Assembly (NCBI GenBank): GCA_012517325.1
Contig: JAAYVF010000047.1
Span: forward strand, 1 to 62,383
DNA: 62,383 nucleotides
Direction of reading: 5' to 3'
Source of the DNA: Myxococcales bacterium
GTDB taxonomy: Bacteria; Lernaellota; Lernaellaia; Lernaellales; Lernaellaceae
Below, piece by piece: positions 1 to 62,383 of this stretch. The notes under the pieces were generated by a model. It was not told the origin of the DNA. It saw only the letters and a list, made by a program, of their open reading frames with translations, and made no database searches. Both the position numbers and the translations under genes were made by a program. The first letter of the stretch is position 1; each line of letters begins with the position of its first letter.

Positions 1-1
1 C

Positions 2-2623
2 ATTGAAAAACAGATCGTAGACATCTGGAAGAGGCACATCGGCGAGATGCTCCTGCCCGTGCAGGAGAAAGCCATTCAGCAATATGGCCTCTTCGAATCC
101 CGCAACCTGATCGTCTTCTCACCCACCTCCTCGGGCAAGACATTCATCGGCGAGATGGCCGCGATCAAGGCGGCCCGTAAAAAGCTCAAGGTCTTCTACC
201 TGGTCCCGCAGAAGTCGCTCGCCGAGGAGAAGTTCGTCGAATTCAGCGAACGCTATGGCGAGGTCGGCATTCGCGTCGTCATCTCCAACCGCGACCACCG
301 CGAGTTCGACGAATTGATCCAGCGCGGTGACTTCGATATCGCTATCGTGGTCTACGAGAAAATGCAGGGTCTGCTCGTGAACACACCTTCGTTGCTCACC
401 AGCGCTGGGCTGATCGTCGTCGACGAACTCCAGATGATCACCGACGAATTCCGTGGGCCGGTGCTCGAAGTGCTGCTCACGCGGATCGTGACGTCGGACG
501 CCAGTCCGCAGATTCTCGGCCTTTCCGCCGTGCTCGGCAAAACCGACCGCCTGGAGAAATGGCTGAAGGCACGCGTCCTCGTCGAGGCGCAGCGTCCCGT
601 TGAGCTTCGCAAGGGCATCCTGTGCCAGGGAGTGTTCAACTACCGCGAACACAATTCGGGCGCCGCAGGGTCGGAGGACATGGTTTGGGACGACAACAAT
701 TCCAAGAACGCCGATCTCCAGCTGCTACTCAACATCGCGCACCTCGCCCAACGCGGCGAGCAATGCATGGTCTTCATGCGGGATCGCAACTCGACGGTGT
801 TCGCGGCGCGCAGTCTGTCGGACCTGGTGTCACTTCCTTCCGCGACCGAAGCCATCGAGGAACTCGCCGACATGGAGGACACCTACGCCCGCGAAATTCT
901 CACTGAGCTACTCACCCAGGGCATTGCCTTCCACAACTCCGATCTGACCTGGGCCGAGCGCCGCTTGATCGAAAAGCACTTCCGCGCCGGGACCATCAAG
1001 GCGCTGTTCTCGACGTCCACCCTGGCAATGGGCATGAACCTCCCGGCCAAGAACGTGTTCGTCGATTCGCAAAAGTGGAAATACTCTTCCAAATTCCGCC
1101 GCTGGGTCACCGAGGACATCACGCGCAGCGAATACGAGAACATGAGCGGCCGCGCCGGGCGACTGTCGCTCGCCTCGGACTTCGGGCGCTCCATCATGGT
1201 CAGCCTGGGCGATTATCCGGCGAAGGCGATGGCGCGGCACTATATCGAGGGGAGCTTTGAAGACATCACGCCGACACTCGCCAACGCGCCGCTAGAGAGC
1301 CACGTCGTCAATCTGATCGCATCGGGCCTGTGCGCAACGCGGGAAGAACTCTACCACTTCCTCCTCGGCAGCTTTACCGGCCATGAGGTTTGGCGGCAGA
1401 AGCAGACGCTCGATCAGTTCCGCAAGGATGTCGACCAAGCTGTGGACATCTGCATCTCGTGCTCCACGGTGGTCGAACACGAGGGGCAGCTGGTCATCAC
1501 CGAGTTGGGGCGTACCTGCGCTTCACAATGCCTGCACCCAAAGACGGCCTTCGCCTTCTTTCGCTGGGCGCAATCGGCGAAGGATCGTTTCTCCACCGAG
1601 TTCGAGATGCTGGTGATCGCCGCGCGCAGCCACGACGCCAACGACATATACGTCACGATGTCGACCGAGGAGAACCGGCGCGCCGGGTATCGGGACCAGG
1701 TGTTGAATCGCGCCCGTGGCGGCGACATCGCGCAGTGGGCCGTTTTTCAGGCGGTCGCCAAGGAAACGCACTGCATTTACGAGGTGAACAAACGGTACAA
1801 GCTCGCGCTCATGATGGACGACTGGATCGAGGAGCTGCCGATCAAAAAAATCGAGCAGGGATACCGGGTCTGGGGCGGCGCAGTGCGACGGGTCGCCGAG
1901 GAATTCGATTGGCTCATTCACGGCATGGCGCTCGTGTGCGAGATCGCCGGGTGGAACGAGAAGCAGGTTGACCAGGTCCACGATTTGTCGCTGCGTCTGA
2001 CCCAGGGCATCAGGAACGATGCGGTGGAGTTGGCTCGCATGAATCTTCGCGGGGTTGGCCGCGCCGTCCTGCGAAAGCTCGTGGATTCAAAATTGTGCGA
2101 TCAGAGTGCCCTTGAAGAATCATCCGAGGCTCGACTCAGTGAAATCCTCGGCCCGAAGACCGGCAAGAAATTGTTCGACCTGGTTCGTGAGGGCGCGCCA
2201 ACGGCGATGCACCAAGAAGAGGAAACTGCTCCTGTGGGATTAGTCGAACCCAATTTCGAAGCCGACCCCATGCCAAGCCTTATCCTCGATATCAAGCAGC
2301 ACCGCGTGTCCTACAAAGGCGCGATGGTCGACCTGCAACCGACGCCGCTCAAGTTCATCGCGCTTCTTGCGAAGAAGCCCGGCAAGATCGTGACCAAGCA
2401 GGAAATTTACAACAGCATCTGGGGCCTCAATGACGCGGCAGACAATCCGATCTATGACCATCAGATCACCGACACAAGGCACACGCTGGTACGAGCATTA
2501 GAGAGATTAGCTGGAAATGGGAATGGTATCCGATCTCAGGAAGTACGGGGTCTTATCAAGACCAAGCCGCGCGTCGGTTACTGGCTTGACTTGCCAGGAG
2601 ATCAGGTTTGCGTCCATGAATGA
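2..2623 (+). CDS. Ski2/Hel308-like DExH helicase fused to a C-terminal OmpR-type winged helix (5' partial)
   Basis: Superfamily 2 helicase. Numbering from the ATG at 47: motif I SPTSSGKT (25-32), motif II DELQ (about 126-129), motif III GLSA, motif V around AMGMNLPA and motif VI GRAGR (about 368-372). A helix-hairpin-helix-like stretch (about 663-715) resembles the Hel308 C-terminal part. Residues about 745-850 match the PhoB/OmpR DNA-binding domain, with LQPTPLKFIALLAKKPG, an EIYNSIWG recognition region and a final RVGYWLDLP hairpin. The frame is open back to base 2 and the residues before 47 still read as helicase, so the true start lies outside the window. DNA or RNA unwinding is inferred from the family; the fused winged helix is unusual. 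It is followed by a convergent SHOCT gene. Confidence 0.85.
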   Translation: MEKQIVDIWKRHIGEMLLPVQEKAIQQYGLFESRNLIVFSPTSSGKTFIGEMAAIKAARKKLKVFYLVPQKSLAEEKFVEFSERYGEVGIRVVISNRDHREFDELIQRGDFDIAIVVYEKMQGLLVNTPSLLTSAGLIVVDELQMITDEFRGPVLEVLLTRIVTSDASPQILGLSAVLGKTDRLEKWLKARVLVEAQRPVELRKGILCQGVFNYREHNSGAAGSEDMVWDDNNSKNADLQLLLNIAHLAQRGEQCMVFMRDRNSTVFAARSLSDLVSLPSATEAIEELADMEDTYAREILTELLTQGIAFHNSDLTWAERRLIEKHFRAGTIKALFSTSTLAMGMNLPAKNVFVDSQKWKYSSKFRRWVTEDITRSEYENMSGRAGRLSLASDFGRSIMVSLGDYPAKAMARHYIEGSFEDITPTLANAPLESHVVNLIASGLCATREELYHFLLGSFTGHEVWRQKQTLDQFRKDVDQAVDICISCSTVVEHEGQLVITELGRTCASQCLHPKTAFAFFRWAQSAKDRFSTEFEMLVIAARSHDANDIYVTMSTEENRRAGYRDQVLNRARGGDIAQWAVFQAVAKETHCIYEVNKRYKLALMMDDWIEELPIKKIEQGYRVWGGAVRRVAEEFDWLIHGMALVCEIAGWNEKQVDQVHDLSLRLTQGIRNDAVELARMNLRGVGRAVLRKLVDSKLCDQSALEESSEARLSEILGPKTGKKLFDLVREGAPTAMHQEEETAPVGLVEPNFEADPMPSLILDIKQHRVSYKGAMVDLQPTPLKFIALLAKKPGKIVTKQEIYNSIWGLNDAADNPIYDHQITDTRHTLVRALERLAGNGNGIRSQEVRGLIKTKPRVGYWLDLPGDQVCVHE

Positions 2624-2649
2624 AAGACACATGTGGAGGACAAAATGGG

Positions 2650-3114
2650 CTATCCAAGTAGTTTCTTTTTGGCTACTTGAAATTCTTCGTCGGACAGGAT
2701 CCCTTGCTCCTTTAACGTTGCTAACTTTTGAAGTTCATCTGACAGATTTGTCGCCGGTGTTGTTACTTGCGGTGCCCGAGACTTACGGATAGCTTCATCA
2801 ATATAATTTTTAATCTCCCTAGCGATTGCATTGTTTTTAGTCTGGGCAAACATGAAAGTGTTTTCGTCTTTTGTTGCGGCTAATAAACCGCCTTTGCTTT
2901 CATTGCCACCGGGAATTGTGAATTGAAGATAGCCGCTAAATACCGCACCCGCTTCTTTGAATTGAATAGCCACAATTGATGAAAAGGGAATCTCCTTGGT
3001 GCCCTTGAGGCCTTTATTCAGAAAACCCAGGACGCCCTTTGGGGTAATCGTTACCCTGTCTTCGAATATCTCTAACAAATCCCCTACGCCCTTCATAGTA
3101 TAGACTGTGTTCAT
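2650..3114 (-). CDS. DUF4429-like protein with C-terminal SHOCT domain
   Basis: 154 residues. The first about 100 residues resemble DUF4429/bacterial PH-like domains (VTITPKGVLGFLNKGLKG, then IPFSSIVAIQFKEAG). The last 30 form a SHOCT motif (KLATLKEQGILSDEEFQVAKKKLL), a short helical module usually found at protein ends and thought to mediate oligomerisation or membrane association. There is no signal peptide. The start at 3114 is supported by AAAGGAG upstream. Two more SHOCT proteins lie at 6764 and 7378, so this accessory block is rich in them. The specific function is unknown. Confidence 0.75.
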   Translation of the reverse strand: MNTVYTMKGVGDLLEIFEDRVTITPKGVLGFLNKGLKGTKEIPFSSIVAIQFKEAGAVFSGYLQFTIPGGNESKGGLLAATKDENTFMFAQTKNNAIAREIKNYIDEAIRKSRAPQVTTPATNLSDELQKLATLKEQGILSDEEFQVAKKKLLG

Positions 3115-3209
3115 TGCCTACTCCTTTTTGTCGTCCCGTAAGTATGCCGGTTCAACCTGAACTTGATTGAAGCCAGTTTTTTATGGTTCGTCAACACACT
3201 ATCATTTGT

Positions 3210-3923
3210 CTACTTCTTTGCTCTTCTCCACCCTGCTTGTATTGCCTCCTCCTCGGTGCAAAACCACTTTTCGCCCGCCGCTTCGTTGATCTGCGTCTTA
3301 TCGTAGTTGTGCTGCCCGGGCACATGAAAGATCCGTTCGCCGCTGGCATTGATGTTACCTTTGATCTTGCACTTGCTATCTCCGGGAGCTGAGGGCGGTG
3401 CGCTATCGGGGGTGGGTGTTGGCGTCGCAGATTCCCCACCACCCCAAAGTCCCCGTCCCGCTTCCCGCGCCTCGCGCTCCAGCGCCCGGAATTCTTCCAT
3501 CTTGGCAAACGGGTACCGCGTGTAGGCGTGGCCGTAACCCTGGCGGATAAGTTCAGCGTTAAGGAGAGTGCCGTCCGGCAAGAACACATAGGCAAGTAAA
3601 CGCCCGTATTTGTCACGATGGTTCGTCGCGGCGCTCGCTTGGTCGAGTTCGAGGCGCACAGTCTTGCCATCCGCCATTTTGTGGGTGAAGGCGCTCGCTT
3701 CTTTGCCGAAGTACTGAACAGGTTTTCTAGGATCAACAGTCTCCGGGGTGTCCACCCCTATAAGTCGAACCTTGTCTTTATGTCCATCGATCTGAATCGC
3801 CAGCGTATCGCCATCGACTGCGCGAGTAACCGTTGCGGTAAGAGTGCTGCTCGAATCTTCGGCCAAGCACACCGTAGAGAGAAAAATAAAAGCCAGAAGT
3901 GCAAGCACTGAGGCCCGTTTCAT
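3210..3923 (-). CDS. Secreted thermonuclease-family protein (staphylococcal nuclease homologue)
   Basis: 237 residues with a Sec signal peptide of about 21 residues ending CLA. The SNase fold is clear: DGDT (about 38-41), VRLIGVDTPE with the Arg and Glu equivalent to catalytic R35 and E43 (about R53 and E61), and DKYGRLLAYVF with the third catalytic Arg (about R108). It should be an active Ca2+-dependent phosphodiesterase acting outside the cytoplasm. A Thr/Pro linker then leads to a small Cys-containing C-terminal module (CKIKGN...KWFCTEEEAIQAGWR) often seen on such nucleases. The ATG at 3923, six bases after GGAGG, is preferred to the TTG at 3926. Confidence 0.88.
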   Translation of the reverse strand: MKRASVLALLAFIFLSTVCLAEDSSSTLTATVTRAVDGDTLAIQIDGHKDKVRLIGVDTPETVDPRKPVQYFGKEASAFTHKMADGKTVRLELDQASAATNHRDKYGRLLAYVFLPDGTLLNAELIRQGYGHAYTRYPFAKMEEFRALEREAREAGRGLWGGGESATPTPTPDSAPPSAPGDSKCKIKGNINASGERIFHVPGQHNYDKTQINEAAGEKWFCTEEEAIQAGWRRAKK

Positions 3924-4081
3924 CAAACACCTCCATTTTTCAGGATCCGATCTTTTACCGATAGTTTGCCGAGTGTTCGGCGATTCGTCAAAGCCAATCG
4001 CGGTCGCGGCTTCGGCAAACCGATAAAGAAACGACTTTGCAGCGAGGATTTCTCGGGCCGCAATCCGGTAAATTCCCAGCT

Positions 4082-5059
4082 ATGCGAAAGCCCAGGCACA
4101 TCGAGTCCCTGGAATACGGGCCAGGGAAGGAACTGAGAACGACAGACCCCAACCTCACCGAGATTTTCCGGGAGGTCAGATCGATCTATGCACTGGCCGA
4201 TTTCCCAGTGGTGGTTCAGGGTGAAACCGGTACCGGGAAAGAAGGAATCGCCAGGGCGCTTCATTGGCACAGCCAACGACGCAGCAAGCCGTTCGTAGCG
4301 GTGAACTGTGGCGCAATTCCCGAAGGCATCGTGGACAGCGAATTTTTCGGCCACGAACGCGGGGCATTCAGTGGTGCGATCACGACCAGGAAAGGGCACT
4401 TCGAGGTCGCCAACGGCGGCACACTTTTTTTGGATGAGATCAGTGAGTTGCCACTGACTCTTCAAGCCCGCCTCTTGCGTGTTCTGCAAGAAAGCGAAAT
4501 CGTGAGAGTAGGTAGTAGCCGCGTGATCAAAGTAGACGTTCGGATCGTAGCGGCAACGAACAAGGATTTGAAGACTCTCGTCGGCAAGGGGAAATTTCGC
4601 GCTGACCTCTACTATCGAATATCGACAGCTACTGTTCACCTCCAACCACTTCGGGAGCGACCCGCCGACATCATGATGCTCGCGAGAACTACTCGCGATG
4701 AGTGCCTGGCAAAAATAAAACGGTCGCCTGTTTTGCACTTTCAGCCGATCCTTGCTCGTGTTCTGCGCTCATATCCCTGGCCGGGAAATGTACGCGAGCT
4801 TAAAAGCACGATTGAGGTCGCAATTGCTCGTGCTGTCGGGGGACATCGAAAGACCATTTCAATCGCCGATCTTAATGACAATTGTCTACACCAAGAAAAC
4901 CAGCAACCAGAAAACTTTCAATCTTCTCTTGAACGGCAAATTTCTCAATATTTGGTGTCCGAGCCAGACGCATCAATAATTTCAATCGCCTCCTTTCTGC
5001 ACGCTGACTACTACAAAGTGCGACGCATCATTTGTAAAATAAAACAGATTCCTAAGTAG
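4082..5059 (+). CDS. Stand-alone sigma-54 interaction domain (AAA+) activator
   Basis: 325 residues from the ATG at 4082; an in-frame TTG at 4037 would add 15 residues and neither start has a strong ribosome site. Nearly the whole protein is the enhancer-binding-protein AAA+ core: Walker A GETGTGKE (47-54), the sigma-54 loop GAFSGA (94-99, with Ser in place of the usual Thr), Walker B TLFLDE (about 114-119) and PWPGNVREL. There is no receiver or PAS domain in front. The last about 50 residues form a short helical segment (FLHADYYKVRRIICKIKQI) that could be a divergent DNA-binding helix-turn-helix. It should remodel RNA polymerase-sigma-54, but how it is controlled and what it activates are not visible. 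Confidence 0.85.
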   Translation: MRKPRHIESLEYGPGKELRTTDPNLTEIFREVRSIYALADFPVVVQGETGTGKEGIARALHWHSQRRSKPFVAVNCGAIPEGIVDSEFFGHERGAFSGAITTRKGHFEVANGGTLFLDEISELPLTLQARLLRVLQESEIVRVGSSRVIKVDVRIVAATNKDLKTLVGKGKFRADLYYRISTATVHLQPLRERPADIMMLARTTRDECLAKIKRSPVLHFQPILARVLRSYPWPGNVRELKSTIEVAIARAVGGHRKTISIADLNDNCLHQENQQPENFQSSLERQISQYLVSEPDASIISIASFLHADYYKVRRIICKIKQIPK

Positions 5060-5101
5060 CTTTTGCTTCGAGCAGCTGCGTCCTTTTTTCTTCAGGGCTA
5101 T

Positions 5102-5731
5102 TCAATGAACTATGCTTCTCGTAATTGGAATCAATATCAATTCAAAGGGTACAAGAAGAGTTGCAAGGGCCACAGTCAGCCGTCGTCTTTTTCGCACAAT
5201 CCGACTCACGCAAAAGACATTCGCCACAAAAAGTAAAGACAAGATGCCCACCACGCTAAGTACTGATAGAAAGACAACCGCAATCAGGGACTTATTCCAA
5301 TTGACGAACCAACTCCCACATTGAACAAACAGAACCAACAATCCCAAAAGCCACGCGCTAACAGGACTTGTTAGTTCTGAATGACCACGCTCGGAGGGAT
5401 CGTGCATGAAGACCTGCCAGAATACCGGAATGATCGCAACAGCAAACCCAACACCGCCGATATTTCCCAACACGACACGTCTTAGATTGTTTCCAGGCTC
5501 GACCACAGAATCAATAATGCTTATTATAATGAAAGCAATACCAATACAGAACATTTTTACATTGAGTTTTGTGTGACGGCACAAAATCAATAATATACTT
5601 GTCGATACAAATGAAGTATAGAAACCCACACAGCGATAGCAGAACAAACACTGAACTCCATCTGCAGAAAGGCTACGCTGAGGTATTCTGTGACAGAAAT
5701 GGCCAGCAAATCCTTCCAAGATCGCCCACAT
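5102..5731 (-). CDS. DUF2085 membrane protein
   Basis: 209 residues from the ATG at 5731, which has GAAAGGAGACA just upstream. The N terminus has the DUF2085 signature: CHRIPQRS, then CLFCYRCVGFYTSF, a pair of Cys/His-containing motifs beside the first membrane helix. About five further hydrophobic segments follow (for example SILLILC, MFCIGIAFIIISII, VAIIPVFWQVF, LLGLLVLFVQ, VVFLSVLSVVGILSLLFVANVF). DUF2085 proteins are small uncharacterised membrane proteins that may bind a metal or cofactor through the CHR...C..C motif. This is the last gene of a minus-strand cluster that contains a second DUF2085 gene (6169). Confidence 0.75.
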   Translation of the reverse strand: MWAILEGFAGHFCHRIPQRSLSADGVQCLFCYRCVGFYTSFVSTSILLILCRHTKLNVKMFCIGIAFIIISIIDSVVEPGNNLRRVVLGNIGGVGFAVAIIPVFWQVFMHDPSERGHSELTSPVSAWLLGLLVLFVQCGSWFVNWNKSLIAVVFLSVLSVVGILSLLFVANVFCVSRIVRKRRRLTVALATLLVPFELILIPITRSIVH

Positions 5732-5819
5732 TGTCTCTCCTTTCACCGCTAGGAGATCAATCAGACCACCTCACTTCGTGCCTCAGACCCTCTCTGTGCG
5801 CATTGAGCAAATGGCTTGA

Positions 5820-6248
5820 CTATTGCAAAACGCTACCTCTTAAGAGGACATTCCCCATTTTCCCGTTGCACTTTCCCTTTATTTGTACTTTTTGGCCCTT
5901 TTGAAGGTTTGCGAGTTGACCCTTGGCTTTATCGTCAAACATGCATTGCACACCACCGAAGGAAAAGTCCCCGCCAGCTTTCAGAACGACATACGGTGTG
6001 TCCGTAATGTCCTTGCCGATATTATCGATGGTTCCGGAAACAAGAAGAACCTTGTCCTTGAATTTTTCATCAGCTGCAACTTCGTTTGCTTTATAGGCGT
6101 TGAATAACTGGTCGGCCGTGATCGACACCGCCGGGCCTTCAGACTGGACGGATTTTGTTTCCTCTCTTTCAGAGCTGCAAGCTAAAAGTAGGGCAAAAAT
6201 CAGACCAGCCATGAGTAGGACGAGAACAGTTTCCGTACGTCGATTCAT
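5820..6248 (-). CDS. Putative OB-fold (tRNA_anti-like) lipoprotein
   Basis: 142 residues from the ATG at 6248, preceded by an excellent AAAGGAGGAATC. A hydrophobic N terminus ends in LLLAC, a lipobox, so the mature protein should be lipid-anchored. The rest matches the small OB-fold tRNA_anti-like family: a strand pattern DKVLLVSGTIDNIG, then VQCMFDD and KGQKVQIKGKCNG. That family is defined by fold only and has no known ligand. Its start overlaps the 3' end of the upstream DUF2085 reading frame by 80 bases, which suggests the C-terminal tail of that gene is not under strong constraint. Confidence 0.75.
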   Translation of the reverse strand: MNRRTETVLVLLMAGLIFALLLACSSEREETKSVQSEGPAVSITADQLFNAYKANEVAADEKFKDKVLLVSGTIDNIGKDITDTPYVVLKAGGDFSFGGVQCMFDDKAKGQLANLQKGQKVQIKGKCNGKMGNVLLRGSVLQ

Positions 6249-6762
6249 GATTCCTCCTTTGTGAAAAGCGAGATAAGTCGTATGGTCCGGCATAGGCGAA
6301 TTCCTCTGCCGTTGGTACGAGAGCGCTATGATCTAAGAAAGCCTGCCCCTTTCTTTTCTGGATATCGTGATAAACGTAGAGTGTTAGTGGTTCTTGAGAA
6401 CTATTTTCGGGCGATCTGCAAACGGACTCGAGGAAAGGCATATTGCGAAAATCATTCTGGGCCCAAGACAGCAGGTAAATAATGACACCGATGCCGCCTA
6501 AGACACCGGTGAGAAAGCGAAGAGCATTATTACTATGTCTCCAGCCCGCTTCTTGGGTGAGTGCATCGGCAAGTATTGGCAGCATGAATAAGATGGCTAT
6601 TGTCCGAGTCGTCAAAATTTCAGCCAACCAAAATAAAGGACCAATAACTAGCCCCCAGAAAAGTCCGTAGCAGCGACTGCATATCGGCGAACGCCATCGC
6701 CCAATGGCTAAGCAACGTGATTCCAGCCGATGGCAAGGCCAGTATTTGAAAAGGCTATTCAT
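6169..6762 (-). CDS. DUF2085 membrane protein with unusual C-terminal tail
   Basis: 197 residues from the ATG at 6762; a GTG at 6774 overlapping the upstream stop is an alternative. The DUF2085 motifs are CHRLESRCL and SPICSRCYGLFWGL, followed by helices LFMLPILADALTQ and LRFLTGVLGGIGVIIYLL. The family core ends near residue 110. The remaining about 85 residues are polar, unlike the family, and their coding sequence runs into the next gene (overlap 6169-6248). This may be a lost stop codon or a frameshift after the core. Function unknown; one of two DUF2085 genes in this cluster. Confidence 0.6.
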   Translation of the reverse strand: MNSLFKYWPCHRLESRCLAIGRWRSPICSRCYGLFWGLVIGPLFWLAEILTTRTIAILFMLPILADALTQEAGWRHSNNALRFLTGVLGGIGVIIYLLSWAQNDFRNMPFLESVCRSPENSSQEPLTLYVYHDIQKRKGQAFLDHSALVPTAEEFAYAGPYDLSRFSQRRNHESTYGNCSRPTHGWSDFCPTFSLQL

Positions 6763-6763
6763 T

Positions 6764-7381
6764 TCAAGCACCAACAGGTTCTTTGAACTGGCGAATTAGT
6801 TGTTCAATGTGGGGGAGTTTTGAAGATTCAAAATAGTAATTTTTACCAGCAATCAAGACCCGATATTTTAACCAGATATTGCCGAGGCAAAGATTTGATG
6901 GCTCTGGACCAGTGATTTTGCTCCATTCCGCTTCCAGCGTGTGAAAGGCTGGTCTGCGGTTTTTTAGTTCATCGAATTTACTCGCCCATAAATGGCACCT
7001 TGCCTCACCGCGGCTTTTGTCCAGAAGAATCCCGAGAGCGGCAAGGACGAAAAATGTCACGATGTAGAGGAATAGTCCAACGATGAACCCAATTAGCCCC
7101 CACCAGCCCCTATGGACTCGCACTGCAGTTATCCCTTTTGGCGATGCGTAAAGGTTCCAGTAATCGAGCGAGACCCAAAGACAAGGCGTATTCGTGGTTT
7201 TTACGGCTTCAATTACGGGTAAGGCGACAGTAGGCGAAGCGACAGCATTTTCTGTTTGGCTTGCCCATCCGTCTAAAATCAGTTTCTTTTGGGCTTGAAA
7301 TTCATCCTCAGATAGAATTCCCTTTTCTTTTAATTCGGCGAGTTTCTCAAGGCGCTCTGAAATATCCATTGGTCGTCTCAC
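6764..7381 (-). CDS. SHOCT-domain membrane protein
   Basis: 205 residues. The first ATG at 7381 overlaps the stop of the upstream gene by four bases (ATGA), which favours translational coupling; MDISERL at 7369 is an alternative. A SHOCT motif is at the N terminus (LEKLAELKEKGILSEDEFQAQKKLIL, about residues 9-34). A transmembrane pair follows (WWGLIGFIVGLFLYIVTFFVLAALGIL, about 93-120), and then a soluble region of about 85 residues without recognisable motifs. It appears to be a membrane partner of the adjacent SHOCT protein. Function unknown. Confidence 0.7.
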   Translation of the reverse strand: MRRPMDISERLEKLAELKEKGILSEDEFQAQKKLILDGWASQTENAVASPTVALPVIEAVKTTNTPCLWVSLDYWNLYASPKGITAVRVHRGWWGLIGFIVGLFLYIVTFFVLAALGILLDKSRGEARCHLWASKFDELKNRRPAFHTLEAEWSKITGPEPSNLCLGNIWLKYRVLIAGKNYYFESSKLPHIEQLIRQFKEPVGA

Positions 7382-7869
7382 ATCGAGAGGAGCTTTTTCT
7401 TTTGCTCACTGAACTCTTCCTCAGTAAGCACACCTTTTTCTTTTAGCTGAGCCAGCTTTTCCAGTTGAGCAAGAGCATCGGATGACAGCCCTGATGAGCT
7501 TGGTGGAGAAACGGCCTGTGAAGGAGCAAAGGGAATGGATGATGCGACTGCCGCTTGCGGCACAGCGCCCGTTGCTTTGAGCGGGACTTCACCTGCCAAC
7601 ACACGTTTTCGAACAGCCAAGTACCACGGGAAGACAATGATCCAAAGAATGACCGCTCCGAAAAAGATGGCCACGGGTCCAGAAAGACCTGTCTTGTATT
7701 TATTAATTTCGATCTTGGAAGCATCTGTCGCCGCCCAAATCGCAGTGCAAAGGATGAAAAGCGAGGAGACAAGGAGGCTTGAATTTTCCCCCGCTACTCC
7801 AGCAGCGACGCTGGACACAAAGACCATCGCAACCAACAACAGGATCGTGATCAGAATTGCACGGCCCAT
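7378..7869 (-). CDS. Small membrane protein with C-terminal SHOCT domain
   Basis: 163 residues. Two or three helices are visible: ILITILLLVAMVFVSSVAAGVAG at the N terminus, SSLLVSSLFILCTAIWAA, and GPVAIFFGAVILWIIVFPWYLAV. A Pro/Ser/Ala-rich linker leads to a C-terminal SHOCT (LEKLAQLKEKGVLTEEEFSEQKKKLL). The order is the reverse of the following gene, which has its SHOCT at the N terminus. It is the first gene of a minus-strand cluster of five overlapping or closely spaced genes (7869 down to 5102), probably one operon. Its partners and role are unknown. Confidence 0.72.
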   Translation of the reverse strand: MGRAILITILLLVAMVFVSSVAAGVAGENSSLLVSSLFILCTAIWAATDASKIEINKYKTGLSGPVAIFFGAVILWIIVFPWYLAVRKRVLAGEVPLKATGAVPQAAVASSIPFAPSQAVSPPSSSGLSSDALAQLEKLAQLKEKGVLTEEEFSEQKKKLLSM

Positions 7870-8151
7870 TACCGCTCCTCCTCAGGCTAAAGGTGTTGTC
7901 AAATGATACCCATAACTTGCAGTGTGCGCCTGTTCAGTTCTTTGATGATTCATGTAAGCTAAGCACAATTGAAAGCCTCCCGCAAGGATCTTGGAGGACA
8001 GAAACATTTCTCTCCTCCGTTTCTTCGAGCCACGCCGTGACTCTAGCTCTTGCTTGTGACATCCGGGGTCACATAAGCACACAAGGTCGGATTTAAATTC
8101 CCCGAACTCGATCTGCAATTCTCTCGCACGGATAAACGTGCCGATTTGAAC
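7870..8151. other. Gap at the junction between the accessory block and the truncated comM gene
   Basis: No convincing gene. A 78-codon minus-strand frame (7882-8118) has no ribosome site and no recognisable motif. The region presumably holds the promoter of the SHOCT/DUF2085 operon, but I see no clear -35/-10 pair. It sits between the less GC-rich block to the left and GC-rich DNA to the right. Confidence 0.4.
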
Positions 8152-9339
8152 TCACACATGGCCGATTTCGCTTTCTCGTTGGAGGCGCGTACACGGACAA
8201 CGCGGAAGGAAGCGGGGGTATCCTTTACAAAACGCGGCGTTGCGTTCGGATGCTTTTTGCGTGCGTTCCTGGTGCTGTTGGGGTGTGCGGCACGGATTCA
8301 TCGCGGCGACGAGGATGAAGCGCGCGGGATAGCGGATCGTCAGCGCGGCGCGGCTGATGGTAACCTCGCCGTCCTCCAGGGGTTGGCGCAGCATTTCCAG
8401 GACGTTGCGATGAAATTCGGGCAACTCGTCCATGAACAGCACGCCGTGATGCGCCAGACTGACCTGCCCCGGCCGCGGCACCGCGCCGCCGCCGATCAAG
8501 CCGGCGTCGCTCGCCCCGTGGTGCGGATTGCAGAACGGTCGTTCCGCCACCAGTCCGGTGCCGTTGAGCTTGCCGGCGATGCTGTAGATTTTATTGGTTT
8601 CCATGATCTGCGACAGGGCCAGCGGCGGCAGCAGGGTCGGCAGGCGCCGCGCCAGCATGGTCTTGCCCGAACCGGGCGGCCCGATGAGCAGCAGATTGTG
8701 GCCGCCCGCCGCCACGACCTCGAGCGCGCGCTTGGCGTGCGGCTGGCCGCAGACGTCGCTCAAATCCACGTCGGCGGCCGACGGCGTGTGGCCCCGAACC
8801 GGCGTCAACGGCGCGGCCCCGATCTCCCGCTCGTTGCGCAGCCAGCCGACCAACTCGGCCAGATGCGCAAATCCCCGCACCTCGATGCCCTCGACCGCCG
8901 CCGCTTCCGGCACGTTGCCCTGCGGCACCAACAGGCCCTCGTAACCCTGTTCCGCCAGATGCGAAGCGACGACCAGCACCCCGGATACGGCCTTGATCGA
9001 GCCGTCGAGCCCCAATTCGCCCAGCATGGCATGGGTGCGCGTGCGCAGCAGCGGCACCAGGCCGTAGGCCTGCATGATCGCGATGGCGATGGGTACGTCG
9101 AGCGCCGCGCCCTCTTTGCGCCGGTCGGCGGGCGCGAGGTTGACGATGGTGCGGTGATGGAGGCACGAAAACCCGCTGCTGGACAGTGCTGAGCGGACGC
9201 GCTCCTCGCTTTCGCGGACCACGCCGTCGGGCAGGCCCACGATGCGCAGCGCCGGCAATCCGCGCCCGGCGTGGACCTCGACCTGGATCGTGTAGGCATC
9301 CACGCCGATCGTCGCCGCCGAAATCACCTGACCCAGCAT
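8152..9339 (-). pseudogene. comM: YifB/ComM-family Mg-chelatase-like AAA+ ATPase, 3'-truncated
   Basis: The start at 9339 follows GGAGG. The N-terminal YifB domain is intact ([39 protein letters not shown]) and so are the chelatase-like AAA motifs [13 protein letters not shown] and FMDELPEF. The reading matches the family as far as AAMNPC (base about 8290). There the conserved cysteine-rich continuation (PCGY...C.C), the arginine-finger region and the whole C-terminal domain are missing, and 45 unrelated residues run to a stop. Family members are about 500 residues; this is 395. ComM promotes branch migration during natural transformation. Without sensor and C-terminal parts it is probably inactive. 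The break coincides with the edge of the accessory block. Confidence 0.8.
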
Positions 9340-9553
9340 CGCCTCACCTCCGCTCACAAGCAGAGCAAGGGCGATGCCAACAACCGGGAATCGAGTTGTC
9401 CCTTATTTATCAACTTGTTACGAAGATGACTGAAAAAAGTCGGCCGGCAAATGCATTCGGCTTTCGGATTCATGCATCCGATTGCCGGAAAGCGAATCAG
9501 CACCCATTTTCAGCTTCGGGAAGGTCCAACTATGCCCTGATCGACCATCAACG

Positions 9554-11017
9554 CTAACCGCAGGCGTTACCGTCATCATCTCCGGACGAGGAATCCTCGT
9601 CGTCGTCTGTCATCCACCCGCCGGAGTCGTCGTCCGAATCATCGGTATCGTCGCCGTTGTCGTCATCGTCAAATGCGGTGTCGTCGCCGTTGTCATCATC
9701 CTGGTACGCGGTGTCGTCGTCGTCGGGATCATCATCGTCATCCTCCAGGCTGTACTGTCCGGTTACCAGAATATCGCCGGTCCCGCTGACCCGTACGCCG
9801 TGCCCGTTCTCCGTACTCGACCCGTCCGCGCCCTTGTAGGTCGCCATCCAGATCAAATCACCTTCCGGCGAATATTTCCGGGTATCGATCTCGCACTTCT
9901 TTCGATAGACATCATAAGGGGGAGATTTCAGTCGGCAGGAATGCCCGACGGCGAACGCGTTGTCCGCATCATCCAGGGCAATCGCCATGGCGATTCCCAA
10001 ACGTTGATCCGGTTCACCAATGTACTGGTCGAACCAGGCCAGCGATCCGTCCGCCTCGACCTTCATCACAGTTAAATAACCGGATATTGCGCCGTCCGAC
10101 CATTGGCCGGCGAGAATCGCGCTCCCCGTGGAATCGACGACGATGTCCTGCGCGGATCCTTGGACGCCCTCGCCATGGGCATAATTCCATTGGTATGCGC
10201 CGCTCGCACTGAACTTGACCACGAACAGGTTGCGGTCGGAACCGCCGATGAGCAGATTGCCGTCCGCGTCCAGGGCGATCGCATTCACGTCCAACCGGTC
10301 ATCGCTAAAATCCGGCACATAGGATGAATCCCAGAGCAGATCGCCGTTCGCGCCGTATTTGATGGCATCGACGGAATACACCTCGTTCTTGATTTTCATC
10401 ACGGCGAGGTAAATGTTGCCCGCCTCGTCCAACACCATGTCTCCGGCATAGTGATAGATCACCTCCGGTTCCGTATGGATGCGTTTCCAACGCGCATTGC
10501 CCGCGGCATCGTACGACACCAGCGCGATGCGGGTGTCCAGGCCTTCTTCCGCCGCATGGCCGCAAACGATGGTGTTTCCCGCAGTATCGGTTCGAATGTG
10601 GGTCGGCATATCGACAAAGTTATCCGGCACCACGTCCCAGACGGCGTTCCATTGCTGGTTTCCGTCGGCGTCATAACCCATGGTGCGGAAAATATCGCCG
10701 TCGCCCAACCCGGTAATGTAGACCTTGCCGTTGTCGCCGATGGTGACTTCGCGGGCGTCAAACGGCACCGCGAGTTGCCAATCCAACGTACTGTCAGCGG
10801 TAAAACAAACGAGCTGACCGCCGGCCATGGTCAAGTGGCAGCTTTCGTCGTTCGCGCCAATATCAGCGGCCCAGAGGCTGGTCCAGCCGTCGCCGGAATG
10901 CATTTCGTGTAGCAGATTACCCGTAGAATCATAGCGCAAGGTCACACCGTCGGCAAAAACCATTTGCGAGAGCAGCATCGCCGGAATCGCCACCAACAAG
11001 GTAATAATCGCTCTCAT
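9554..11017 (-). CDS. Secreted SBBP-type beta-propeller protein with C-terminal Asp-rich linker and terminal ACG
   Basis: 487 residues from the ATG at 11017 (AAAGGAGGG upstream). A Sec signal peptide ends VFA, with no lipobox Cys. About 400 residues of repeats follow, each with a DADGN- or DEAGNIYLA-type turn and a KYGANGDLLW-type strand, typical of SBBP/NHL-like beta-propellers. From about residue 420 the sequence becomes Asp-rich (DDDDDPDDDDTAYQDDDNGDD and similar) and ends GNACG. There is no transmembrane helix after the linker. It probably acts outside the cell, attached or released at its C terminus. It belongs to the group of six exported proteins here whose acidic linker abuts a terminal Cys. 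Confidence 0.85.
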   Translation of the reverse strand: MRAIITLLVAIPAMLLSQMVFADGVTLRYDSTGNLLHEMHSGDGWTSLWAADIGANDESCHLTMAGGQLVCFTADSTLDWQLAVPFDAREVTIGDNGKVYITGLGDGDIFRTMGYDADGNQQWNAVWDVVPDNFVDMPTHIRTDTAGNTIVCGHAAEEGLDTRIALVSYDAAGNARWKRIHTEPEVIYHYAGDMVLDEAGNIYLAVMKIKNEVYSVDAIKYGANGDLLWDSSYVPDFSDDRLDVNAIALDADGNLLIGGSDRNLFVVKFSASGAYQWNYAHGEGVQGSAQDIVVDSTGSAILAGQWSDGAISGYLTVMKVEADGSLAWFDQYIGEPDQRLGIAMAIALDDADNAFAVGHSCRLKSPPYDVYRKKCEIDTRKYSPEGDLIWMATYKGADGSSTENGHGVRVSGTGDILVTGQYSLEDDDDDPDDDDTAYQDDDNGDDTAFDDDDNGDDTDDSDDDSGGWMTDDDEDSSSGDDDGNACG

Positions 11018-11310
11018 CGGGGAACCCTCCTTTTTCCAAAAAGCCGGACGAGTGAAGAACCACGCCATCGGCGAGTTTTCCACGATACTATTTAATTGTC
11101 AAGGATGTTATCATATGAACGTTATTCGATGAATTCGCCAACCGGCCCGCGCTCGATTGGCTCGGAAGACCCTCAATCGCGGGCGATCGAACTTGCCCGG
11201 TTCACAAGCGACAATGCGACAGATAAAACGTGAAAATCGGAAAACAATGATTGCGAACCAATCCCAATTTCTATATAAGGAAACAACGATCTTCCACGGA
11301 CGTAAAAACC

Positions 11311-12609
11311 ATGAAACACTCCTTTTTTCATCTTTTCGGCATTCTCTTGATCGTCCTCTGTTTTTTCCTCGCCGGTTGCGATAACGACGACCCGAATGAC
11401 GAGCAATCGGCGGACGGCACACCGGCGGGCGACGACGATCAGGCGGTTGACGACGACGATGACAACGACGACGACAACAATGACGACAACGACGACGACA
11501 ACGACGACGACAACGACGACAACGACGACGCCTTTTATCCGCCCGACCAAACCGGGCCTTATCCGGTCGGCGTGACGACGATTTACTTCACGGACGAAAG
11601 CCGGTGGCAGCTTTGGGGATTGCGCTATCGCGAGTTGCCGCTCGAAATCTGGTACCCGTCGACCGGCGTTGGCGGCGTGCCGAACGACATGACCGCGATG
11701 GTCGGCGATCTGCCGGATTGGGCCTGGTCGGTGCTCGGCCTGGTTTACGGCGACTACATGGACAGTCTGCTGGCGATCACCACCACCGCGATGCGGGACG
11801 CGGAACCGGATACCACCGACGGGCCGTTCCCGGTGATTTTCTTCAGCCACGGGATTTCGGCCCTGCGCTTTCAAAACTTCACGCTCTGCGAACACCTGGC
11901 CAGCCACGGCTTCGTCGTCGTCGCACCCGACCATTACGACGGGGCGATTTTCACCAACATTCCCGGCGAGGCGGTGATCCTCTTCAACCCGGCGACGCTG
12001 GTCACCGGCCTGATCGACCGGCCGCCCGACGTCGATTTCATTTATCAATCGTTGCTGAACCTGCCCCAGGACGGTTCGCTGGCCGCCTCGATTCCGCTGG
12101 ACCTGACGATTTTCGGCCTTTCCGGCCACAGTTACGGCGGCCTGACTTCCATGCAGGTGGGGCCGGAATTCGACTACATCGACGCCATCGCGCCGCTCAA
12201 CCCGATCTTCCTCGATTACTATCCGCCGTCGTTCGACAAGCCGTTCTTCATGCTGCAAAGCGACCAGGACGAAATCGTCGGCATCGGCAACGACTGGACG
12301 CGCGGGGCGTTCGATCAATCCAATTCCGATAAAAAAATCCACCTGCTGCTCAAACGCGGCAGCCATTACAGCGCCACCGACGCCTGCCAACTGTTGCCGC
12401 GCTGGTTTATCCGCCCGGCCAACGGCTGCGACAATCCCGAGCGCATCGACCCGCTGTTGGCGAACTACATCTCCTATTCCTACATGACCGCCTTTTTCAA
12501 ATCGGTATTGATGGAAGACGAACGCTACAACGACTACCTGCTGGTGAATCATTTCCCGGTGGAGTTGGAACTGACGACGCAGTGGGCGGAGACACCCGCG
12601 GTGAATTAA
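11311..12609 (+). CDS. Lipoprotein alpha/beta hydrolase (PAF-acetylhydrolase/chlorophyllase-like) with N-terminal Asp-rich linker
   Basis: 432 residues from the ATG at 11311. The signal peptide ends in the lipobox LAGC (20-23). The mature N terminus is an Asp/Asn-rich linker of about 50 residues before the folded domain. The hydrolase has FFSHGISALRF (oxyanion region), the nucleophile elbow GHSYGG (Ser about 274), an Asp in LQSDQDEIVG and a His in RGSHYS (about 352). It is probably a carboxyl-ester or phospholipid-acyl hydrolase displayed on the envelope; the substrate is not deducible. It is divergent from the propeller gene at 11017 and convergent with 12678, sharing a bidirectional terminator. 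Confidence 0.85.
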   Translation: MKHSFFHLFGILLIVLCFFLAGCDNDDPNDEQSADGTPAGDDDQAVDDDDDNDDDNNDDNDDDNDDDNDDNDDAFYPPDQTGPYPVGVTTIYFTDESRWQLWGLRYRELPLEIWYPSTGVGGVPNDMTAMVGDLPDWAWSVLGLVYGDYMDSLLAITTTAMRDAEPDTTDGPFPVIFFSHGISALRFQNFTLCEHLASHGFVVVAPDHYDGAIFTNIPGEAVILFNPATLVTGLIDRPPDVDFIYQSLLNLPQDGSLAASIPLDLTIFGLSGHSYGGLTSMQVGPEFDYIDAIAPLNPIFLDYYPPSFDKPFFMLQSDQDEIVGIGNDWTRGAFDQSNSDKKIHLLLKRGSHYSATDACQLLPRWFIRPANGCDNPERIDPLLANYISYSYMTAFFKSVLMEDERYNDYLLVNHFPVELELTTQWAETPAVN

Positions 12610-12621
12610 GCCGCGCCAAAA

Positions 12622-12658
12622 AAAAGCGCGCCGGCCGCTCATCGCGGGGCGCGCTTTT
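12622..12658. terminator. Bidirectional Rho-independent terminator between convergent genes
   Basis: Perfect 11-bp stem AAAAGCGCGCC (12622-12632) with GGCGCGCTTTT (12648-12658), loop 15 bases. A-tract and T-tract flank the stem, so it can work in both directions for the genes ending at 12609 and 12678. Confidence 0.85.
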
Positions 12659-12677
12659 CGTTTAACGTTTGCGCGGA

Positions 12678-13958
12678 TTAGTGGGCGATCACCCAGGTAT
12701 CGAAGGTGTTGCCGTCGATGTCGATGGCGTTGAGCGTCATGACCTTATCATCCACCTGAACGCTCATGAAATGGTGAACGGCGTTGTAGACCGTGATGTG
12801 CTCGACGTCGCGCACCCAGTAATCGAGGCTGCCCGCCGCGCCGCCGATGATGTAGCTGGTGACGCCGTTGAGCAGGCCGCGTTCGAAATCGTGCGTGTGG
12901 CCGTTGAAGTACACGTCGACGCCGTACTCTTCCATCAGCGGCACCACGAACGTGCGGACCAGCGGTTCGCCCTCATAACCGTCCCAGCCTTCGGTCCAGG
13001 GCGGCGTATGGAAAAACACCACGCGGAACTCGGCATTCTGGAATTCCTCGGACTCCAGCGCCTCGGTGAAGAACCGGTACTGCGGGGTGCCGGGAATGCA
13101 GATGTTGGCCGTATCCAGCGCCAGGGCGATGAAAAAGACGTTGCCGTAGGTGAACGAGTAGTACTCTTTGTCGTTGTTCGGAAAATGGAACGATTGATAG
13201 AAGAACGGCGAACAACCCTCGTGATTGCCGATCGCCACATACAGCGGCGCCTGGCGCCACACGGCCTCACCCGGCCCGAAGAGCTGCTCGTCGAAATCCG
13301 GCCCGTTCCAACCGGAGTCCACCGTGTCGCCGGATGAAATCGCCAACCAGGGATCCTCTTCCAGCATCAGGGCCGTAATCTGCGAGAAGATATCGTAGTG
13401 TTCCTGGCTGTCGCTGAAGGCGATGAAATTGAACGGCTCGCCGGGTTCGGGCGCGGTGCGGAAGGTCGCGACGGTGGATTCGTTCAGGCAGGAGCGCACT
13501 TTATAGTAATAGGTGGTGCCGGGTTCGAGGCCCGTGATCGCCAGTTCGTGATGAATGGTCAAGGTATCGTCGTGGACCCATTGGCCCAGATCGGCGGTCA
13601 AACCGTATTCGACCAGCGAATCGCTCGCCGTGTCCGTCCGCCAGAGCACCGAAATACCCGTCTGCGAAACGAGTTGCAGATAAGGCTGCCGGGTGATTAC
13701 CGCGGGGCAATCCATCGGCGTGGTATCGTCGTCGTCATCGTCATTGTTGTCGTCATTGTCATCGTCGTCATCATTGTCGTCGTTATCGTCGTTGTCGTCG
13801 TTGTCGTCATCGTCGTCATCGTCGCCGGTGTCGTCATCGGCGGGAGCGGCATCGTCGTTGTCGTCGTCATCGTCGCCGGAGCAACCGGTCAACAGAGCGG
13901 ACAGACCGAGAACGAAACCGAAAAGAAAAAGGAACAAAAGCAACAACTTGAACTTCAT
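12678..13958 (-). CDS. Lipoprotein metallophosphoesterase, purple-acid-phosphatase-like, with N-terminal Asp-rich linker
   Basis: 426 residues; GGAGAG precedes the ATG. The lipobox is LTGC (23-26), followed at once by an Asp/Asn-rich linker to about residue 83. A fibronectin-III-like domain follows (ITRQPYLQLVSQTGISVLW ... ELAITGLEPGTTYYYKV), then a calcineurin-like phosphoesterase with the metal-ligand blocks FSDSQ, SSGDTVDSG, GNHEG, FFHTPPW and NGHTHDFERG. The architecture is that of purple acid phosphatases. It should hydrolyse phosphomonoesters at the cell surface. It is divergent from 14305. Confidence 0.9.
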   Translation of the reverse strand: MKFKLLLLFLFLFGFVLGLSALLTGCSGDDDDDNDDAAPADDDTGDDDDDDDNDDNDDNDDNDDDDDNDDNNDDDDDDTTPMDCPAVITRQPYLQLVSQTGISVLWRTDTASDSLVEYGLTADLGQWVHDDTLTIHHELAITGLEPGTTYYYKVRSCLNESTVATFRTAPEPGEPFNFIAFSDSQEHYDIFSQITALMLEEDPWLAISSGDTVDSGWNGPDFDEQLFGPGEAVWRQAPLYVAIGNHEGCSPFFYQSFHFPNNDKEYYSFTYGNVFFIALALDTANICIPGTPQYRFFTEALESEEFQNAEFRVVFFHTPPWTEGWDGYEGEPLVRTFVVPLMEEYGVDVYFNGHTHDFERGLLNGVTSYIIGGAAGSLDYWVRDVEHITVYNAVHHFMSVQVDDKVMTLNAIDIDGNTFDTWVIAH

Positions 13959-14304
13959 GGTACTCTCCGTTCCGGCGCATCGTCTTTTTTACCGCGCGGT
14001 TTTAGCGTTCGGCGGTTTAGCCACCGCAAATACTCACTGGGATTGCCCTTCAGGTCAACCGGGGTTGTGCAAATTTTTCTTTGTATCAGCAAACGATAAA
14101 TAACGAGAATCAGGAACAACTTGCCCAAGCCAAGCATACGGAAAACGATGGAAATGGATCTTTTTATTTCCCGGCCTACCGGGGTTTTCAAACAAATGGC
14201 GAATTTTAATAATTCACCAATCCGCGCCGAACAGATACAGGATGTTTCATTTAGTTACGCCAACCAATCGCGAGGAGAGTCATTCCGCGTAAAAGGAGTA
14301 GAAA
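13959..14304. other. Divergent intergenic region
   Basis: 346 bases between two divergent lipoprotein genes, more AT-rich than its surroundings. It must carry both promoters, but I cannot pick a convincing -35/-10 pair. The AAAAGGAG just before 14305 is the ribosome site of the right-hand gene. A 78-codon minus-strand frame here lacks support. Confidence 0.3.
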
Positions 14305-15936
14305 ATGAATCTCTACCGGCTGATTTTCGGATGCTTGCTTTTATTGCCGCTTGGTTTCGCGACCGCTTTTTTCGGCTGCGGCGACGATGATGACGACAAC
14401 GACGATAACCACGCCGACGATGACGATAGCGCCGATGACGACAGCGCCGACGATGACGACGACGACAACGACGATAATGACGACAATGACAACGATGACA
14501 ATGACGATGATGAGGCACCTTTTATCGTCAGCACCATACCCGCCGATAACGCCACCGAGGTGGCTTTGAGCAGCACCATCGTCATGACCTTCAGCGAGCC
14601 GATGGACACAACTTCGGTGGAAGAAAATTTCAATCTGGGCGCCCAAGGTGGCGATTTCGACTGGAACGCGAACGAGGATACCCTGACCTTTACCCCCGAT
14701 TCGCTGCTGACCGAAGGACAGAATTACACGATTTTCATCGGCAGCGGCGCCATGGACAAAGCGGGCAATCCGCTGACGGCCAGCTTTTCCGCCGATTTCC
14801 AAACCGTCGATCTATGGACCATGACGTTCAACGATCCGGATAACGAAAACGACCTCGGCAACGGGATCGCGCTGGACGGCGAAGGGAACCTCTATCTGGT
14901 GGGGAGCTACACGGAAAGCGGCCAGGAAGAGAATATCTGGATTCACGCCATGGACGCCGCCGGCACCGAGTTGTGGACGCGGAAGGTCAACGGTCCAGCC
15001 TCGGACACCGACAACGGCAACGACATTTACGTCGACGGCGACCGGAATGTTTACGTGGTCGGCGATATCGGCCAGACGGTCGGCTATTTTGATCTGTGGG
15101 TACGGAAATACGATTCCTACACGACCGAGCAATGGACGCGGACCTACGGCGACATTTCACTGGGTTACGACTACGGCAACGGCATTGCGGTGGACGGTGA
15201 CGGCAACGTCATCGTCTGCGGCCGGACGGGCGTCAGCGGCGCCGACTGGGACATCCTCATCCGCAAATACGATCCCGACGGCACGATCGTTTGGATGCGC
15301 GCCTACGACGGAGGTTTGAACGCCTTTGACGGCTGCAACGACGTGACGACCGACGCGGACGGCAATATCTACACGGTAGGGGTCGTCAACGACGTTACCG
15401 GCGAGGATACCAACATCTGGGTGCGAAAACTCGATGCGGACGGCACACCTCAATGGACCAAGACCTGCAACGGTCCCCAAAGCATGTCGGATTCGGGAAA
15501 CGGCATCGCGCTGGACGCCGACGGCAACGTCTATGTGACGGGTTCGGTGCGGGTCAGCGGCCAATATGCCAACATTTGGGTCCGCAAGTACGACAACGAC
15601 GGCAATGTCGAATGGACAGCCACGTTGGACGGCGACGACCACCTTTCCGACGAGGGCCGCGACATCGCCGTCGATTCCTCGGGCAACGTCTACGTCGCCG
15701 GAAAAAGCGAATCGTCGACCGAGTTCAGCGGCGCCTGGGTCGGCAAATTCGACAACGGGGGAACGCTGCTTTGGCAAGACATTTATCAAGGCGCGGACTC
15801 CGGAGACGACACGGCCAACGGCATCGCCCTGGACGGCAACGACAACGTTTACGTGGTCGGTACGGTCTACACCGACGCCCAAAACCGCAATATCTGGTTG
15901 CGAAAATACGACTCCGACGGTCACTGGGCGGATTGA
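14305..15936 (+). CDS. Lipoprotein with Asp-rich linker, Big_5 domain and SBBP beta-propeller
   Basis: 543 residues, AAGGAG upstream. The signal peptide ends AFFGC (Cys 25), a slightly atypical lipobox, followed directly by an Asp-rich linker to about residue 72. Next is a bacterial Ig-like domain of the Big_5 type (STIPADNATEVALSSTIVMT, FSEPMD, AMDKAGNPL; about 73-172). Seven or so SBBP repeats follow, each with a pattern like GNGIALDGEGNLYLVGSYT and NIWVRKYDNDGNVEWT, making a beta-propeller to the end. The same propeller type occurs at 9554, there with the acidic linker at the opposite end. Probably a surface-exposed binding protein; ligand unknown. Confidence 0.87.
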   Translation: MNLYRLIFGCLLLLPLGFATAFFGCGDDDDDNDDNHADDDDSADDDSADDDDDDNDDNDDNDNDDNDDDEAPFIVSTIPADNATEVALSSTIVMTFSEPMDTTSVEENFNLGAQGGDFDWNANEDTLTFTPDSLLTEGQNYTIFIGSGAMDKAGNPLTASFSADFQTVDLWTMTFNDPDNENDLGNGIALDGEGNLYLVGSYTESGQEENIWIHAMDAAGTELWTRKVNGPASDTDNGNDIYVDGDRNVYVVGDIGQTVGYFDLWVRKYDSYTTEQWTRTYGDISLGYDYGNGIAVDGDGNVIVCGRTGVSGADWDILIRKYDPDGTIVWMRAYDGGLNAFDGCNDVTTDADGNIYTVGVVNDVTGEDTNIWVRKLDADGTPQWTKTCNGPQSMSDSGNGIALDADGNVYVTGSVRVSGQYANIWVRKYDNDGNVEWTATLDGDDHLSDEGRDIAVDSSGNVYVAGKSESSTEFSGAWVGKFDNGGTLLWQDIYQGADSGDDTANGIALDGNDNVYVVGTVYTDAQNRNIWLRKYDSDGHWAD

Positions 15937-15952
15937 AAACAGTCGTTTAAAG

Positions 15953-15987
15953 AGAACGCCGTTCGTCGCGACGAGCGGCGTTCTTTT
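15953..15987 (+). terminator. Rho-independent terminator after the propeller lipoprotein gene
   Basis: Stem AGAACGCCG (15953-15961) with CGGCGTTCT (15976-15984), enclosing the palindrome TCGTCGCGACGA, followed by TTTT. It lies 16 bases after the stop at 15936 and just before the convergent gene end at 15986. Confidence 0.8.
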
Positions 15988-16567
15988 ATGGTTTCCCGTC
16001 CCGCGTCAGATTTTTCACGACGACCGCCATCCACACGGTGTTGGCGATCGCGACGGAAAAAATCACCGCCAGCGGAAGCCAGATCGACCACCAGGGCAAA
16101 CGATCCCAGGTGCCGAGCGCGATCTGGACCGAGGCGATATTCATCAGCAGAAACAGCAGATTCAACGACGCGGCCATGCCGGCGTAGAACAAGTCGAGCA
16201 TTGCGAAAAACGGCGCTTGCCGCTCCGGCGGTAGGGCTAAAAACTTTTTCTTGTTGGGAATATTGAGCCATTGCGGGTGCCGGCGAAACCAGGGAGTCAG
16301 CCGGGAAAAACCGTACATCATTCCCGTCAACAGCCAGGGAACGGCAAACAGCGAGACGAACTCACCGCCTTTTTCGGCCCAGCGATCCGGCAGACCGTCG
16401 GCGCCGAAATGCACCGGCACTTTCGCCGGCAACCGGTTCCACGACCAAAACGCCAGAAAAGTGATCGCCAGCAGAAAAATGATCGTCAGGCCATGACAAA
16501 GTAGTAACAAGGTTCGCTTGTTCTCGCCGCCGGTCCCGGGTCCGATTTCTTTTCGCTCGGTGATCAT
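15986..16567 (-). CDS. DUF1648 membrane protein
   Basis: 193 residues from the ATG at 16567 (GAGGGAG upstream). Helices are LLLLCHGLTIIFLLAITFLAFW, FVSLFAVPWLLTGMMYGF, FYAGMAASLNLLFLLMNIA and WSIWLPLAVIFSVAIANTVW. Between the first two lies the DUF1648 signature LPAKVPVHFGADGLPDRW. This domain also occurs in SdpI-type immunity proteins, but no toxin gene is nearby. Role unknown; it is monocistronic and divergent from the cytochrome pair. Confidence 0.8.
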   Translation of the reverse strand: MITERKEIGPGTGGENKRTLLLLCHGLTIIFLLAITFLAFWSWNRLPAKVPVHFGADGLPDRWAEKGGEFVSLFAVPWLLTGMMYGFSRLTPWFRRHPQWLNIPNKKKFLALPPERQAPFFAMLDLFYAGMAASLNLLFLLMNIASVQIALGTWDRLPWWSIWLPLAVIFSVAIANTVWMAVVVKNLTRDGKP

Positions 16568-16671
16568 CGTTCGGCTCCCTCTCGCATCGCCTATCGAAAA
16601 AAGTGGCAACATGACTTTCCGCGATTCGTTTCTTATAATCCATCCGTTCCGATGCCAGCAATGGAGTAATG

Positions 16672-18792
16672 ATGCCTGCTGTATCTCCGGACCAATCGGT
16701 GGAGAACCATTCTCTGACTATCCAATTGCCTGGATTACTTCTCGGGCCGCTGCTCTACGGTCTGATCGCCTTTCAATCCCTGAGCGGCTTATGGATCATG
16801 CTCCGGAAAAAACTGGATTTCCTGGATTACTCGTTCCTGATTGTTCATCGCAGCATCGGCATTTTTCTCGCTTTGTACCTGCTTTTTTACGGCTTCTTCC
16901 GGATTTTCCGGACCTTTCGAAGCAATCGCGCCGGAATCGTTTTTTCCGGATTGATTCTGTTCTTTATCGGCTTTTATTTTTTTCAGACTCCTTACCAAAT
17001 CTATTACTTCCTGGCCGCGGCCTTTTTGGCGCTTTATCTCGCCAAAACCGTCCGGATCGAGAAACATCCGGTGAAAAGCGCTGCCCTGGCTTTGTTCCTT
17101 TGGTTGCTGGGGTTCACGATCGTCTTTAATGGTTTGCATCTTTGTTTCGTCAATGCGTTGCGCAACGATTTTTATCATTTGCTCCATCGTTACGGCGCCC
17201 TGACGGCGGCGCTGTGTTTTTATCTCCTGTTAGGTTTGCCGCCAGCCGTTTCCCAAGCCCGGCGGATTATGCGGATCGTTTTAATAGCCGGATTGCTCCT
17301 GCTGCCCTTGATTTATTCCGTCAAAATGGGCTTGAATCTGACCAATCGATATGCCGTTCTCCGCGACCCGACACCACCAAAACCGGTTCAAGTGGACATG
17401 GCGGAAGCGCAAGCCGGTAAGATATTCGTGCCGCCCGAACATCTCTGGCCGTCCGCACAATGTTCCACCGGAAGCTGTCACAATCATCATACCATTTACG
17501 AACAATGGTATTATTCCGCTCACCGCTTGGCGGGCAAAACCGAACCCTACAAGAAACTGGTCAAACAATACGCCAAGGAAAAGGGACCGGACGCGACTCT
17601 CTTTTGTTCGCGTTGCCATACGCCGCTGCTCGCCTTGGCCGGGATGCCCGATAATCCGGACAATCCGGCGCAGGATGCCTGGCGTGACGAAGGCATTTCC
17701 TGCCAATACTGTCATTCGATCACCGCGGTCCCGGCCGATGCCGACAACGGACGGGTGACCTTGAGTTTTCCCAACACTCATTTGGACGATTACGATTCGC
17801 GCCATCCGGAGATTGCCGGGTGGCGTGACCGCTTTCTCAACGCGAATCTCATGCCCCATCGGGACGCCTTCAAACACCCCGTACACTCCACTTCCGAATA
17901 TTGCGCCGCCTGCCACCGGGTGAAAATGTCGCTGCAGATCGATGGGAAAACGATCCTCTTGGGTGACACTCACACCCCCTGGCTGACCTCGCAATCCTAT
18001 CGGGAAGGAATCACTTGCCAGGATTGCCACCTGCCGTTGACCAAGGTTACGAAAAATCCGGATCATCCCTGGCACGCAGCGGGAGATCATCGCTTCGTCG
18101 GCACCTGCCAGGCGCTTTCCCTGCTCGTGCCCGGCGAAGAAGGAATCGACAAATATTACGACGAAATCACCGTCCAGCGGCTGCTGGGTGACATTGAAAT
18201 CCCGACCTACGAATTGTATTACCTCGCGTTCGTTAGCAGCGGAAAGCTACGGGCTTACCAGCATTACCTGAAAAATCAGACGCCCATCGCCATTGAATTG
18301 ACAGTCCCCGAAAAAGCCGGACCGGCCGCGACGATTTCCTGCCTTGTCCGTTCGCGAAACAACACTCACGCGCATGTTTTACCGTCCGGCCCCCTGGATC
18401 TGAACGAACTTTGGCTGGAAGTGACCGCCACCGACGCGCGGGGACGATTGATCTACTCGACGCCCGGTCTGGACGAAAACCATTATCTTTCTGAAAACGC
18501 CACCAGCCTGGGAGTCGAACTATACGACGACGACGGCCAGCGGATCTTCAACCACCGTTTCTGGGCGATTGCCCGGGTGGCCAACAAGCGCGTATTGGCG
18601 CCGGATGAATTCCGCGACGATCGTTTTGAAATCGCCATACCAGAGAACGCCTTTTTCCCCATCCAAATCATCGCCACCTGGAATTATCGGCGGTACAATC
18701 AGCACATGGCCGATTGGGTTTATGGCCCCGGCGTCGTTACCTTTCCCGTCACCCCGATGGCGGAAGAAAAAAAGACCATCGTTTCCGAATGA
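16672..18792 (+). CDS. Membrane-anchored pentaheme cytochrome c, copy 1
   Basis: 706 residues. The ATG at 16672 has GGAG five bases upstream and aligns with the MP start of its paralogue; the ATG at 16669 is the alternative. The first about 220 residues form seven hydrophobic segments. The periplasmic part has one CX4CH (CSTGSCH, about 264-270) and four CXXCH sites (CSRCH about 312, CQYCH about 344, CAACH about 411, CQDCH about 449), so up to five c-type hemes, plus a beta-rich C-terminal domain. It resembles cytochrome c554-like multiheme proteins joined to a membrane module and probably moves electrons between the quinone pool and the periplasm. It heads a tandem duplication with 18850. Confidence 0.82.
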   Translation: MPAVSPDQSVENHSLTIQLPGLLLGPLLYGLIAFQSLSGLWIMLRKKLDFLDYSFLIVHRSIGIFLALYLLFYGFFRIFRTFRSNRAGIVFSGLILFFIGFYFFQTPYQIYYFLAAAFLALYLAKTVRIEKHPVKSAALALFLWLLGFTIVFNGLHLCFVNALRNDFYHLLHRYGALTAALCFYLLLGLPPAVSQARRIMRIVLIAGLLLLPLIYSVKMGLNLTNRYAVLRDPTPPKPVQVDMAEAQAGKIFVPPEHLWPSAQCSTGSCHNHHTIYEQWYYSAHRLAGKTEPYKKLVKQYAKEKGPDATLFCSRCHTPLLALAGMPDNPDNPAQDAWRDEGISCQYCHSITAVPADADNGRVTLSFPNTHLDDYDSRHPEIAGWRDRFLNANLMPHRDAFKHPVHSTSEYCAACHRVKMSLQIDGKTILLGDTHTPWLTSQSYREGITCQDCHLPLTKVTKNPDHPWHAAGDHRFVGTCQALSLLVPGEEGIDKYYDEITVQRLLGDIEIPTYELYYLAFVSSGKLRAYQHYLKNQTPIAIELTVPEKAGPAATISCLVRSRNNTHAHVLPSGPLDLNELWLEVTATDARGRLIYSTPGLDENHYLSENATSLGVELYDDDGQRIFNHRFWAIARVANKRVLAPDEFRDDRFEIAIPENAFFPIQIIATWNYRRYNQHMADWVYGPGVVTFPVTPMAEEKKTIVSE

Positions 18793-18849
18793 CTTATCGG
18801 CCAAGCTTTTTTATAATCCGTACGGCCTGCTGTCATTGCCGGAGCGCCG

Positions 18850-20973
18850 ATGCCTGATGAAATGTCGGAACAATCTCCGAAAAAATCCACCCTCGAATTT
18901 CGTTTGCCTGGTTTGTTCCTGGGGCCGTTCCTTCTCGTTCTGATTATTTCGCAGACGGTTACCGGAGTCTGGATCGCCTTGCGGAAGGATTTGAATTTTT
19001 ACGATTTTTCCTTCCTGACGATTCATCGCGGCCTCGGCGTTCTAATGGCGGGGCTGCTGCTCTTGTACGGTTTCCCGAGAATCTTTCAATCTTTCCGCGC
19101 CGTTCGCTTCGGCATTTACTTTTCCTTACTGGTTTCCGTTTTCACCGCTTTCATTAATTTGGCCGAAGTGCCCTATCAGATCAATTATCCGCTCGCGGCG
19201 CTGGCCATGGCGGGCTTTCTGATCCTGGCGGTCCGCCGCGATTATTCGCTTGCCAAGAGTTTGCCGGTGATTTTTTTAATCTGGCTGTTGGGTTTCACCG
19301 TCGTGCAGACCGGCGTACAACTTTGTTTTCTCAACTCGCTGCGGAATAATTTCTACCATTATCTGCATCGGTACGGCGCCTTGGCGGCGGCGGCCCTGTT
19401 TTTCTGGCTGGTTCGCTTTCAACCGGTCGAAAACCGGATTTTGCGAATCGCCCGAATTCCCGTTTTCGCCCTGTTTTTGATCGTTCTATTGATCCATCCG
19501 CTGAAAAACGGCGGAAATCTGACCGAAAAATACGCCGCAAAACGCCTGCCGGTCGCCCCGCAACCTCTGCAAGTGGAGATGGCCGAAGCCGGCTCCGGCA
19601 AGGTGCTCGTGCCCAACAATCGTTTCTGGCCGTCGACCTATTGCTCGGCCGGCGACTGCCACAATCATCATACAATTTACGAACAGTGGTACTATTCGCC
19701 TCACCGGCTGGCCGGCAAAACCGAGCCGTATAAAAAGCTGCTCAAGCAATACGCGAAAGAAAAAGGCCCGAACGCCGTCGTTTTTTGTTCGCGCTGTCAC
19801 ACGCCGTTGATCGCGTTGTCAGGCCTGCTCGACAATCCCGACGATCCTGCCCAGGACGCCATGCGCGAAGAAGGCATTTCCTGCCAATACTGCCATGTCA
19901 TTACCGCGGTAGGTCCGGTCGCCGCCAACGGTCTGGCGACGCTGCGATTCCCCCGAACTCATCTGGACGATTTCGATCTGACCGATCCGCAAATGATCAC
20001 CCTGCGAGACTCTTTTCTGACCGCCAACCTCATGCCGCATCGCAAAATCTTTAAACACCCGGTGCAAACCACCGCCGAATATTGCGCCGCCTGCCACCGG
20101 GTGAATATGCCCATGCTGGTCAACGGGAAACCGCTGGTGTTGGGTGATACCCATACTCCCTGGCTAACGTCGCAAGCCCAAAGCGAAGGCGTCGACTGCC
20201 GGGCCTGTCATTTGCCGCTGACCCGGGTGACCAGAAACCCCGCCCACCCCTGGCACGCCGCGGGCGACCACCGCTTCGTCGGCACCTGCCAGTCTCTTTC
20301 TTTGTTGGTTCCCGGCGAACTGGCAATCGACAAGAATTACGATGAGATCACCCTGCAGCGGCTGCTGGGAAACATTGAAATCACCAACTACGAAAAGTTC
20401 TATCTGGCTCTGATCCGCCACCCGAAGCTGAAAGCTTACAATCGTTACCTGAAAAACCAGACGCCGATCGCGATCGACCTGACGGTGCCGGCGAAGGCGC
20501 AACCGGCCACGACCGTTTCCTGCCTCGTGCACTCGCAAAACAACACCCACGCCCACGTGTTGCCGTCCGGCCCACTGGATCTCAATGAACTTTGGTTGGA
20601 AGTGACCGCCACTGACGCGCGGGGACGATTGATCTACTCGACGCCCGGTCTGGACGAAAACCATTATCTATCCGATAAAGCGATCAGTCTGGGAATCGAA
20701 CTGTACGACGCCGACAATCAACGCATTTTAAACCACCGCTTCTGGGCCATCGCCCGAGTGGCCAACAAGCGCGTGCTGGCGCCCGACGAATCGCGCGACG
20801 ACCGCTTCGAGATCGCCCTGCCGGCGGACGCCGCCTTTCCCATTCGAATCAAGGCCCGCTGGAATTACCGGCGCTACAACCAGCACATGGCCGATTGGGT
20901 CTACGGCCCCGGCCAGGTGACGTTCCCCGTTGCGCTGATGGCCGAAAAGGAAACGATCATCAACGCACTATAA
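18850..20973 (+). CDS. Membrane-anchored pentaheme cytochrome c, copy 2
   Basis: 707 residues and co-linear with the upstream gene over its whole length: seven N-terminal membrane helices, CX4CH (CSAGDCH), then CSRCH, CQYCH, CAACH and CRACH. The intergenic distance is 57 bases, so the two are probably co-transcribed. The membrane parts have diverged clearly, while the heme domain and C-terminal domain are much more alike. A stretch of about 70 bases (20597-20668) is almost identical at DNA level to 18417-18488. The two may form a hetero-oligomer or serve different donors. No maturation genes are in the window. Confidence 0.82.
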   Translation: MPDEMSEQSPKKSTLEFRLPGLFLGPFLLVLIISQTVTGVWIALRKDLNFYDFSFLTIHRGLGVLMAGLLLLYGFPRIFQSFRAVRFGIYFSLLVSVFTAFINLAEVPYQINYPLAALAMAGFLILAVRRDYSLAKSLPVIFLIWLLGFTVVQTGVQLCFLNSLRNNFYHYLHRYGALAAAALFFWLVRFQPVENRILRIARIPVFALFLIVLLIHPLKNGGNLTEKYAAKRLPVAPQPLQVEMAEAGSGKVLVPNNRFWPSTYCSAGDCHNHHTIYEQWYYSPHRLAGKTEPYKKLLKQYAKEKGPNAVVFCSRCHTPLIALSGLLDNPDDPAQDAMREEGISCQYCHVITAVGPVAANGLATLRFPRTHLDDFDLTDPQMITLRDSFLTANLMPHRKIFKHPVQTTAEYCAACHRVNMPMLVNGKPLVLGDTHTPWLTSQAQSEGVDCRACHLPLTRVTRNPAHPWHAAGDHRFVGTCQSLSLLVPGELAIDKNYDEITLQRLLGNIEITNYEKFYLALIRHPKLKAYNRYLKNQTPIAIDLTVPAKAQPATTVSCLVHSQNNTHAHVLPSGPLDLNELWLEVTATDARGRLIYSTPGLDENHYLSDKAISLGIELYDADNQRILNHRFWAIARVANKRVLAPDESRDDRFEIALPADAAFPIRIKARWNYRRYNQHMADWVYGPGQVTFPVALMAEKETIINAL

Positions 20974-20995
20974 CGATTTTTCCACCGAGGATTTC

Positions 20996-21445
20996 ATGAG
21001 CGCGAGAGTACCCAAATCGATGGCCGGCTATTTTCAAGGATGCCATACGGTGGTCGTCATTCCCCTGGCCTGGGGCGAGATGGACGCCTTTCAGCACTTG
21101 AACAACATCATTTACTTCCGCTACTTCGAAACGGCGCGCATTGCATTTTTTGAAAAAATGAAAATGACGAAAAAAGGTTTGCCGCACGGCGTCGGGCCGA
21201 TCCTGGCTTCGACCGGTTGCCGATTCAAAGCGCCGCTGGCCTATCCCGACACGCTATACGTCGGCGTGCGCGTCCTGGAGATCGGCGCGGATCGTTTCAA
21301 GCTGGAACATCTGGTCGTCAGCGAAAAGCTGCAAAAGGTGGCCGCCGTCGGCGAGGTCGTCGTCGTTTCTTACGATTATTCGGCCCAGGCCAAAACCGGT
21401 CTGCCGGAAAGCTGGCGCCGGTGCCTGGAAAAAGCGAAGCATTAA
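20996..21445 (+). CDS. Hotdog-fold acyl-CoA thioesterase (4-hydroxybenzoyl-CoA thioesterase type)
   Basis: 149 residues, GAGGA before the ATG. The diagnostic segment WGEMDAFQHLNNIIYFRYFE (about 28-47) matches the 4HBT/YbgC hotdog signature with the catalytic Asp (MDAFQHLNN), followed by the usual core strands (VGVRVLEIGADRFKLEHLVV, AAVGEVVVVSYDY). It should hydrolyse a cytoplasmic acyl-CoA thioester; chain length is not predictable. It lies 22 bases after the cytochrome pair and may share its transcript by position only. Confidence 0.88.
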   Translation: MSARVPKSMAGYFQGCHTVVVIPLAWGEMDAFQHLNNIIYFRYFETARIAFFEKMKMTKKGLPHGVGPILASTGCRFKAPLAYPDTLYVGVRVLEIGADRFKLEHLVVSEKLQKVAAVGEVVVVSYDYSAQAKTGLPESWRRCLEKAKH

Positions 21446-21471
21446 CGGGCGAACGCGCGATCGCCGCGTTG

Positions 21472-21690
21472 TCAGTCGGGGCGGCCGGCGAGTTTGAGCA
21501 GCGCCTCGTCGGTCAGGCCCACGGCCATCATGGTGATCGCGCAGTCGATGCGGTACGAGTGACGCGCTTCCATGTAATCGAGCACCCACCATTGGCATTC
21601 CTGGCCGCGGCAGGTTTCTTTCAGCAACGGACAGAATTTGCGCGGCGCCTCGCGGCCGGTATCGTTCTTTTCGATCAAATCCTTGCTCAT
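21472..21690 (-). CDS. Small Cys-containing protein (CP-x6-C-x4-C-x-WW)
   Basis: 72 residues; GGGAG lies upstream of the ATG. A compact motif FCPLLKETCRGQECQWWV (about 19-36) has three Cys and a tryptophan pair, followed by a helical part with one more Cys. Similar short CP...C...C.WW proteins are widespread and uncharacterised; metal or Fe-S binding is possible. The 26092 gene is another small Cys-rich cytosolic protein, though its motif differs. Confidence 0.65.
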   Translation of the reverse strand: MSKDLIEKNDTGREAPRKFCPLLKETCRGQECQWWVLDYMEARHSYRIDCAITMMAVGLTDEALLKLAGRPD

Positions 21691-21971
21691 GACTGGGCTC
21701 CCGTGATTGGTTCGGATCGTTGAGACGTCGTTAATCTATCATGCCGGCGAAAAGCGAAACAACTTCCCCGGGCCGTCGTTTGTTTTTCAACAGTCCCGAT
21801 AAAAATTGAGCTGAAAAACTATCGCTCATACTCCGCCAAGCGACCGGACCGATAAATTAAATACATTTGTATACAGTTAGTTACAATAAAGGGCGGTTTT
21901 ATCCTCCCGGAACTCGTCGCGGAACAAAACTTGCATCGAATGTTAATTGCAACCACTTCAGGAGATTCCCG

Positions 21972-24503
21972 ATGAATTTTTATCGAGTGGTGGCGCGCAT
22001 CGCCGTATTGATTATTTTGTTATTTTTTGTTGTTCAAGCAAAGGCCGATTATTACTATTCCGGTCCAGGCTATATTTATATCAATCCTTCTCCAAACGTT
22101 AACCGTTCGAGCTTTTATGATGGGGAAAACGACCGGCTCCTTTCTCTCTATTTGCGTCCCGGGCTATGGCTAGCCGAATGCACCGCGGCCGGTTGCCTCA
22201 CCCAGCCGATCGAACCGAGAAATCATAGCATCGACGTAACGTATTTCGGCGCCGATACGGAAGGGCTGTTTTTTCTTTATGAGGACAGGACCCTCGGCGA
22301 GATTCGTATCGGGCGAGAGGCAGCCAAGGGCTGGACGGTCGCGACTTTTCATCCCGGCTACGAGTGCGCGGATTTGATCTCGGTGGCCATGCAGCCCGGC
22401 CAACACATCGGCCTATTGTGCCGCGACGATGCCGGTACGTATTTCATCCAACGGCGGAAGGAAACCGGTTGGCGGCGCGCCCTGCTGGATTTCCTGCCGG
22501 AGAATTCGGCGCTTTCGGCGCAAGCCCTGGCTTTTGGACCGGATGGTTGCCCCTATTTGGCTTTCGCTAAATATGTGGGCTTAGCCGGGCCTTCGCCGGA
22601 TTACGATATTGTGACCCTCAAGCGGGAAAGCGACGGCGATTGGTCGGAGGAGTTGGTCCAATCCTTCAGTTCGACTCCGGTTAATGCGTATATCGCCGCC
22701 GATTACGGAACGCCGCCGTATGTCATGATTTCTTATGGCGCGATGTGGTATCGCCCATCGGGCATCATCGTTTATCAACGGAATTCCAGCGGTCAGGGGT
22801 GGCGGTCCATCTGGGGTATCGCCGTATCGACCGAGGAGTCGGTTGGGACCTGCGAAATGGGGATCGGAGAAAACGGCGAACCGATCGTTCCCAACAGCTA
22901 CTACCTGCCGGCCGAATATGACGAGGATTCCAGTTCGGGTTATCTCGATTTTTGCCTTTATTCGCCGAGCGGAGGCTGGTGCCCGGTCAGCTATTCCTTC
23001 CCTTATTATGTTTCTCCTTCCGTGAGAGGGGGGGCGGTCCACAACCGAGCCGATTTGGCCGTCTATTCTTTTCAAAGTTCCTCCGGCATGAAGCGGCCGT
23101 TGTATTTTGCGAGCGCGGACGGGGATTTGCAGGAAATCGAAGCGAGCAATTTGTTCTATTATTACGGCTACAATTTGATTTTTGGTCTGCAATGTCTAGG
23201 AATCGAGCGTCGGGCCGACGGGTTGGTGCCCTATTGGGGTGGAATGATTCAAAAAAGCTATGAAGCGGATCTATTCCCGCGAATATTCCGCGCGGCGGAA
23301 ACCGGTTGGGAAAAATGGATCGATCATGAGGCCTATCCGGCCTATTACTCCCGGCCGCCGTGTTTTACCGTCACGGAAAACGGGGTCGATCTCTTGAGCA
23401 ATGGCAGCAGCGACTATTTGGCTTTGTATCATTATGACGGTGCCGGTCAGGAAACCGCGACGGCGCTCGATAGCGGATTCAATAACTCTTGCGACGCAGT
23501 AGCCGACGGCGATCAATCGGTATTTGCCTGGACCGCCTATGCTTATCCGAAATCCATGTTTTTTTTCTTGCGGACCGAAGACGGTTTGCCGCAACGGATG
23601 GTGCAGTTGGGTGACCTTCCGAATGCCTATGCGATCACGGTTTGTCCGGATGGGCTGGCGCGCATCGTCTATCGCCTGAGCGGCGAATTTTGGCTCGCGA
23701 CAGAGGGCGATCCTTTCAAATTGGAACATTTTACCACTGCGCTGACGCCGACGAAGAATCTGGCGGCCGCTTGCGGTCCTGCGAACGATCTGCGGGTGGC
23801 TTTCGACACGGCGGACGGCCTGGCGGTCGCCTGGCAAAGTGACGAGGGCGATTGGCAAGCCGAAGTATTGGGCGCCGCCTATTCCGTGGAAGACGCGGTC
23901 GTTGCGCCCGACGGCGCGCTGTTGGTCGGCGCTTTCTCGTCCTCCTTGCATACGGTGGAGCTATTCCGCGGCACCCCGGCGAACTGGACGCAAGAAACTT
24001 TATCCGACCATCCGACCGATTTCCGGATGGGGCTCTGGGCGGATTCTTCGGATGAGGCGGCCTGCTATTGGAGGCATTACGTCTTGGAATGCCGCGCCAC
24101 GGCGCCTTTCCTGTATGCGGATGACGACGACGATGACGACGACGATAACGACGACACCATCGGCGATGACGATACGATCGGCGATGACGATACGATCGCC
24201 GATGATGACGACAATGATGACAATGACGATAATGACGATAACAATGACAACGACGACAACGATGACAACGACGACAACGATGACAACGACGACAACGATG
24301 ATAACGACGATAATGATGACAACGACGACAATGACGATAATGACGACAACGATGACAACGATGACAACGACGACAACGATGACAACAACGACGATTCGAT
24401 TGACGACGACCTGACCGACGACGACAACGATGACGCAACCACGCCGCCGCCGGGCGACGATGACGATGACGATGACAGCGAGTCGTCGCTCTGCGGTTGC
24501 TGA
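21972..24503 (+). CDS. Large secreted propeller-like protein with very long C-terminal Asp/Asn linker ending CGC
   Basis: 843 residues from the ATG at 21972 (AGGAGA upstream). The signal peptide ends QAKA without a lipobox Cys. About 700 residues of loosely repeated beta-strand sequence follow (for example GPDGCPYLAFAKYVG, GIGENGEPIVPNSYY, VAPDGALLVGAFSS), suggesting one or two beta-propellers. From about residue 716 it is almost pure Asp/Asn (DDND repeats) for more than 100 residues, ending SESSLCGC. No membrane helix follows the linker. It is the most extreme member of the C-terminal-Cys group. Probably surface-exposed; ligand unknown. Confidence 0.83.
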   Translation: MNFYRVVARIAVLIILLFFVVQAKADYYYSGPGYIYINPSPNVNRSSFYDGENDRLLSLYLRPGLWLAECTAAGCLTQPIEPRNHSIDVTYFGADTEGLFFLYEDRTLGEIRIGREAAKGWTVATFHPGYECADLISVAMQPGQHIGLLCRDDAGTYFIQRRKETGWRRALLDFLPENSALSAQALAFGPDGCPYLAFAKYVGLAGPSPDYDIVTLKRESDGDWSEELVQSFSSTPVNAYIAADYGTPPYVMISYGAMWYRPSGIIVYQRNSSGQGWRSIWGIAVSTEESVGTCEMGIGENGEPIVPNSYYLPAEYDEDSSSGYLDFCLYSPSGGWCPVSYSFPYYVSPSVRGGAVHNRADLAVYSFQSSSGMKRPLYFASADGDLQEIEASNLFYYYGYNLIFGLQCLGIERRADGLVPYWGGMIQKSYEADLFPRIFRAAETGWEKWIDHEAYPAYYSRPPCFTVTENGVDLLSNGSSDYLALYHYDGAGQETATALDSGFNNSCDAVADGDQSVFAWTAYAYPKSMFFFLRTEDGLPQRMVQLGDLPNAYAITVCPDGLARIVYRLSGEFWLATEGDPFKLEHFTTALTPTKNLAAACGPANDLRVAFDTADGLAVAWQSDEGDWQAEVLGAAYSVEDAVVAPDGALLVGAFSSSLHTVELFRGTPANWTQETLSDHPTDFRMGLWADSSDEAACYWRHYVLECRATAPFLYADDDDDDDDDNDDTIGDDDTIGDDDTIADDDDNDDNDDNDDNNDNDDNDDNDDNDDNDDNDDNDDNDDNDDNDDNDDNDDNDDNDDNDDNNDDSIDDDLTDDDNDDATTPPPGDDDDDDDSESSLCGC
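24118..24474 (+). repeat. Trinucleotide-type Asp/Asn codon repeat
   Basis: About 350 bases of GAC/GAT/AAC/AAT codons coding (D/N)n within the gene above. Units of GATGACAACGAC recur many times in 24220-24390 with GAC/GAT wobble. Such a tract is liable to slippage and recombination, so the length is likely to vary between strains. Confidence 0.85.
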
Positions 24504-24594
24504 AGTCGACTATCTCCGCCCGAGTCCGCTAAAAGCTTGATTGCGCGCCGGCCTGAAACGCGTATCCTGATCTTCGATCCAAAAGGAGAGGGGC

Positions 24595-25956
24595 ATGAAA
24601 CGAATCGCCTGGTTCGTCTTGTTCTTTCTGCTTTCCACCCCGGCCTGGGCCGCGACCGTCGCCAACGGCGAGTTGGTCACCGTCGATCAATTGCCGGTTC
24701 TGCGGCTTTGGGGCACGGCGTATGAAATGGGTTACGCCCAAGGGCAACTGCTGGGCGATCAGCTCATCGAATTGTTCACGGTTTACCTGCCCGAAATGTT
24801 TTCACTCACCGCCTATCAACTGATGTACGGCATTTTCACTGATCTTTATCGCATTCCACCGGAATTCGAGGAGGAGGCACAGGGCGTGATCGACGGCGCC
24901 GTTTCCGTGGGGTGCGATCCGTTCGTTGCGCTGCTCGGCCGCGAGATCACCGCGCTCGACGTCGCCCTGGCCGGCGCCTCGGCGGATATCGACAGCTTCC
25001 TTCCGGCTTGTTCGTCGATCCTGGCGTGGGGTGACGCGACCGCCGGCGATGCCGAACTGGCCGGGCAGCCGATCCTCGGCCGGAATCTCGATTGGCTCGC
25101 GTTTCCCGGCGACGAAACCTGGCTGGCGCGGCAGACGCTCATCGTCGCCCGCACTCCCGACGACGGCCGCCGCCCGACCGTGTCGGTTGCTTTCCCCGGT
25201 TTTCTCGGTTGCCTTTCCTGCTTGAACGACGCGGGTGTCGCTGCCGTGCAGCACCAGTCCTATCCGAACAATTCGCCGGCGGAGCTCGATTTCAGCGGCC
25301 AGTGGGTACCGATCAATCTGGCGATCCGCGCCGGGCTCGAAATGGACGACGCGGACGGCGACGAAAACGCCACGGCGGACGATACGATCGAAACGCTGCT
25401 CGCGCTGCCGCGCTCCTCGGCTTACAACGTCATCGTCGTCGATGGCGACCCGGAAGGTCACGCGCCGCGGGTCGTCGAATTGCGCAATCGCGACACCTAC
25501 GCGCGCCAGGCGGCCGACGAGCCGCTTTTCCCGCCGCAAGTGATGGCCGCGACCAACGATTTCCGCGTGCTGCAGCCGGTCGAGAAATGCCCCCGCTACC
25601 GCACGATCCTGCAAAACGCGGTGCAATGGCAGGGGCAATACAACATCGATCGCGTCTGGCAAACGCTGTACGACGTGGAAATGGACAACCAGGGAATGTG
25701 GATCGATTACCTGTCGGCGCAGTCGATGATCTTTCTGCCGGCCGAGCGCCGCTTGGCGCTCGCCTATGCCGACGAGACTGGATTCGCCCCGGAAAAATCG
25801 CCCGGGTGGACGGATTGGAACGCGATCTTCGGCCTGGAAGATGGCGACGATGACGACACCGACGACGATGATAATTCTCCGCCCGCCGCTGACGACGACA
25901 CCCCCCCGGCGGCCGACTCGTCGGATGAGGATGAAGAGAACGGCTGCGGTTGTTGA
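24595..25956 (+). CDS. Secreted C45-type (acyl-CoA:6-APA acyltransferase/acylase-like) Ntn hydrolase with C-terminal linker ending CGC
   Basis: 453 residues, AAAGGAGAGG upstream. Signal peptide ends AWA. The family opening (LRLWGTAYEMGYAQGQLLGD) is followed by the likely autocatalytic nucleophile in PACSSILAWGDAT (Cys about 139), then GRNLDWLAFPGD and GFLGCLSCLNDAGVAAVQH. The mature enzyme would be an N-terminal-nucleophile amidase, cleaving itself before that Cys and acting on an acylated or peptide substrate outside the cytoplasm. The C terminus (from about 417) is Asp/Pro-rich and ends DEDEENGCGC without a membrane helix, as in the other C-terminal-Cys proteins. Confidence 0.85.
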   Translation: MKRIAWFVLFFLLSTPAWAATVANGELVTVDQLPVLRLWGTAYEMGYAQGQLLGDQLIELFTVYLPEMFSLTAYQLMYGIFTDLYRIPPEFEEEAQGVIDGAVSVGCDPFVALLGREITALDVALAGASADIDSFLPACSSILAWGDATAGDAELAGQPILGRNLDWLAFPGDETWLARQTLIVARTPDDGRRPTVSVAFPGFLGCLSCLNDAGVAAVQHQSYPNNSPAELDFSGQWVPINLAIRAGLEMDDADGDENATADDTIETLLALPRSSAYNVIVVDGDPEGHAPRVVELRNRDTYARQAADEPLFPPQVMAATNDFRVLQPVEKCPRYRTILQNAVQWQGQYNIDRVWQTLYDVEMDNQGMWIDYLSAQSMIFLPAERRLALAYADETGFAPEKSPGWTDWNAIFGLEDGDDDDTDDDDNSPPAADDDTPPAADSSDEDEENGCGC

Positions 25957-26091
25957 GTGGCGATGAAATTGATGAATTTTTCTACAATTGATTAAAGGAA
26001 TCGTACCGAACGGTCGATAGAATTAATGGATATCACGAATTCGGATATTCGTGAGGCATCAACGGCGTCATTGGACAAGAGGAGGCCAACC

Positions 26092-26340
26092 ATGGCTAAT
26101 TGCGACTGCTTTGAATTCTGTCCTTTTCTTCAAGATCAAATGATCCGGAAACCGGCGATGGCCGAAGTTTACAAGCAGCGATATTGCTGCGGTAACAACA
26201 AAGAATGCGCCCGCCACATGGTTTTGCTGGCCAAGGGGCGCAATTTTATCCCCGCCGACTTGTTTCCGAACCAGGTTGATCGCGCCAAGCGGATCATCGC
26301 GGGGCGGCGGGATCTTTTGGCCAAACCGGCGACCGCATAA
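26092..26340 (+). CDS. Small Cys-rich protein
   Basis: 82 residues from the ATG at 26092, with GAGGAGG upstream; an earlier in-frame start at 26026 lacks a ribosome site. Motif: CDCFEFCPFLQDQM, then YKQRYCCGNNKECARHMVL, six Cys in about 40 residues. The CPF...M...YC...CARHM pattern is seen in short uncharacterised proteins of anaerobic deltaproteobacteria-like genomes (recalled, not searched). The Cys spacing would suit an Fe-S cluster or zinc. No signal peptide, so cytosolic. Confidence 0.7.
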   Translation: MANCDCFEFCPFLQDQMIRKPAMAEVYKQRYCCGNNKECARHMVLLAKGRNFIPADLFPNQVDRAKRIIAGRRDLLAKPATA

Positions 26341-26398
26341 ATAGGGATTGATTGTCGTGCAAAAGCGGGTCGCGTTCGGGGCGGCGGGCGCGTTGATG

Positions 26399-26803
26399 TC
26401 AGATGCGGATATCGATGTGCAATAAGCCGGCCCCGGCGTTTTCGGTGGCCCCCAACTGCTGATCGATCAATTCCTGCTGCGCTTTCTGCAGCGGCGTTTT
26501 TACCGGTGTGTCGCTCGAGGGATTCGTTCCCACCTCGGCGCTGATCGCGTATCGCTGGCCGTCGGAGCCCATCCGGTAACTGTAAGTCACTTTGTCCGGA
26601 TTGCCGTTGGCGGCGATTTTCTGCGGCACATCGTGATGGCGAACCCGGTCGTCGACCGCTCTTAATACCGCCAGCTTTTTGGCCTCTTCCGCCTTGGACG
26701 GATCGGACGAGCCCGAGGCTTTCTCGCCGGTCGATCCGCCGGTCAATAGTTTCATCAGGGATTGCGCCAGCCCACCGGCTTTGGAAACGGAATTGATGGC
26801 CAT
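26399..26803 (-). CDS. SprA-like putative metalloprotease relative with degenerate HExxH
   Basis: 134 residues, AGGAGAG upstream. The middle resembles the SprA-related putative metalloprotease family: a VRxHExxH helix followed by SYTYQTGPDGKRYAVGGEV. Here the equivalent stretch reads VRHHDVPQKIA, then VTYSYRMGSDGQRYAISAEVG. The fold-defining strand pattern is kept but the HExxH zinc site is lost, so it should be catalytically dead. Alternatively it was never a protease and only shares the strand motif. No signal peptide is visible. It stands alone between a small Cys-rich gene and pyrE. Confidence 0.6.
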   Translation of the reverse strand: MAINSVSKAGGLAQSLMKLLTGGSTGEKASGSSDPSKAEEAKKLAVLRAVDDRVRHHDVPQKIAANGNPDKVTYSYRMGSDGQRYAISAEVGTNPSSDTPVKTPLQKAQQELIDQQLGATENAGAGLLHIDIRI

Positions 26804-26949
26804 TGTTTTCTCTCCTGTGACAAAAATATGGGTCTTGCTTTGGCGGGAGTCAAACGAGGCGAGGCTGGCCGAATCGGTCGATAACCAAAATTATCGAGTG
26901 ATTACCAGATAATGCCGATCATTCTCAAAACGCTGACCTTGCCGGATAA

Positions 26950-27516
26950 TCAGGCGGGACGTTCGCCGAGCGCGAACAATTCCTTCACGTTGACCAGGCT
27001 TTTCAGTGCGTAGCCGCGATCCGCCAGGGCTTCGCGGCCGCCTTCGTTGCGATCCACCACCGCCGCCACGCCGACGATTTTCACTTCGGGAATTTCCGCC
27101 AGGACCGCGTCGATGGTTTTAATGGTTGAACCGGCGGTGGTCACCACGTCGTCGACGATGAGCACGCGCATGCCGGGGCGGATGATCCCTTCGACGCGTT
27201 TCCCCGCGCCGTGCCCTTTGGCTTCCTTGCGCACGAGGATGCCGCAAACCGGCATTTTCGCGTCGTATGACCGGGCGACCGCGCCCATCACGACCGGCAC
27301 CGCGCCCAGTTCCATGCCGGCGATGGCGTCGGCGCCGCCCAGTTCCTTGAGCAGTTCGATCAACAGGTCGCCGATCAGGGCCGAGCCCTCGTGGTGCGTC
27401 GAGGTGGTGCGCACATCGATGTAGTAGTTGCTGGTTTTGCCGCTGGTCAGCACGAAATGGCCGGTGCGAAAGGAGCGTTCGTGCAAGATTTCGATGAGCC
27501 GTTGCCGCTTGTCCAT
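26950..27516 (-). CDS. pyrE: Orotate phosphoribosyltransferase
   Basis: 188 residues from MDKRQRL at 27516 (GGAAAGG upstream). It converts orotate and PRPP to orotidine 5'-phosphate in pyrimidine synthesis. Visible features: FVLTSGKTSNYYIDVR at the N terminus, the flexible catalytic loop VRKEAKGHG, and the PRPP-binding motif VLIVDDVVTTAGST. Length is usual for the family. It lies 58 bases downstream of panD on the same strand and may share the panC-panD transcript. Confidence 0.93.
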   Translation of the reverse strand: MDKRQRLIEILHERSFRTGHFVLTSGKTSNYYIDVRTTSTHHEGSALIGDLLIELLKELGGADAIAGMELGAVPVVMGAVARSYDAKMPVCGILVRKEAKGHGAGKRVEGIIRPGMRVLIVDDVVTTAGSTIKTIDAVLAEIPEVKIVGVAAVVDRNEGGREALADRGYALKSLVNVKELFALGERPA

Positions 27517-27574
27517 GAGTGCCTTTCCGGATTGAAGTTGAAATGCGCTTTCGAGTGTCGCGTTGGCCGGGCGT

Positions 27575-27949
27575 TTACGCCAGGCGCACGGTTTTGGCAT
27601 CGGCCTTGATGCGGTTGCGTTCGTCGACAAACACGAGGTGCGGTTCCCACTGATGGGCTTCCTGCTCGTCCATCTCCACGTAGCTGGCGATGATCACCAG
27701 ATCGCCCGGCGAAACCAGGCGGGCGGCCGCGCCGTTGACGCACACGACCCCGCTGCCGGCCTGGCCGCGCAGGGCGTAGGTGTCGAAGCGGGAGCCGTTG
27801 GTGATGTTCCAGATCGAGACCTTCTCGTTGGGGATGATGTCGGCGGCGCGAAGCAGCAGGTCGTCGATCGTAACGGAACCCTCGTAATGCAAGTCGGCTT
27901 GAGTCACCGTGGCGCGATGGATTTTCGACTTAAGCATGGTGCGGCGCAT
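27575..27949 (-). CDS. panD: Aspartate 1-decarboxylase
   Basis: 124 residues, GGGAGAC upstream. It makes beta-alanine for pantothenate synthesis. The proenzyme self-cleaves at the Gly-Ser bond in [10 protein letters not shown] (about 22-31), giving the pyruvoyl group on Ser. [20 protein letters not shown] and [19 protein letters not shown] are typical family blocks. It starts 12 bases after panC, so the two pathway genes are co-transcribed and their products converge on pantothenate. Confidence 0.95.
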
Positions 27950-27961
27950 CGGTCTGTCTCC

Positions 27962-28828
27962 CTATTCCTTTCCTTCGGCTGCGAAGTGCAACACCCGATT
28001 GTCGATCAGGCGGGTTTTGCCGAAAAACACCGCCAGGGCGAGCAGGTGGTCGCCTTGGGGGTGTTCGGCGGCATCCGCCAGATCGGGCAGCCGGCGCAGT
28101 TCGATGTAATCGACCCGGGCCGGTGGCGTATTTTCGATCCTCGCGCGAACGGAGCGGAGCAGAGAATCGCGATTTGTTTCCGGGTTATTAACCCATTCCT
28201 CGGCTTGATTCAACGACTGGTGCAAAACGACGGCCCGGGCCCGCTCCTCTGGTGAGAGGTACTTGTTGCGGCTGCTCATCGCCAGTCCGTCGGGCTCGCG
28301 GAACGTGGGGCCGGGAACGATTTCCAGGTTCAGGTCGAGGTCGGCGACCAGCCGCCGAATGACCAGGAGCTGCTGGTAGTCCTTTTCGCCGAAGACCGCC
28401 AGGTGCGGCTGGACGATGTTGAACAGCTTGCAGCACACCGTCGCCACGCCCGCGAAGTGGTCGGGCCGGCTGACGCCGCACAGCGGGCCGGCCGTGCGCG
28501 GCACCCGGATCGTCGTTTCGAATCCGGCGGGGTACATTTCCGCCGGCGTCGGATGAAAGATGACGTCGACGCCGACGCTTTCGGCCAGCGCCGCGTCGCG
28601 CTCGAGGTCGCGCGGATAACGCGCGAAATCTTCGGTCGGGCCGAACTGCGTCGGGTTGACGAAGATGCTCATCACCGCGGTGTCGGCCGTTTCGAGGGCC
28701 AGGCGCACCAGCGACAGATGCCCCTCGTGCAGGTAACCCATCGTCGGCACGAAACCGATCGTCCGCCCCTCGCGGCGCCGCGCCAGCGACCAGGCCTTCA
28801 TTTCGGCGATGCGTTCGATGATTTTCAT
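27962..28828 (-). CDS. panC: Pantothenate synthetase
   Basis: 288 residues. It joins pantoate and beta-alanine using ATP. The nucleotidyltransferase motif is FVPTMGYLHEGHLSLV (about 26-41, HIGH-like HEGH); other blocks are SIFVNPTQFGPTEDFARYPR, FGEKDYQQL and SSRNKYLSPEER near the C-terminal KMSKS-like position. Length is usual. It is followed closely by panD. A terminator-like hairpin lies just upstream, so it probably has its own promoter or is attenuated from the upstream kinase gene. Confidence 0.95.
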   Translation of the reverse strand: MKIIERIAEMKAWSLARRREGRTIGFVPTMGYLHEGHLSLVRLALETADTAVMSIFVNPTQFGPTEDFARYPRDLERDAALAESVGVDVIFHPTPAEMYPAGFETTIRVPRTAGPLCGVSRPDHFAGVATVCCKLFNIVQPHLAVFGEKDYQQLLVIRRLVADLDLNLEIVPGPTFREPDGLAMSSRNKYLSPEERARAVVLHQSLNQAEEWVNNPETNRDSLLRSVRARIENTPPARVDYIELRRLPDLADAAEHPQGDHLLALAVFFGKTRLIDNRVLHFAAEGKE

Positions 28829-28845
28829 GCCCGTCCGGTCCGGTT

Positions 28846-28888
28846 AAAACAAAAGCCCCGTCCATCCCGTGGGGGGATCGGAAGGGGC
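28846..28888 (-). terminator. Rho-independent terminator between the kinase gene and panC
   Basis: On the minus strand GCCCC ... GATCCC ... GGGAT ... GGGGC (28888 down to 28855) forms a GC-rich hairpin followed by TTTTGTTTT (28854-28846). It lies between the deoxynucleoside kinase stop (28955) and the panC start (28828). Confidence 0.7.
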
Positions 28889-28954
28889 CCGATGGGTACA
28901 ACAACTGTCCGCCGATTAAGCGGATATCGGCACTCGCTTCCGTCCCGGTCCGGC

Positions 28955-29608
28955 TCAGCCGGATCCAAGCGGGATAAACTGTTTCGTTCCGCGCCGGTGG
29001 GTCAGTACCTGTTCCACCAGCGCCTCGAAGTCATCCGGGTTGTGGACAAAGTCGATGTCCGTCGTGTTGACGACCAGGAGCGGGCTTTCGTCGTACGCAA
29101 AGAAGAATCTGCTGTACGCGGCGGTCAGCTCCTTCAAGTAGTCCACGGTAATCGGCCGCTCGTATTCGTGGTTGCGGTGTCGAACCCGCTCCATGAGGAT
29201 GTGCGGCTCCGCGACCAGGTAAATCACCAGGTCGGGGCGGATCACTTCCGGTGCTAAAAGATCGTAAAGCTGCTCGTAAAGGCGCAGCTCGTCGTCCGAC
29301 AGATTAAGATACGCGAAAATGCGGTCTTTGGCAAATAGGTAGTCGCTGACCGTGCTGCGGGCGAAAAGGTCTTGTTGTTGCAATTCGCGCAGTTGCCGGT
29401 AACGGCTGATCAGGAAGAACAACTGGGTTTGGAAGGCATACCGCCGGCGGTCGCGATAGAACTTGTCGAGGAACGGGTTCTCGGCGGGCTGCTCGTAGAG
29501 CGGGCGCGCGTTCAGCCGTTCGGCCAGCAGCCGCACCAGGCTCGTCTTGCCCACTCCGATCGGACCTTCCACCGCGATATGCCGCGGCGTGTCCAGCATC
29601 TCACCCAT
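28955..29608 (-). CDS. Deoxynucleoside kinase (dNK family)
   Basis: About 217 residues from the preferred ATG at 29608 (GGGGATGGA upstream). In-frame ATGs at 29635 and 29683 would lengthen it. P-loop GPIGVGKTS, then YEQPAENPFLDKFY, ISRYRQL, the catalytic/substrate block TVSDYLFAKDRIFA and the lid RVRHRNHEYERPI match deoxyadenosine/deoxyguanosine kinases. It phosphorylates salvaged deoxynucleosides with ATP; base preference is not clear from sequence. Divergent from the secreted protein gene at 29793. Confidence 0.88.
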   Translation of the reverse strand: MGEMLDTPRHIAVEGPIGVGKTSLVRLLAERLNARPLYEQPAENPFLDKFYRDRRRYAFQTQLFFLISRYRQLRELQQQDLFARSTVSDYLFAKDRIFAYLNLSDDELRLYEQLYDLLAPEVIRPDLVIYLVAEPHILMERVRHRNHEYERPITVDYLKELTAAYSRFFFAYDESPLLVVNTTDIDFVHNPDDFEALVEQVLTHRRGTKQFIPLGSG

Positions 29609-29711
29609 CGATTCCATCCCCGGAAAATTGACCATCTCATTGGAAAGGCGATGCAGAATAGCAAAAGATTTTTTGCCGGACAAGGGCGATTTCCGGCCTT
29701 TTTTCCGCCCG

Positions 29712-29740
29712 CGAGCGAATCCGCGACGAGCGAATCCGCG
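29712..29740. repeat. 14-base direct repeat in a divergent promoter region
   Basis: CGAGCGAATCCGCG occurs at 29712-29725 and again at 29727-29740, separated by one base. It lies just upstream of the TATAAT at 29765 and could be an operator or a recent duplication. Confidence 0.6.
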
Positions 29741-29764
29741 GTTTTTCCTCCCGGCAAAGTCGGC

Positions 29765-29770
29765 TATAAT
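29765..29770 (+). promoter_or_regulatory. Possible -10 element (TATAAT)
   Basis: A perfect TATAAT 22 bases before the ATG at 29793. The -35 region (TTTTCC-like at about 29743) is poor, so the promoter may need an activator. The short leader still contains the CAGGAGG ribosome site. Confidence 0.4.
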
Positions 29771-29792
29771 CGCGTTTCAGGAGGATCGCGGC

Positions 29793-31058
29793 ATGAAAAA
29801 ACTGTTGTGGGCCTGGATCGCGGTATTACTGCTGGCCGTTCCCGCCTGGGCGGGCTTCGACCTCGAGGTCGTCGATACCGGTGACACCGGCGTGATGACC
29901 GAGACGGCGCTGGATCCCGACGGCCGGCCCGCGATCTGTTATTACGACCAGTCGCTCGGCGCGCTGAAGGTGGCCGAATGGCGGCCGGCGGACTGGGAAA
30001 TCACCGTCGTCGACCAATCCGGCGACATGGGCCAGTACTGCTCGATCTACGTCGACAGCGGCGGCGATCCGCACATCGCCTACCAGGACAATGTCGAGTG
30101 GGATTTGCGCTACGCCTACCGCGACGGCGGCGTCTGGGACACCGCGACCTTGGAAGCGTACGGGCCGATCGGCCTGGGCATCAGCATGATGCCCGACGCG
30201 AACGGACTGCCGCGCATTTCCTACCTGGACAACGGCGGCGAGGACCTGGTCTACATGTGGTTCACGGTCAGCGACTACGATTACTCGTACGTCGATACCG
30301 ACCGCAAGGTCGGCGGCCACGCCACGAGCCTCGCGGTGCTGAGTTCCTCGCTTTCGTACATCGCCTATTTCGATGACGGCCCCGGCGATCTGCGCCTGGC
30401 CAAGGGCCACGGCGACAACTGGCAGACCTACCTGGTGGACGCCGGCGAGGCGGAGGAGGAAGTGGGCCTCGATCTGGCGCTGGCGGCGGATGTCGAAGGC
30501 GTTTTGCATCTGGCCTATTACGATTCCACCAATGGCCGGCTCAAGTACGCGACCGGCGACGAGAACGACATGGCGATCGAGGTGGTGGACGCGTCCGGCT
30601 GGTGCGGTTATCCGCTCGACCTGACGCTCGACATCGCCGGCCGTCCCCACGTCTGCTACTACGACGACGGCGGCAAGATGCTGCGCTACGCCTACCGCGC
30701 CGGAAACGACTGGCACCGCTTCCAAATCGATTCCGGCGACCAGGTGGGGCTGGATTGCTCGCTGGTGGTCGATGACGACGGCGTGGTGACCATCGCCTAC
30801 CGCGACGGCGCGGCCGGCACGCTCAAGGTGGCGCGCGGCGACAGCTCGGGGATGCCCGAATTCGGCGACGACGATGACGACGACACCGCTGACGACGACA
30901 CCGGCGGCGATGACGACAGCGCCGACGACGACAACGACGACAGCGCCGATGACGACAACGACGACTCCGGCGACGATGACGACAGCAGCCCGCCGGGCTT
31001 CAGCGGTGGTTCCGACGACAACGAGGATCCCGCCGACAGCGGCAGTTGCGGCTGCTGA
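29793..31058 (+). CDS. Secreted beta-propeller-like protein with C-terminal Asp-rich linker ending CGC
   Basis: 421 residues from the ATG at 29793 (CAGGAGG upstream). The signal peptide ends AWA without a lipobox Cys. About six repeats of roughly 50 residues follow, each with a D.DGRPAICYYD- or GDPHIAYQDN-type turn and LRYAYRDGG-type strand, suggesting a six- or seven-bladed propeller. From about residue 357 the sequence is DDDDTADDDTGGDDDS-like and ends DSGSCGC. Divergent from the dNK gene and convergent with hcp across a shared terminator. Confidence 0.83.
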   Translation: MKKLLWAWIAVLLLAVPAWAGFDLEVVDTGDTGVMTETALDPDGRPAICYYDQSLGALKVAEWRPADWEITVVDQSGDMGQYCSIYVDSGGDPHIAYQDNVEWDLRYAYRDGGVWDTATLEAYGPIGLGISMMPDANGLPRISYLDNGGEDLVYMWFTVSDYDYSYVDTDRKVGGHATSLAVLSSSLSYIAYFDDGPGDLRLAKGHGDNWQTYLVDAGEAEEEVGLDLALAADVEGVLHLAYYDSTNGRLKYATGDENDMAIEVVDASGWCGYPLDLTLDIAGRPHVCYYDDGGKMLRYAYRAGNDWHRFQIDSGDQVGLDCSLVVDDDGVVTIAYRDGAAGTLKVARGDSSGMPEFGDDDDDDTADDDTGGDDDSADDDNDDSADDDNDDSGDDDDSSPPGFSGGSDDNEDPADSGSCGC

Positions 31059-31090
31059 GCGCCGGGGACTCTCCATCCATTTAAATATAA

Positions 31091-31117
31091 AAGGGCAGCC
31101 GACGGCCGGTTGCCCTT
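31091..31117. terminator. Terminator hairpin between convergent genes
   Basis: AAGGGCA (31091-31097) pairs with TGCCCTT (31111-31117), with an inner CCG/CGG extension. An A/T-rich run precedes it (minus-strand T-rich), suiting termination of the hcp operon; the plus-strand gene ending at 31058 may also use it. Confidence 0.6.
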
Positions 31118-31132
31118 GAACGTTTGTGGGGA

Positions 31133-32788
31133 TCAGTTCGCCCGCGTGGCGGCCAGATCGGCGGCCGCCGTCGTGGTCGGCATGATGTTGAATTTATCGA
31201 CCAGCACCTGCAGCACCGCCGGGGTGACGAACGCCGGCAGGCTCGGGCCGAGCCGCATGTTGCGGATGCCCAGGTGCAGCAGCGTCAGCAGGATGCAGAC
31301 CGCCTTCTGTTCGTACCACGAGAGAATGAAGGAAAGCGGCAGGCCGTTCACATCGGTGCCGAAAGCCTCCGCCAGCGCCACCGCGATCCGGATCGCCGAA
31401 TAGGCGTCGTTGCATTGGCCGATGTCCAACAGGCGCGGCAGGCCGCCGATCGTGCCGAAATCGTGCTTGTTGAAGCGATACTTGCCGCAAGCCAGGGTGA
31501 GGATCAGCGAATCGGCCGGCACGGCCTGGGCGAAGTCGGTGTAGTAATTGCGGCCGCTCTTGGCGCCGTCGCAACCGCCGATCAGGTAGAAGTGCTTGAT
31601 CGCGCCGCTCTTCACCGCCGCCACCACCTGGTCGGCGACGCCCAGCACCGCGTGATGGCCGAAGCCGACGAGGATCGTCTTTTCCGGTTCGTCGGTGAGG
31701 AAACCCGGCGCGGCCAGGGCGGCGTCGATCACCGGTTTGTAGTTGTGGCCCTCGATGTGCCGAACGCCGGGCCAGGCGACCAGACCGCTGGTGAAAATCC
31801 GGGATTCATAAGTGTCCCGCGGTTTCTGGATGCAATTGGTGGTCATCAGGATCGCGCCGGGGAAGGCCGCGAATTCCGCCTGCTGATCCTGCCAGGCGCC
31901 GCCGTAATTGCCGGCGAGGTGCGGGTACTTTTTCAGTTGCGGATAGCCGTGGGCCGGCAGCATCTCGCCGTGGGTGTAAACGTGGATCCCCGTGCCGGCG
32001 GTCTGCTTGAGCAGTTCCTCCAGGTCGCGCAGATCGTGGCCGCTGACCAGAATCGCTTTGCCCTTGACCGGCGTGATGCGGACCGGCGTCGGCGCCGGAT
32101 GGCCGAAGGTGGTGGTGTGGGCCTTGTCGAGCAGTTCCATCGTCCACAGATTCACCTCGCCGCACCGCAGGTTGTAGCCGAGCAATTCCTCAACGGTCGG
32201 CCGCGGATTGGTCAACGCCGCCAGCGCTTCGTGGAAAAACGCGAAGATGCGGTCGTCGGTCAGGCCGAGAATCGCGGCGTGGTGCGCATAGGCGGCCGTG
32301 CCCTTGAGGCCGTAGGTCAATAATTCCTGCAGGCCCGCGAGATCGGCGCCGAAATCCGCCTGCCGGCCGACGATGCCGACAGCGACGCCCTGGCCGATCA
32401 TGCCCTCGCGATCGGCGGCGAGTTGATAAACCGCCGGACCGGTCAGCGCTTCCGCGGGTTTTCCCGCCGCGCGGCAGGCCGCCTCGTAGTCCTCGCGCGC
32501 CTGTTGCCGGACGGCCACGGCTTCTTTAAGCAGCACCTCGAGCCGGGCGGGATCGAAATTCACGTTGGTCACCGTGGTAAACAGGGCGTCGAGAAGGAAG
32601 GAATCGACCGCCGGATTTTTCCGGCCCAGTTGCCGGGCGCGATGCGCGTACTGGGCGACGCCCTTGGTCAGGTGGACCAGCAAATCCTGCAGGGCGGCGG
32701 TTTGCGGATCCTTGCCGCAGACGCCGCTCACCGTGCACCCGGATCCCTTGGCGGTTTGTTCGCATTGATAACAGAACATGTTCGACAT
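31133..32788 (-). CDS. hcp: Hybrid cluster protein (Hcp, hydroxylamine/NO reductase)
   Basis: 551 residues. The N-terminal [4Fe-4S] ligands are in FCYQCEQTAKGSGCTVSGVC (CX2CX8CX5C). The hybrid-cluster ligands are in later blocks including THGEMLPAHGYP, NCIQKP, GGCDGAK, LACGKYRFN and QCNDAYSA. Hcp proteins reduce NO (and hydroxylamine in vitro) and are also linked to protein S-nitrosylation; this one acts in the cytoplasm. It starts 27 bases after ygbA and is the last gene of the Rrf2-controlled operon. No hcr reductase gene is adjacent; the ferredoxin-like protein upstream may supply electrons. Confidence 0.95.
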   Translation of the reverse strand: MSNMFCYQCEQTAKGSGCTVSGVCGKDPQTAALQDLLVHLTKGVAQYAHRARQLGRKNPAVDSFLLDALFTTVTNVNFDPARLEVLLKEAVAVRQQAREDYEAACRAAGKPAEALTGPAVYQLAADREGMIGQGVAVGIVGRQADFGADLAGLQELLTYGLKGTAAYAHHAAILGLTDDRIFAFFHEALAALTNPRPTVEELLGYNLRCGEVNLWTMELLDKAHTTTFGHPAPTPVRITPVKGKAILVSGHDLRDLEELLKQTAGTGIHVYTHGEMLPAHGYPQLKKYPHLAGNYGGAWQDQQAEFAAFPGAILMTTNCIQKPRDTYESRIFTSGLVAWPGVRHIEGHNYKPVIDAALAAPGFLTDEPEKTILVGFGHHAVLGVADQVVAAVKSGAIKHFYLIGGCDGAKSGRNYYTDFAQAVPADSLILTLACGKYRFNKHDFGTIGGLPRLLDIGQCNDAYSAIRIAVALAEAFGTDVNGLPLSFILSWYEQKAVCILLTLLHLGIRNMRLGPSLPAFVTPAVLQVLVDKFNIMPTTTAAADLAATRAN

Positions 32789-32815
32789 TTCGTTTTCCCC
32801 TTATTGTTTAATGGT

Positions 32816-33118
32816 TCAGAAAAAATATCGGGCCAGCCAGTCCAGCCGGCCATGCTTGATGAGCTGCATCCCCGAGAATCGCATGACCTCCCGCATCTTT
32901 TTCCGCTCGGCCGCGCGGTAACAATGGACCGGGCATTTCTTGCAGGACGGTTTCGGATCCAGCGGGCAGGCTTCCAGCCGCCGCAAGGCGTAAGCGAGCA
33001 AGTCCGCGCAATCGCGGCACAGTTCATTTTTCGCGCCGCCGTGCTTGGCGCGGCAGTAGATACCGACGAACCGACGCAAAATCCGCTGGTCCTTTTCGAC
33101 GGTTTTCGCGGCCCGCAT
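32816..33118 (-). CDS. ygbA: YgbA-family protein (nitrous oxide-stimulated promoter family)
   Basis: 100 residues, AGGAG upstream. Family pattern: EKDQRILRRFVGIYCRAKHG, then ELCRDCADLLAYALRRLEACP and KPSCKKCPVHCYRAAERKKM, with seven Cys in the two latter blocks, ending in GRLDWLARYF. In enterobacteria ygbA belongs to the NsrR regulon with hcp and is induced by NO; its biochemical role is unsettled. Its place just before hcp and after an Rrf2-type regulator agrees with that. Confidence 0.85.
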   Translation of the reverse strand: MRAAKTVEKDQRILRRFVGIYCRAKHGGAKNELCRDCADLLAYALRRLEACPLDPKPSCKKCPVHCYRAAERKKMREVMRFSGMQLIKHGRLDWLARYFF

Positions 33119-33133
33119 TCCCGGCTCCTAACA

Positions 33134-33281
33134 GGCGGTTGAAAGAGGCCTTCCTGGCCTTTTTCAACCTCGCTCAACAAAAAGCGTGGTTTTTCTTTCG
33201 CTTCATTTTCGGCAACTTCGGAAGTTACCGAAAATGGCGATCCATCCATGGAGCGCACGCCGGGTGTTTTGCAACACCCTG
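33134..33281. repeat. Palindrome-rich element inside the operon (three hairpins)
   Basis: Three adjacent inverted repeats: GGTTGAAAGAGGCC/GGCCTTTTTCAACC (33137-33169, one wobble), CATTTTCGG...CCGAAAATG with an inner AACTTC/GAAGTT (33204-33236), and GGGTGTT/AACACCC (33262-33279). It lies between the ferredoxin gene stop and ygbA. It looks like a small mobile palindromic element (REP or MITE type) rather than a simple terminator, since none of the stems is followed by a strong T-tract on the minus strand. Confidence 0.6.
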
Positions 33282-34049
33282 CTAAGCCGTGCTTTTTTGC
33301 GAAACCGCCGGGCGCGGCGGTACGGTTTCGCGTTGCCGGATCAGGCCGTCGATGCTGACGGTGTGGATCTCCACCGGCAGAGCGACGCCGGCGGCGTCGC
33401 GGGCGTTCAGGGCCGCGTAAGCCAAACCGCCGCAGCAGGGCACTTCCATGCGCAGGACGGTCAGACTGTGCGGTCTGGCCAGGCTCAGAATCGCGGTCAG
33501 TTTTTCCTGGTAGTGCGCCAGGTCGTCCAGCTTCGGGCAGCCGACGAGCACCGCGCGGCCGTTCAGGTAGCGCTGGTGAAAACCGGCCAGGGCGAACGGC
33601 ACGCAATCGGCGCAAAGCAACAGGTCGGCCTGCTGCAAAAACGGTGCGGTGGGCGGAACCAGCCTGAGCTGCACCGGCCAATGCCCCAGCGCTGAAGGGC
33701 CGGTGGCCGTGAAGTCCGGGCCGGGCGCCGAGGCGGGTGACAGTCGGCGAATCGCCGATCCGGGGCAGCCGCCGAAATGGGCGGGCGCCGCCGGTTGAGG
33801 GGCGGGAGCGGCCAGATGTTCGGCGACGGCTTCCTCGTCGAAGGGATCGGCATCCACTTCCTCGATCGTCAGGGCGCCGGTCGGGCAGTGCCCCAGGCAG
33901 GCGCCGAGACCGTCGCAGAAGATATCGCGAACCAGCCTGGCCTTGCCGTCGATGACGGCGATGGCGCCTTCTTGGCAGGCGGTGACGCAGTCGCCGCAGC
34001 CGGTGCACTTTTCTTCGTCGATGCGAATGAGCGGTCGTTTGATTTTCAT
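33282..34049 (-). CDS. 4Fe-4S dicluster ferredoxin-domain protein
   Basis: 255 residues from the ATG at 34049 (GGAG upstream), overlapping the rrf2 stop by four bases (ATGA). N-terminal two-cluster ferredoxin: CTGCGDCVTACQEGAIAV and FCDGLGACLGHCPTGAL (about 15-60). The C-terminal about 150 residues have further Cys (GGCPGS, LCADCVPFA, VGCPKLDDLAHYQ, EVPCCGGL), suggesting one more metal site. Proteins of this layout often accompany hcp in anaerobes; an electron-donor role to Hcp is inferred from the operon, not proven. Its end abuts the palindromic element. Confidence 0.82.
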   Translation of the reverse strand: MKIKRPLIRIDEEKCTGCGDCVTACQEGAIAVIDGKARLVRDIFCDGLGACLGHCPTGALTIEEVDADPFDEEAVAEHLAAPAPQPAAPAHFGGCPGSAIRRLSPASAPGPDFTATGPSALGHWPVQLRLVPPTAPFLQQADLLLCADCVPFALAGFHQRYLNGRAVLVGCPKLDDLAHYQEKLTAILSLARPHSLTVLRMEVPCCGGLAYAALNARDAAGVALPVEIHTVSIDGLIRQRETVPPRPAVSQKSTA

Positions 34050-34471
34050 TTTTTTTCTCCGAAAATTCGGGTCAGACTGGTCAACCGGGTGTCGGCGAAG
34101 TGGTTTTTCACCATTTGATGAACCGAAACGTTGAGCCCGCCCAGGAAGCATCGGTCGCCGCCGCACAGCGGCACCGAACCGAGGAGGCAGGAACGCGGCT
34201 CGAGGGGGCCGTCGACCGCCTCGTAGATTTCCAGCAGATTGATTTCGCGGTCGCTTTTATTGAGTTGAAAGCCGCCGGCCGGGCCGCGGGTCGAACGAAT
34301 CAGGCCCGCGTGAACCAGCCGCTGCATGACCTTGGCCAGGTGGTGCTCCGAGGCCTTAAGCGCGCCGGCGATGGTTTGCGTGGTGATCTTTTCCTCCGGA
34401 AAAGCCGCCAGGTAAACCATGGCGTGCAGCGCCAGCGAAGCGGCTTCGGAAACGCGAAAAATGTCCGGCAT
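34046..34471 (-). CDS. Rrf2-family transcriptional regulator (NsrR/IscR-like)
   Basis: 141 residues from the ATG at 34471 (AGGAG upstream). Winged helix in the first about 85 residues (SLALHAMVYLA, ITTQTIAGALKASEHHLAKV, GGFQLNKS). Three Cys in SCLLGSVPLCGGDRC are placed like the Fe-S ligands of NsrR and IscR, though the spacing (CX7CX4C) differs from theirs. It should sense NO or redox state through an Fe-S cluster. It is first in the operon and the promoter carries an inverted repeat over the -10, so autorepression is likely. Confidence 0.88.
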   Translation of the reverse strand: MPDIFRVSEAASLALHAMVYLAAFPEEKITTQTIAGALKASEHHLAKVMQRLVHAGLIRSTRGPAGGFQLNKSDREINLLEIYEAVDGPLEPRSCLLGSVPLCGGDRCFLGGLNVSVHQMVKNHFADTRLTSLTRIFGEKK

Positions 34472-34502
34472 CGGGTTTCTCCTCTTGGTCTTTAGCGCAA
34501 TC

Positions 34503-34538
34503 TGGTACTTGAATACCATAATAGACAAAGGCCGTCAA
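34503..34538 (-). promoter_or_regulatory. Promoter and probable Rrf2 operator of the rrf2-hcp operon
   Basis: On the minus strand TTGACG (34538-34533), a 17-base spacer and TATTCA (34515-34510) form a sigma-70-type promoter. The palindrome TGGTACTTGAATACCA (34503-34518, arms TGGTA/TACCA) covers the -10, the position expected for a repressor such as the Rrf2 protein encoded first in the operon. Confidence 0.6.
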
Positions 34539-34794
34539 CATTTTTTTTAATTTTTTTTTCGGGGGTAAACTAAGATTCCAAGAAAATTGTCAATCGACGT
34601 GGCAAAGGAATCTTACCGAATACGCAGGTTGTTCAACTGCGGATCGAAGAACTCGAATTCTGGGTATAACATCGCGGGAATTATTCTTGAGAAAAATGAA
34701 ATGGCATTGTGGTTATCGTCCTTCGCGGAGATGAACTTGCCTTCATCGGTGCAGGATGTATATGTTTGTCAATGATCCTAGCCGGAGAATACGA

Positions 34795-36345
34795 GTGAAA
34801 ACACGCTGGCGGATATGGCTTTTGACAACCCTTGTTTGTGTCGGTCTGATCTTGGTCGCCTGCGACGACCCCAATGATGACGATTCCGATGCGGATGATG
34901 ATATATCCGACGATGATGCATCCGATGATGATGCATCTGACGACGACCAGAGCGACGACGATGTAAGTGATGATGATACGCCGCCGCCCAGCATCTATGA
35001 TGAACTGAATCCGACCGGATCTGTCTTGGGAGAGACATTCGGCCTTGCATCGCAGATGAGTGGCAGCCCCGAAGAACCTTGGAAGCGGGAGTTCGAGGCG
35101 ATGACTCTTCAGCAGATGGAAATTCATCGTATACGCGTCGGATTTTCCTGGGAAGAGGTCGAACCCGCCGACGATCAATGGGACTGGTCGCGCACGGACA
35201 TCCTTCACCAAATAGGTCTTGATTACGACTTGTTGTGGGACGCGCGCCTTGCCTACACGGTGGCCTGGAACGCGCCGGGAGGCTCGCCCTCGGAAATTGA
35301 TCCCGACGATTTCGCTGATTATTCGGCGCATGTTGCCGCTCGGTACTGTTCGGACATCAAACGATATGAGATCTGGAACGAACCGAATTTGTACCATTTT
35401 TGGGAGCCGGAGCCGGATCCGGCTCATTACGGCCTGCTGCTCAAGGCGGCGTACGAAGCGATTAAAAGCGAGTGCCCTGATGCAGAGGTGTTGTTTGGCG
35501 GCCTGTCCAGCAACAATTTCTCTCAGGAATTCTATTTCAATATCTATCCCTTTTTCGACCGCGTTGTCGCCGCCCACCCAGATATCTGTAACTATTTCGA
35601 TTTGATGCCGATTCATCCATACACGATCCTGCAAATGATGCGCCCCGAGGCGGCAATGGATTTCCTAGGCCGCTTTGCTCCGGATATTCCCGGGCAGGTG
35701 GATGATATCCGTGCCCGCCTGACCAAGGCAGGATGCGGCGATAAACCCATCCTGTTCACCGAGTTCGGATATCCTTCCACGTATATCGGCGATCCGATTC
35801 AGGCCGCTTATCTGATCCGTACGATCCTGCTCGGCATGACAAGGGAATTAGCCGGCTATTATCTCTATACATTTTGGGACAAGATTGGCCGCCAGCCACC
35901 GACCGAGAACGACTTCGGTCTTTTTGAATACCCGACGACACCAAACGATGAAGACCATGTGCCGAAAGCTTCCTTCTTTGCGTACCGGACGCTGGTTCAA
36001 AACCTGAGTTCCACCCGTTTTGCCGGCGATCTGTCGAGCGCCTTGTCGTTGCCAAAAAACGTTTATGTCCTGGCATTCGAGGATGTGGCTACGGAACGCC
36101 TTATGGTTGCCGCTTGGGATGGGCGGGCCAAACCCAACAGTACTTTTAAACTTTCCCTGCCGGTGCCGTTTGGGGCGACAACGGCCCGGCTGGTGAAAAT
36201 GGATGGTGAAACCATCGATGAGAGCCTGACCGATCCCCTCTCTCTCTTGTTAACCTACGAGGTCCAGTATGTCGAATTCGGATTCGCCTCTCCGTTGCGA
36301 TTCTCCGCCAAAGAAACAAAGCAGATAGACGAAGGTAACAATTAG
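34795..36345 (+). CDS. Lipoprotein glycoside hydrolase of clan GH-A type with N-terminal Asp-rich linker
   Basis: 516 residues from the GTG at 34795, seven bases after GGAGA; an in-frame ATG at 34756 is less likely because it adds a polar stretch before the signal peptide. The signal ends LVAC (Cys 23), with an Asp/Ser-rich linker to about residue 60. The catalytic domain is a (beta/alpha)8 barrel of the GH5/GH39 kind: acid/base Glu in EIWNEPN (about E196) and nucleophile Glu in FTEFGYPS (about E323). A C-terminal beta domain follows. It probably cleaves a beta-linked polysaccharide at the cell surface; the substrate is not predictable. Confidence 0.83.
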   Translation: MKTRWRIWLLTTLVCVGLILVACDDPNDDDSDADDDISDDDASDDDASDDDQSDDDVSDDDTPPPSIYDELNPTGSVLGETFGLASQMSGSPEEPWKREFEAMTLQQMEIHRIRVGFSWEEVEPADDQWDWSRTDILHQIGLDYDLLWDARLAYTVAWNAPGGSPSEIDPDDFADYSAHVAARYCSDIKRYEIWNEPNLYHFWEPEPDPAHYGLLLKAAYEAIKSECPDAEVLFGGLSSNNFSQEFYFNIYPFFDRVVAAHPDICNYFDLMPIHPYTILQMMRPEAAMDFLGRFAPDIPGQVDDIRARLTKAGCGDKPILFTEFGYPSTYIGDPIQAAYLIRTILLGMTRELAGYYLYTFWDKIGRQPPTENDFGLFEYPTTPNDEDHVPKASFFAYRTLVQNLSSTRFAGDLSSALSLPKNVYVLAFEDVATERLMVAAWDGRAKPNSTFKLSLPVPFGATTARLVKMDGETIDESLTDPLSLLLTYEVQYVEFGFASPLRFSAKETKQIDEGNN

Positions 36346-36590
36346 AAGCGCCGGAACCATAACCGTCAGTCCCAATACTTGGTCAAGGAACTATCGGGGT
36401 AGAGCGACATTTCGATGACGAAGATTCATTCGCACGCGAGACAGGATGCGCTTGTCTGGTTGCAGTGCGCAAGTATCAGGGGTCGTTGCGAGTCAAGTAG
36501 CAGAGACTCCTGCCGATTGTTGGCGGAAGCGGCTGGAAATCGAAAAAACGACCTTTTTCGGCCGCTCGTTATTGGAGCCTTAAACGCCGG

Positions 36591-39500
36591 CTACTCTTTC
36601 CGCGTCAGCAACGGCAAGGGTTTGACCGCATCGCTGCGCGGATTGATTTTCAGCGCGAGGGTTTGTTCGTTGCGGATGTCCTCGTCGGTGATGAAATACA
36701 GGTCGAGCAAGCGGTCCGTCTGATAGCCGGTGCGCAGGTAGTTGATTTCGCCCAGGCAGAGGCTCCAGCCTTCGAGCCAGGCTTTGAGCGCTTTCATCTG
36801 TTGTTCGTTGGCGTCGACGTGCAACAAGAGATCGATATCGCTGTCGGGCCGGGCGGTCGCGGTTTTGGTGCTGCCGAAAACGTAGATCGCCTTGACGCCG
36901 AAATGCGCGCCGTCGAGGGTCGCGGCGATTTTCTCGGCCATGCGCAGCCGCCACATCCAGTATTGTTCACGACCGCCTTCTTCGCGGTCCTCGCTGGGCT
37001 CGGGCAGCACATATTCGGAACTTCCCGAAAGAGTGCCCAGCATGCCGATGGCCTTGCCTTCCTCGCCGCTCATCAATAGCTGCATGGTCTGTCCGCCGGC
37101 GCTGTGCGGCACGTCGATGACGTGTAAAACGTGCGCCAACTGGGTGTACTCGGGCAGCATTTCGGCCAGGCGGTTGGGGCCGCCGAGCAGGAACTTGCGG
37201 TTGAAGACGACCGTCGGATCGTCGGGATAGAGCGGCAGATAGCTGATCGAGGCTTCCACCAGATCCTGGAAAAAGTGGGTGCCAAACGACAGATCGGGGA
37301 GGTAGTCGCCTTTCTTAAAGGCGATCTCGATCAGCGCGGCGGTGTTGTTGATGTCGGAATAGCCGACGCTGACGCCCAGCTTGACGTCGCCGCGGCTGCC
37401 CCAGCGGCCGGGGCCCATCAGAATGAACCGGCGCTTGGACAGCAGGGTGTTGAGCTTGCCGACCGCGCGGCCCACGGCCTTCATTTCCTCGATGTTGTGC
37501 AACGCTTCGTAAGCCTCGGGGTCGACGTAGACAATGTGGGTGATGTCGGGGATGAACCCGTCGGAGATGTATTTGTCGGCGGTGAAGACCAGTCGCTCGG
37601 CCGCGATGTTGTGGGGCAGGGTCACTTTCAGGCGGTGCTTGAGGCTGCTCTGAGCCCGGCATTGCAGCAGGTAATAATCTTGGCCGTCCGCGGCGAACTC
37701 GATATCCACCGGGGAGCCGAGTTCGTGCGCCAACAGGTCCATCAGGATCTTCAGTTCGGCGATGAACGAGGTGCGTGTGACCAGGCCGTCGAAGGTCGCC
37801 ACCAGTTGGGCGCCCTCGAAGTCGATCAGGCCCGTCGCGGGTTGCAACAGACCGTTTTTCAATTCCGAGAAAATCTGCTTGGCGCGGGGATATTCGCCGC
37901 CGTGGGCGTGCAGCAACTCGGCCAGCGGCACGGTTTCGATCGAGCGCGTCGCGAGATTGATCGCGTCGACGAAGCGCGGTGCGTACTGCATCGTCTCTTC
38001 GATCGAGGCATTGACCCGCAAGCCCGGCTGACCCGGCGCGATGAGTACCGGATAGTCGTTGCTCACCCGGTCCACGGCCCGCGTGCCGAGCCCCGGCACC
38101 AGCCGTGCCAGGCCGTCGTCGCGGCGGATGCGCGGCGACCAGCGAAACTCGTTGTGGCTGAAAGCGACGCCGGCGAAGGCCGGGCACAGGTAGGGGCCGA
38201 CGCGGTCGCCGACGACCTCCTGAATGACGATGCCCATTTCCTCGGGAAAATCGAGCAGGCCGCGCTCGGCCCGGTACTCGATCGGGTCCGGCCCGAACGT
38301 CGAGGCGTAGACCTCGGCGATGGCGTCGAGCAGCGATTGCAACCGCTCCTGCTTGGTACCCTGGTTGGCGATGAACAGGCTCTTGTATTTGCCGGAAAAC
38401 GCCGCGCCCTGGCTGTCCTCGAGCAGCGAACTGCTGCGGACGATCAGCGGCCGGTCACCCAGGTCGTCCAGGGCCATCGCCAGGCCCTTGATCATCTCCG
38501 GCGAGAAGGACGAATTCTTGAAAAGCTGGATGAGGTTGGGATACTCCAGCCGGATCTGGTCGATCTCGTGGTACTTGTACTCGAGCAGATCCTCCAGGTG
38601 GTTGTGGTGCAGGAAGTCGAAGATGCCGTCGGAGGGGATGTACCAGGTGCGCGGCACCTTCATCTGGCGCAGCGCCTGCAGCCGGTCGCCGTTTTTGCGG
38701 ATGATTTCCCTGGCGACCGACATGCCCGCCGCCTTGCCGCCCAGCTTGCCGTTGCTCTGCGGCGGGTAAATGAACCGCTGGGTCAGGTCGTACAGCGTGT
38801 CGAGCGTGATGTGCTTTTTGGCGATGTTGATGAATTCGAGGCGGCGGCTGAATAACCGGCGGATCAGGCTGACGTGGACCGCGTCGATCGTGGCGCGCGA
38901 CAGGTCGCTTTCCTGAAAGCCCGATTCGCGGAAGCGGACGATGGCCTCGGCGATGTCCGACAGCTTCGAGGTGTTGTCCTCGAGCACGTCGAGCAGGAAG
39001 CTGACCTTGTTTTCTTTGATCCACTTCTGGAAGTAGGCGAAGATCATGTCGTCGCTGAGGCGGCGCGCGGCGATGACGAAAATCTGTTCGGCGAGTTGCA
39101 GGTTGATTTCGACCGGCTGGATGCGGATCGGCCGGTTGACGCCGTCGTGCTGGGTTTCTCCCCGGGTCTCGGTGAAATTCCAGCCCAATTTGCCCAGCAG
39201 TTGGCGCGCTTCCTCGACGCCGATGTAGCACAGGTAGTTGAGCATGCGGCGTGAGATTTTCAGCAGCAGGTCGCGATCGGTCAGCTTGAGCATGTCGTAC
39301 ACGACCTGCCAGTTGTGGCGCTCGATCTCCTTGTCCTTCTGATCGGTCCGCATGTCCCGGAAGAGGGATTCGAGCTGCTTGTGCAGGATGGTCTGACCGA
39401 GCCGTTGCGCCACGGTGTCGATCAGCCGTTTTTCCTCGCGCAGAAACGGTCCGTCGTCCAACGCCGGCATTTCGCGCGGATAGCCGACCTCGATCCAGCC

Positions 39501-39782
39501 GAGCCGGTCGTTCTGCACGATCAGGTCGGCGGTCAGTTTCCATGGCGAATCCTGGAAGCCCGGGGTTTGAAAAACCTGATTTTCAACCACGATGCGCGCC
39601 TGGGCGGCTTCGGCGTAGAACATGCCGGCGGCCAGCGACGGCACGATTTTCTCGCTCATCTGCGCCAGCGACTGGTCCGTCTGCCGCAGCACCTCCTCGA
39701 CTTCGTAAAGGCAGCTCAGTTCCTTGGCGCGTTCCTGCAGGGAGGAGACCAGTTCGTCGAACGGCTTGTCGGTATCGCTCAT
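36591..39782 (-). CDS. PEP-synthase-N (ATP-grasp-like) protein with N-terminal GAF-like region and C-terminal nucleotidyltransferase domain
   Basis: 1063 residues from the ATG at 39782, which overlaps the stop of the upstream gene (ATGA). The N-terminal about 180 residues look GAF-like, followed by a helical region. The middle is a PPDK_N-type nucleotide-binding domain (GKLGGKAAGMSVA, RPLIVRSSSLLEDSQGAAFSGKY, MGIVIQEVVGDR, EFAADGQDYYLLQCRAQ). A conserved LMGPGRWGSRGDVKLGV block is shared with the neighbour. The last about 100 residues are a nucleotidyltransferase domain with FGSTKTATARPDSDIDLLL, the GSX10DXD site. The PEP-utilising His domain and PEP-binding barrel are absent. Role unknown, possibly nucleotidyl or phosphoryl transfer. 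Confidence 0.8.
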   Translation of the reverse strand: MSDTDKPFDELVSSLQERAKELSCLYEVEEVLRQTDQSLAQMSEKIVPSLAAGMFYAEAAQARIVVENQVFQTPGFQDSPWKLTADLIVQNDRLGWIEVGYPREMPALDDGPFLREEKRLIDTVAQRLGQTILHKQLESLFRDMRTDQKDKEIERHNWQVVYDMLKLTDRDLLLKISRRMLNYLCYIGVEEARQLLGKLGWNFTETRGETQHDGVNRPIRIQPVEINLQLAEQIFVIAARRLSDDMIFAYFQKWIKENKVSFLLDVLEDNTSKLSDIAEAIVRFRESGFQESDLSRATIDAVHVSLIRRLFSRRLEFINIAKKHITLDTLYDLTQRFIYPPQSNGKLGGKAAGMSVAREIIRKNGDRLQALRQMKVPRTWYIPSDGIFDFLHHNHLEDLLEYKYHEIDQIRLEYPNLIQLFKNSSFSPEMIKGLAMALDDLGDRPLIVRSSSLLEDSQGAAFSGKYKSLFIANQGTKQERLQSLLDAIAEVYASTFGPDPIEYRAERGLLDFPEEMGIVIQEVVGDRVGPYLCPAFAGVAFSHNEFRWSPRIRRDDGLARLVPGLGTRAVDRVSNDYPVLIAPGQPGLRVNASIEETMQYAPRFVDAINLATRSIETVPLAELLHAHGGEYPRAKQIFSELKNGLLQPATGLIDFEGAQLVATFDGLVTRTSFIAELKILMDLLAHELGSPVDIEFAADGQDYYLLQCRAQSSLKHRLKVTLPHNIAAERLVFTADKYISDGFIPDITHIVYVDPEAYEALHNIEEMKAVGRAVGKLNTLLSKRRFILMGPGRWGSRGDVKLGVSVGYSDINNTAALIEIAFKKGDYLPDLSFGTHFFQDLVEASISYLPLYPDDPTVVFNRKFLLGGPNRLAEMLPEYTQLAHVLHVIDVPHSAGGQTMQLLMSGEEGKAIGMLGTLSGSSEYVLPEPSEDREEGGREQYWMWRLRMAEKIAATLDGAHFGVKAIYVFGSTKTATARPDSDIDLLLHVDANEQQMKALKAWLEGWSLCLGEINYLRTGYQTDRLLDLYFITDEDIRNEQTLALKINPRSDAVKPLPLLTRKE

Positions 39783-41524
39783 TTTAGAATGACTCCCCGG
39801 CTGCGCCGGCCGTCCACCTTGACGCAAAGCGGAGCGTTCAGGGCGACGCAGCGGACGAACGATTTTTCCTTCCAGGTCGGTTGCGCGGCGAGCCACGACC
39901 AATCGATCCGTTTCTCGGGATCGCGCACCGAAAAATAGCTTACCTGGAAAGCGTTGATGTTGTGAAAGAAATGCGAACCCTGGCTGAGGTCGACGTTCAT
40001 GTCCTCGAGCATCGCCTCGACGATCGTCCGGGCGCCGCCGATCTGGCCCCAGGTCACCGGAATGCCCAGCCATGGGTCCGACGAACCCCAACGCCCGAAG
40101 CCGATCAGCAAATACGGCTGCCCCGCCTCGACCAGCGCGCGGTTGATCGTCGCCAGTTCGGCGGCCACCTTGGTCGACAGCGCGAGGGAGAAGGTGTCGG
40201 GTTTGACGTAGACGATGTGGCGGAGGTCTTCGTGGATGCCGTTGCCCAGGACGCTGGCCGAGGACAGCAGCACCCGGTCGCCGCTCATTTCGGCGTCGTC
40301 GATCTCAACCGCCTCGCGCGAAACGACCATCGGCCGCACCTGCAAGAAACCGAAACGGATCGGCCCGTTTTTCGGCAGGGTTGCGGCGAATTCGATTTCG
40401 ACGTCAGCGCTCAGGCTTTCCTTGGCGATTGCCAATAGTTCACTGATCACTTCGTTGAGCGGCAGCACACGCCCGACGAGCAGCGGCGCGAAGGTGATGG
40501 CCCGCGGCCCGGCCCCGGCGGTGCCCATTTCGAGCCGGTCGTTGGCGCCGTCGTAGGTTGACGCCACGAGGCGCAGGTTGTCGTCGTATTCCGCGTCGGC
40601 CAGCGCGGCGGCGCTCAGGTATTCGGTTTCCTTGATCGGGTCGTGCGCGGGCGGCCGGCCCATGTTGACCGCCCAGAAGGTTTTTTGCGTTTCGTCGAGC
40701 AATTGGCGCAGTGAGTTGTACGGCGGGTTGGACCGCGGCAAGCGCGGCGAATATGTCCACGAGGTGCCGCCGTCGACGATGGTTTTGCCCAGGCCGAGCG
40801 CCAGATTGACCACGCCGTCCTCGGGTTTGGCGCCGCCGAACGCGTAATAGGTGTAGGATCGCCCGACGCCGGAGATCACCGGATAAAAGCGCTCGCCGAA
40901 CCGTTCGCCGATCACTTCCTGGATGATGACGGCCATTTTTTCCTGGTGCGGCTCGATGCCCGTGGCCCGCATGTATTCGCGCGCCGTCTGAAAAAACGTC
41001 GAAGCGTAGACGAACTTGACGGCCTCGATCAGCTTTTGGAAGCGGACGTTCGGGTCCGGCTGGTTGTTGGGGATCATCTTGGTTTCATAAATGCCCGCGA
41101 ACGGGCGGGCGAGGGCGTCCTCCAACAGGCTCGACGAACGGACGGCGAGGGGCGTCCGGGTCTGGCTGACCAGCGACCACAGGTCGCCGACCAGCATCGG
41201 TGAAAGTTCCGCCCGCTGAAATTCGTGGGCGATGCGTTCGTCGGAATGCTCTTCTTCCAGGAAGTCGTAAAGCCGGTTCTCCTCCATGAACAGGTCGAAA
41301 TACTGGGTGGTGATCACCGTCAGCTTGGGAATGCCCACGACGATGGGAGCGAAGCGCTCGGCCGGCAGTTTTTCCGCCAGAATGCGCTTGATGAACGCCA
41401 GACCGTGCGCCTTGCCGCCGATTTCGCCCTCGCCGATGACGGAAAAATCGTGATCCGCCGCTAGAAATCGCCGGTCAAAGGGCAAAAATTCCGTCATCGT
41501 GGCCGCGCGCGGCGCGTCGCTCAT
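39779..41524 (-). CDS. PEP-synthase-N (ATP-grasp-like) domain protein
   Basis: 581 residues. PPDK_N-type features: GEIGGKAHGLAFIKRI, TPLAVRSSSLLEDALARPFAGIYET, EKMAVIIQEVIGERFG and IRFGFLQVRPM. As in its downstream partner, a block YLLIGFGRWGSSDPWLGIPV follows, so the two are paralogues with different ends. It lacks the phospho-His and PEP-binding domains of true PEP synthase. The four-base overlap with the next gene means the two are translated together and may form a complex. Nothing around them identifies a pathway. Confidence 0.8.
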   Translation of the reverse strand: MSDAPRAATMTEFLPFDRRFLAADHDFSVIGEGEIGGKAHGLAFIKRILAEKLPAERFAPIVVGIPKLTVITTQYFDLFMEENRLYDFLEEEHSDERIAHEFQRAELSPMLVGDLWSLVSQTRTPLAVRSSSLLEDALARPFAGIYETKMIPNNQPDPNVRFQKLIEAVKFVYASTFFQTAREYMRATGIEPHQEKMAVIIQEVIGERFGERFYPVISGVGRSYTYYAFGGAKPEDGVVNLALGLGKTIVDGGTSWTYSPRLPRSNPPYNSLRQLLDETQKTFWAVNMGRPPAHDPIKETEYLSAAALADAEYDDNLRLVASTYDGANDRLEMGTAGAGPRAITFAPLLVGRVLPLNEVISELLAIAKESLSADVEIEFAATLPKNGPIRFGFLQVRPMVVSREAVEIDDAEMSGDRVLLSSASVLGNGIHEDLRHIVYVKPDTFSLALSTKVAAELATINRALVEAGQPYLLIGFGRWGSSDPWLGIPVTWGQIGGARTIVEAMLEDMNVDLSQGSHFFHNINAFQVSYFSVRDPEKRIDWSWLAAQPTWKEKSFVRCVALNAPLCVKVDGRRSRGVILK

Positions 41525-41859
41525 TTGCCATTCACTCCCTTTTGGGATCCTGCCGACTGTCGTTCACCTTAGCATCCGTCTGCCGGCGTTGTCCACCAAA
41601 GCGAAATCCGCGAACCGGGCGATGGCGAACCCGGCAAGATGATTATTCAGTGCAAATAATGCTTTCGGGTCGGTGCACGGTTCGTATGTTCAAAGTTCCG
41701 GAATTGGCGTGCTCGTCCCTGCCGCTTTTCGATCTTGCTATTTGGCCCTAAATGCAGGATAATACTAACTATGGATTAATTAGATGATTTGCATGCTTCT
41801 TGTGGGGTCGGGCGCGAATCCGAAAAGATTGAATCGTTATTTTGTCCAATGGGGGGATA
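41525..41859. other. Divergent intergenic region upstream of the signalling operon
   Basis: 335 bases without a convincing gene. A possible TAATAC -10 (about 41760) lies 100 bases before the ATG at 41860, but no good -35 is correctly spaced. I looked for a -24/-12 element here and found none (the TTTGGCCC...TGC near 41740 has the wrong spacing). Confidence 0.3.
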
Positions 41860-42522
41860 ATGAAAAAAAGCAATACGCCCAGGGCAATGAAAAAAATACG
41901 GAAACCCGTTGCGATAAAAAAGCCTTTCCAGAATGAAGAAGGGAGAAAAAAGAAAATGGAAAAAGGGAAAATGGATGCCGCCAAAGCGCCAGTTTCATCC
42001 CAACCGGCCACCGGAAACATTGATCAGATTCGCGATATTCTTTTCGGCAACCAGGTTCGCGAATACGACAAACGATTCGCGGAAATGGAAGAACGGTTCT
42101 CAAAACGATTGTTGGACCTGCGGACCGAAACCACCAAGCATTTCGAGTCGATCGAAAATTATTTCAAGGGCCAGTTCGACAGCATGGCTGATCAATTGAA
42201 AGAAGAAAAGGACGAACGGACCGGCGACCACAAACAGTTGGAAAGGGATCTGAAGGAGACCGCCGCGTCGTTCGAGAAAAAATTATCGAAATTGACTGAA
42301 CAAACCGCCAAGTATGAAAAGGAATTGCGCCAACAATTGCTCGAGCAATCCAAAACCTTGCGCGAGGAAATCCGGCAAAGCATCGAGGATCTTTCAACCG
42401 CCGTCACGCGTCAGTTGGACGATCTGCGTGGCGCGAAAACCGATCGCGCCGCCTTGGCCGCCTTGTTCATGGATGTCGCCATGCAACTGAACAGCGAAAT
42501 CGCGCCCAATTTCGATAAATAG
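41860..42522 (+). CDS. Basic, coiled-coil protein
   Basis: 220 residues from the ATG at 41860, with GGGGGGA directly upstream. The first about 45 residues are Lys-rich. Then GNIDQIRDILFGNQVREYDKRF leads into a long coiled coil (about 70-190) rich in E/K/Q heptads. GNIDQIRDILFG resembles the DELQKLRHLLLG of the next gene, followed in both by an acidic coil, suggesting interaction or common origin. First gene of a plus-strand cluster; no enzymatic motif. Confidence 0.7.
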   Translation: MKKSNTPRAMKKIRKPVAIKKPFQNEEGRKKKMEKGKMDAAKAPVSSQPATGNIDQIRDILFGNQVREYDKRFAEMEERFSKRLLDLRTETTKHFESIENYFKGQFDSMADQLKEEKDERTGDHKQLERDLKETAASFEKKLSKLTEQTAKYEKELRQQLLEQSKTLREEIRQSIEDLSTAVTRQLDDLRGAKTDRAALAALFMDVAMQLNSEIAPNFDK

Positions 42523-42533
42523 TCATTCGCACG

Positions 42534-44300
42534 ATGAGCGATGAATCTCGGCCAGTCGTAACGACCGCGGAAAGGGAGGCGATTCCCACGTCCGGCGGCG
42601 ATGAACTGCAAAAATTGCGGCACTTGCTGCTGGGCAAGGAGCAATCCCAGATCGGCCGGCTGGAGGAGGAAGTCGACAAGTGCCGCCCCACGGCTGAGAA
42701 TCTCGCTTCGGTTCTTCCCAAGGCTATTGACCGGGCTACCGCTCTCGACGATCAGCGGCTCACCGACTCGCTTGCGCCGACGGTCGAGAAAGCCATTCAG
42801 ATTTCAGTGAAAAAGGACGCCACGCCGCTGGTCAACGCGTTGTTTCCGGTAATGGGTCCGGCAATCCGTAAGGCGATCGCCGAAACCTTCAGCGGAATGA
42901 TCCAATCGTTGAACCTGGCGCTGGAAAAAAGCTTTTCCGTCCAGGGGTTGAAATGGCGGCTCGAAGCCTGGCGAACCGGCAAGCCTTTCGGGGAAGTGGT
43001 TTTGCTGCACGGCCTGGTGTTTCGGGTGGAGCGGATCTTCTTGATCCACCAGAAAACCGGCGTGCTTTTGTGGCATGCCGCCGACGATGCCGCGCAGTCG
43101 CAGGACGGCGACATGGTTTCGGGCATGCTGACGGCGATTCAGGATTTCGTGCACGATTCGTTCGCCGTGCGGCAAGGCGATAAACTGGAAACCATCCAGG
43201 TCGGCGAACTGAAAGTATGGATCGTGCAGGGGCCGGCCGCCTTTCTCGCGGCGGTGATTCGCGGCGACGCGCCGGAATCGTATCACGAGGTCCTGCACGA
43301 AATTCTCGAACAGGTCCACCGCGAGCGCGGGCGGGAATTGGCGGAATTCACCGGCGATACGGAGCCTTTCGCGGCGATCGAGCCCGAATTGCGGCGCGGA
43401 TTGCGCGCCCAATACAAGGAAAAGGAGCACTCGCTCCGGCGGGCGTATCTGGCGCTGGGCGCCGTTCTGGTCGCGCTGCTGTTGTGGACGGGTTTTCTGA
43501 CGCGGGACAATCTGCGGTGGGCGGATTACCTGGCTCGCTTGGGTTCCGAACCGGGTCTGGTCGTGGTCGAGAGCGGCCACCGTTTCGGCCGCTATTGGGT
43601 CAATGGGTTGCGCGATCCGCTGGCCGCCGATCCGGCTTTTTTGCTGTCCACCGTCAAACTGAATCCGAAAAAAGTGTCCAGTCGGTGGCAGCCCTTTCAA
43701 TCCCTGGACGATAAATTGCTGTTGAACAGGGCCCGGGCCGTCCTGCTGCCGCCGGAAAAAGTATCCCTCCGGCTCGAAAACGGGACGTTGTTCCTTTCCG
43801 GCGTCGCGCCACATTCATGGATCGTCGCCGCCCGGGAACGAGCGCGGGGAATAGCTGGGATTGTCGCCCTGGATACGAAAACCTTGTTGGACGAGGATGG
43901 GGATCGCCTCCAGGCGCTCAAGGCGCGCGTTGAAAAAGCGGAGCTATGGTTCCAGGTGAATTCCACCCAATTGCTGCCCGACCAAATCGACAAGTTGGAT
44001 TCTCTGGCCGCCGATATTCGCGAAATCGACGCGACCGCGACGCGCACGGGCCAAACCGCGCGTTTTCGGTTGATCGGCCGAGCCGACAGCCGCGGCACCG
44101 AGGCGGTCAATGCGCAGCTCAGCCAACGGCGGGCGGAGGCCGTCGGGCGAATTTTGTTTTCAAAAGGTCTGCGAACTGATATCTTTTCCGTGGATGGGTT
44201 GGGCGCGAATAAACCATTGGAATCGGAAGACACCGAGAACGGACGGGTTCGCAATCGCTCGGTGGTGGTGGAAGTCGTGATAACCGGCATCGTCCCATAA
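42534..44300 (+). CDS. Inner-membrane protein with C-terminal OmpA-like peptidoglycan-binding domain
   Basis: 588 residues. The N-terminal about 270 residues are cytoplasmic (a LRHLLLGKEQSQIGRLEEEV coil, then a basic domain with WHAADDAAQSQDGDMVSGML). One transmembrane helix (RAYLALGAVLVALLLWTGFL, about 300-320) leads to a periplasmic part with a BON-like segment (VSLRLENGTLFLSGVAPHSW) and a C-terminal OmpA domain (LWFQVNSTQLLPDQIDKLD ... GRADSRGTEAVNAQLSQRRAEAV ... NRSVVVEV). It links the wall to a cytoplasmic domain, and the next gene is a Ras-like GTPase 11 bases downstream. Similar OmpA/GTPase pairs suggest envelope sensing. The start has no strong ribosome site. Confidence 0.78.
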   Translation: MSDESRPVVTTAEREAIPTSGGDELQKLRHLLLGKEQSQIGRLEEEVDKCRPTAENLASVLPKAIDRATALDDQRLTDSLAPTVEKAIQISVKKDATPLVNALFPVMGPAIRKAIAETFSGMIQSLNLALEKSFSVQGLKWRLEAWRTGKPFGEVVLLHGLVFRVERIFLIHQKTGVLLWHAADDAAQSQDGDMVSGMLTAIQDFVHDSFAVRQGDKLETIQVGELKVWIVQGPAAFLAAVIRGDAPESYHEVLHEILEQVHRERGRELAEFTGDTEPFAAIEPELRRGLRAQYKEKEHSLRRAYLALGAVLVALLLWTGFLTRDNLRWADYLARLGSEPGLVVVESGHRFGRYWVNGLRDPLAADPAFLLSTVKLNPKKVSSRWQPFQSLDDKLLLNRARAVLLPPEKVSLRLENGTLFLSGVAPHSWIVAARERARGIAGIVALDTKTLLDEDGDRLQALKARVEKAELWFQVNSTQLLPDQIDKLDSLAADIREIDATATRTGQTARFRLIGRADSRGTEAVNAQLSQRRAEAVGRILFSKGLRTDIFSVDGLGANKPLESEDTENGRVRNRSVVVEVVITGIVP

Positions 44301-44311
44301 AGGCCGCGGCG

Positions 44312-44809
44312 ATGATCAAAAAGAAAATCTGCCTCCTGGGCGCGTTTGCCGTCGGTAAAACCAGCCTGATCGAACGGTACGTTCAAAGCGTCTTTTCCGA
44401 CAAATATCACGCGACGGTCGGCGTGAAAGTCGATAAAAAAGAGATCCGGGTCGCCGATCAGGAGGTGACTCTGTTGATTTGGGATGTCCAGGGAGAGGAC
44501 GAGATCCAGAAAATCAATGCGAATTATCTGCGCGGATCCGCCGGATTTTTTCTGGTGGTGGACGGTACCCGGCGGGAGACGGTCGAGGTGGCGCTGGAAA
44601 TCGCCCAACGGACGGTTGACGCGGTGGGCGAAATCCCGCTGGTGGTGCTGCTGAACAAGACCGATTTGGAAGACGAATGGGAATTGGGGGCGGATGAGAT
44701 GGAAAAGTTGTCCGCGCGCGGCTGGCTGATCGCGAGGACCAGCGCCAAATCCGGTCTGGGCGTGGAAGAAGCGTTTCAACACCTGGTCGTGAAAATTCTA
44801 TCATCCTGA
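44312..44809 (+). CDS. Ras/Rab-like small GTPase
   Basis: 165 residues, a single G domain: G1 GAFAVGKTS (10-18), G2 Thr in HATVGVKV, G3 WDVQGED (57-63), G4 NKTD (115-118) and G5 TSAKSG. In G3 the position of Ras Gln61 is Glu, and Gln sits one place before the conserved Gly, so intrinsic GTP hydrolysis may work differently from Ras. No membrane anchor. It is sandwiched between an OmpA-domain membrane protein and a sigma-54 activator, suggesting a switch between wall status and transcription; that link is inference. Weak ribosome site. Confidence 0.9.
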   Translation: MIKKKICLLGAFAVGKTSLIERYVQSVFSDKYHATVGVKVDKKEIRVADQEVTLLIWDVQGEDEIQKINANYLRGSAGFFLVVDGTRRETVEVALEIAQRTVDAVGEIPLVVLLNKTDLEDEWELGADEMEKLSARGWLIARTSAKSGLGVEEAFQHLVVKILSS

Positions 44810-44858
44810 CACGCGGAGCGTAAAAATTTCCAACTTCAACGGTCATAACCTGACGGAT

Positions 44859-46565
44859 TTGCCGGGCGAAATCCTGGCGTACTTGGATCAGATCCTCTCC
44901 GAAAGCCGACCGATCGCGTTTTTGCGGATCGATCCCGAAGGCTTGCCGCTGCATTGCGGCGGGGACTGCCGGCACTTCGGCCTGGACTCGTTGCGCGAGG
45001 CGATCCGGGTGGACGACCAGCTCGATTTTCTGTTCGGCCTGTTGCCGCTGCCGGATGAAAGGCTGGTTCTGCCGCTGGTGCGGATGGCGAACGGTTCGAT
45101 CGCGGAAGTCCATCTGGTCCGGGACGACGCCGCGGGCGACTGGATCCTTTTGATCGATGCCGGCGCCCATGCCAGAGAGCACCTGAGGATGCAGCAATAC
45201 GCGGACGACTTGAACCTCCTGCGCAAGCAGCAAGAGCGGCTGCTGGCTCGCATCGAAAAGAACAACCAGGACCTGCAGACCATTTTCAATCAGATGCGGC
45301 TGATCACCGCCATCGTCGAGGGCGACGGCCGCGTTTCGTTCATCAGCGAAACCGGTCAGCAATGGTTGCAGCGCGACGCCGCGCAGATCATCGGTTTGCC
45401 CTGGGAAGAGGTGCTGCCGTTTGCGGAGCAGGATCAGGACCGGATCCGGAATTTATTTTCCTTGCCGGCCGGCCAGCGCGAAAAACTTCACCTGCACGGG
45501 CAGACCGAGCCGGGACGGCACTTTTGGATCGAACTCGACCTGCAAGACGATCCGCGCGACGCGAATAGAAAAATCATCCATCTCTACGACTGGACGGAAA
45601 TTCACGATCTGCGCCGCCAGCTCGACGAAAAGGTCCGGTTTCAGGGACTGATCGGAAAAAGCAAACAGATGGAACAAGTCTTCGACCTCATCCAGGAAGT
45701 GGCGGCGGTCGATTCCACTGTATTGATCGAGGGCGAAACGGGATCCGGCAAGGAACTGGTCGCGCGGGCGATTCATCATTCGAGCCTGCGCAAGGACAAG
45801 CCGTTTATTGCCGTCAACTGCGCCGGTCTGGTCGACTCGTTGATCGACAGCCAGCTCTTCGGACACAAAAAGGGCGCCTTCACCGGGGCGATCACCGACC
45901 AGATGGGCGTGTTCGAGGCCGCGGACCAGGGGACGCTGTTTCTCGATGAAATCAGCGACATTCCGCCCAACGTGCAAACCCGGATTTTACGGGCGCTGGA
46001 ACAGCGGGAAATCACCCGCATCGGCGAAACGAAAATCCGCCAGGTCAATGTCCGCATCCTGGCTGCCACCAACAAAGACCTGAACCTGGAGGTCGAGAAG
46101 GGGAATTTCCGGTCGGACTTGCTGTACCGCATCCGCGTGGCGCGGATCACGATTCCCCCGTTACGCGATCGCGGTTCGGATATTCCGTTGTTGGCCGACG
46201 TGTTTCTGAAAGACGCCGGCGCTTCAGCCGGCAAGGAAATCGACGGCTTCAGCAGCGAGGCCATGCGCATCCTGTGCGAGCATCAATGGCCGGGAAATGT
46301 CCGCGAATTGCGCAATGCCATCGAATACGCCGTGATTTGTTGCAAGGGGCCGGTCATTCAGGCCAGGAACCTGCCGCCGGAAATATCGGAATCCTCCGTT
46401 CACCACAAGGTCGACGGCTTGCTCCGGGATTTGGATGAAAAGGAACGGATCATCGTCGCCCTGCAAAAGACGCGCGACAACCGCAAAGCCGCCGCGAAAC
46501 TGTTGGGCATCAGCCGGGCCACTTTGTATCGTTACCTGGAAAAGTACGGTCTTTCCGCCAAGTAG
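44859..46565 (+). CDS. Sigma-54-dependent activator with PAS and N-terminal kinase-like sensor domain
   Basis: 568 residues if started at TTG 44859. An ATT at 44826, seven bases after GGAG and in frame, is an alternative, so the start is uncertain. N-terminal about 110 residues: a sensor-like domain with the same layout as the N terminus of the histidine kinase at 46799 (LPGEILAYLDQIL..., GGDCRHFGLD). A coiled segment and PAS-like domain follow (about 130-255), then the AAA+ core: GETGSGKE (292-299), GAFTGA (339-344), GTLFLDE and WPGNVREL. A Fis-type helix-turn-helix lies at the end (KAAAKLLGISRATLYRYLEK). There is no receiver domain, so control is probably by ligand or partner. Confidence 0.9.
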   Translation: MPGEILAYLDQILSESRPIAFLRIDPEGLPLHCGGDCRHFGLDSLREAIRVDDQLDFLFGLLPLPDERLVLPLVRMANGSIAEVHLVRDDAAGDWILLIDAGAHAREHLRMQQYADDLNLLRKQQERLLARIEKNNQDLQTIFNQMRLITAIVEGDGRVSFISETGQQWLQRDAAQIIGLPWEEVLPFAEQDQDRIRNLFSLPAGQREKLHLHGQTEPGRHFWIELDLQDDPRDANRKIIHLYDWTEIHDLRRQLDEKVRFQGLIGKSKQMEQVFDLIQEVAAVDSTVLIEGETGSGKELVARAIHHSSLRKDKPFIAVNCAGLVDSLIDSQLFGHKKGAFTGAITDQMGVFEAADQGTLFLDEISDIPPNVQTRILRALEQREITRIGETKIRQVNVRILAATNKDLNLEVEKGNFRSDLLYRIRVARITIPPLRDRGSDIPLLADVFLKDAGASAGKEIDGFSSEAMRILCEHQWPGNVRELRNAIEYAVICCKGPVIQARNLPPEISESSVHHKVDGLLRDLDEKERIIVALQKTRDNRKAAAKLLGISRATLYRYLEKYGLSAK

Positions 46566-46593
46566 AGATTTTCCCAGTCGGTTGGTCACCATA

Positions 46594-46637
46594 AGACACG
46601 ATATAAGACACCATTGAGACACCCGTGACAGGCTGTC
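46594..46637 (+). promoter_or_regulatory. Candidate upstream activator sites (GACA repeats)
   Basis: AGACAC at 46594-46599, 46606-46611 and 46617-46622 (one per helical turn) and the dyad GACAGGCTGTC at 46627-46637. They lie about 80-125 bases upstream of the -24/-12 element, where enhancer-binding proteins bind, and just after the gene of such an activator. Confidence 0.5.
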
Positions 46638-46717
46638 CCAGGTTCGCCTTTCGGCCGAAAACGGTTCATCTATTTGATTTAATTGTGAATTTTATTTCAT
46701 TTCTCGATACACCGATT

Positions 46718-46733
46718 TGGCATGCGCCATGCT
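46718..46733 (+). promoter_or_regulatory. Candidate sigma-54 (-24/-12) promoter
   Basis: TGGCATGCGCCATGCT matches the sigma-54 consensus TGGCACG-N4-TTGCT with two mismatches and the exact GG-N10-GC spacing. It is 66 bases before the kinase ATG at 46799, leaving a leader of about 55 bases. The region between activator and kinase genes is otherwise non-coding. Confidence 0.65.
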
Positions 46734-46798
46734 TTTTAGGGAAAATGAAGCGATTCTTTCGGTTTGCGATCGAACCAGGCTCGAAAAAAGAGGAAATA

Positions 46799-47977
46799 AT
46801 GGATAGAATGCCGGAACTTATTTCTGATTATCTCTTAGATATAGTTTTGAGAGATCTCACTCCGGCCTATTTCCAGATCGATGAAAAAAAACGGCTCCTT
46901 TCCTGGGGGGGCGATCTTGGAAAATTTGGAATCGACCCGGATCATCACGTGTCGCTAAGCATCGGTGAGCCGATTATCGATCTGCTGCCCTTTCTGGAAG
47001 GAGCGTTTCCGGCGGCCGGCGAGACGATTTGCCTACCGTCGGTGGAATTAACCTCGGAACGTTTTGCCGACGTCCATCTCATTTCGGGAGAGACCGGATA
47101 TCGTATCCTGCTTCTCGATTCGACGACCGTGACCACTCAACAAAAAGCCCTACGTGAAAAGATCAATGCCTTGCGACTGTCCAACGCGCAGAACGCGCGG
47201 CTGATGAAAAAATTGAATTTTGTCAATAACTTATTAGTGGACTCGATGAAGCAGGTCCAAGCGAAAAATAAGGTTTTGCGAGAAATCGCCCAGAAGCGGG
47301 AAGAATTTTTCAGCTCGGTGCTGCATGACATCCGTTCGCCGCTCTCCTCGGTCCAGATGTTCATGGATGGAATGAAATTGGGCGTTCTGGGCGAACTGAG
47401 CGAAAAGCAGAAAAAGTTGTTGGATCGGTTGGCTGAGGCGCTAAAGAAGCAAATGTCCCAGATCAACGAAATGGTCGTCTCCGTCCAGTACGATGTCGAT
47501 GATCTACGCTTGGATCGACAAACGGCGAACCTGAGTGAGTTTCTGCAGGAAATCTTTGTTGAGTTCAAACCGATCGCCCGGAAGAAAAACGTGGATCTCT
47601 TTCTGATGGAAACCGACGATCTTCCCGCCGTGCAATTCAATAAAAATAAAATCCGACGAGTACTTGAAAATTACCTCACAAACGCGATAAAATTTACTCC
47701 TGAGGGAGGAAAGGTTATTTTATTCGCAAGCTTTATCGCCGAGGAGGCGGCGATCAAGGTGTCGGTGCGTGACACGGGCGTGGGAATCGACGCGGCAGAC
47801 ATCCCGAAATTATTTCAAAAATATCAACGCGCGAACAACAAGCCCACTGGTGACGAACCGAGTTGCGGGCTTGGCTTGTATATTTGCCGGCGCATCGTCG
47901 AAGCGCACGGCGGCAAGACTGAAGTTCAAAGCCAGATCAATAACGGCAGTACTTTTTCTTTCACCTTGCCGGTCTGA
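46799..47977 (+). CDS. Soluble sensor histidine kinase
   Basis: 392 residues from the ATG at 46799 (AGAGGAAATA upstream). The N-terminal about 115 residues share the sensor layout of the adjacent activator ([26 protein letters not shown]). A coiled coil leads to HisKA with the phospho-acceptor His in [11 protein letters not shown] (about H176) and a HATPase domain: N-box [11 protein letters not shown]1 RDTGVGID, G2 [16 protein letters not shown]. No transmembrane helix, so the signal is cytoplasmic or comes through a partner. The neighbouring activator has no receiver domain, so its phosphorylation target is elsewhere or unconventional. aqpZ starts 42 bases downstream. Confidence 0.9.
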
Positions 47978-48019
47978 AAAAACCGGCCGGTACGTAAATG
48001 GGAGAAAAGGAGAAAAATT

Positions 48020-48718
48020 ATGTCCTTGAATAAACGCGCTCTGGCCGAGATGATCGGCACCTTTTGGCTGGTTTTCGGCGGTTGCGGCAGCGCCGTGCTG
48101 GCAGCGGCGTTTCCGGGAGTCGGGATCGGTTTCCTGGGCGTCGCGCTCGCCTTCGGTCTGACCGTGCTGACGATGGCCTACGCGATCGGCCACATTTCGG
48201 GTTGCCACCTGAATCCGGCGGTGACGGTCGGGTTGATCGTTGGCAAGCGTTTCCCGCTGAAGGAAGCGCCACACTACGTGATTGCCCAGGTCATCGGGGG
48301 GATTCTTGGCGCGGGGGTCCTCTATTTGATCGCCAGCGGCAAAGCGGACTTTTCGCTCGCCGGGGGTTTCGCCGCCAATGGTTTCGGCGAGCATTCTCCC
48401 GGCGGTTACAACCTGCCGGCCGCGCTGGTGGCCGAGATCGTGCTGACCTTCATGTTTCTGATGGTCATTCTCGGTGCGACCGATCCGCGCGCTCCCCAAG
48501 GATTCGCCCCGCTTGCCATCGGCCTGGCGCTGACCTTGATTCATCTGATCGGCATTCCCGTCACCAACTTGTCGGTGAATCCGGCGCGGAGCACCGGCCC
48601 GGCCGTGTTCGTCGGCGGGTGGGCGCTGGCCCAGCTTTGGCTCTTCTGGGTCGCGCCGATCGCCGGCGCGGCGTTGGCCGGGATCGTGTATCCGCTGATT
48701 GGGAAAAACAAAGAATAG
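48020..48718 (+). CDS. aqpZ: Aquaporin Z
   Basis: 232 residues, AAAAGGAG upstream. Six membrane helices and the two pore NPA motifs, HLNPAVTVG (about 63-71) and [11 protein letters not shown] (about 184-194), with Arg after the second NPA as in water channels. Phe at the first selectivity position (LAFGLTV) and the overall length match AqpZ rather than the glycerol facilitator. It passes water across the inner membrane. It is probably co-transcribed with the histidine kinase 42 bases upstream. Confidence 0.95.
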
Positions 48719-48794
48719 TTTGCTACGGCAAATTAGTGATTAAGAATAAGCGAGGGATTCCAAGCAGGTCATTAACCAAGAAAGGAAATTAATA

Positions 48795-50588
48795 ATGAAA
48801 AGAACACTGTTTGTGGCGCTAGCGGTCGCACTTTTGCTTACCGCCGCGGCCTTTGCGGAGGACACCGCGATTCTCACCGACGACAAGGGATTCAACCTGG
48901 CGCACTTCCGTCCCAATATTTTCGGCGGCCATTACCTGGCCATCGAGGATTCGGCGGCGCTGTGCCCCTGGACCATCGGCGGCGGGCTCTACTACGAATA
49001 CGTCAACAAGCCGTTTTCCTATTACAAAGACAGCGGCACGGGCACGGAAACGGAACTGGATTATATCGGCCACTATCAGGGCATCCACGGCGTGCTGGCC
49101 TTCGGTTTGTGGGAATGGATGAGCCTGGGCGCGACCGTGCCGTACTACATGGCCCGGATGCGTCCGGTCGAGGATTTCAGCCTGGCCGATCCACCGGCCA
49201 CTTTGCCGGAATTGTCGAACGAGAGTTTTCTCGGTGACGTGAAAGCCGAAATAAAATTCATGCCGCTCGATGCGAAGGAGCACGTTTTCGGCATCGCCAT
49301 CGCGCCGTACGTCAACTTCCCGACCGCCCCGAAAGACAGCCTGTTCGGCGAGGGCCGCACCACGGGCGGCGGCAACTTGATCCTGGGTGTCGACACGAAA
49401 TACATCAACTTCATGGCCAACGGCGGGTATCTCTACCGCGGCAAGGGCGAATTGATGACCGCGGAAATGGGCGACGCCATCACCTTCGGCGCCGGCATCG
49501 GCAATGCCTATGACAGCGGCTTCGAATGGTCGATCGAGGGCTTCGGCTCTTACTATTTCATGGACGACGAAAACGACATCCTGAAAAACAACGTCCCGGT
49601 GGAAGTCCTGGCCACGCTGCGCTATCGCTTCGGCGCCAATGGTCCGCGGATCGTCGCCGGCGGCGGCACGGGCCTTTCGGGCGGCCCCGGCGCCGGCCAG
49701 TACCGCGTGGTCGGCGGCATCGATTACTTCTGCCACAATTGCGGCCCCGAAACGGGCGTCCTGACCATCAAAACGGTCGACCAGAACAACAAGCCGCTCG
49801 CGGCCACCCTGTCGATCGTCGCCCCCGACGGTAAGAGCCAGACCGTCGCCTCCACCGGCGAATGGAACTCGGAATTCGTCGTCGGCGATTACAGCGCGAG
49901 CGCCTCGCGCGAAGGGTTCCAGGGCGATAAGCGGTCCGCTTCGCTGTCCGCCGACGGCGCGGTGATCACGCTGATGCTCAAGGAGATCGTCAAGCCGAAA
50001 TCGCCCACCACCGTTTCGCTTTCGCTGCTCGACAAATGCAGCAACAAACCGGTGAAGGCGGCCGTTGTGCTGAAAGACGGCGCGGGCAAGGAAACCGCCA
50101 TCGCGGTCGGTGAAAACGGTTACCAGGGCGCGCTGGCGGCGGGAACCTACCAGGTCACGATCTCGGCGGACGGCTATCAGCCGAAGACCGACTCGGTCAC
50201 CCTCGTCGCGGAGAAAGACACGCCCCTCAAGGTCGCGTTGATCAAAAAAATCGAGTTGAAAGGCACGATCTTCTTCGCGGTCGCCAGCGACAAGATCCTG
50301 GCGAAGTCGTTCCCGGTGATCGACGACGCCGCCGAACAGATCAAGGGTCTCTGCCAATATTCCAAGATTCGCCTCGAAGGGTACACCTCCTCGGAAGGCA
50401 AGCTGGAAATGAACAACGAGCTGTCGAAGAAGCGCGCCGCGGCCGTGAAAGCCTATCTGGTAAAGAAAGGCATTCCGGCCGACAAGTTGGAATCCGAAGG
50501 CTACGGCCCGAAGAACCCCATCGCGCCGAATGACACCGAAGCGAATCGCGCGAAGAACCGTCGCGTCGAGTTCATCATCGTCGAATAA
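48795..50588 (+). CDS. Outer-membrane barrel protein with two carboxypeptidase-like Ig repeats and OmpA domain
   Basis: 597 residues; the signal peptide ends AFA. Residues about 25-310 form a beta-barrel with alternating strands (FRPNIFGGHYLAIEDSAAL ... NGPRIVAGGGTGLSG). Two Ig-like carboxypeptidase-regulatory repeats follow (GVLTIKTVDQNNKPLAATLS; TVSLSLLDKCSNKPVKAAVVL). The C-terminal OmpA domain has IFFAVASDKILAKSFPVIDD, EGYTSSEGKLEMNNELSKKRAAAV and NRRVEFIIVE. It ties the outer membrane to peptidoglycan. The barrel is homologous to the stand-alone protein at 54630. A 16-bp perfect hairpin follows the stop. Confidence 0.87.
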   Translation: MKRTLFVALAVALLLTAAAFAEDTAILTDDKGFNLAHFRPNIFGGHYLAIEDSAALCPWTIGGGLYYEYVNKPFSYYKDSGTGTETELDYIGHYQGIHGVLAFGLWEWMSLGATVPYYMARMRPVEDFSLADPPATLPELSNESFLGDVKAEIKFMPLDAKEHVFGIAIAPYVNFPTAPKDSLFGEGRTTGGGNLILGVDTKYINFMANGGYLYRGKGELMTAEMGDAITFGAGIGNAYDSGFEWSIEGFGSYYFMDDENDILKNNVPVEVLATLRYRFGANGPRIVAGGGTGLSGGPGAGQYRVVGGIDYFCHNCGPETGVLTIKTVDQNNKPLAATLSIVAPDGKSQTVASTGEWNSEFVVGDYSASASREGFQGDKRSASLSADGAVITLMLKEIVKPKSPTTVSLSLLDKCSNKPVKAAVVLKDGAGKETAIAVGENGYQGALAAGTYQVTISADGYQPKTDSVTLVAEKDTPLKVALIKKIELKGTIFFAVASDKILAKSFPVIDDAAEQIKGLCQYSKIRLEGYTSSEGKLEMNNELSKKRAAAVKAYLVKKGIPADKLESEGYGPKNPIAPNDTEANRAKNRRVEFIIVE

Positions 50589-50607
50589 AAGGGTCGGTCG
50601 GCTAACG

Positions 50608-50647
50608 GAATCTTGCCCTTCCCAAACCAATGGGAAGGGCAAGATTC
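50608..50647. terminator. Perfect 16-bp hairpin after the OmpA gene
   Basis: GAATCTTGCCCTTCCC (50608-50623), loop AAACCAAT, GGGAAGGGCAAGATTC (50632-50647). No T-tract follows, so it may act in RNA processing or stability rather than as a classic terminator. Confidence 0.6.
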
Positions 50648-50734
50648 TACCCTTGAAAGGGGGGATGTTCGCGATCAAGAAAAAAACGTTTCCTTGAAAA
50701 AATCAAGCATCAGCAGAACAGAAAGGCAAAGAAA

Positions 50735-51577
50735 ATGAACACCAGTTTTCGTCACGTCCTATCGGCGACAGTGGTCTTTGCGGCCATGTCGGTCATCGCG
50801 ATGATGATCTCCTGCGGGGGCGGCGACGATGACGACGATAACGCCGTTGCGCCGTTTTCGCTGTACCTGATCGATGCGCCGGTAACCGACGCCGATGAAA
50901 TCAACCTGACTATCAATGCCGTTGCGGTGAATGGCCCGGAAGGTTGGACCGATCTGGCCGTCACGCCGGAACGCTACAACCTCCTGGAACTGATGAACAA
51001 CGCCGGAGTGGTGTTGGCCGAACAGGATTTACCCGCGGGCGATTACGGCGAAATCCGGCTGGTAATCGAATGCGAAGGTGACGAAGCGCCCGAGATCGTG
51101 ATCGCGGGTGAGAGTTATCCGCTCCAGGTACCGAGCGGTTGCACCAGCGGTTTCAAACTGAAGGGCGAGTTTTCGTTGGTCGCGGGTCAGGAAACCATGC
51201 TGATCATGGATTTCGACATGACGAAGTCCGTGCATGAAACCGGCAACGGCAAGTACCTGCTGAAACCGGTGGTCCGGTTCGTGCAGGCGGACGCTGCCGG
51301 CAATCTCATCGGCCTGGTGACGCCGGTCGTGCCGCGTACCGTCGTTTACGCCTTCGAAGCCGGCGCCTTCACCGGCGATAATTTCGACGACGCCGTCAAC
51401 TCGACGATCATTCGCGATGACGGCACCTTTACGATTGCGGCCTTGCCGGCCGGCTCCTACGATGTGGTCGTGGTGGCCGCCGGTTACGAAATCGCCGTTT
51501 ATGTCGAGGATGTCGTCATCGAGGCCGGAACCGACCGGACGCTGGAAAATCCCATCGAGCTGACGCCGGAATCGTAA
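50735..51577 (+). CDS. DUF4382 lipoprotein with short N-terminal Asp run
   Basis: 280 residues; AGAAAGG lies upstream of the ATG. The lipobox ends MISC (Cys 27) and is followed by GGGDDDDDN, the shortest acidic linker in the group. The main domain matches DUF4382 (FSLYLIDAPVTDADEINLTINAVAV, NLLELMNN, LPAGDYGEIRLVI, LKGEFSLVAGQE). The last about 80 residues are a carboxypeptidase-like repeat (FTIAALPAGSYDVVVVAAGY). Function unknown; probably at the inner face of the outer membrane or the cell surface. Confidence 0.82.
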   Translation: MNTSFRHVLSATVVFAAMSVIAMMISCGGGDDDDDNAVAPFSLYLIDAPVTDADEINLTINAVAVNGPEGWTDLAVTPERYNLLELMNNAGVVLAEQDLPAGDYGEIRLVIECEGDEAPEIVIAGESYPLQVPSGCTSGFKLKGEFSLVAGQETMLIMDFDMTKSVHETGNGKYLLKPVVRFVQADAAGNLIGLVTPVVPRTVVYAFEAGAFTGDNFDDAVNSTIIRDDGTFTIAALPAGSYDVVVVAAGYEIAVYVEDVVIEAGTDRTLENPIELTPES

Positions 51578-51674
51578 AAACCGGCGCGGATGCTTCTGAT
51601 GCGGATCGGCCGGGAAAGTTCGCGGGGAAGTTCTTTCCCGGCCGCGATTGTCTTAACCCGAAAGGAGAAACGCC

Positions 51675-52256
51675 ATGCCCAATCGTGCTTTCCGGATGAT
51701 CGCCCTGATTCTGGTGTTCACCGTGCTGATTTTTTCCTTCGCTTCCTGCGCGGGCAAGTTTTCGCTGACCCATAAATTACTGAACTGGAATCTGAGCCTG
51801 AACAAATGGCTCGGCAGTTTCCTCTTGTTCGTGTTCATCATCTTGCCGGTCTACGGTATTTGCCTGTTGATCGACTGGGTGATCCTCAACGTCATCGAAT
51901 TCTATTCGGGCAACAATCCGGTCGCCGCCAACTCCCCGCCGGCGACCAAGACGGCCGTCATCGACGGGCGGCAGGTCTCGCTGACGATGTATCCCGGAAA
52001 GGGCGTCAACCTCGATCTGGCGACGGAAGAAACCGACGGCAGTGTCCGGCTGATGATGGTGCGGACCACCGAAAACGGCGTCGAAGCCAAGCTGATCGAA
52101 AACGGCAAGGAATCGCTCATCACCGCCCGGCCCGGCGCCGACGGCGACGTCGTGCGCTGCGTCGAAAGCCAATGCCGGTCCATCGACCGGGAAGAACAAA
52201 GCGCCATGCTGGAGGAAGTCGAGGGCCTGGATCGTTTACTGGCCGAGGCCCATTAA
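51675..52256 (+). CDS. DUF3332 membrane lipoprotein
   Basis: 193 residues, AAAGGAG upstream. N-terminal helix with a possible lipobox (FSFASC, Cys about 25), then the DUF3332 signature GKFSLTHKLLNWNLSLNKWLG and a second helix (FLLFVFIILPVYGICLLIDWVILNVIEFYSGNNP). A soluble C-terminal domain of about 110 residues follows. Family of unknown function, often solitary. Here it sits between two other envelope genes on the same strand. Confidence 0.83.
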   Translation: MPNRAFRMIALILVFTVLIFSFASCAGKFSLTHKLLNWNLSLNKWLGSFLLFVFIILPVYGICLLIDWVILNVIEFYSGNNPVAANSPPATKTAVIDGRQVSLTMYPGKGVNLDLATEETDGSVRLMMVRTTENGVEAKLIENGKESLITARPGADGDVVRCVESQCRSIDREEQSAMLEEVEGLDRLLAEAH

Positions 52257-52346
52257 TAGTACGGTCCGGTCGGAGCGATTGAAAGTTTCGGAACGCGAAG
52301 ACGCCGATTTCGCGGGAAATCGGCCGTTTCATCGCCGGGAGGTTTC

Positions 52347-54581
52347 ATGTCGAACGAATCGCTGAAATATCGCTGGACCTTTTTCCGCGCCGGCGGCGTC
52401 GATCAGGTGTCGTTGCGCCAGGGCGCCGATTTGCGACAACTGGGTCAACTCGACCAGAAGCTCTGGACGGCATTAGCCATGCCGACCAAGGGAGTCGAAC
52501 TGGACGCCCGCACGATCGCGCTGCTCGACGCCGATCAGGACGGCCGGATTCGCGTGCCGGAAATTCGCGCCGCGGTCGCGTGGGTCTGCGACGTGCTGCA
52601 TGACCCCGACGAGGTATTCAAGGGCGGCGACAGCCTGCCACTCGCGGCCATTCGCGACGAGTCGGTGCTGGCCGGGGCGCGCCGCGTCCTGCAAAACCTC
52701 GGCAAATCCGAGGCCGAGACCATTTCCCTTGCCGACGTGCGCGACACCGACAAATTCTTTTCCGCCGCCAATTGCAACGGCGACGGTATCGTGCCGCCGG
52801 AAACCGCCGGCAGCGAGGACAAGGCGCAAATCGTCCGGGACATCATCGCCACCGTCGGCTCGGTGAACGACCGTAGCGGTCAGCCGGGCATCGACCAGGC
52901 GAAGGTCGACGCGTTTTTCGACGAAATCGCCAAATACCTCGACTGGCTGACCCTGGCCGAGACCGACCCTTCGTTGCTGCCGCTCGGCGAGGCCACCGCC
53001 GGCGCGTTCGAGGCGCTACAGCCGGTGCGGGCTAAAATCGAGGATTTCTTCACCCGCTGCCGGCTGGCCGCGCTGGATCCGCGCGCGGCGCTGGCCGTCG
53101 GCGGGACCGAAGCGGAATTTCTGGCGCTCGCGGGCAAGGAACTTTCTTCCGCCACGCCGGAGTTGCGGCAACTGCCGCTGGCTGCCGTCACCGCGAATCG
53201 CGGGCTGCCGTTGCGTACCCTGCTCAACCCGGCCTGGCTCGACGAAATGGCGGCCTTCGTCGCCAAGGCGGTGGACCCGCTGCTGGGTGCGGAACACGTC
53301 GCCCTGAGCGAAGCCGACTGGAAAACACTGCAGGCGAAGCTGGCGCCCTACGCCGCCTGGCTCGCCGCCAAGCCGGCGGTCGTCGTGGACAAACTGGGGG
53401 CGGAACGGTTGCGGTTTCTCGCCGGCAGCGGAGCGCGGCAACAGATGGAGGAATTGATCCGCGCGGATTTGGCCGTCGCCACGGAAGTCGCTCAGGTCGC
53501 CGCGGTGGAAAAGCTGCTGCTCTTTCAACGGGATCTGCAGCGCGTGCTGAACAACTTCGTCAACTTCGGCGATTTTTACGCGAAGAAGGACGCGATTTTC
53601 CAGGCCGGCACACTTTACCTGGATGGCCGGGGTTGCGCGCTATGCCTGGAAGTCCTCGATCCGGCCAAGCATGCGCTGATGGCGGGTCTTTCGGGCATGT
53701 ACCTGGCCTATTGCGATTGCACCCGTCCGGGCGGCTTGAAAAAGCAGATCGTGGCCGCGTTCACCGACGGCGACTCCGACAATCTGCTGGTGGGCCGCAA
53801 CGGCGTTTTCTACGATCGCCAGGGGCAGGATTGGGACGCGACGATCATGCGCATCGTCGCCAATCCGATCAGCCTGCGCGAGGCTTTCTGGTCACCCTAT
53901 AAAAAACTGGGGCGCATGGTCGCCGAGCAGGTAGCCAAGCGGGCCGCCACGGCCGAAGCGCAGTCGCAGACCAAGCTGGCCGGCACGGCGGAAGCCACGG
54001 CCAACGTGGACAAGGCGGCCAAGCCCGTCGAAGCGAAGAAGATGGACGTCGGCACGGTCGCCGCGATCGGCGTCGCGGTCGGCGGCATCGGCGCCATGGT
54101 GACGGGGCTGGCCAGCGCCTTTTTCGGGCTGGGCTGGTGGATTCCGGTGGCGCTCCTGGGCATCGTCCTGGTGATTTCCGGGCCGGCGGTCATCCTGGCC
54201 TACCTCAAATTGCGCCGCCGCAACCTGGGGCCGATTCTCGATGCAAGCGGTTGGGCGATCAACGGCCGTGCCCGCATCAATGTTCCCTTCGGCGCGGCGC
54301 TGACCGATCTGGCGGTTTTACCCCCCGGCGCGAAACGAATGATGAGCGACCCGTACGCCGAGAAAAAGCGGCCCTGGAAACTGTATCTCTTCCTGCTGGT
54401 GGTGCTGCTGCTGGCGCTGGCCTGGTACTTCGGCAAACTCGATCCGTACCTGCCGCTGCAATTGCACTGCGGCAACGTGCTCGGTTCCTATGCGCCGGCC
54501 AGCGCGCTCCCGCCGCCCGCGCCCACGCCGGTTCCCGTTCCCGCGCCGGTGCCGGCGCCGGTCCCGCCTCCGGCGCCTTGA
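52347..54581 (+). CDS. Large EF-hand-containing protein with C-terminal membrane helices and Pro-rich tail
   Basis: 744 residues, GGGAGG upstream. There is no signal peptide. Two EF-hand-like loops appear near the N terminus: DADQDGRIRVPE (about 60-71) and NCNGDGIVPPE (about 142-152). A long Ala-rich helical region follows to about 560, then a transmembrane pair (VAAIGVAVGGIGAMVTGLASAFFGL, WIPVALLGIVLVISGPAVILA) and a third helix (LYLFLLVVLLLALAWYFG). The protein ends in a P-V-P-A-P repeat. The Ca-binding role is inferred from the loops only. No family name is clear to me. Confidence 0.7.
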   Translation: MSNESLKYRWTFFRAGGVDQVSLRQGADLRQLGQLDQKLWTALAMPTKGVELDARTIALLDADQDGRIRVPEIRAAVAWVCDVLHDPDEVFKGGDSLPLAAIRDESVLAGARRVLQNLGKSEAETISLADVRDTDKFFSAANCNGDGIVPPETAGSEDKAQIVRDIIATVGSVNDRSGQPGIDQAKVDAFFDEIAKYLDWLTLAETDPSLLPLGEATAGAFEALQPVRAKIEDFFTRCRLAALDPRAALAVGGTEAEFLALAGKELSSATPELRQLPLAAVTANRGLPLRTLLNPAWLDEMAAFVAKAVDPLLGAEHVALSEADWKTLQAKLAPYAAWLAAKPAVVVDKLGAERLRFLAGSGARQQMEELIRADLAVATEVAQVAAVEKLLLFQRDLQRVLNNFVNFGDFYAKKDAIFQAGTLYLDGRGCALCLEVLDPAKHALMAGLSGMYLAYCDCTRPGGLKKQIVAAFTDGDSDNLLVGRNGVFYDRQGQDWDATIMRIVANPISLREAFWSPYKKLGRMVAEQVAKRAATAEAQSQTKLAGTAEATANVDKAAKPVEAKKMDVGTVAAIGVAVGGIGAMVTGLASAFFGLGWWIPVALLGIVLVISGPAVILAYLKLRRRNLGPILDASGWAINGRARINVPFGAALTDLAVLPPGAKRMMSDPYAEKKRPWKLYLFLLVVLLLALAWYFGKLDPYLPLQLHCGNVLGSYAPASALPPPAPTPVPVPAPVPAPVPPPAP

Positions 54582-54603
54582 CCGAATGATTGAACAGGGA
54601 CGG

Positions 54604-54631
54604 GGAGGGCCTCACGGTCCTCCTTTTTTTT
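54604..54631 (+). terminator. Rho-independent terminator
   Basis: GGAGGGCC (54604-54611), loop TCAC, GGTCCTCC (54616-54623) then a run of eight T. It follows the stop at 54581 and lies in the gap before the convergent gene ending at 54630. Confidence 0.8.
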
Positions 54632-55601
54632 ATTTTTCGCCGGCGGTTGCCGCTTCGTGATCTTGCCGCGTGTAAATGTAATCGACGCCGCCGAGAATGC
54701 GGTAAATCGGCGCGCCGACTCCCTGGCTGACGCCGGGGCCCGCGCCGACCAGCGCCCGCGGGCCGCTTTGGCCGAAGCGGTAGCGCAGGGTCGCCAGCAC
54801 TTCCATCGGGTTGTTGTGAAAGATTTCCCGGTCGTCGACGGCGTAGTAACCGCCGGTGTATTCCAGTGAGAATCCGAAGCCGCCGGCGAAATCGCGCGCG
54901 ATGCCGGCGCCCCATTGATACGCATCGCCGACCGTTTCCAGCAGCACGTCGTTTTCACCGCGGTACAGATAGCCGCCCTCCAATCCGAGGTTGAACGGGC
55001 CGAAGTCGTGGCCCAGGGCCAGCTTGCCGCCACCCGTGATTCGCCCTTCGCCGAGATAGCTTTCGGTCTTGCCGGTCGGGAAGTCGACGAATGGGATCAA
55101 CGCCAGGCCGAGCCAATGCTTGTCTTGGCGCAGTACGCCGAATTTCAGGGCGGCGCGGATATCGCCGACTTCGAAGCCCCACTCGAGGTCTTTTTCTTTC
55201 AGCTCGGTTTCCGCCAGCGGATGGTAAACATCCTCGACCGGACGGTGGTTGGCGTAATGCAGCGGCACGTCCAGGCCCAGGCCAAGCCAATCGAGCGGGG
55301 CGAACGAAAGCAGGAGATCGCCAGTGAACAGGTCGGCGAGGTAATCGAAACCCGGGTCGTCGTTCTGGTAGTCGGTCAGCAGGCTATGGGTGTAATTGAA
55401 CAGCGCGCCGGCGTGAAAGCTCAGGGCGCCCAGGGGGCGCGATTCGTCCAGCGAGACGAACGGCCCGCCGAAGATGGACGGCCGGAAAAGTTGGACGTTG
55501 ATTCCCTGATCGTCGTCGCCGTCGGCGGCGCGGGCGAAAGCCGAAAGGACGAATATCGCCACGAATAGACCAATGCCGACGAAAACCTTTTTCGTTGCCA
55601 T
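54630..55601 (-). CDS. Outer-membrane beta-barrel protein, barrel-only paralogue of 48795
   Basis: 323 residues, GGGGGAG upstream. Signal peptide ends ARA. The whole mature protein aligns with the barrel part of the OmpA-type protein at 48795: LFRPSIFGGPFVSLDES, NHRPVEDVY, SYLGEGRITGGGKLALG, PMEVLATLRYRFGQSGPRAL and YRILGGVDYIY. It lacks the Ig repeats and OmpA domain. Probably a pore or structural barrel in the outer membrane. It may have arisen by domain loss or represent the ancestral barrel. Confidence 0.82.
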   Translation of the reverse strand: MATKKVFVGIGLFVAIFVLSAFARAADGDDDQGINVQLFRPSIFGGPFVSLDESRPLGALSFHAGALFNYTHSLLTDYQNDDPGFDYLADLFTGDLLLSFAPLDWLGLGLDVPLHYANHRPVEDVYHPLAETELKEKDLEWGFEVGDIRAALKFGVLRQDKHWLGLALIPFVDFPTGKTESYLGEGRITGGGKLALGHDFGPFNLGLEGGYLYRGENDVLLETVGDAYQWGAGIARDFAGGFGFSLEYTGGYYAVDDREIFHNNPMEVLATLRYRFGQSGPRALVGAGPGVSQGVGAPIYRILGGVDYIYTRQDHEAATAGEK

Positions 55602-55679
55602 GCGGTTCTCCCCCGAAACGAATCGTGATGGCGCTTGGTTGCCGAATTGTCGTGATTTAGCGCTTTTTCGGCGCCGAAA

Positions 55680-56114
55680 TCAAAGGTCCGCCGTGCAGTG
55701 CGGACACTTTTTCGCCGGTTCGGGGATGGCGGTGGCGCAAAACGGGCACGGCTTGGTTTTCATCTCCACCATCGTCACGGGCTTGGGCGGCTGCAGCTTG
55801 TTAACCGCCCGCACCATGAAGTACACCGCCAGCGTAACGATGAAAAAGTTCAGCACGGCATTGATGAACAGGCCGTAATTCAGGGTCGGTGCGCCGGCCG
55901 CCTTGGCGGCGGCGATCGAATCGAACGGCACGCCGGTCAGGCTGATGAACAGGCTGGAAAAATCGACGTGGCCCAGCAGCAAGCCGATCGGCGGCATGAT
56001 GATATCTTCCACCAGCGAGGTGACGATTTTTCCGAAGGAGGCGCCGATGATGACGCCGACAGCCATGTCCAGCACGTTGCCGCGCAAGGCGAACGCTTTG
56101 AATTCCTTCCACAT
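55680..56114 (-). CDS. mscL: Large-conductance mechanosensitive channel with C-terminal zinc-ribbon tail
   Basis: 144 residues, AAAGGAG upstream. The pore-lining TM1 is in [37 protein letters not shown] (positions about 8-44) and TM2 is [21 protein letters not shown]. The C terminus has [18 protein letters not shown], two CXXC pairs that form a zinc ribbon instead of the plain helical bundle of E. coli MscL; such tails occur in part of the family. It releases solutes on hypo-osmotic shock. 26 bases lie between it and the terC-type gene upstream. Confidence 0.94.
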
Positions 56115-56140
56115 GCGACCGACTCCTTTTCAACGGACGA

Positions 56141-57070
56141 TCAGGAATTCGCCTGCCGTTTATCGACCCAAAGCGAGGCGACGACGGCGATGGTCAGCAT
56201 GACGATGATGATGCCCAGGCTGAGCAGGACCGGCACGTGGATCAGGTCTTCGATCAGCATTTTCAGGCCGATGAAGCCCAGGATTGCCGCCAGGCCGACG
56301 TTGAGGTAACGCAACCGGGTCATCATGCCGGCGATGAGAAAGTACATCGCCCGCAGGCCCAGAATGGCGAAAATGTTGGACGAATACACGATGAAGGGAT
56401 CCTTGGTGATGCCCAGCACCGCCGGCACCGAGTCGAAAGCGAACAGCACGTCCGAAAATTCCACCACCAGCAGCACCAGGAACATCGGCGTGGCGAGCCA
56501 GAGCCCGTTGGACCGGGTGAAAAATTTCGTGCCGTCCAGTTCCGGGGTGGTGCGCAAATATTTTCTCGCGATCCGCATGATCAGCGTCTTGGACGGATCG
56601 ATCGGCTCGCCCTTGTCGAAAGCCAGCTTCACGGCGGTGTAGATCAGGAAGGCGCCGAACAGGTACATCATCCAGTCGAAGTGCGAAAGCAGGGCGGTCC
56701 CGGCGTAAATGAACAACGCCCGCATCACCAGGGCGCCGACCACGCCGTAAAACAGCACCCGGTGCTGGAACTCCAACGGAATTCGGAAAAAATTAAAAAT
56801 CACCAGAAAAACAAAGAGGTTATCGATCGACAGTGAGCGCTCGACCAGGTAAGCGGTGAAAAAATTCAGGGCGTCGGTGCCGCCATGGTCGTGCCAGATG
56901 TACCCGTTGAAAATCAGTGCCACCACCGTCCAGACGACGCTCCAGATGGCCGCTTCCAGCAACTTGATCTCGTGAGCTTTGCGGTTGAAAACCACCAGGT
57001 CGATCAGCAGCATGCCCACGACGATGACCCAAAAAGCCGCCCATTCGATCGTTGTTCCTGATCCGCCCAA
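56141..57070 (-). CDS. TerC/Alx-family integral membrane protein
   Basis: 309 residues from a TTG at 57070, five bases after a perfect AAGGAGG. An ATG at 57112 and a longer frame from 57181 lack ribosome sites and would add a charged leader. Eight or nine helices; family motifs VVFNRKAHEI, ALNFFTAYLVERSLSIDNLFVFLVIF, FEFSDVLFAFDSVPAVLGITKDPFIVYSSNIFAILGLRAMYF (positions about 205-245, split here only in name) with conserved acidic Asp residues. Members export Mn2+ or load metals onto secreted proteins. Substrate here is inferred. It is preceded by a possible structured leader and divergently transcribed from 57310. Confidence 0.85.
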   Translation of the reverse strand: MGGSGTTIEWAAFWVIVVGMLLIDLVVFNRKAHEIKLLEAAIWSVVWTVVALIFNGYIWHDHGGTDALNFFTAYLVERSLSIDNLFVFLVIFNFFRIPLEFQHRVLFYGVVGALVMRALFIYAGTALLSHFDWMMYLFGAFLIYTAVKLAFDKGEPIDPSKTLIMRIARKYLRTTPELDGTKFFTRSNGLWLATPMFLVLLVVEFSDVLFAFDSVPAVLGITKDPFIVYSSNIFAILGLRAMYFLIAGMMTRLRYLNVGLAAILGFIGLKMLIEDLIHVPVLLSLGIIIVMLTIAVVASLWVDKRQANS

Positions 57071-57180
57071 GCGAGCCTCCTTACGTGCTTTTTCGCCCAA
57101 AAGGGGGGTCATTGTAACGGCAAAGTCGGCCCCCGACAATCGACTCGCCTCGCCTTCGGGAAGGGCCGTTAAATTTTTCA
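57071..57180 (-). promoter_or_regulatory. Possible structured leader of the terC-type gene
   Basis: On the minus strand AACGGC (57170-57165) pairs with GCCGTT (57121-57116) to close a domain. Inside, CGACT and CGACAA-region segments offer two exclusive partners for AGTCG (57124-57128): CGACT at 57141-57145 or CCGAC at 57133-57137. A C-rich run (57107-57112 complement) could mask AAGGAGG. No match to the yybP-ykoY consensus is seen. Confidence 0.3.
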
Positions 57181-57199
57181 ATACCCATTCAATTTGGGC

Positions 57200-57249
57200 T
57201 TGGGTTTTTTCTCAATATTTGTATATAATCCCTCGGTTTAGTTTGTCCA
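57200..57249. promoter_or_regulatory. Overlapping divergent promoters
   Basis: Plus strand: TTGGGT (57200-57205), 18-base spacer, TATAAT (57224-57229), for the gene at 57310. Minus strand: TGGACA (57249-57244), 16-base spacer, TATATA (57227-57222), for the terC-type gene. The two -10 elements overlap, so the promoters should compete. Confidence 0.55.
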
Positions 57250-57309
57250 CTTTGTATTTTCAGCCCCTCCCGGGGCGTTGTATTTGGGGAAACCACGAAG
57301 GCGGGGAAC

Positions 57310-59025
57310 ATGAATACGCATGGGCTTAGGGTTGACCATTCGCGGGGTCGGTTGAGCTTTCTCCTGTTTTCCATCGCATTGTTTTCCCTGGTCGCGTCGG
57401 CGTGGCCGGCGGCTGCCGTGGCCGCGACCTGTTATCAAGACGGCGACGGCGACGGCTTCGGCAACGCAAGCGTTTCGCAGATCGTCGGCGGCTCCACTTG
57501 CCCGGCGGGTTGGTCGCTGTTGGGCACCGATTGCGACGACACCCGCGCCGCCATTCACCCCGGGGCGACCGAGATCTGCAACGGCCTGAATGACAACTGC
57601 GTCAACGGCGTCGACGAAAGCAACGTCTGTTACACCGTTTACTACTGCGACGCCGACGGCGACGGTTACATCGGCCTGAGCATCTCCGCCAGTTGTACCA
57701 CCTATCAGTGCGTACCGGACGACTGCGCGACTACGCCGGGCGACGACTGCAACGACCGCAACCGGGCGATCCATCCCGGCGCCACCGAGATCTGCAACAA
57801 CCTCGACGACAATTGCGTCGGCGGCATCGATGAAAACGGCGTGTGCTACCTCGATTACTATTGCGACGGCGACCACGACGGCTATTTCAGCGCCGTACCT
57901 TCGGGCAATTGCAACGCGTATCAATGCCTGCCCGCCGGTTGCCAATCGGCGACCGGCGACGATTGCAACGACGCGCTGAGCGCGGTGCATCCGGGCGCGA
58001 CCGAAGTCTGCAACGGCATCGACGATAATTGCGCCGCCGGCATCGACGAAAACGGCGACGCGTTGTGCGACGACGGCGCCTACTGCAACGGCGCGGAAAC
58101 GTGCGGCGGCGCCGCCGGCTGCCAGGCCGGCGAGATGCCTTGTGGCGACGACAACCCGTGCACCGCCGATTCGTGCGACGAAGCCGGCGACGAATGCGTT
58201 TACGATCCGGCGCCCTTCAACGGCGACACCTGCGACGACGGCTTCTGGTGCACCGATCACGACATCTGCCGGAACGGCGAGTGCGCCGGCCTTCAAAAAG
58301 ACTGCGACGATGGCATTCCCTGCTCGGTCGATACTTGCGACGAAACCGCGCGGCAATGCGCCAACGATACCGACGTCTGCGCGGCGATCACCGTCGCGCC
58401 TGACTGTGGTGCCGCCGAGTTCGACCGCTGGATCACGGTTCCGGTGACGATCGGCGAAGTGAACGGCGAAAACGACCTCGGCTTCACGCTGACCTACGAC
58501 CCGGCCCTGCTCAAGGTCGTCGGCTATACGCTCCAGGGCGGCGTGCTCGAAAATTGGCGCGAAACCTTCGAATGCGTCGAAGGCGCGGCGGGCGAGGCGG
58601 TCTGCGCCGGCCTGTCCGACCATCCCCTGGATCGGGCTTCCGCGGCGACGCTGGTCAAATTTTTCCTGGCGCCGCAGGCCGAACCGCCCGCGGCCGTGCC
58701 CATCCTCCCGGCCGAAAGCGCGGTAGCCGTATTCGCCGCCGACCGGGCCCTGGCGACGCTGGCCGTGATCGATCTGCAAGCCGATTTGCAATACATGTCC
58801 GTCGACGAATGCACGCTCGAAACCGGCGACGACGATGACGACGACACCGCCGACGATGACACCGCCGACGACGATACGGCCGACGACGACACCGCCCCGG
58901 CCGACGACGACACTACCGGCGACGACAGCGACGACGACACGCCCCCGGGCGATGACGACACCGCCCCGACCGACGACGACAAGAATTTCGGCGACGAGAA
59001 TTCGGTCGACAGCGGCGGGTGCTGA
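57310..59025 (+). CDS. Secreted MopE-type metal-binding-motif protein with cohesin-like domain and C-terminal Asp linker ending GGC
   Basis: 571 residues, GGGGAAC upstream. Signal peptide ends AVA, no lipobox Cys. Three copies of the putative metal-binding repeat (CDDTRAAIHPGATEICNG..DNC..GVDE type, about 75-245), as in MopE-like proteins, then Cys-rich repeats (CDDGAYCNGAETC, CTADSCDEAGDEC, CTDHDICRNGEC). A cohesin-like beta-domain follows (WITVPVTIGEVNGENDLGFT, LTYDPALLKVVGY). From about 510 the sequence is DDDDTADDDTADDDT-like, ending SVDSGGC. It is probably surface-located and rich in disulfides. Confidence 0.83.
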   Translation: MNTHGLRVDHSRGRLSFLLFSIALFSLVASAWPAAAVAATCYQDGDGDGFGNASVSQIVGGSTCPAGWSLLGTDCDDTRAAIHPGATEICNGLNDNCVNGVDESNVCYTVYYCDADGDGYIGLSISASCTTYQCVPDDCATTPGDDCNDRNRAIHPGATEICNNLDDNCVGGIDENGVCYLDYYCDGDHDGYFSAVPSGNCNAYQCLPAGCQSATGDDCNDALSAVHPGATEVCNGIDDNCAAGIDENGDALCDDGAYCNGAETCGGAAGCQAGEMPCGDDNPCTADSCDEAGDECVYDPAPFNGDTCDDGFWCTDHDICRNGECAGLQKDCDDGIPCSVDTCDETARQCANDTDVCAAITVAPDCGAAEFDRWITVPVTIGEVNGENDLGFTLTYDPALLKVVGYTLQGGVLENWRETFECVEGAAGEAVCAGLSDHPLDRASAATLVKFFLAPQAEPPAAVPILPAESAVAVFAADRALATLAVIDLQADLQYMSVDECTLETGDDDDDDTADDDTADDDTADDDTAPADDDTTGDDSDDDTPPGDDDTAPTDDDKNFGDENSVDSGGC

Positions 59026-59061
59026 TCGCCGCCCCATCACTCCCTAATCAAGGAAATCATC

Positions 59062-60456
59062 ATGAAACGCTGGTGGCTTTTGTTTCTGGCGCTGGGATTC
59101 GTTTGTGCCGCTCCGGCCCTGGCGGCCGACGTGGATCTGTTGGCTCTGGGCGCGACCGCGCCGGCGACGGCCGGGTGCCGTTCGGCCGTGCGACTGACCT
59201 TCGGCGACCGGCAGGTGGTGATTCACGACGAGGCTTGTGAAATCCCCGCCGCCCAGGAATTGGCCGTCGGCGTTCCCGCCGAACGGCTTTACCTGGTGCG
59301 CGACCTTCGCCCGCTGGCCGATCGCCTCGGCTACGCCGTGCTGTACGGCCGCCGCGGCATTTACCTGGCGCTGGTGACCGACCTCGACGGCCTGCGGCTG
59401 GAGCCGGATGTCCGGTTGCAACCGGTGTCGCAAAACCGGGTGGTGACGGTCGTTCCGCCCGCCGGAAAAGCCGAGCCCGACCCGGTGGTCGAGTCGGTGT
59501 TGGCGGAATTGCAGACCGCTTCCTATGGTGAATACCTAACCGAACTGGCGGGCGATCTGCCGACCCGCTATTCCTGCACGAACGAGGTGCTGTCGGCTCG
59601 CGACCTGATCGCCGGGCATTTCACTGAACTGGGCCTGGACACGACCACGCCGACCTTCAACAATTTTTGTTTCGATTGCGTGAACGTCGGCGGCTTCAAC
59701 GTGGTCGGCGTGAAAACCGGCACGGTGCGGCCCGATGAATATGTCCTGATCGGCGCGCATTACGACGACACCAGCGGCGATCCCTGCGATACCGCGCCGG
59801 GCGCCAACGACAACGGCAGCGGCGCGGCGGCGGTGCTGGAAGTCGCCCGGGTTCTGGCGGCGCACGACACCGAGGCGTCGATCCTGTTCGTGACGTTCGG
59901 GGGCGAGGAGTTCGGGATGCTCGGCAGCCGGAAATTTGTGCAGAATCTGCAGGCGGCGGGCATCGCGTCCAATCTCAAGGGCTTTGTCGTGATGGACATG
60001 ATTTCCTTTTACCAGAACACGTGGGGCGCCTCCCTCGAGGGGTCGAACGGCAATCAGGCGCAGATCGACGCCCTGTTCGAGGTCGGCGGCCTGGCCGGCA
60101 CCTATACCGATTTGTCGGTCGACGGCACCTACGATTATTGGGGCAGCGATCACGAACCGTTTCTCGACGCCGGGCTTCCCGGGGTGCTGATCATCGAAAC
60201 GGATTGGGACCTGGATTCCGCCTACCACACCGTCAACGACACCTTGGATCGGCAGGACCTCGATTACGGCCTGGAAATGACCCGCCTGGCCGCGGCGGCC
60301 GTCGCGACCTGGGCCGTGGTCGTGCCCGAACCGGCCGATGACGACACCGCCGACGATGATACCGCCGACGATGACACCGCCGATGACGACTCGGCCGGCG
60401 ACGATACGGCGGGCGACGATGACGACGATAACGACAGCGGCGGCTGCGGCTGCTGA
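59062..60456 (+). CDS. Secreted M28-family aminopeptidase-like zinc peptidase with C-terminal Asp linker ending CGC
   Basis: 464 residues, AAGGAA upstream. Signal peptide ends ALA. After about 140 residues of prodomain-like sequence, the M28 dinuclear zinc site is visible: GAHYDDTSG (His), GANDNGSGAAAVLE (bridging Asp), GGEEFGMLGS (Glu pair), VVMDMIS (Asp) and SAYHTVNDT (His). All ligands are present, so it should be an active exopeptidase outside the cytoplasm. The tail from about 424 is ADDDTADDDT repeats ending NDSGGCGC. It lies 36 bases after the MopE-type gene, so the two are probably co-transcribed. Confidence 0.9.
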   Translation: MKRWWLLFLALGFVCAAPALAADVDLLALGATAPATAGCRSAVRLTFGDRQVVIHDEACEIPAAQELAVGVPAERLYLVRDLRPLADRLGYAVLYGRRGIYLALVTDLDGLRLEPDVRLQPVSQNRVVTVVPPAGKAEPDPVVESVLAELQTASYGEYLTELAGDLPTRYSCTNEVLSARDLIAGHFTELGLDTTTPTFNNFCFDCVNVGGFNVVGVKTGTVRPDEYVLIGAHYDDTSGDPCDTAPGANDNGSGAAAVLEVARVLAAHDTEASILFVTFGGEEFGMLGSRKFVQNLQAAGIASNLKGFVVMDMISFYQNTWGASLEGSNGNQAQIDALFEVGGLAGTYTDLSVDGTYDYWGSDHEPFLDAGLPGVLIIETDWDLDSAYHTVNDTLDRQDLDYGLEMTRLAAAAVATWAVVVPEPADDDTADDDTADDDTADDDSAGDDTAGDDDDDNDSGGCGC

Positions 60457-61166
60457 TTTTTCCGTCACCTCGGCTTCGCCGACCGCGTGTCCACGGTAGG
60501 AGCGGCTTAGCAGCCGCGATACAAACCCTACGCCGTCTTTTCGTGCGCCAGCCGGAATCCACATGACTGCCGACATGGGTGCTTCATGCCGTAGGCATGG
60601 TTGAAAATAGCCCAGCGTTTCAACGCTGGGTTTCGGTTCGCGCCATTGTTCTTCGTGCCGTAGGTACGTCCGCATGATCTCCCATATTTTTCGTGGTGAA
60701 TCATGTGTCGAGGCACGTCCCTGACGGGACGAAACAATCCGCGGCGTTCATCCCCAGCGTTGAAACGCTGGGCTGGATTCAATCGTCTCTGACGGGACGT
60801 TAGGATATTTTGAAAACCCTATGCCGTCGTTCCCGGCGAAAGTGGGAATCCACACCACCGCCAACCGACCTTTCATGTCGCCGCCCACCAACCCGTCATG
60901 CCGAACTTTTTTCGGCATCCGGAATCCACACCGCTTTCACTTTGAAAATTCTCTGATTTACAAGACTTGACTTTGACAACGCAAGATAGTGTTATTTATC
61001 CATGTGCTGGGGAATAGTCGAGAAGTCTGTTGTGGGGATTCCGACGGCGGTCGAAGAATGGAGTTAAATAATGCTCCAGAAATTTTAATTTCTATATACT
61101 ATCCCCGGAAATAGACGGAAATTGATCAAGACGTATTCGGAATGACTTGGTGAGAAGGAAATAATT
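60457..61166. repeat. Gene-free region with REP-like palindromes
   Basis: About 710 bases without a gene. CCCAGCGTTTCAACGCTGGG (60611-60630) and its reverse complement (60753-60772) form an inverted pair of 20-base palindromes. Around them lie CATGCCGTAGGCATG, CGTGCCGTAGGTACG, CCTGACGGGACG (twice) and GGAATCCAC (three times, 60554, 60845 and 60921 approximately). This is typical of dispersed bacterial REP-type elements. The right part (60960-61166) is AT-rich and leads to a broken gene. Confidence 0.7.
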
Positions 61167-62279
61167 ATGAAACCATTATTAATTAGGATAAACCGCTTAT
61201 TCATTTTTCTTTTTCTATTATCCATCGCTCATCTTTGTTATGCGGAAAATGTTATAATAATGTATGATAATTATGGCCAACAACAATGAGTGAAAAGACT
61301 GGATAACATCTATTTCGATGCCCAGAACAATCAATATCGCAAATCAAGCGGCCACCTGGCTAAACATGCATTTATGACGGAATTCAGGGAATGGCTGATC
61401 GAAATGCCGCAAAATACGTATTTTTATAAAGTAATTAATAGCGAAATATTCGTTCTTTTACAGGATCACCCGGAAGGGGGGCGAAAAATTTTCACATACG
61501 ACACCACTGGTCACTTCATTTGGGATGTAGACTTTCAACTTTCCTCGCCGGGGTTATTGGAATTGGCGGATAGTTTGTTGTTCCTTGATTTTGCCACCGA
61601 CCTATCAACAATCGATACTTATCAATATTCTTTCTCGGGCGAACTATTGTCGTCAGATCATGATCCATTGCCCTACGATAGCTTGTCGAATGCCTGGGTT
61701 TCTCTATTGGAGAATGATGTTGAAAAAAATATTTATTATTTAATTCGAGCGGAAAACGCCGATAGTGAATTGAATAAAATCGATTCAAGCGGACAACCGG
61801 AGTGGAACTGCAATTTGGAGCAGGAGTTTAAATCCCAGTATGACTTGATCGATCATGGCGCCGTGTCGCCAAGTGGAAACACCTATATTCTAATTGATGA
61901 AAGAAAGCCGGCGGGTTTGGGCATGATCGATTGCCGATTGCTCTTCATCGATCCAGATGGTCAACGGCAGGACAACATACCGCTTCAATGGCCGACCGAA
62001 TCCTCCTGATGGGATGAAATAAAGGTCGATTCAGAAGGCCATATTCTGCTCACGGCGGCCAATGACGATGAAGACGAATATAAGATGATAAAGATCGACA
62101 AATCGGGCGAGCTATTATGGGAAGTATCTCAGCCGTTATTTGTTCGCACTTCCGGTGGGCATGAATTCTATGAATATCATCAGGTATTGATAGATTCGGA
62201 GGATAATGTCTATCTCGCTGGTGATAAGACCTGGGATATTGATAAGGTAGTGTCAACAATCTTTCGCACTTTGGGTTAG
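61167..62279 (+). pseudogene. Secreted propeller-type gene broken by two in-frame TGA codons
   Basis: One frame runs from the ATG at 61167 to TAG at 62277-62279, interrupted by TGA at 61287-61289 and 62007-62009. The 5' part encodes a signal peptide (LFIFLFLLSIAHLCYA). The rest reads as beta-propeller turns: IDSSGQPEWN, VSPSGNTYILID, VDSEGHILLTA, IDKSGELLWEV and IDSEDNVYLAGD. Reading resumes sensibly straight after each TGA (KRLDNIYFD; WDEIKVDSEG). It is much more AT-rich than its neighbours. The likeliest reading is a recently inactivated, horizontally acquired gene. Selenocysteine or another readthrough is not excluded. Confidence 0.65.
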
Positions 62280-62311
62280 GATCCTCTTTCGGTTGAGGGT
62301 TCCCAGCCGGT

Positions 62312-62335
62312 CGCCTTCCCCCGAGGGGGAAGGCG
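62312..62335. repeat. Perfect 11-bp palindrome
   Basis: CGCCTTCCCCC (62312-62322), loop GA, GGGGGAAGGCG (62325-62335), at the window edge. It may be a REP-type element or a terminator of the broken gene. No gene is visible from 62280 to the end. Confidence 0.6.
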
Positions 62336-62383
62336 AAGCCCGGTCAGGCTACGCTTTCCCGTTCGCGGTCCGCGTCGCGGAGC

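Follow-up and report, generated by a model that had tools for sequence, protein, structure and literature searches.

A predicted sigma-54 promoter region between the gene of a Rup-linked activator and a histidine kinase gene in a Lernaellaceae genome

What drives the histidine kinase gene that lies directly behind a sigma-54 activator gene in this member of the Lernaellaceae? Within the window, by which we mean the whole stretch of 62,383 nucleotides that was analysed, the two genes are separated by an intergenic gap of about 230 bp from the activator stop to the kinase ATG at 46799, which is preceded by GAGG. The features that bear on the question are given below; G005 is a genome from another family of the same class.

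44859..46565, + strand: sigma-54 activator with PAS-like N-terminal domain, PAS domain, AAA+ domain with GAFTGA, and Fis-type helix-turn-helix (HTH) with the helix GISRATLYR (Pfam, open reading frame)
46592..46622, + strand: three tandem half-sites, TAAGACAC, TAAGACAC and TGAGACAC, the predicted activator binding (enhancer) sites (uniqueness in own genome, 11-bp tandem common to the G005 locus)
46624..46640, + strand: degenerate dyad CGTGACA-GGC-TGTCCCA, probable fourth and fifth half-sites (TGAnACA with 2 and 1 mismatches)
46667..46679, - strand: IHF-type site AATCAAATAGATG with 1 mismatch, which may bend the AT-rich spacer it lies in (similar site in the G005 spacer)
46718..46733, + strand: predicted sigma-54 -24/-12 promoter element TGGCATGCGCCATGCT (best score in the window, one of 7 genome matches, positional counterpart in G005)
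46799..47977, + strand: histidine kinase sharing the N-terminal domain of the activator, whose direct target we propose it to be (open reading frame, Pfam, domain comparison)
48020..48718, + strand: MIP-family aquaporin (aqpZ-like), probably second in the transcript (open reading frame, Pfam, 43-bp gap)

The machinery for a sigma-54 promoter is encoded in the genome. The activator has the domains of a bacterial enhancer-binding protein (PF00158, Sigma54_activat, 1.2e-67; PF02954, 4.9e-11), it is one of about 20 sigma-54 activators in the whole genome, and there is a single RpoN with an intact RpoN box, ARRTVTKYRE. The element TGGCATGCGCCATGCT has the exact GG-N10-GC spacing that the initial annotation had read at 46718-46733, differs from TGGCACGNNNNTTGCW at 2 positions, and, by an approximate sigma-54 matrix, has the top score of the 62-kb window, both strands considered. 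The pattern TGGCAYGNNNNWTGCW has 7 matches in the 5.2-Mb genome, against 1 for the reversed pattern, and all 7 are non-coding with a plausible start codon shortly downstream. Because the genome is mostly coding, we take this as strong support that the pattern marks real promoters. A plain consensus search allowing 3 mismatches showed no enrichment in the window alone (77 found, about 99 expected). From the position of the promoter, a transcript would be expected to start near 46744.

A 9/12 sigma-70-like match, TTGGCA-N18-GAAAAT at 46717-46746, overlaps TGGCATGCGCCATGCT, and on this reading the kinase would be transcribed from a sigma-70 type promoter and the -24/-12 match would be coincidental. 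We consider this improbable: eight such matches occur in 11 kb against 3.5 expected by chance, so the match is weak, and the reading leaves unexplained the conservation in G005, described below, of GG-N10-GC together with the half-sites.

Upstream of the predicted sigma-54 promoter, AGACAC occurs at 46594, 46606 and 46617, in steps of 12 and 11 bp. The three copies proposed by the initial annotation are thus present, with a small correction of their spacing from one helical turn to 11-12 bp; the proposed dyad is also present, as GACAGGCTGTC at 46627-46637, but it is a weak copy of the half-site. The sites had been placed about 80-125 bases upstream of the promoter, directly after the activator gene, and we measured 81-124 bp from the -24 element; the distances from the activator stop are 29-57 bp for the sites and 153 bp for the promoter. 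Nowhere else in its own genome does the triple AGACAC recur, even when 3 mismatches are allowed, and tandem AGACAC arose in 6 of 20,000 shuffles of the window gap (6 and 1 of 20,000 trials for the shuffled gaps). Across the 7 genomes of the phylum, AGACAC-N(3-8)-AGACAC occurs at five separate loci, the tandem with an 11-bp period (AGACAC-N5-AGACAC) at only two, the window and G005:C7, and GAGACA-N(1-8)-TGTCTC once, at the same G005 locus. The other three exact tandems (G000:C27, G004:C120 and G005:C56) have no obvious sigma-54-type element or activator within 250 bp on either side. Single copies of TGTCT/AGACA downstream of other activators were taken as chance; clusters of such half-sites were absent after the other activators examined.

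Among the 7 genomes, G005 is the only other one with a homologue of the activator beyond the common AAA+ core. The two closest genomes, from the same family, are without this activator, and a scan of genome contigs with the activator gave two hits only, both to unrelated activators through the AAA+ domain. The G005 protein is 45% identical to the window activator over residues 110-566. Its stop codon is directly followed by GAGACGCTGAGACAAATGTGAGACACACAGTGTCTCGAATGTGTCTC, with GAGACA/TGTCTC sites 25-60 bp after the stop, and TGGCGCACTTGTTGCT, again a GG-N10-GC element, lies 136 bp after the stop and about 80 bp beyond the sites, with the top score of the 20-kb stretch by the same approximate matrix. 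The equivalent of the window dyad is TGAGACACACAGTGTCTCG. Alignment of the two gaps at the DNA level showed nothing convincing beyond the motif. The window half-sites read TGAGACA once and TAAGACA twice, and that of G005 reads TGAGACA; we assign both to the half-site TGAnACA, which is also that of the second phylum described below. One condition named beforehand for the failure of the prediction was that relatives do not keep the -24/-12 and GACA sites; at the G005 locus, the one homologous locus, both are conserved along with the activator. IHF-type sites in both spacers, with shuffle probabilities of 0.11 and 0.15, are only suggestive.

Three features of this comparison count against our reading: there is only one homologous activator in the 7 genomes, the G005 activator has a receiver domain where the window activator has its Rup N-terminal domain, and the gene downstream in G005 encodes a 146-aa protein and not the kinase. 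The different target gene suggests that the activator and its sites persisted while the target was swapped. The window genome has its own homologue of the 146-aa protein (28% identity), behind a different sigma-54 site and a different activator (G000:C76, L073). These proteins belong to a small family of about 140 aa with no Pfam family over cut-off (L068:9697-10137, and L073 on the reverse strand of G000:C76, start near 1420), whose genes stand, in two families of the phylum, behind two different activators as their apparent sigma-54 targets.

A profile of the HTH led to an activator group in another phylum, carried by 71 of the 82 genomes searched. Where it was read, the recognition helix of these activators is typically GIGRATIYR, which gives the joint pattern GI[SG]RAT.YR with the window activator. 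Their 3' flanks commonly contain TGGTAY....TTTGC, a GG-N10-GC element, mostly 130-330 bp after the stop, with palindromes upstream of it such as TGAGACAGTGTCTCA, TGATACACTGTTTCA and TGAAACACTGTTTCA. Of 70 flanks, 23 matched the palindrome TGAnACAnTGTnTCA at no fewer than 10 of 12 positions, commonly with GG-N10-GC alongside; among shuffled flanks the share was 2.2%. The palindrome was defined after part of the flanks had been viewed, and this count is partly descriptive. A matrix built from the second-phylum sites alone, with no window data in it, ranked the G005 cluster first in 20 kb and the window cluster second in 62 kb. That the window cluster is second and not first counts against our reading, as does the lack of clear palindromes in the more divergent second-phylum members. 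It also counts against our reading that the spacer of the dyad is not constant (1 bp in the second phylum, 3 bp in the window, 5 bp in G005), while the half-site is kept. The second-phylum activators (L114-L183) are response regulators with TGAnACAnTGTnTCA and TGGTAY....TTTGC downstream, apparently an uncharacterised sigma-54 regulon.

Might the AGACAC sites serve a different regulator, or the activator bind elsewhere, with the promoter driven by one of the other activators? The genome has about 20 activators, and members of this class are known to cross-activate where dedicated sites are lacking. The same half-sites nevertheless stand directly after the G005 homologue and after the second-phylum activators with the same helix, and such clusters are absent after the other activators examined; we regard this explanation as unlikely. 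Taken together, the conservation in G005 and the occurrence of the same half-site under the same recognition helix in a second phylum make control of the kinase by the adjacent activator likely, as the initial annotation had proposed. Its extension to aqpZ is only plausible: the 43-bp gap between kinase and aqpZ contains no terminator, and the two genes are probably co-transcribed. A 10/12 sigma-70-like match inside the kinase gene (47664-47693, +) is a possible internal promoter for aqpZ. Beyond aqpZ lie a second OmpA-domain protein (48795-50588) and, downstream, a DUF4382 protein with a carboxypeptidase-regulatory-like domain (50735-51577, +).

The repeats also lie just past a stop codon, and among the second-phylum examples one, L114, is a dyad that would form a perfect hairpin. 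This would suit a role in RNA, as a transcription terminator or another structure where the activator gene ends, rather than in protein binding. We rejected this reading, which we consider highly improbable, as the gap has no Rfam match and terminator-like stems occur at the chance rate, the sole one nearby (46653-46666) being weak. Moreover, the window repeats are direct and not inverted, no T-run is present, and half-site orientation differs between the window and G005 while the sequence is kept. The sole Rfam match of the window is an Acido-Lenti-1 RNA (RF01687) at 60585-60630 (-), with 49.8 bits.

As a predicted site for protein binding, the arrangement resembles that of NtrC-class activators that switch on an adjacent gene: the activator has an AAA+ domain with GAFTGA and a Fis-type HTH, and tandem sites lie about 80-125 bp upstream of GG-N10-GC across an AT-rich spacer. 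It differs in the N-terminus of the activator, which consists of a Rup output-module domain and a PAS domain, with no receiver. QseF/GlrR of enterobacteria bind the consensus TGTCN10GACA (PMC8745638) or TGTN12ACA (PMC6075780). The window shares with them GACA/TGTC in the half-sites and several sites in tandem, and QseF/GlrR have IHF assisting. The recognition helix (RNRTEFYKLL in the Pantoea relative L023), the spacing and the orientation are different, however, and the QseF/GlrR activator is a response regulator. Neither TGTC-N10-GACA nor TGT-N12-ACA is found in the gap, whose only TGTC (46634) has no GACA downstream. In the literature searched we did not find the half-site TGAnACA, nor GAGACA or TGAAACA with sigma-54.

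The initial annotation had noticed neither a GTPase cassette in the three genes upstream nor the sensor domain that activator and kinase share.

41842..42522, + strand: Rup cassette protein with coiled coils (gene order as in Mesorhizobium pWSM1497)
42534..44300, + strand: Rup cassette membrane protein with an OmpA domain (gene order as in Mesorhizobium pWSM1497)
44312..44809, + strand: small GTPase, Ras-like, of the Rup type (Pfam Ras, 2.6e-29; 50% identical to a Rab family GTPase of Mesorhizobium)

In Group 1 Rup neighbourhoods, as described by Wuichet and Sogaard-Andersen (2014; PMC4316618), a coiled-coil protein and an OmpA protein are accompanied by an output module and by a Rup GTPase in which the catalytic Gln is absent. 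The output module has a conserved N-terminal Gln and is typically a c-di-GMP enzyme (diguanylate cyclase/phosphodiesterase fusions) or a histidine kinase, and the defining paper reports no experimentally characterised interactions for these cassettes (PMC4316618). In the window the four kinds of gene are consecutive, from the coiled-coil and OmpA proteins through the Ras-like GTPase to the output module, and the GTPase G3 motif is DVQGED where Ras has DxxGQ, leaving the catalytic Gln missing. At their N-termini the activator and the kinase have a domain in common, about 140 residues long (30% identity, 6e-15); in its putative conserved Gln column the activator keeps Gln (RMQQYADD) and the kinase has Glu (ALREKINA). 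The domain has no Pfam family, and a fold search gave only weak PAS-like matches, the best to the TyrR N-terminal domain (E 2e-3), so that we call it PAS-like with modest confidence. All its occurrences found outside the window immediately follow a gene for a Ras-like GTPase; these are in Mesorhizobium pWSM1497, where the order is coiled-coil, OmpA, Rab GTPase and output (cyclase), and in three further genomes. The fusions of the domain found after the GTPase gene are varied: a histidine kinase-receiver hybrid, an HD-GYP type, a stand-alone form and a nucleotide cyclase (L187, L188, L189 and L184). In these respects the cassette is like Group 1 Rup cassettes, with an output module that has the conserved N-terminal domain and the Gln; unlike typical members, its fourth gene encodes a sigma-54 activator, and next comes a kinase gene that encodes the same domain and has a predicted promoter to itself. 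Given that the upstream gene order and the shared domain match the Group 1 architecture, we infer that the state of the GTPase probably controls the activator.

We propose that the activator, acting as the output module of a Group 1 Rup cassette with its activity set by the GTPase via the N-terminal PAS-like domain, would use its Fis-type helix to bind the T(G/A)AGACA half-sites arrayed in tandem at 46592-46640. The AT-rich spacer would loop, the AAA+ domain would open the RNA polymerase-sigma-54 complex waiting at TGGCATGCGCCATGCT, and transcription would run from about 46744 through the kinase, which carries a copy of the activator's N-terminal domain, and probably through aqpZ. That the gap is a genuine-looking sigma-54 promoter, with predicted promoter and predicted activator binding, is well supported by computation. 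We judge it very likely, from sequence comparison, that the gap before 46799 is an enhancer-dependent sigma-54 promoter region from which the Rup-linked activator fires the kinase, and probably aqpZ. The fuller proposal, in which the activator reads the state of the Ras-like (Rup) GTPase directly, through its N-terminal domain, and then fires the linked promoter of the same-domain kinase, is more tentative, and we would put it at somewhat below an even chance.

We suggest that this locus offers a testable binding rule, in which the helix GI[SG]RAT.YR is predicted to read TGAnACA. The rule spans two phyla that are represented here by genome sequence alone. The locus also appears to be a case of an activator and its sites persisting through a swap of the target gene. 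For the little-studied Rup GTPase cassettes, sigma-54 transcription would be a new output: if the proposal is true, it stands here in place of the cassette's usual second-messenger or kinase output, and the kinase provides a second one.
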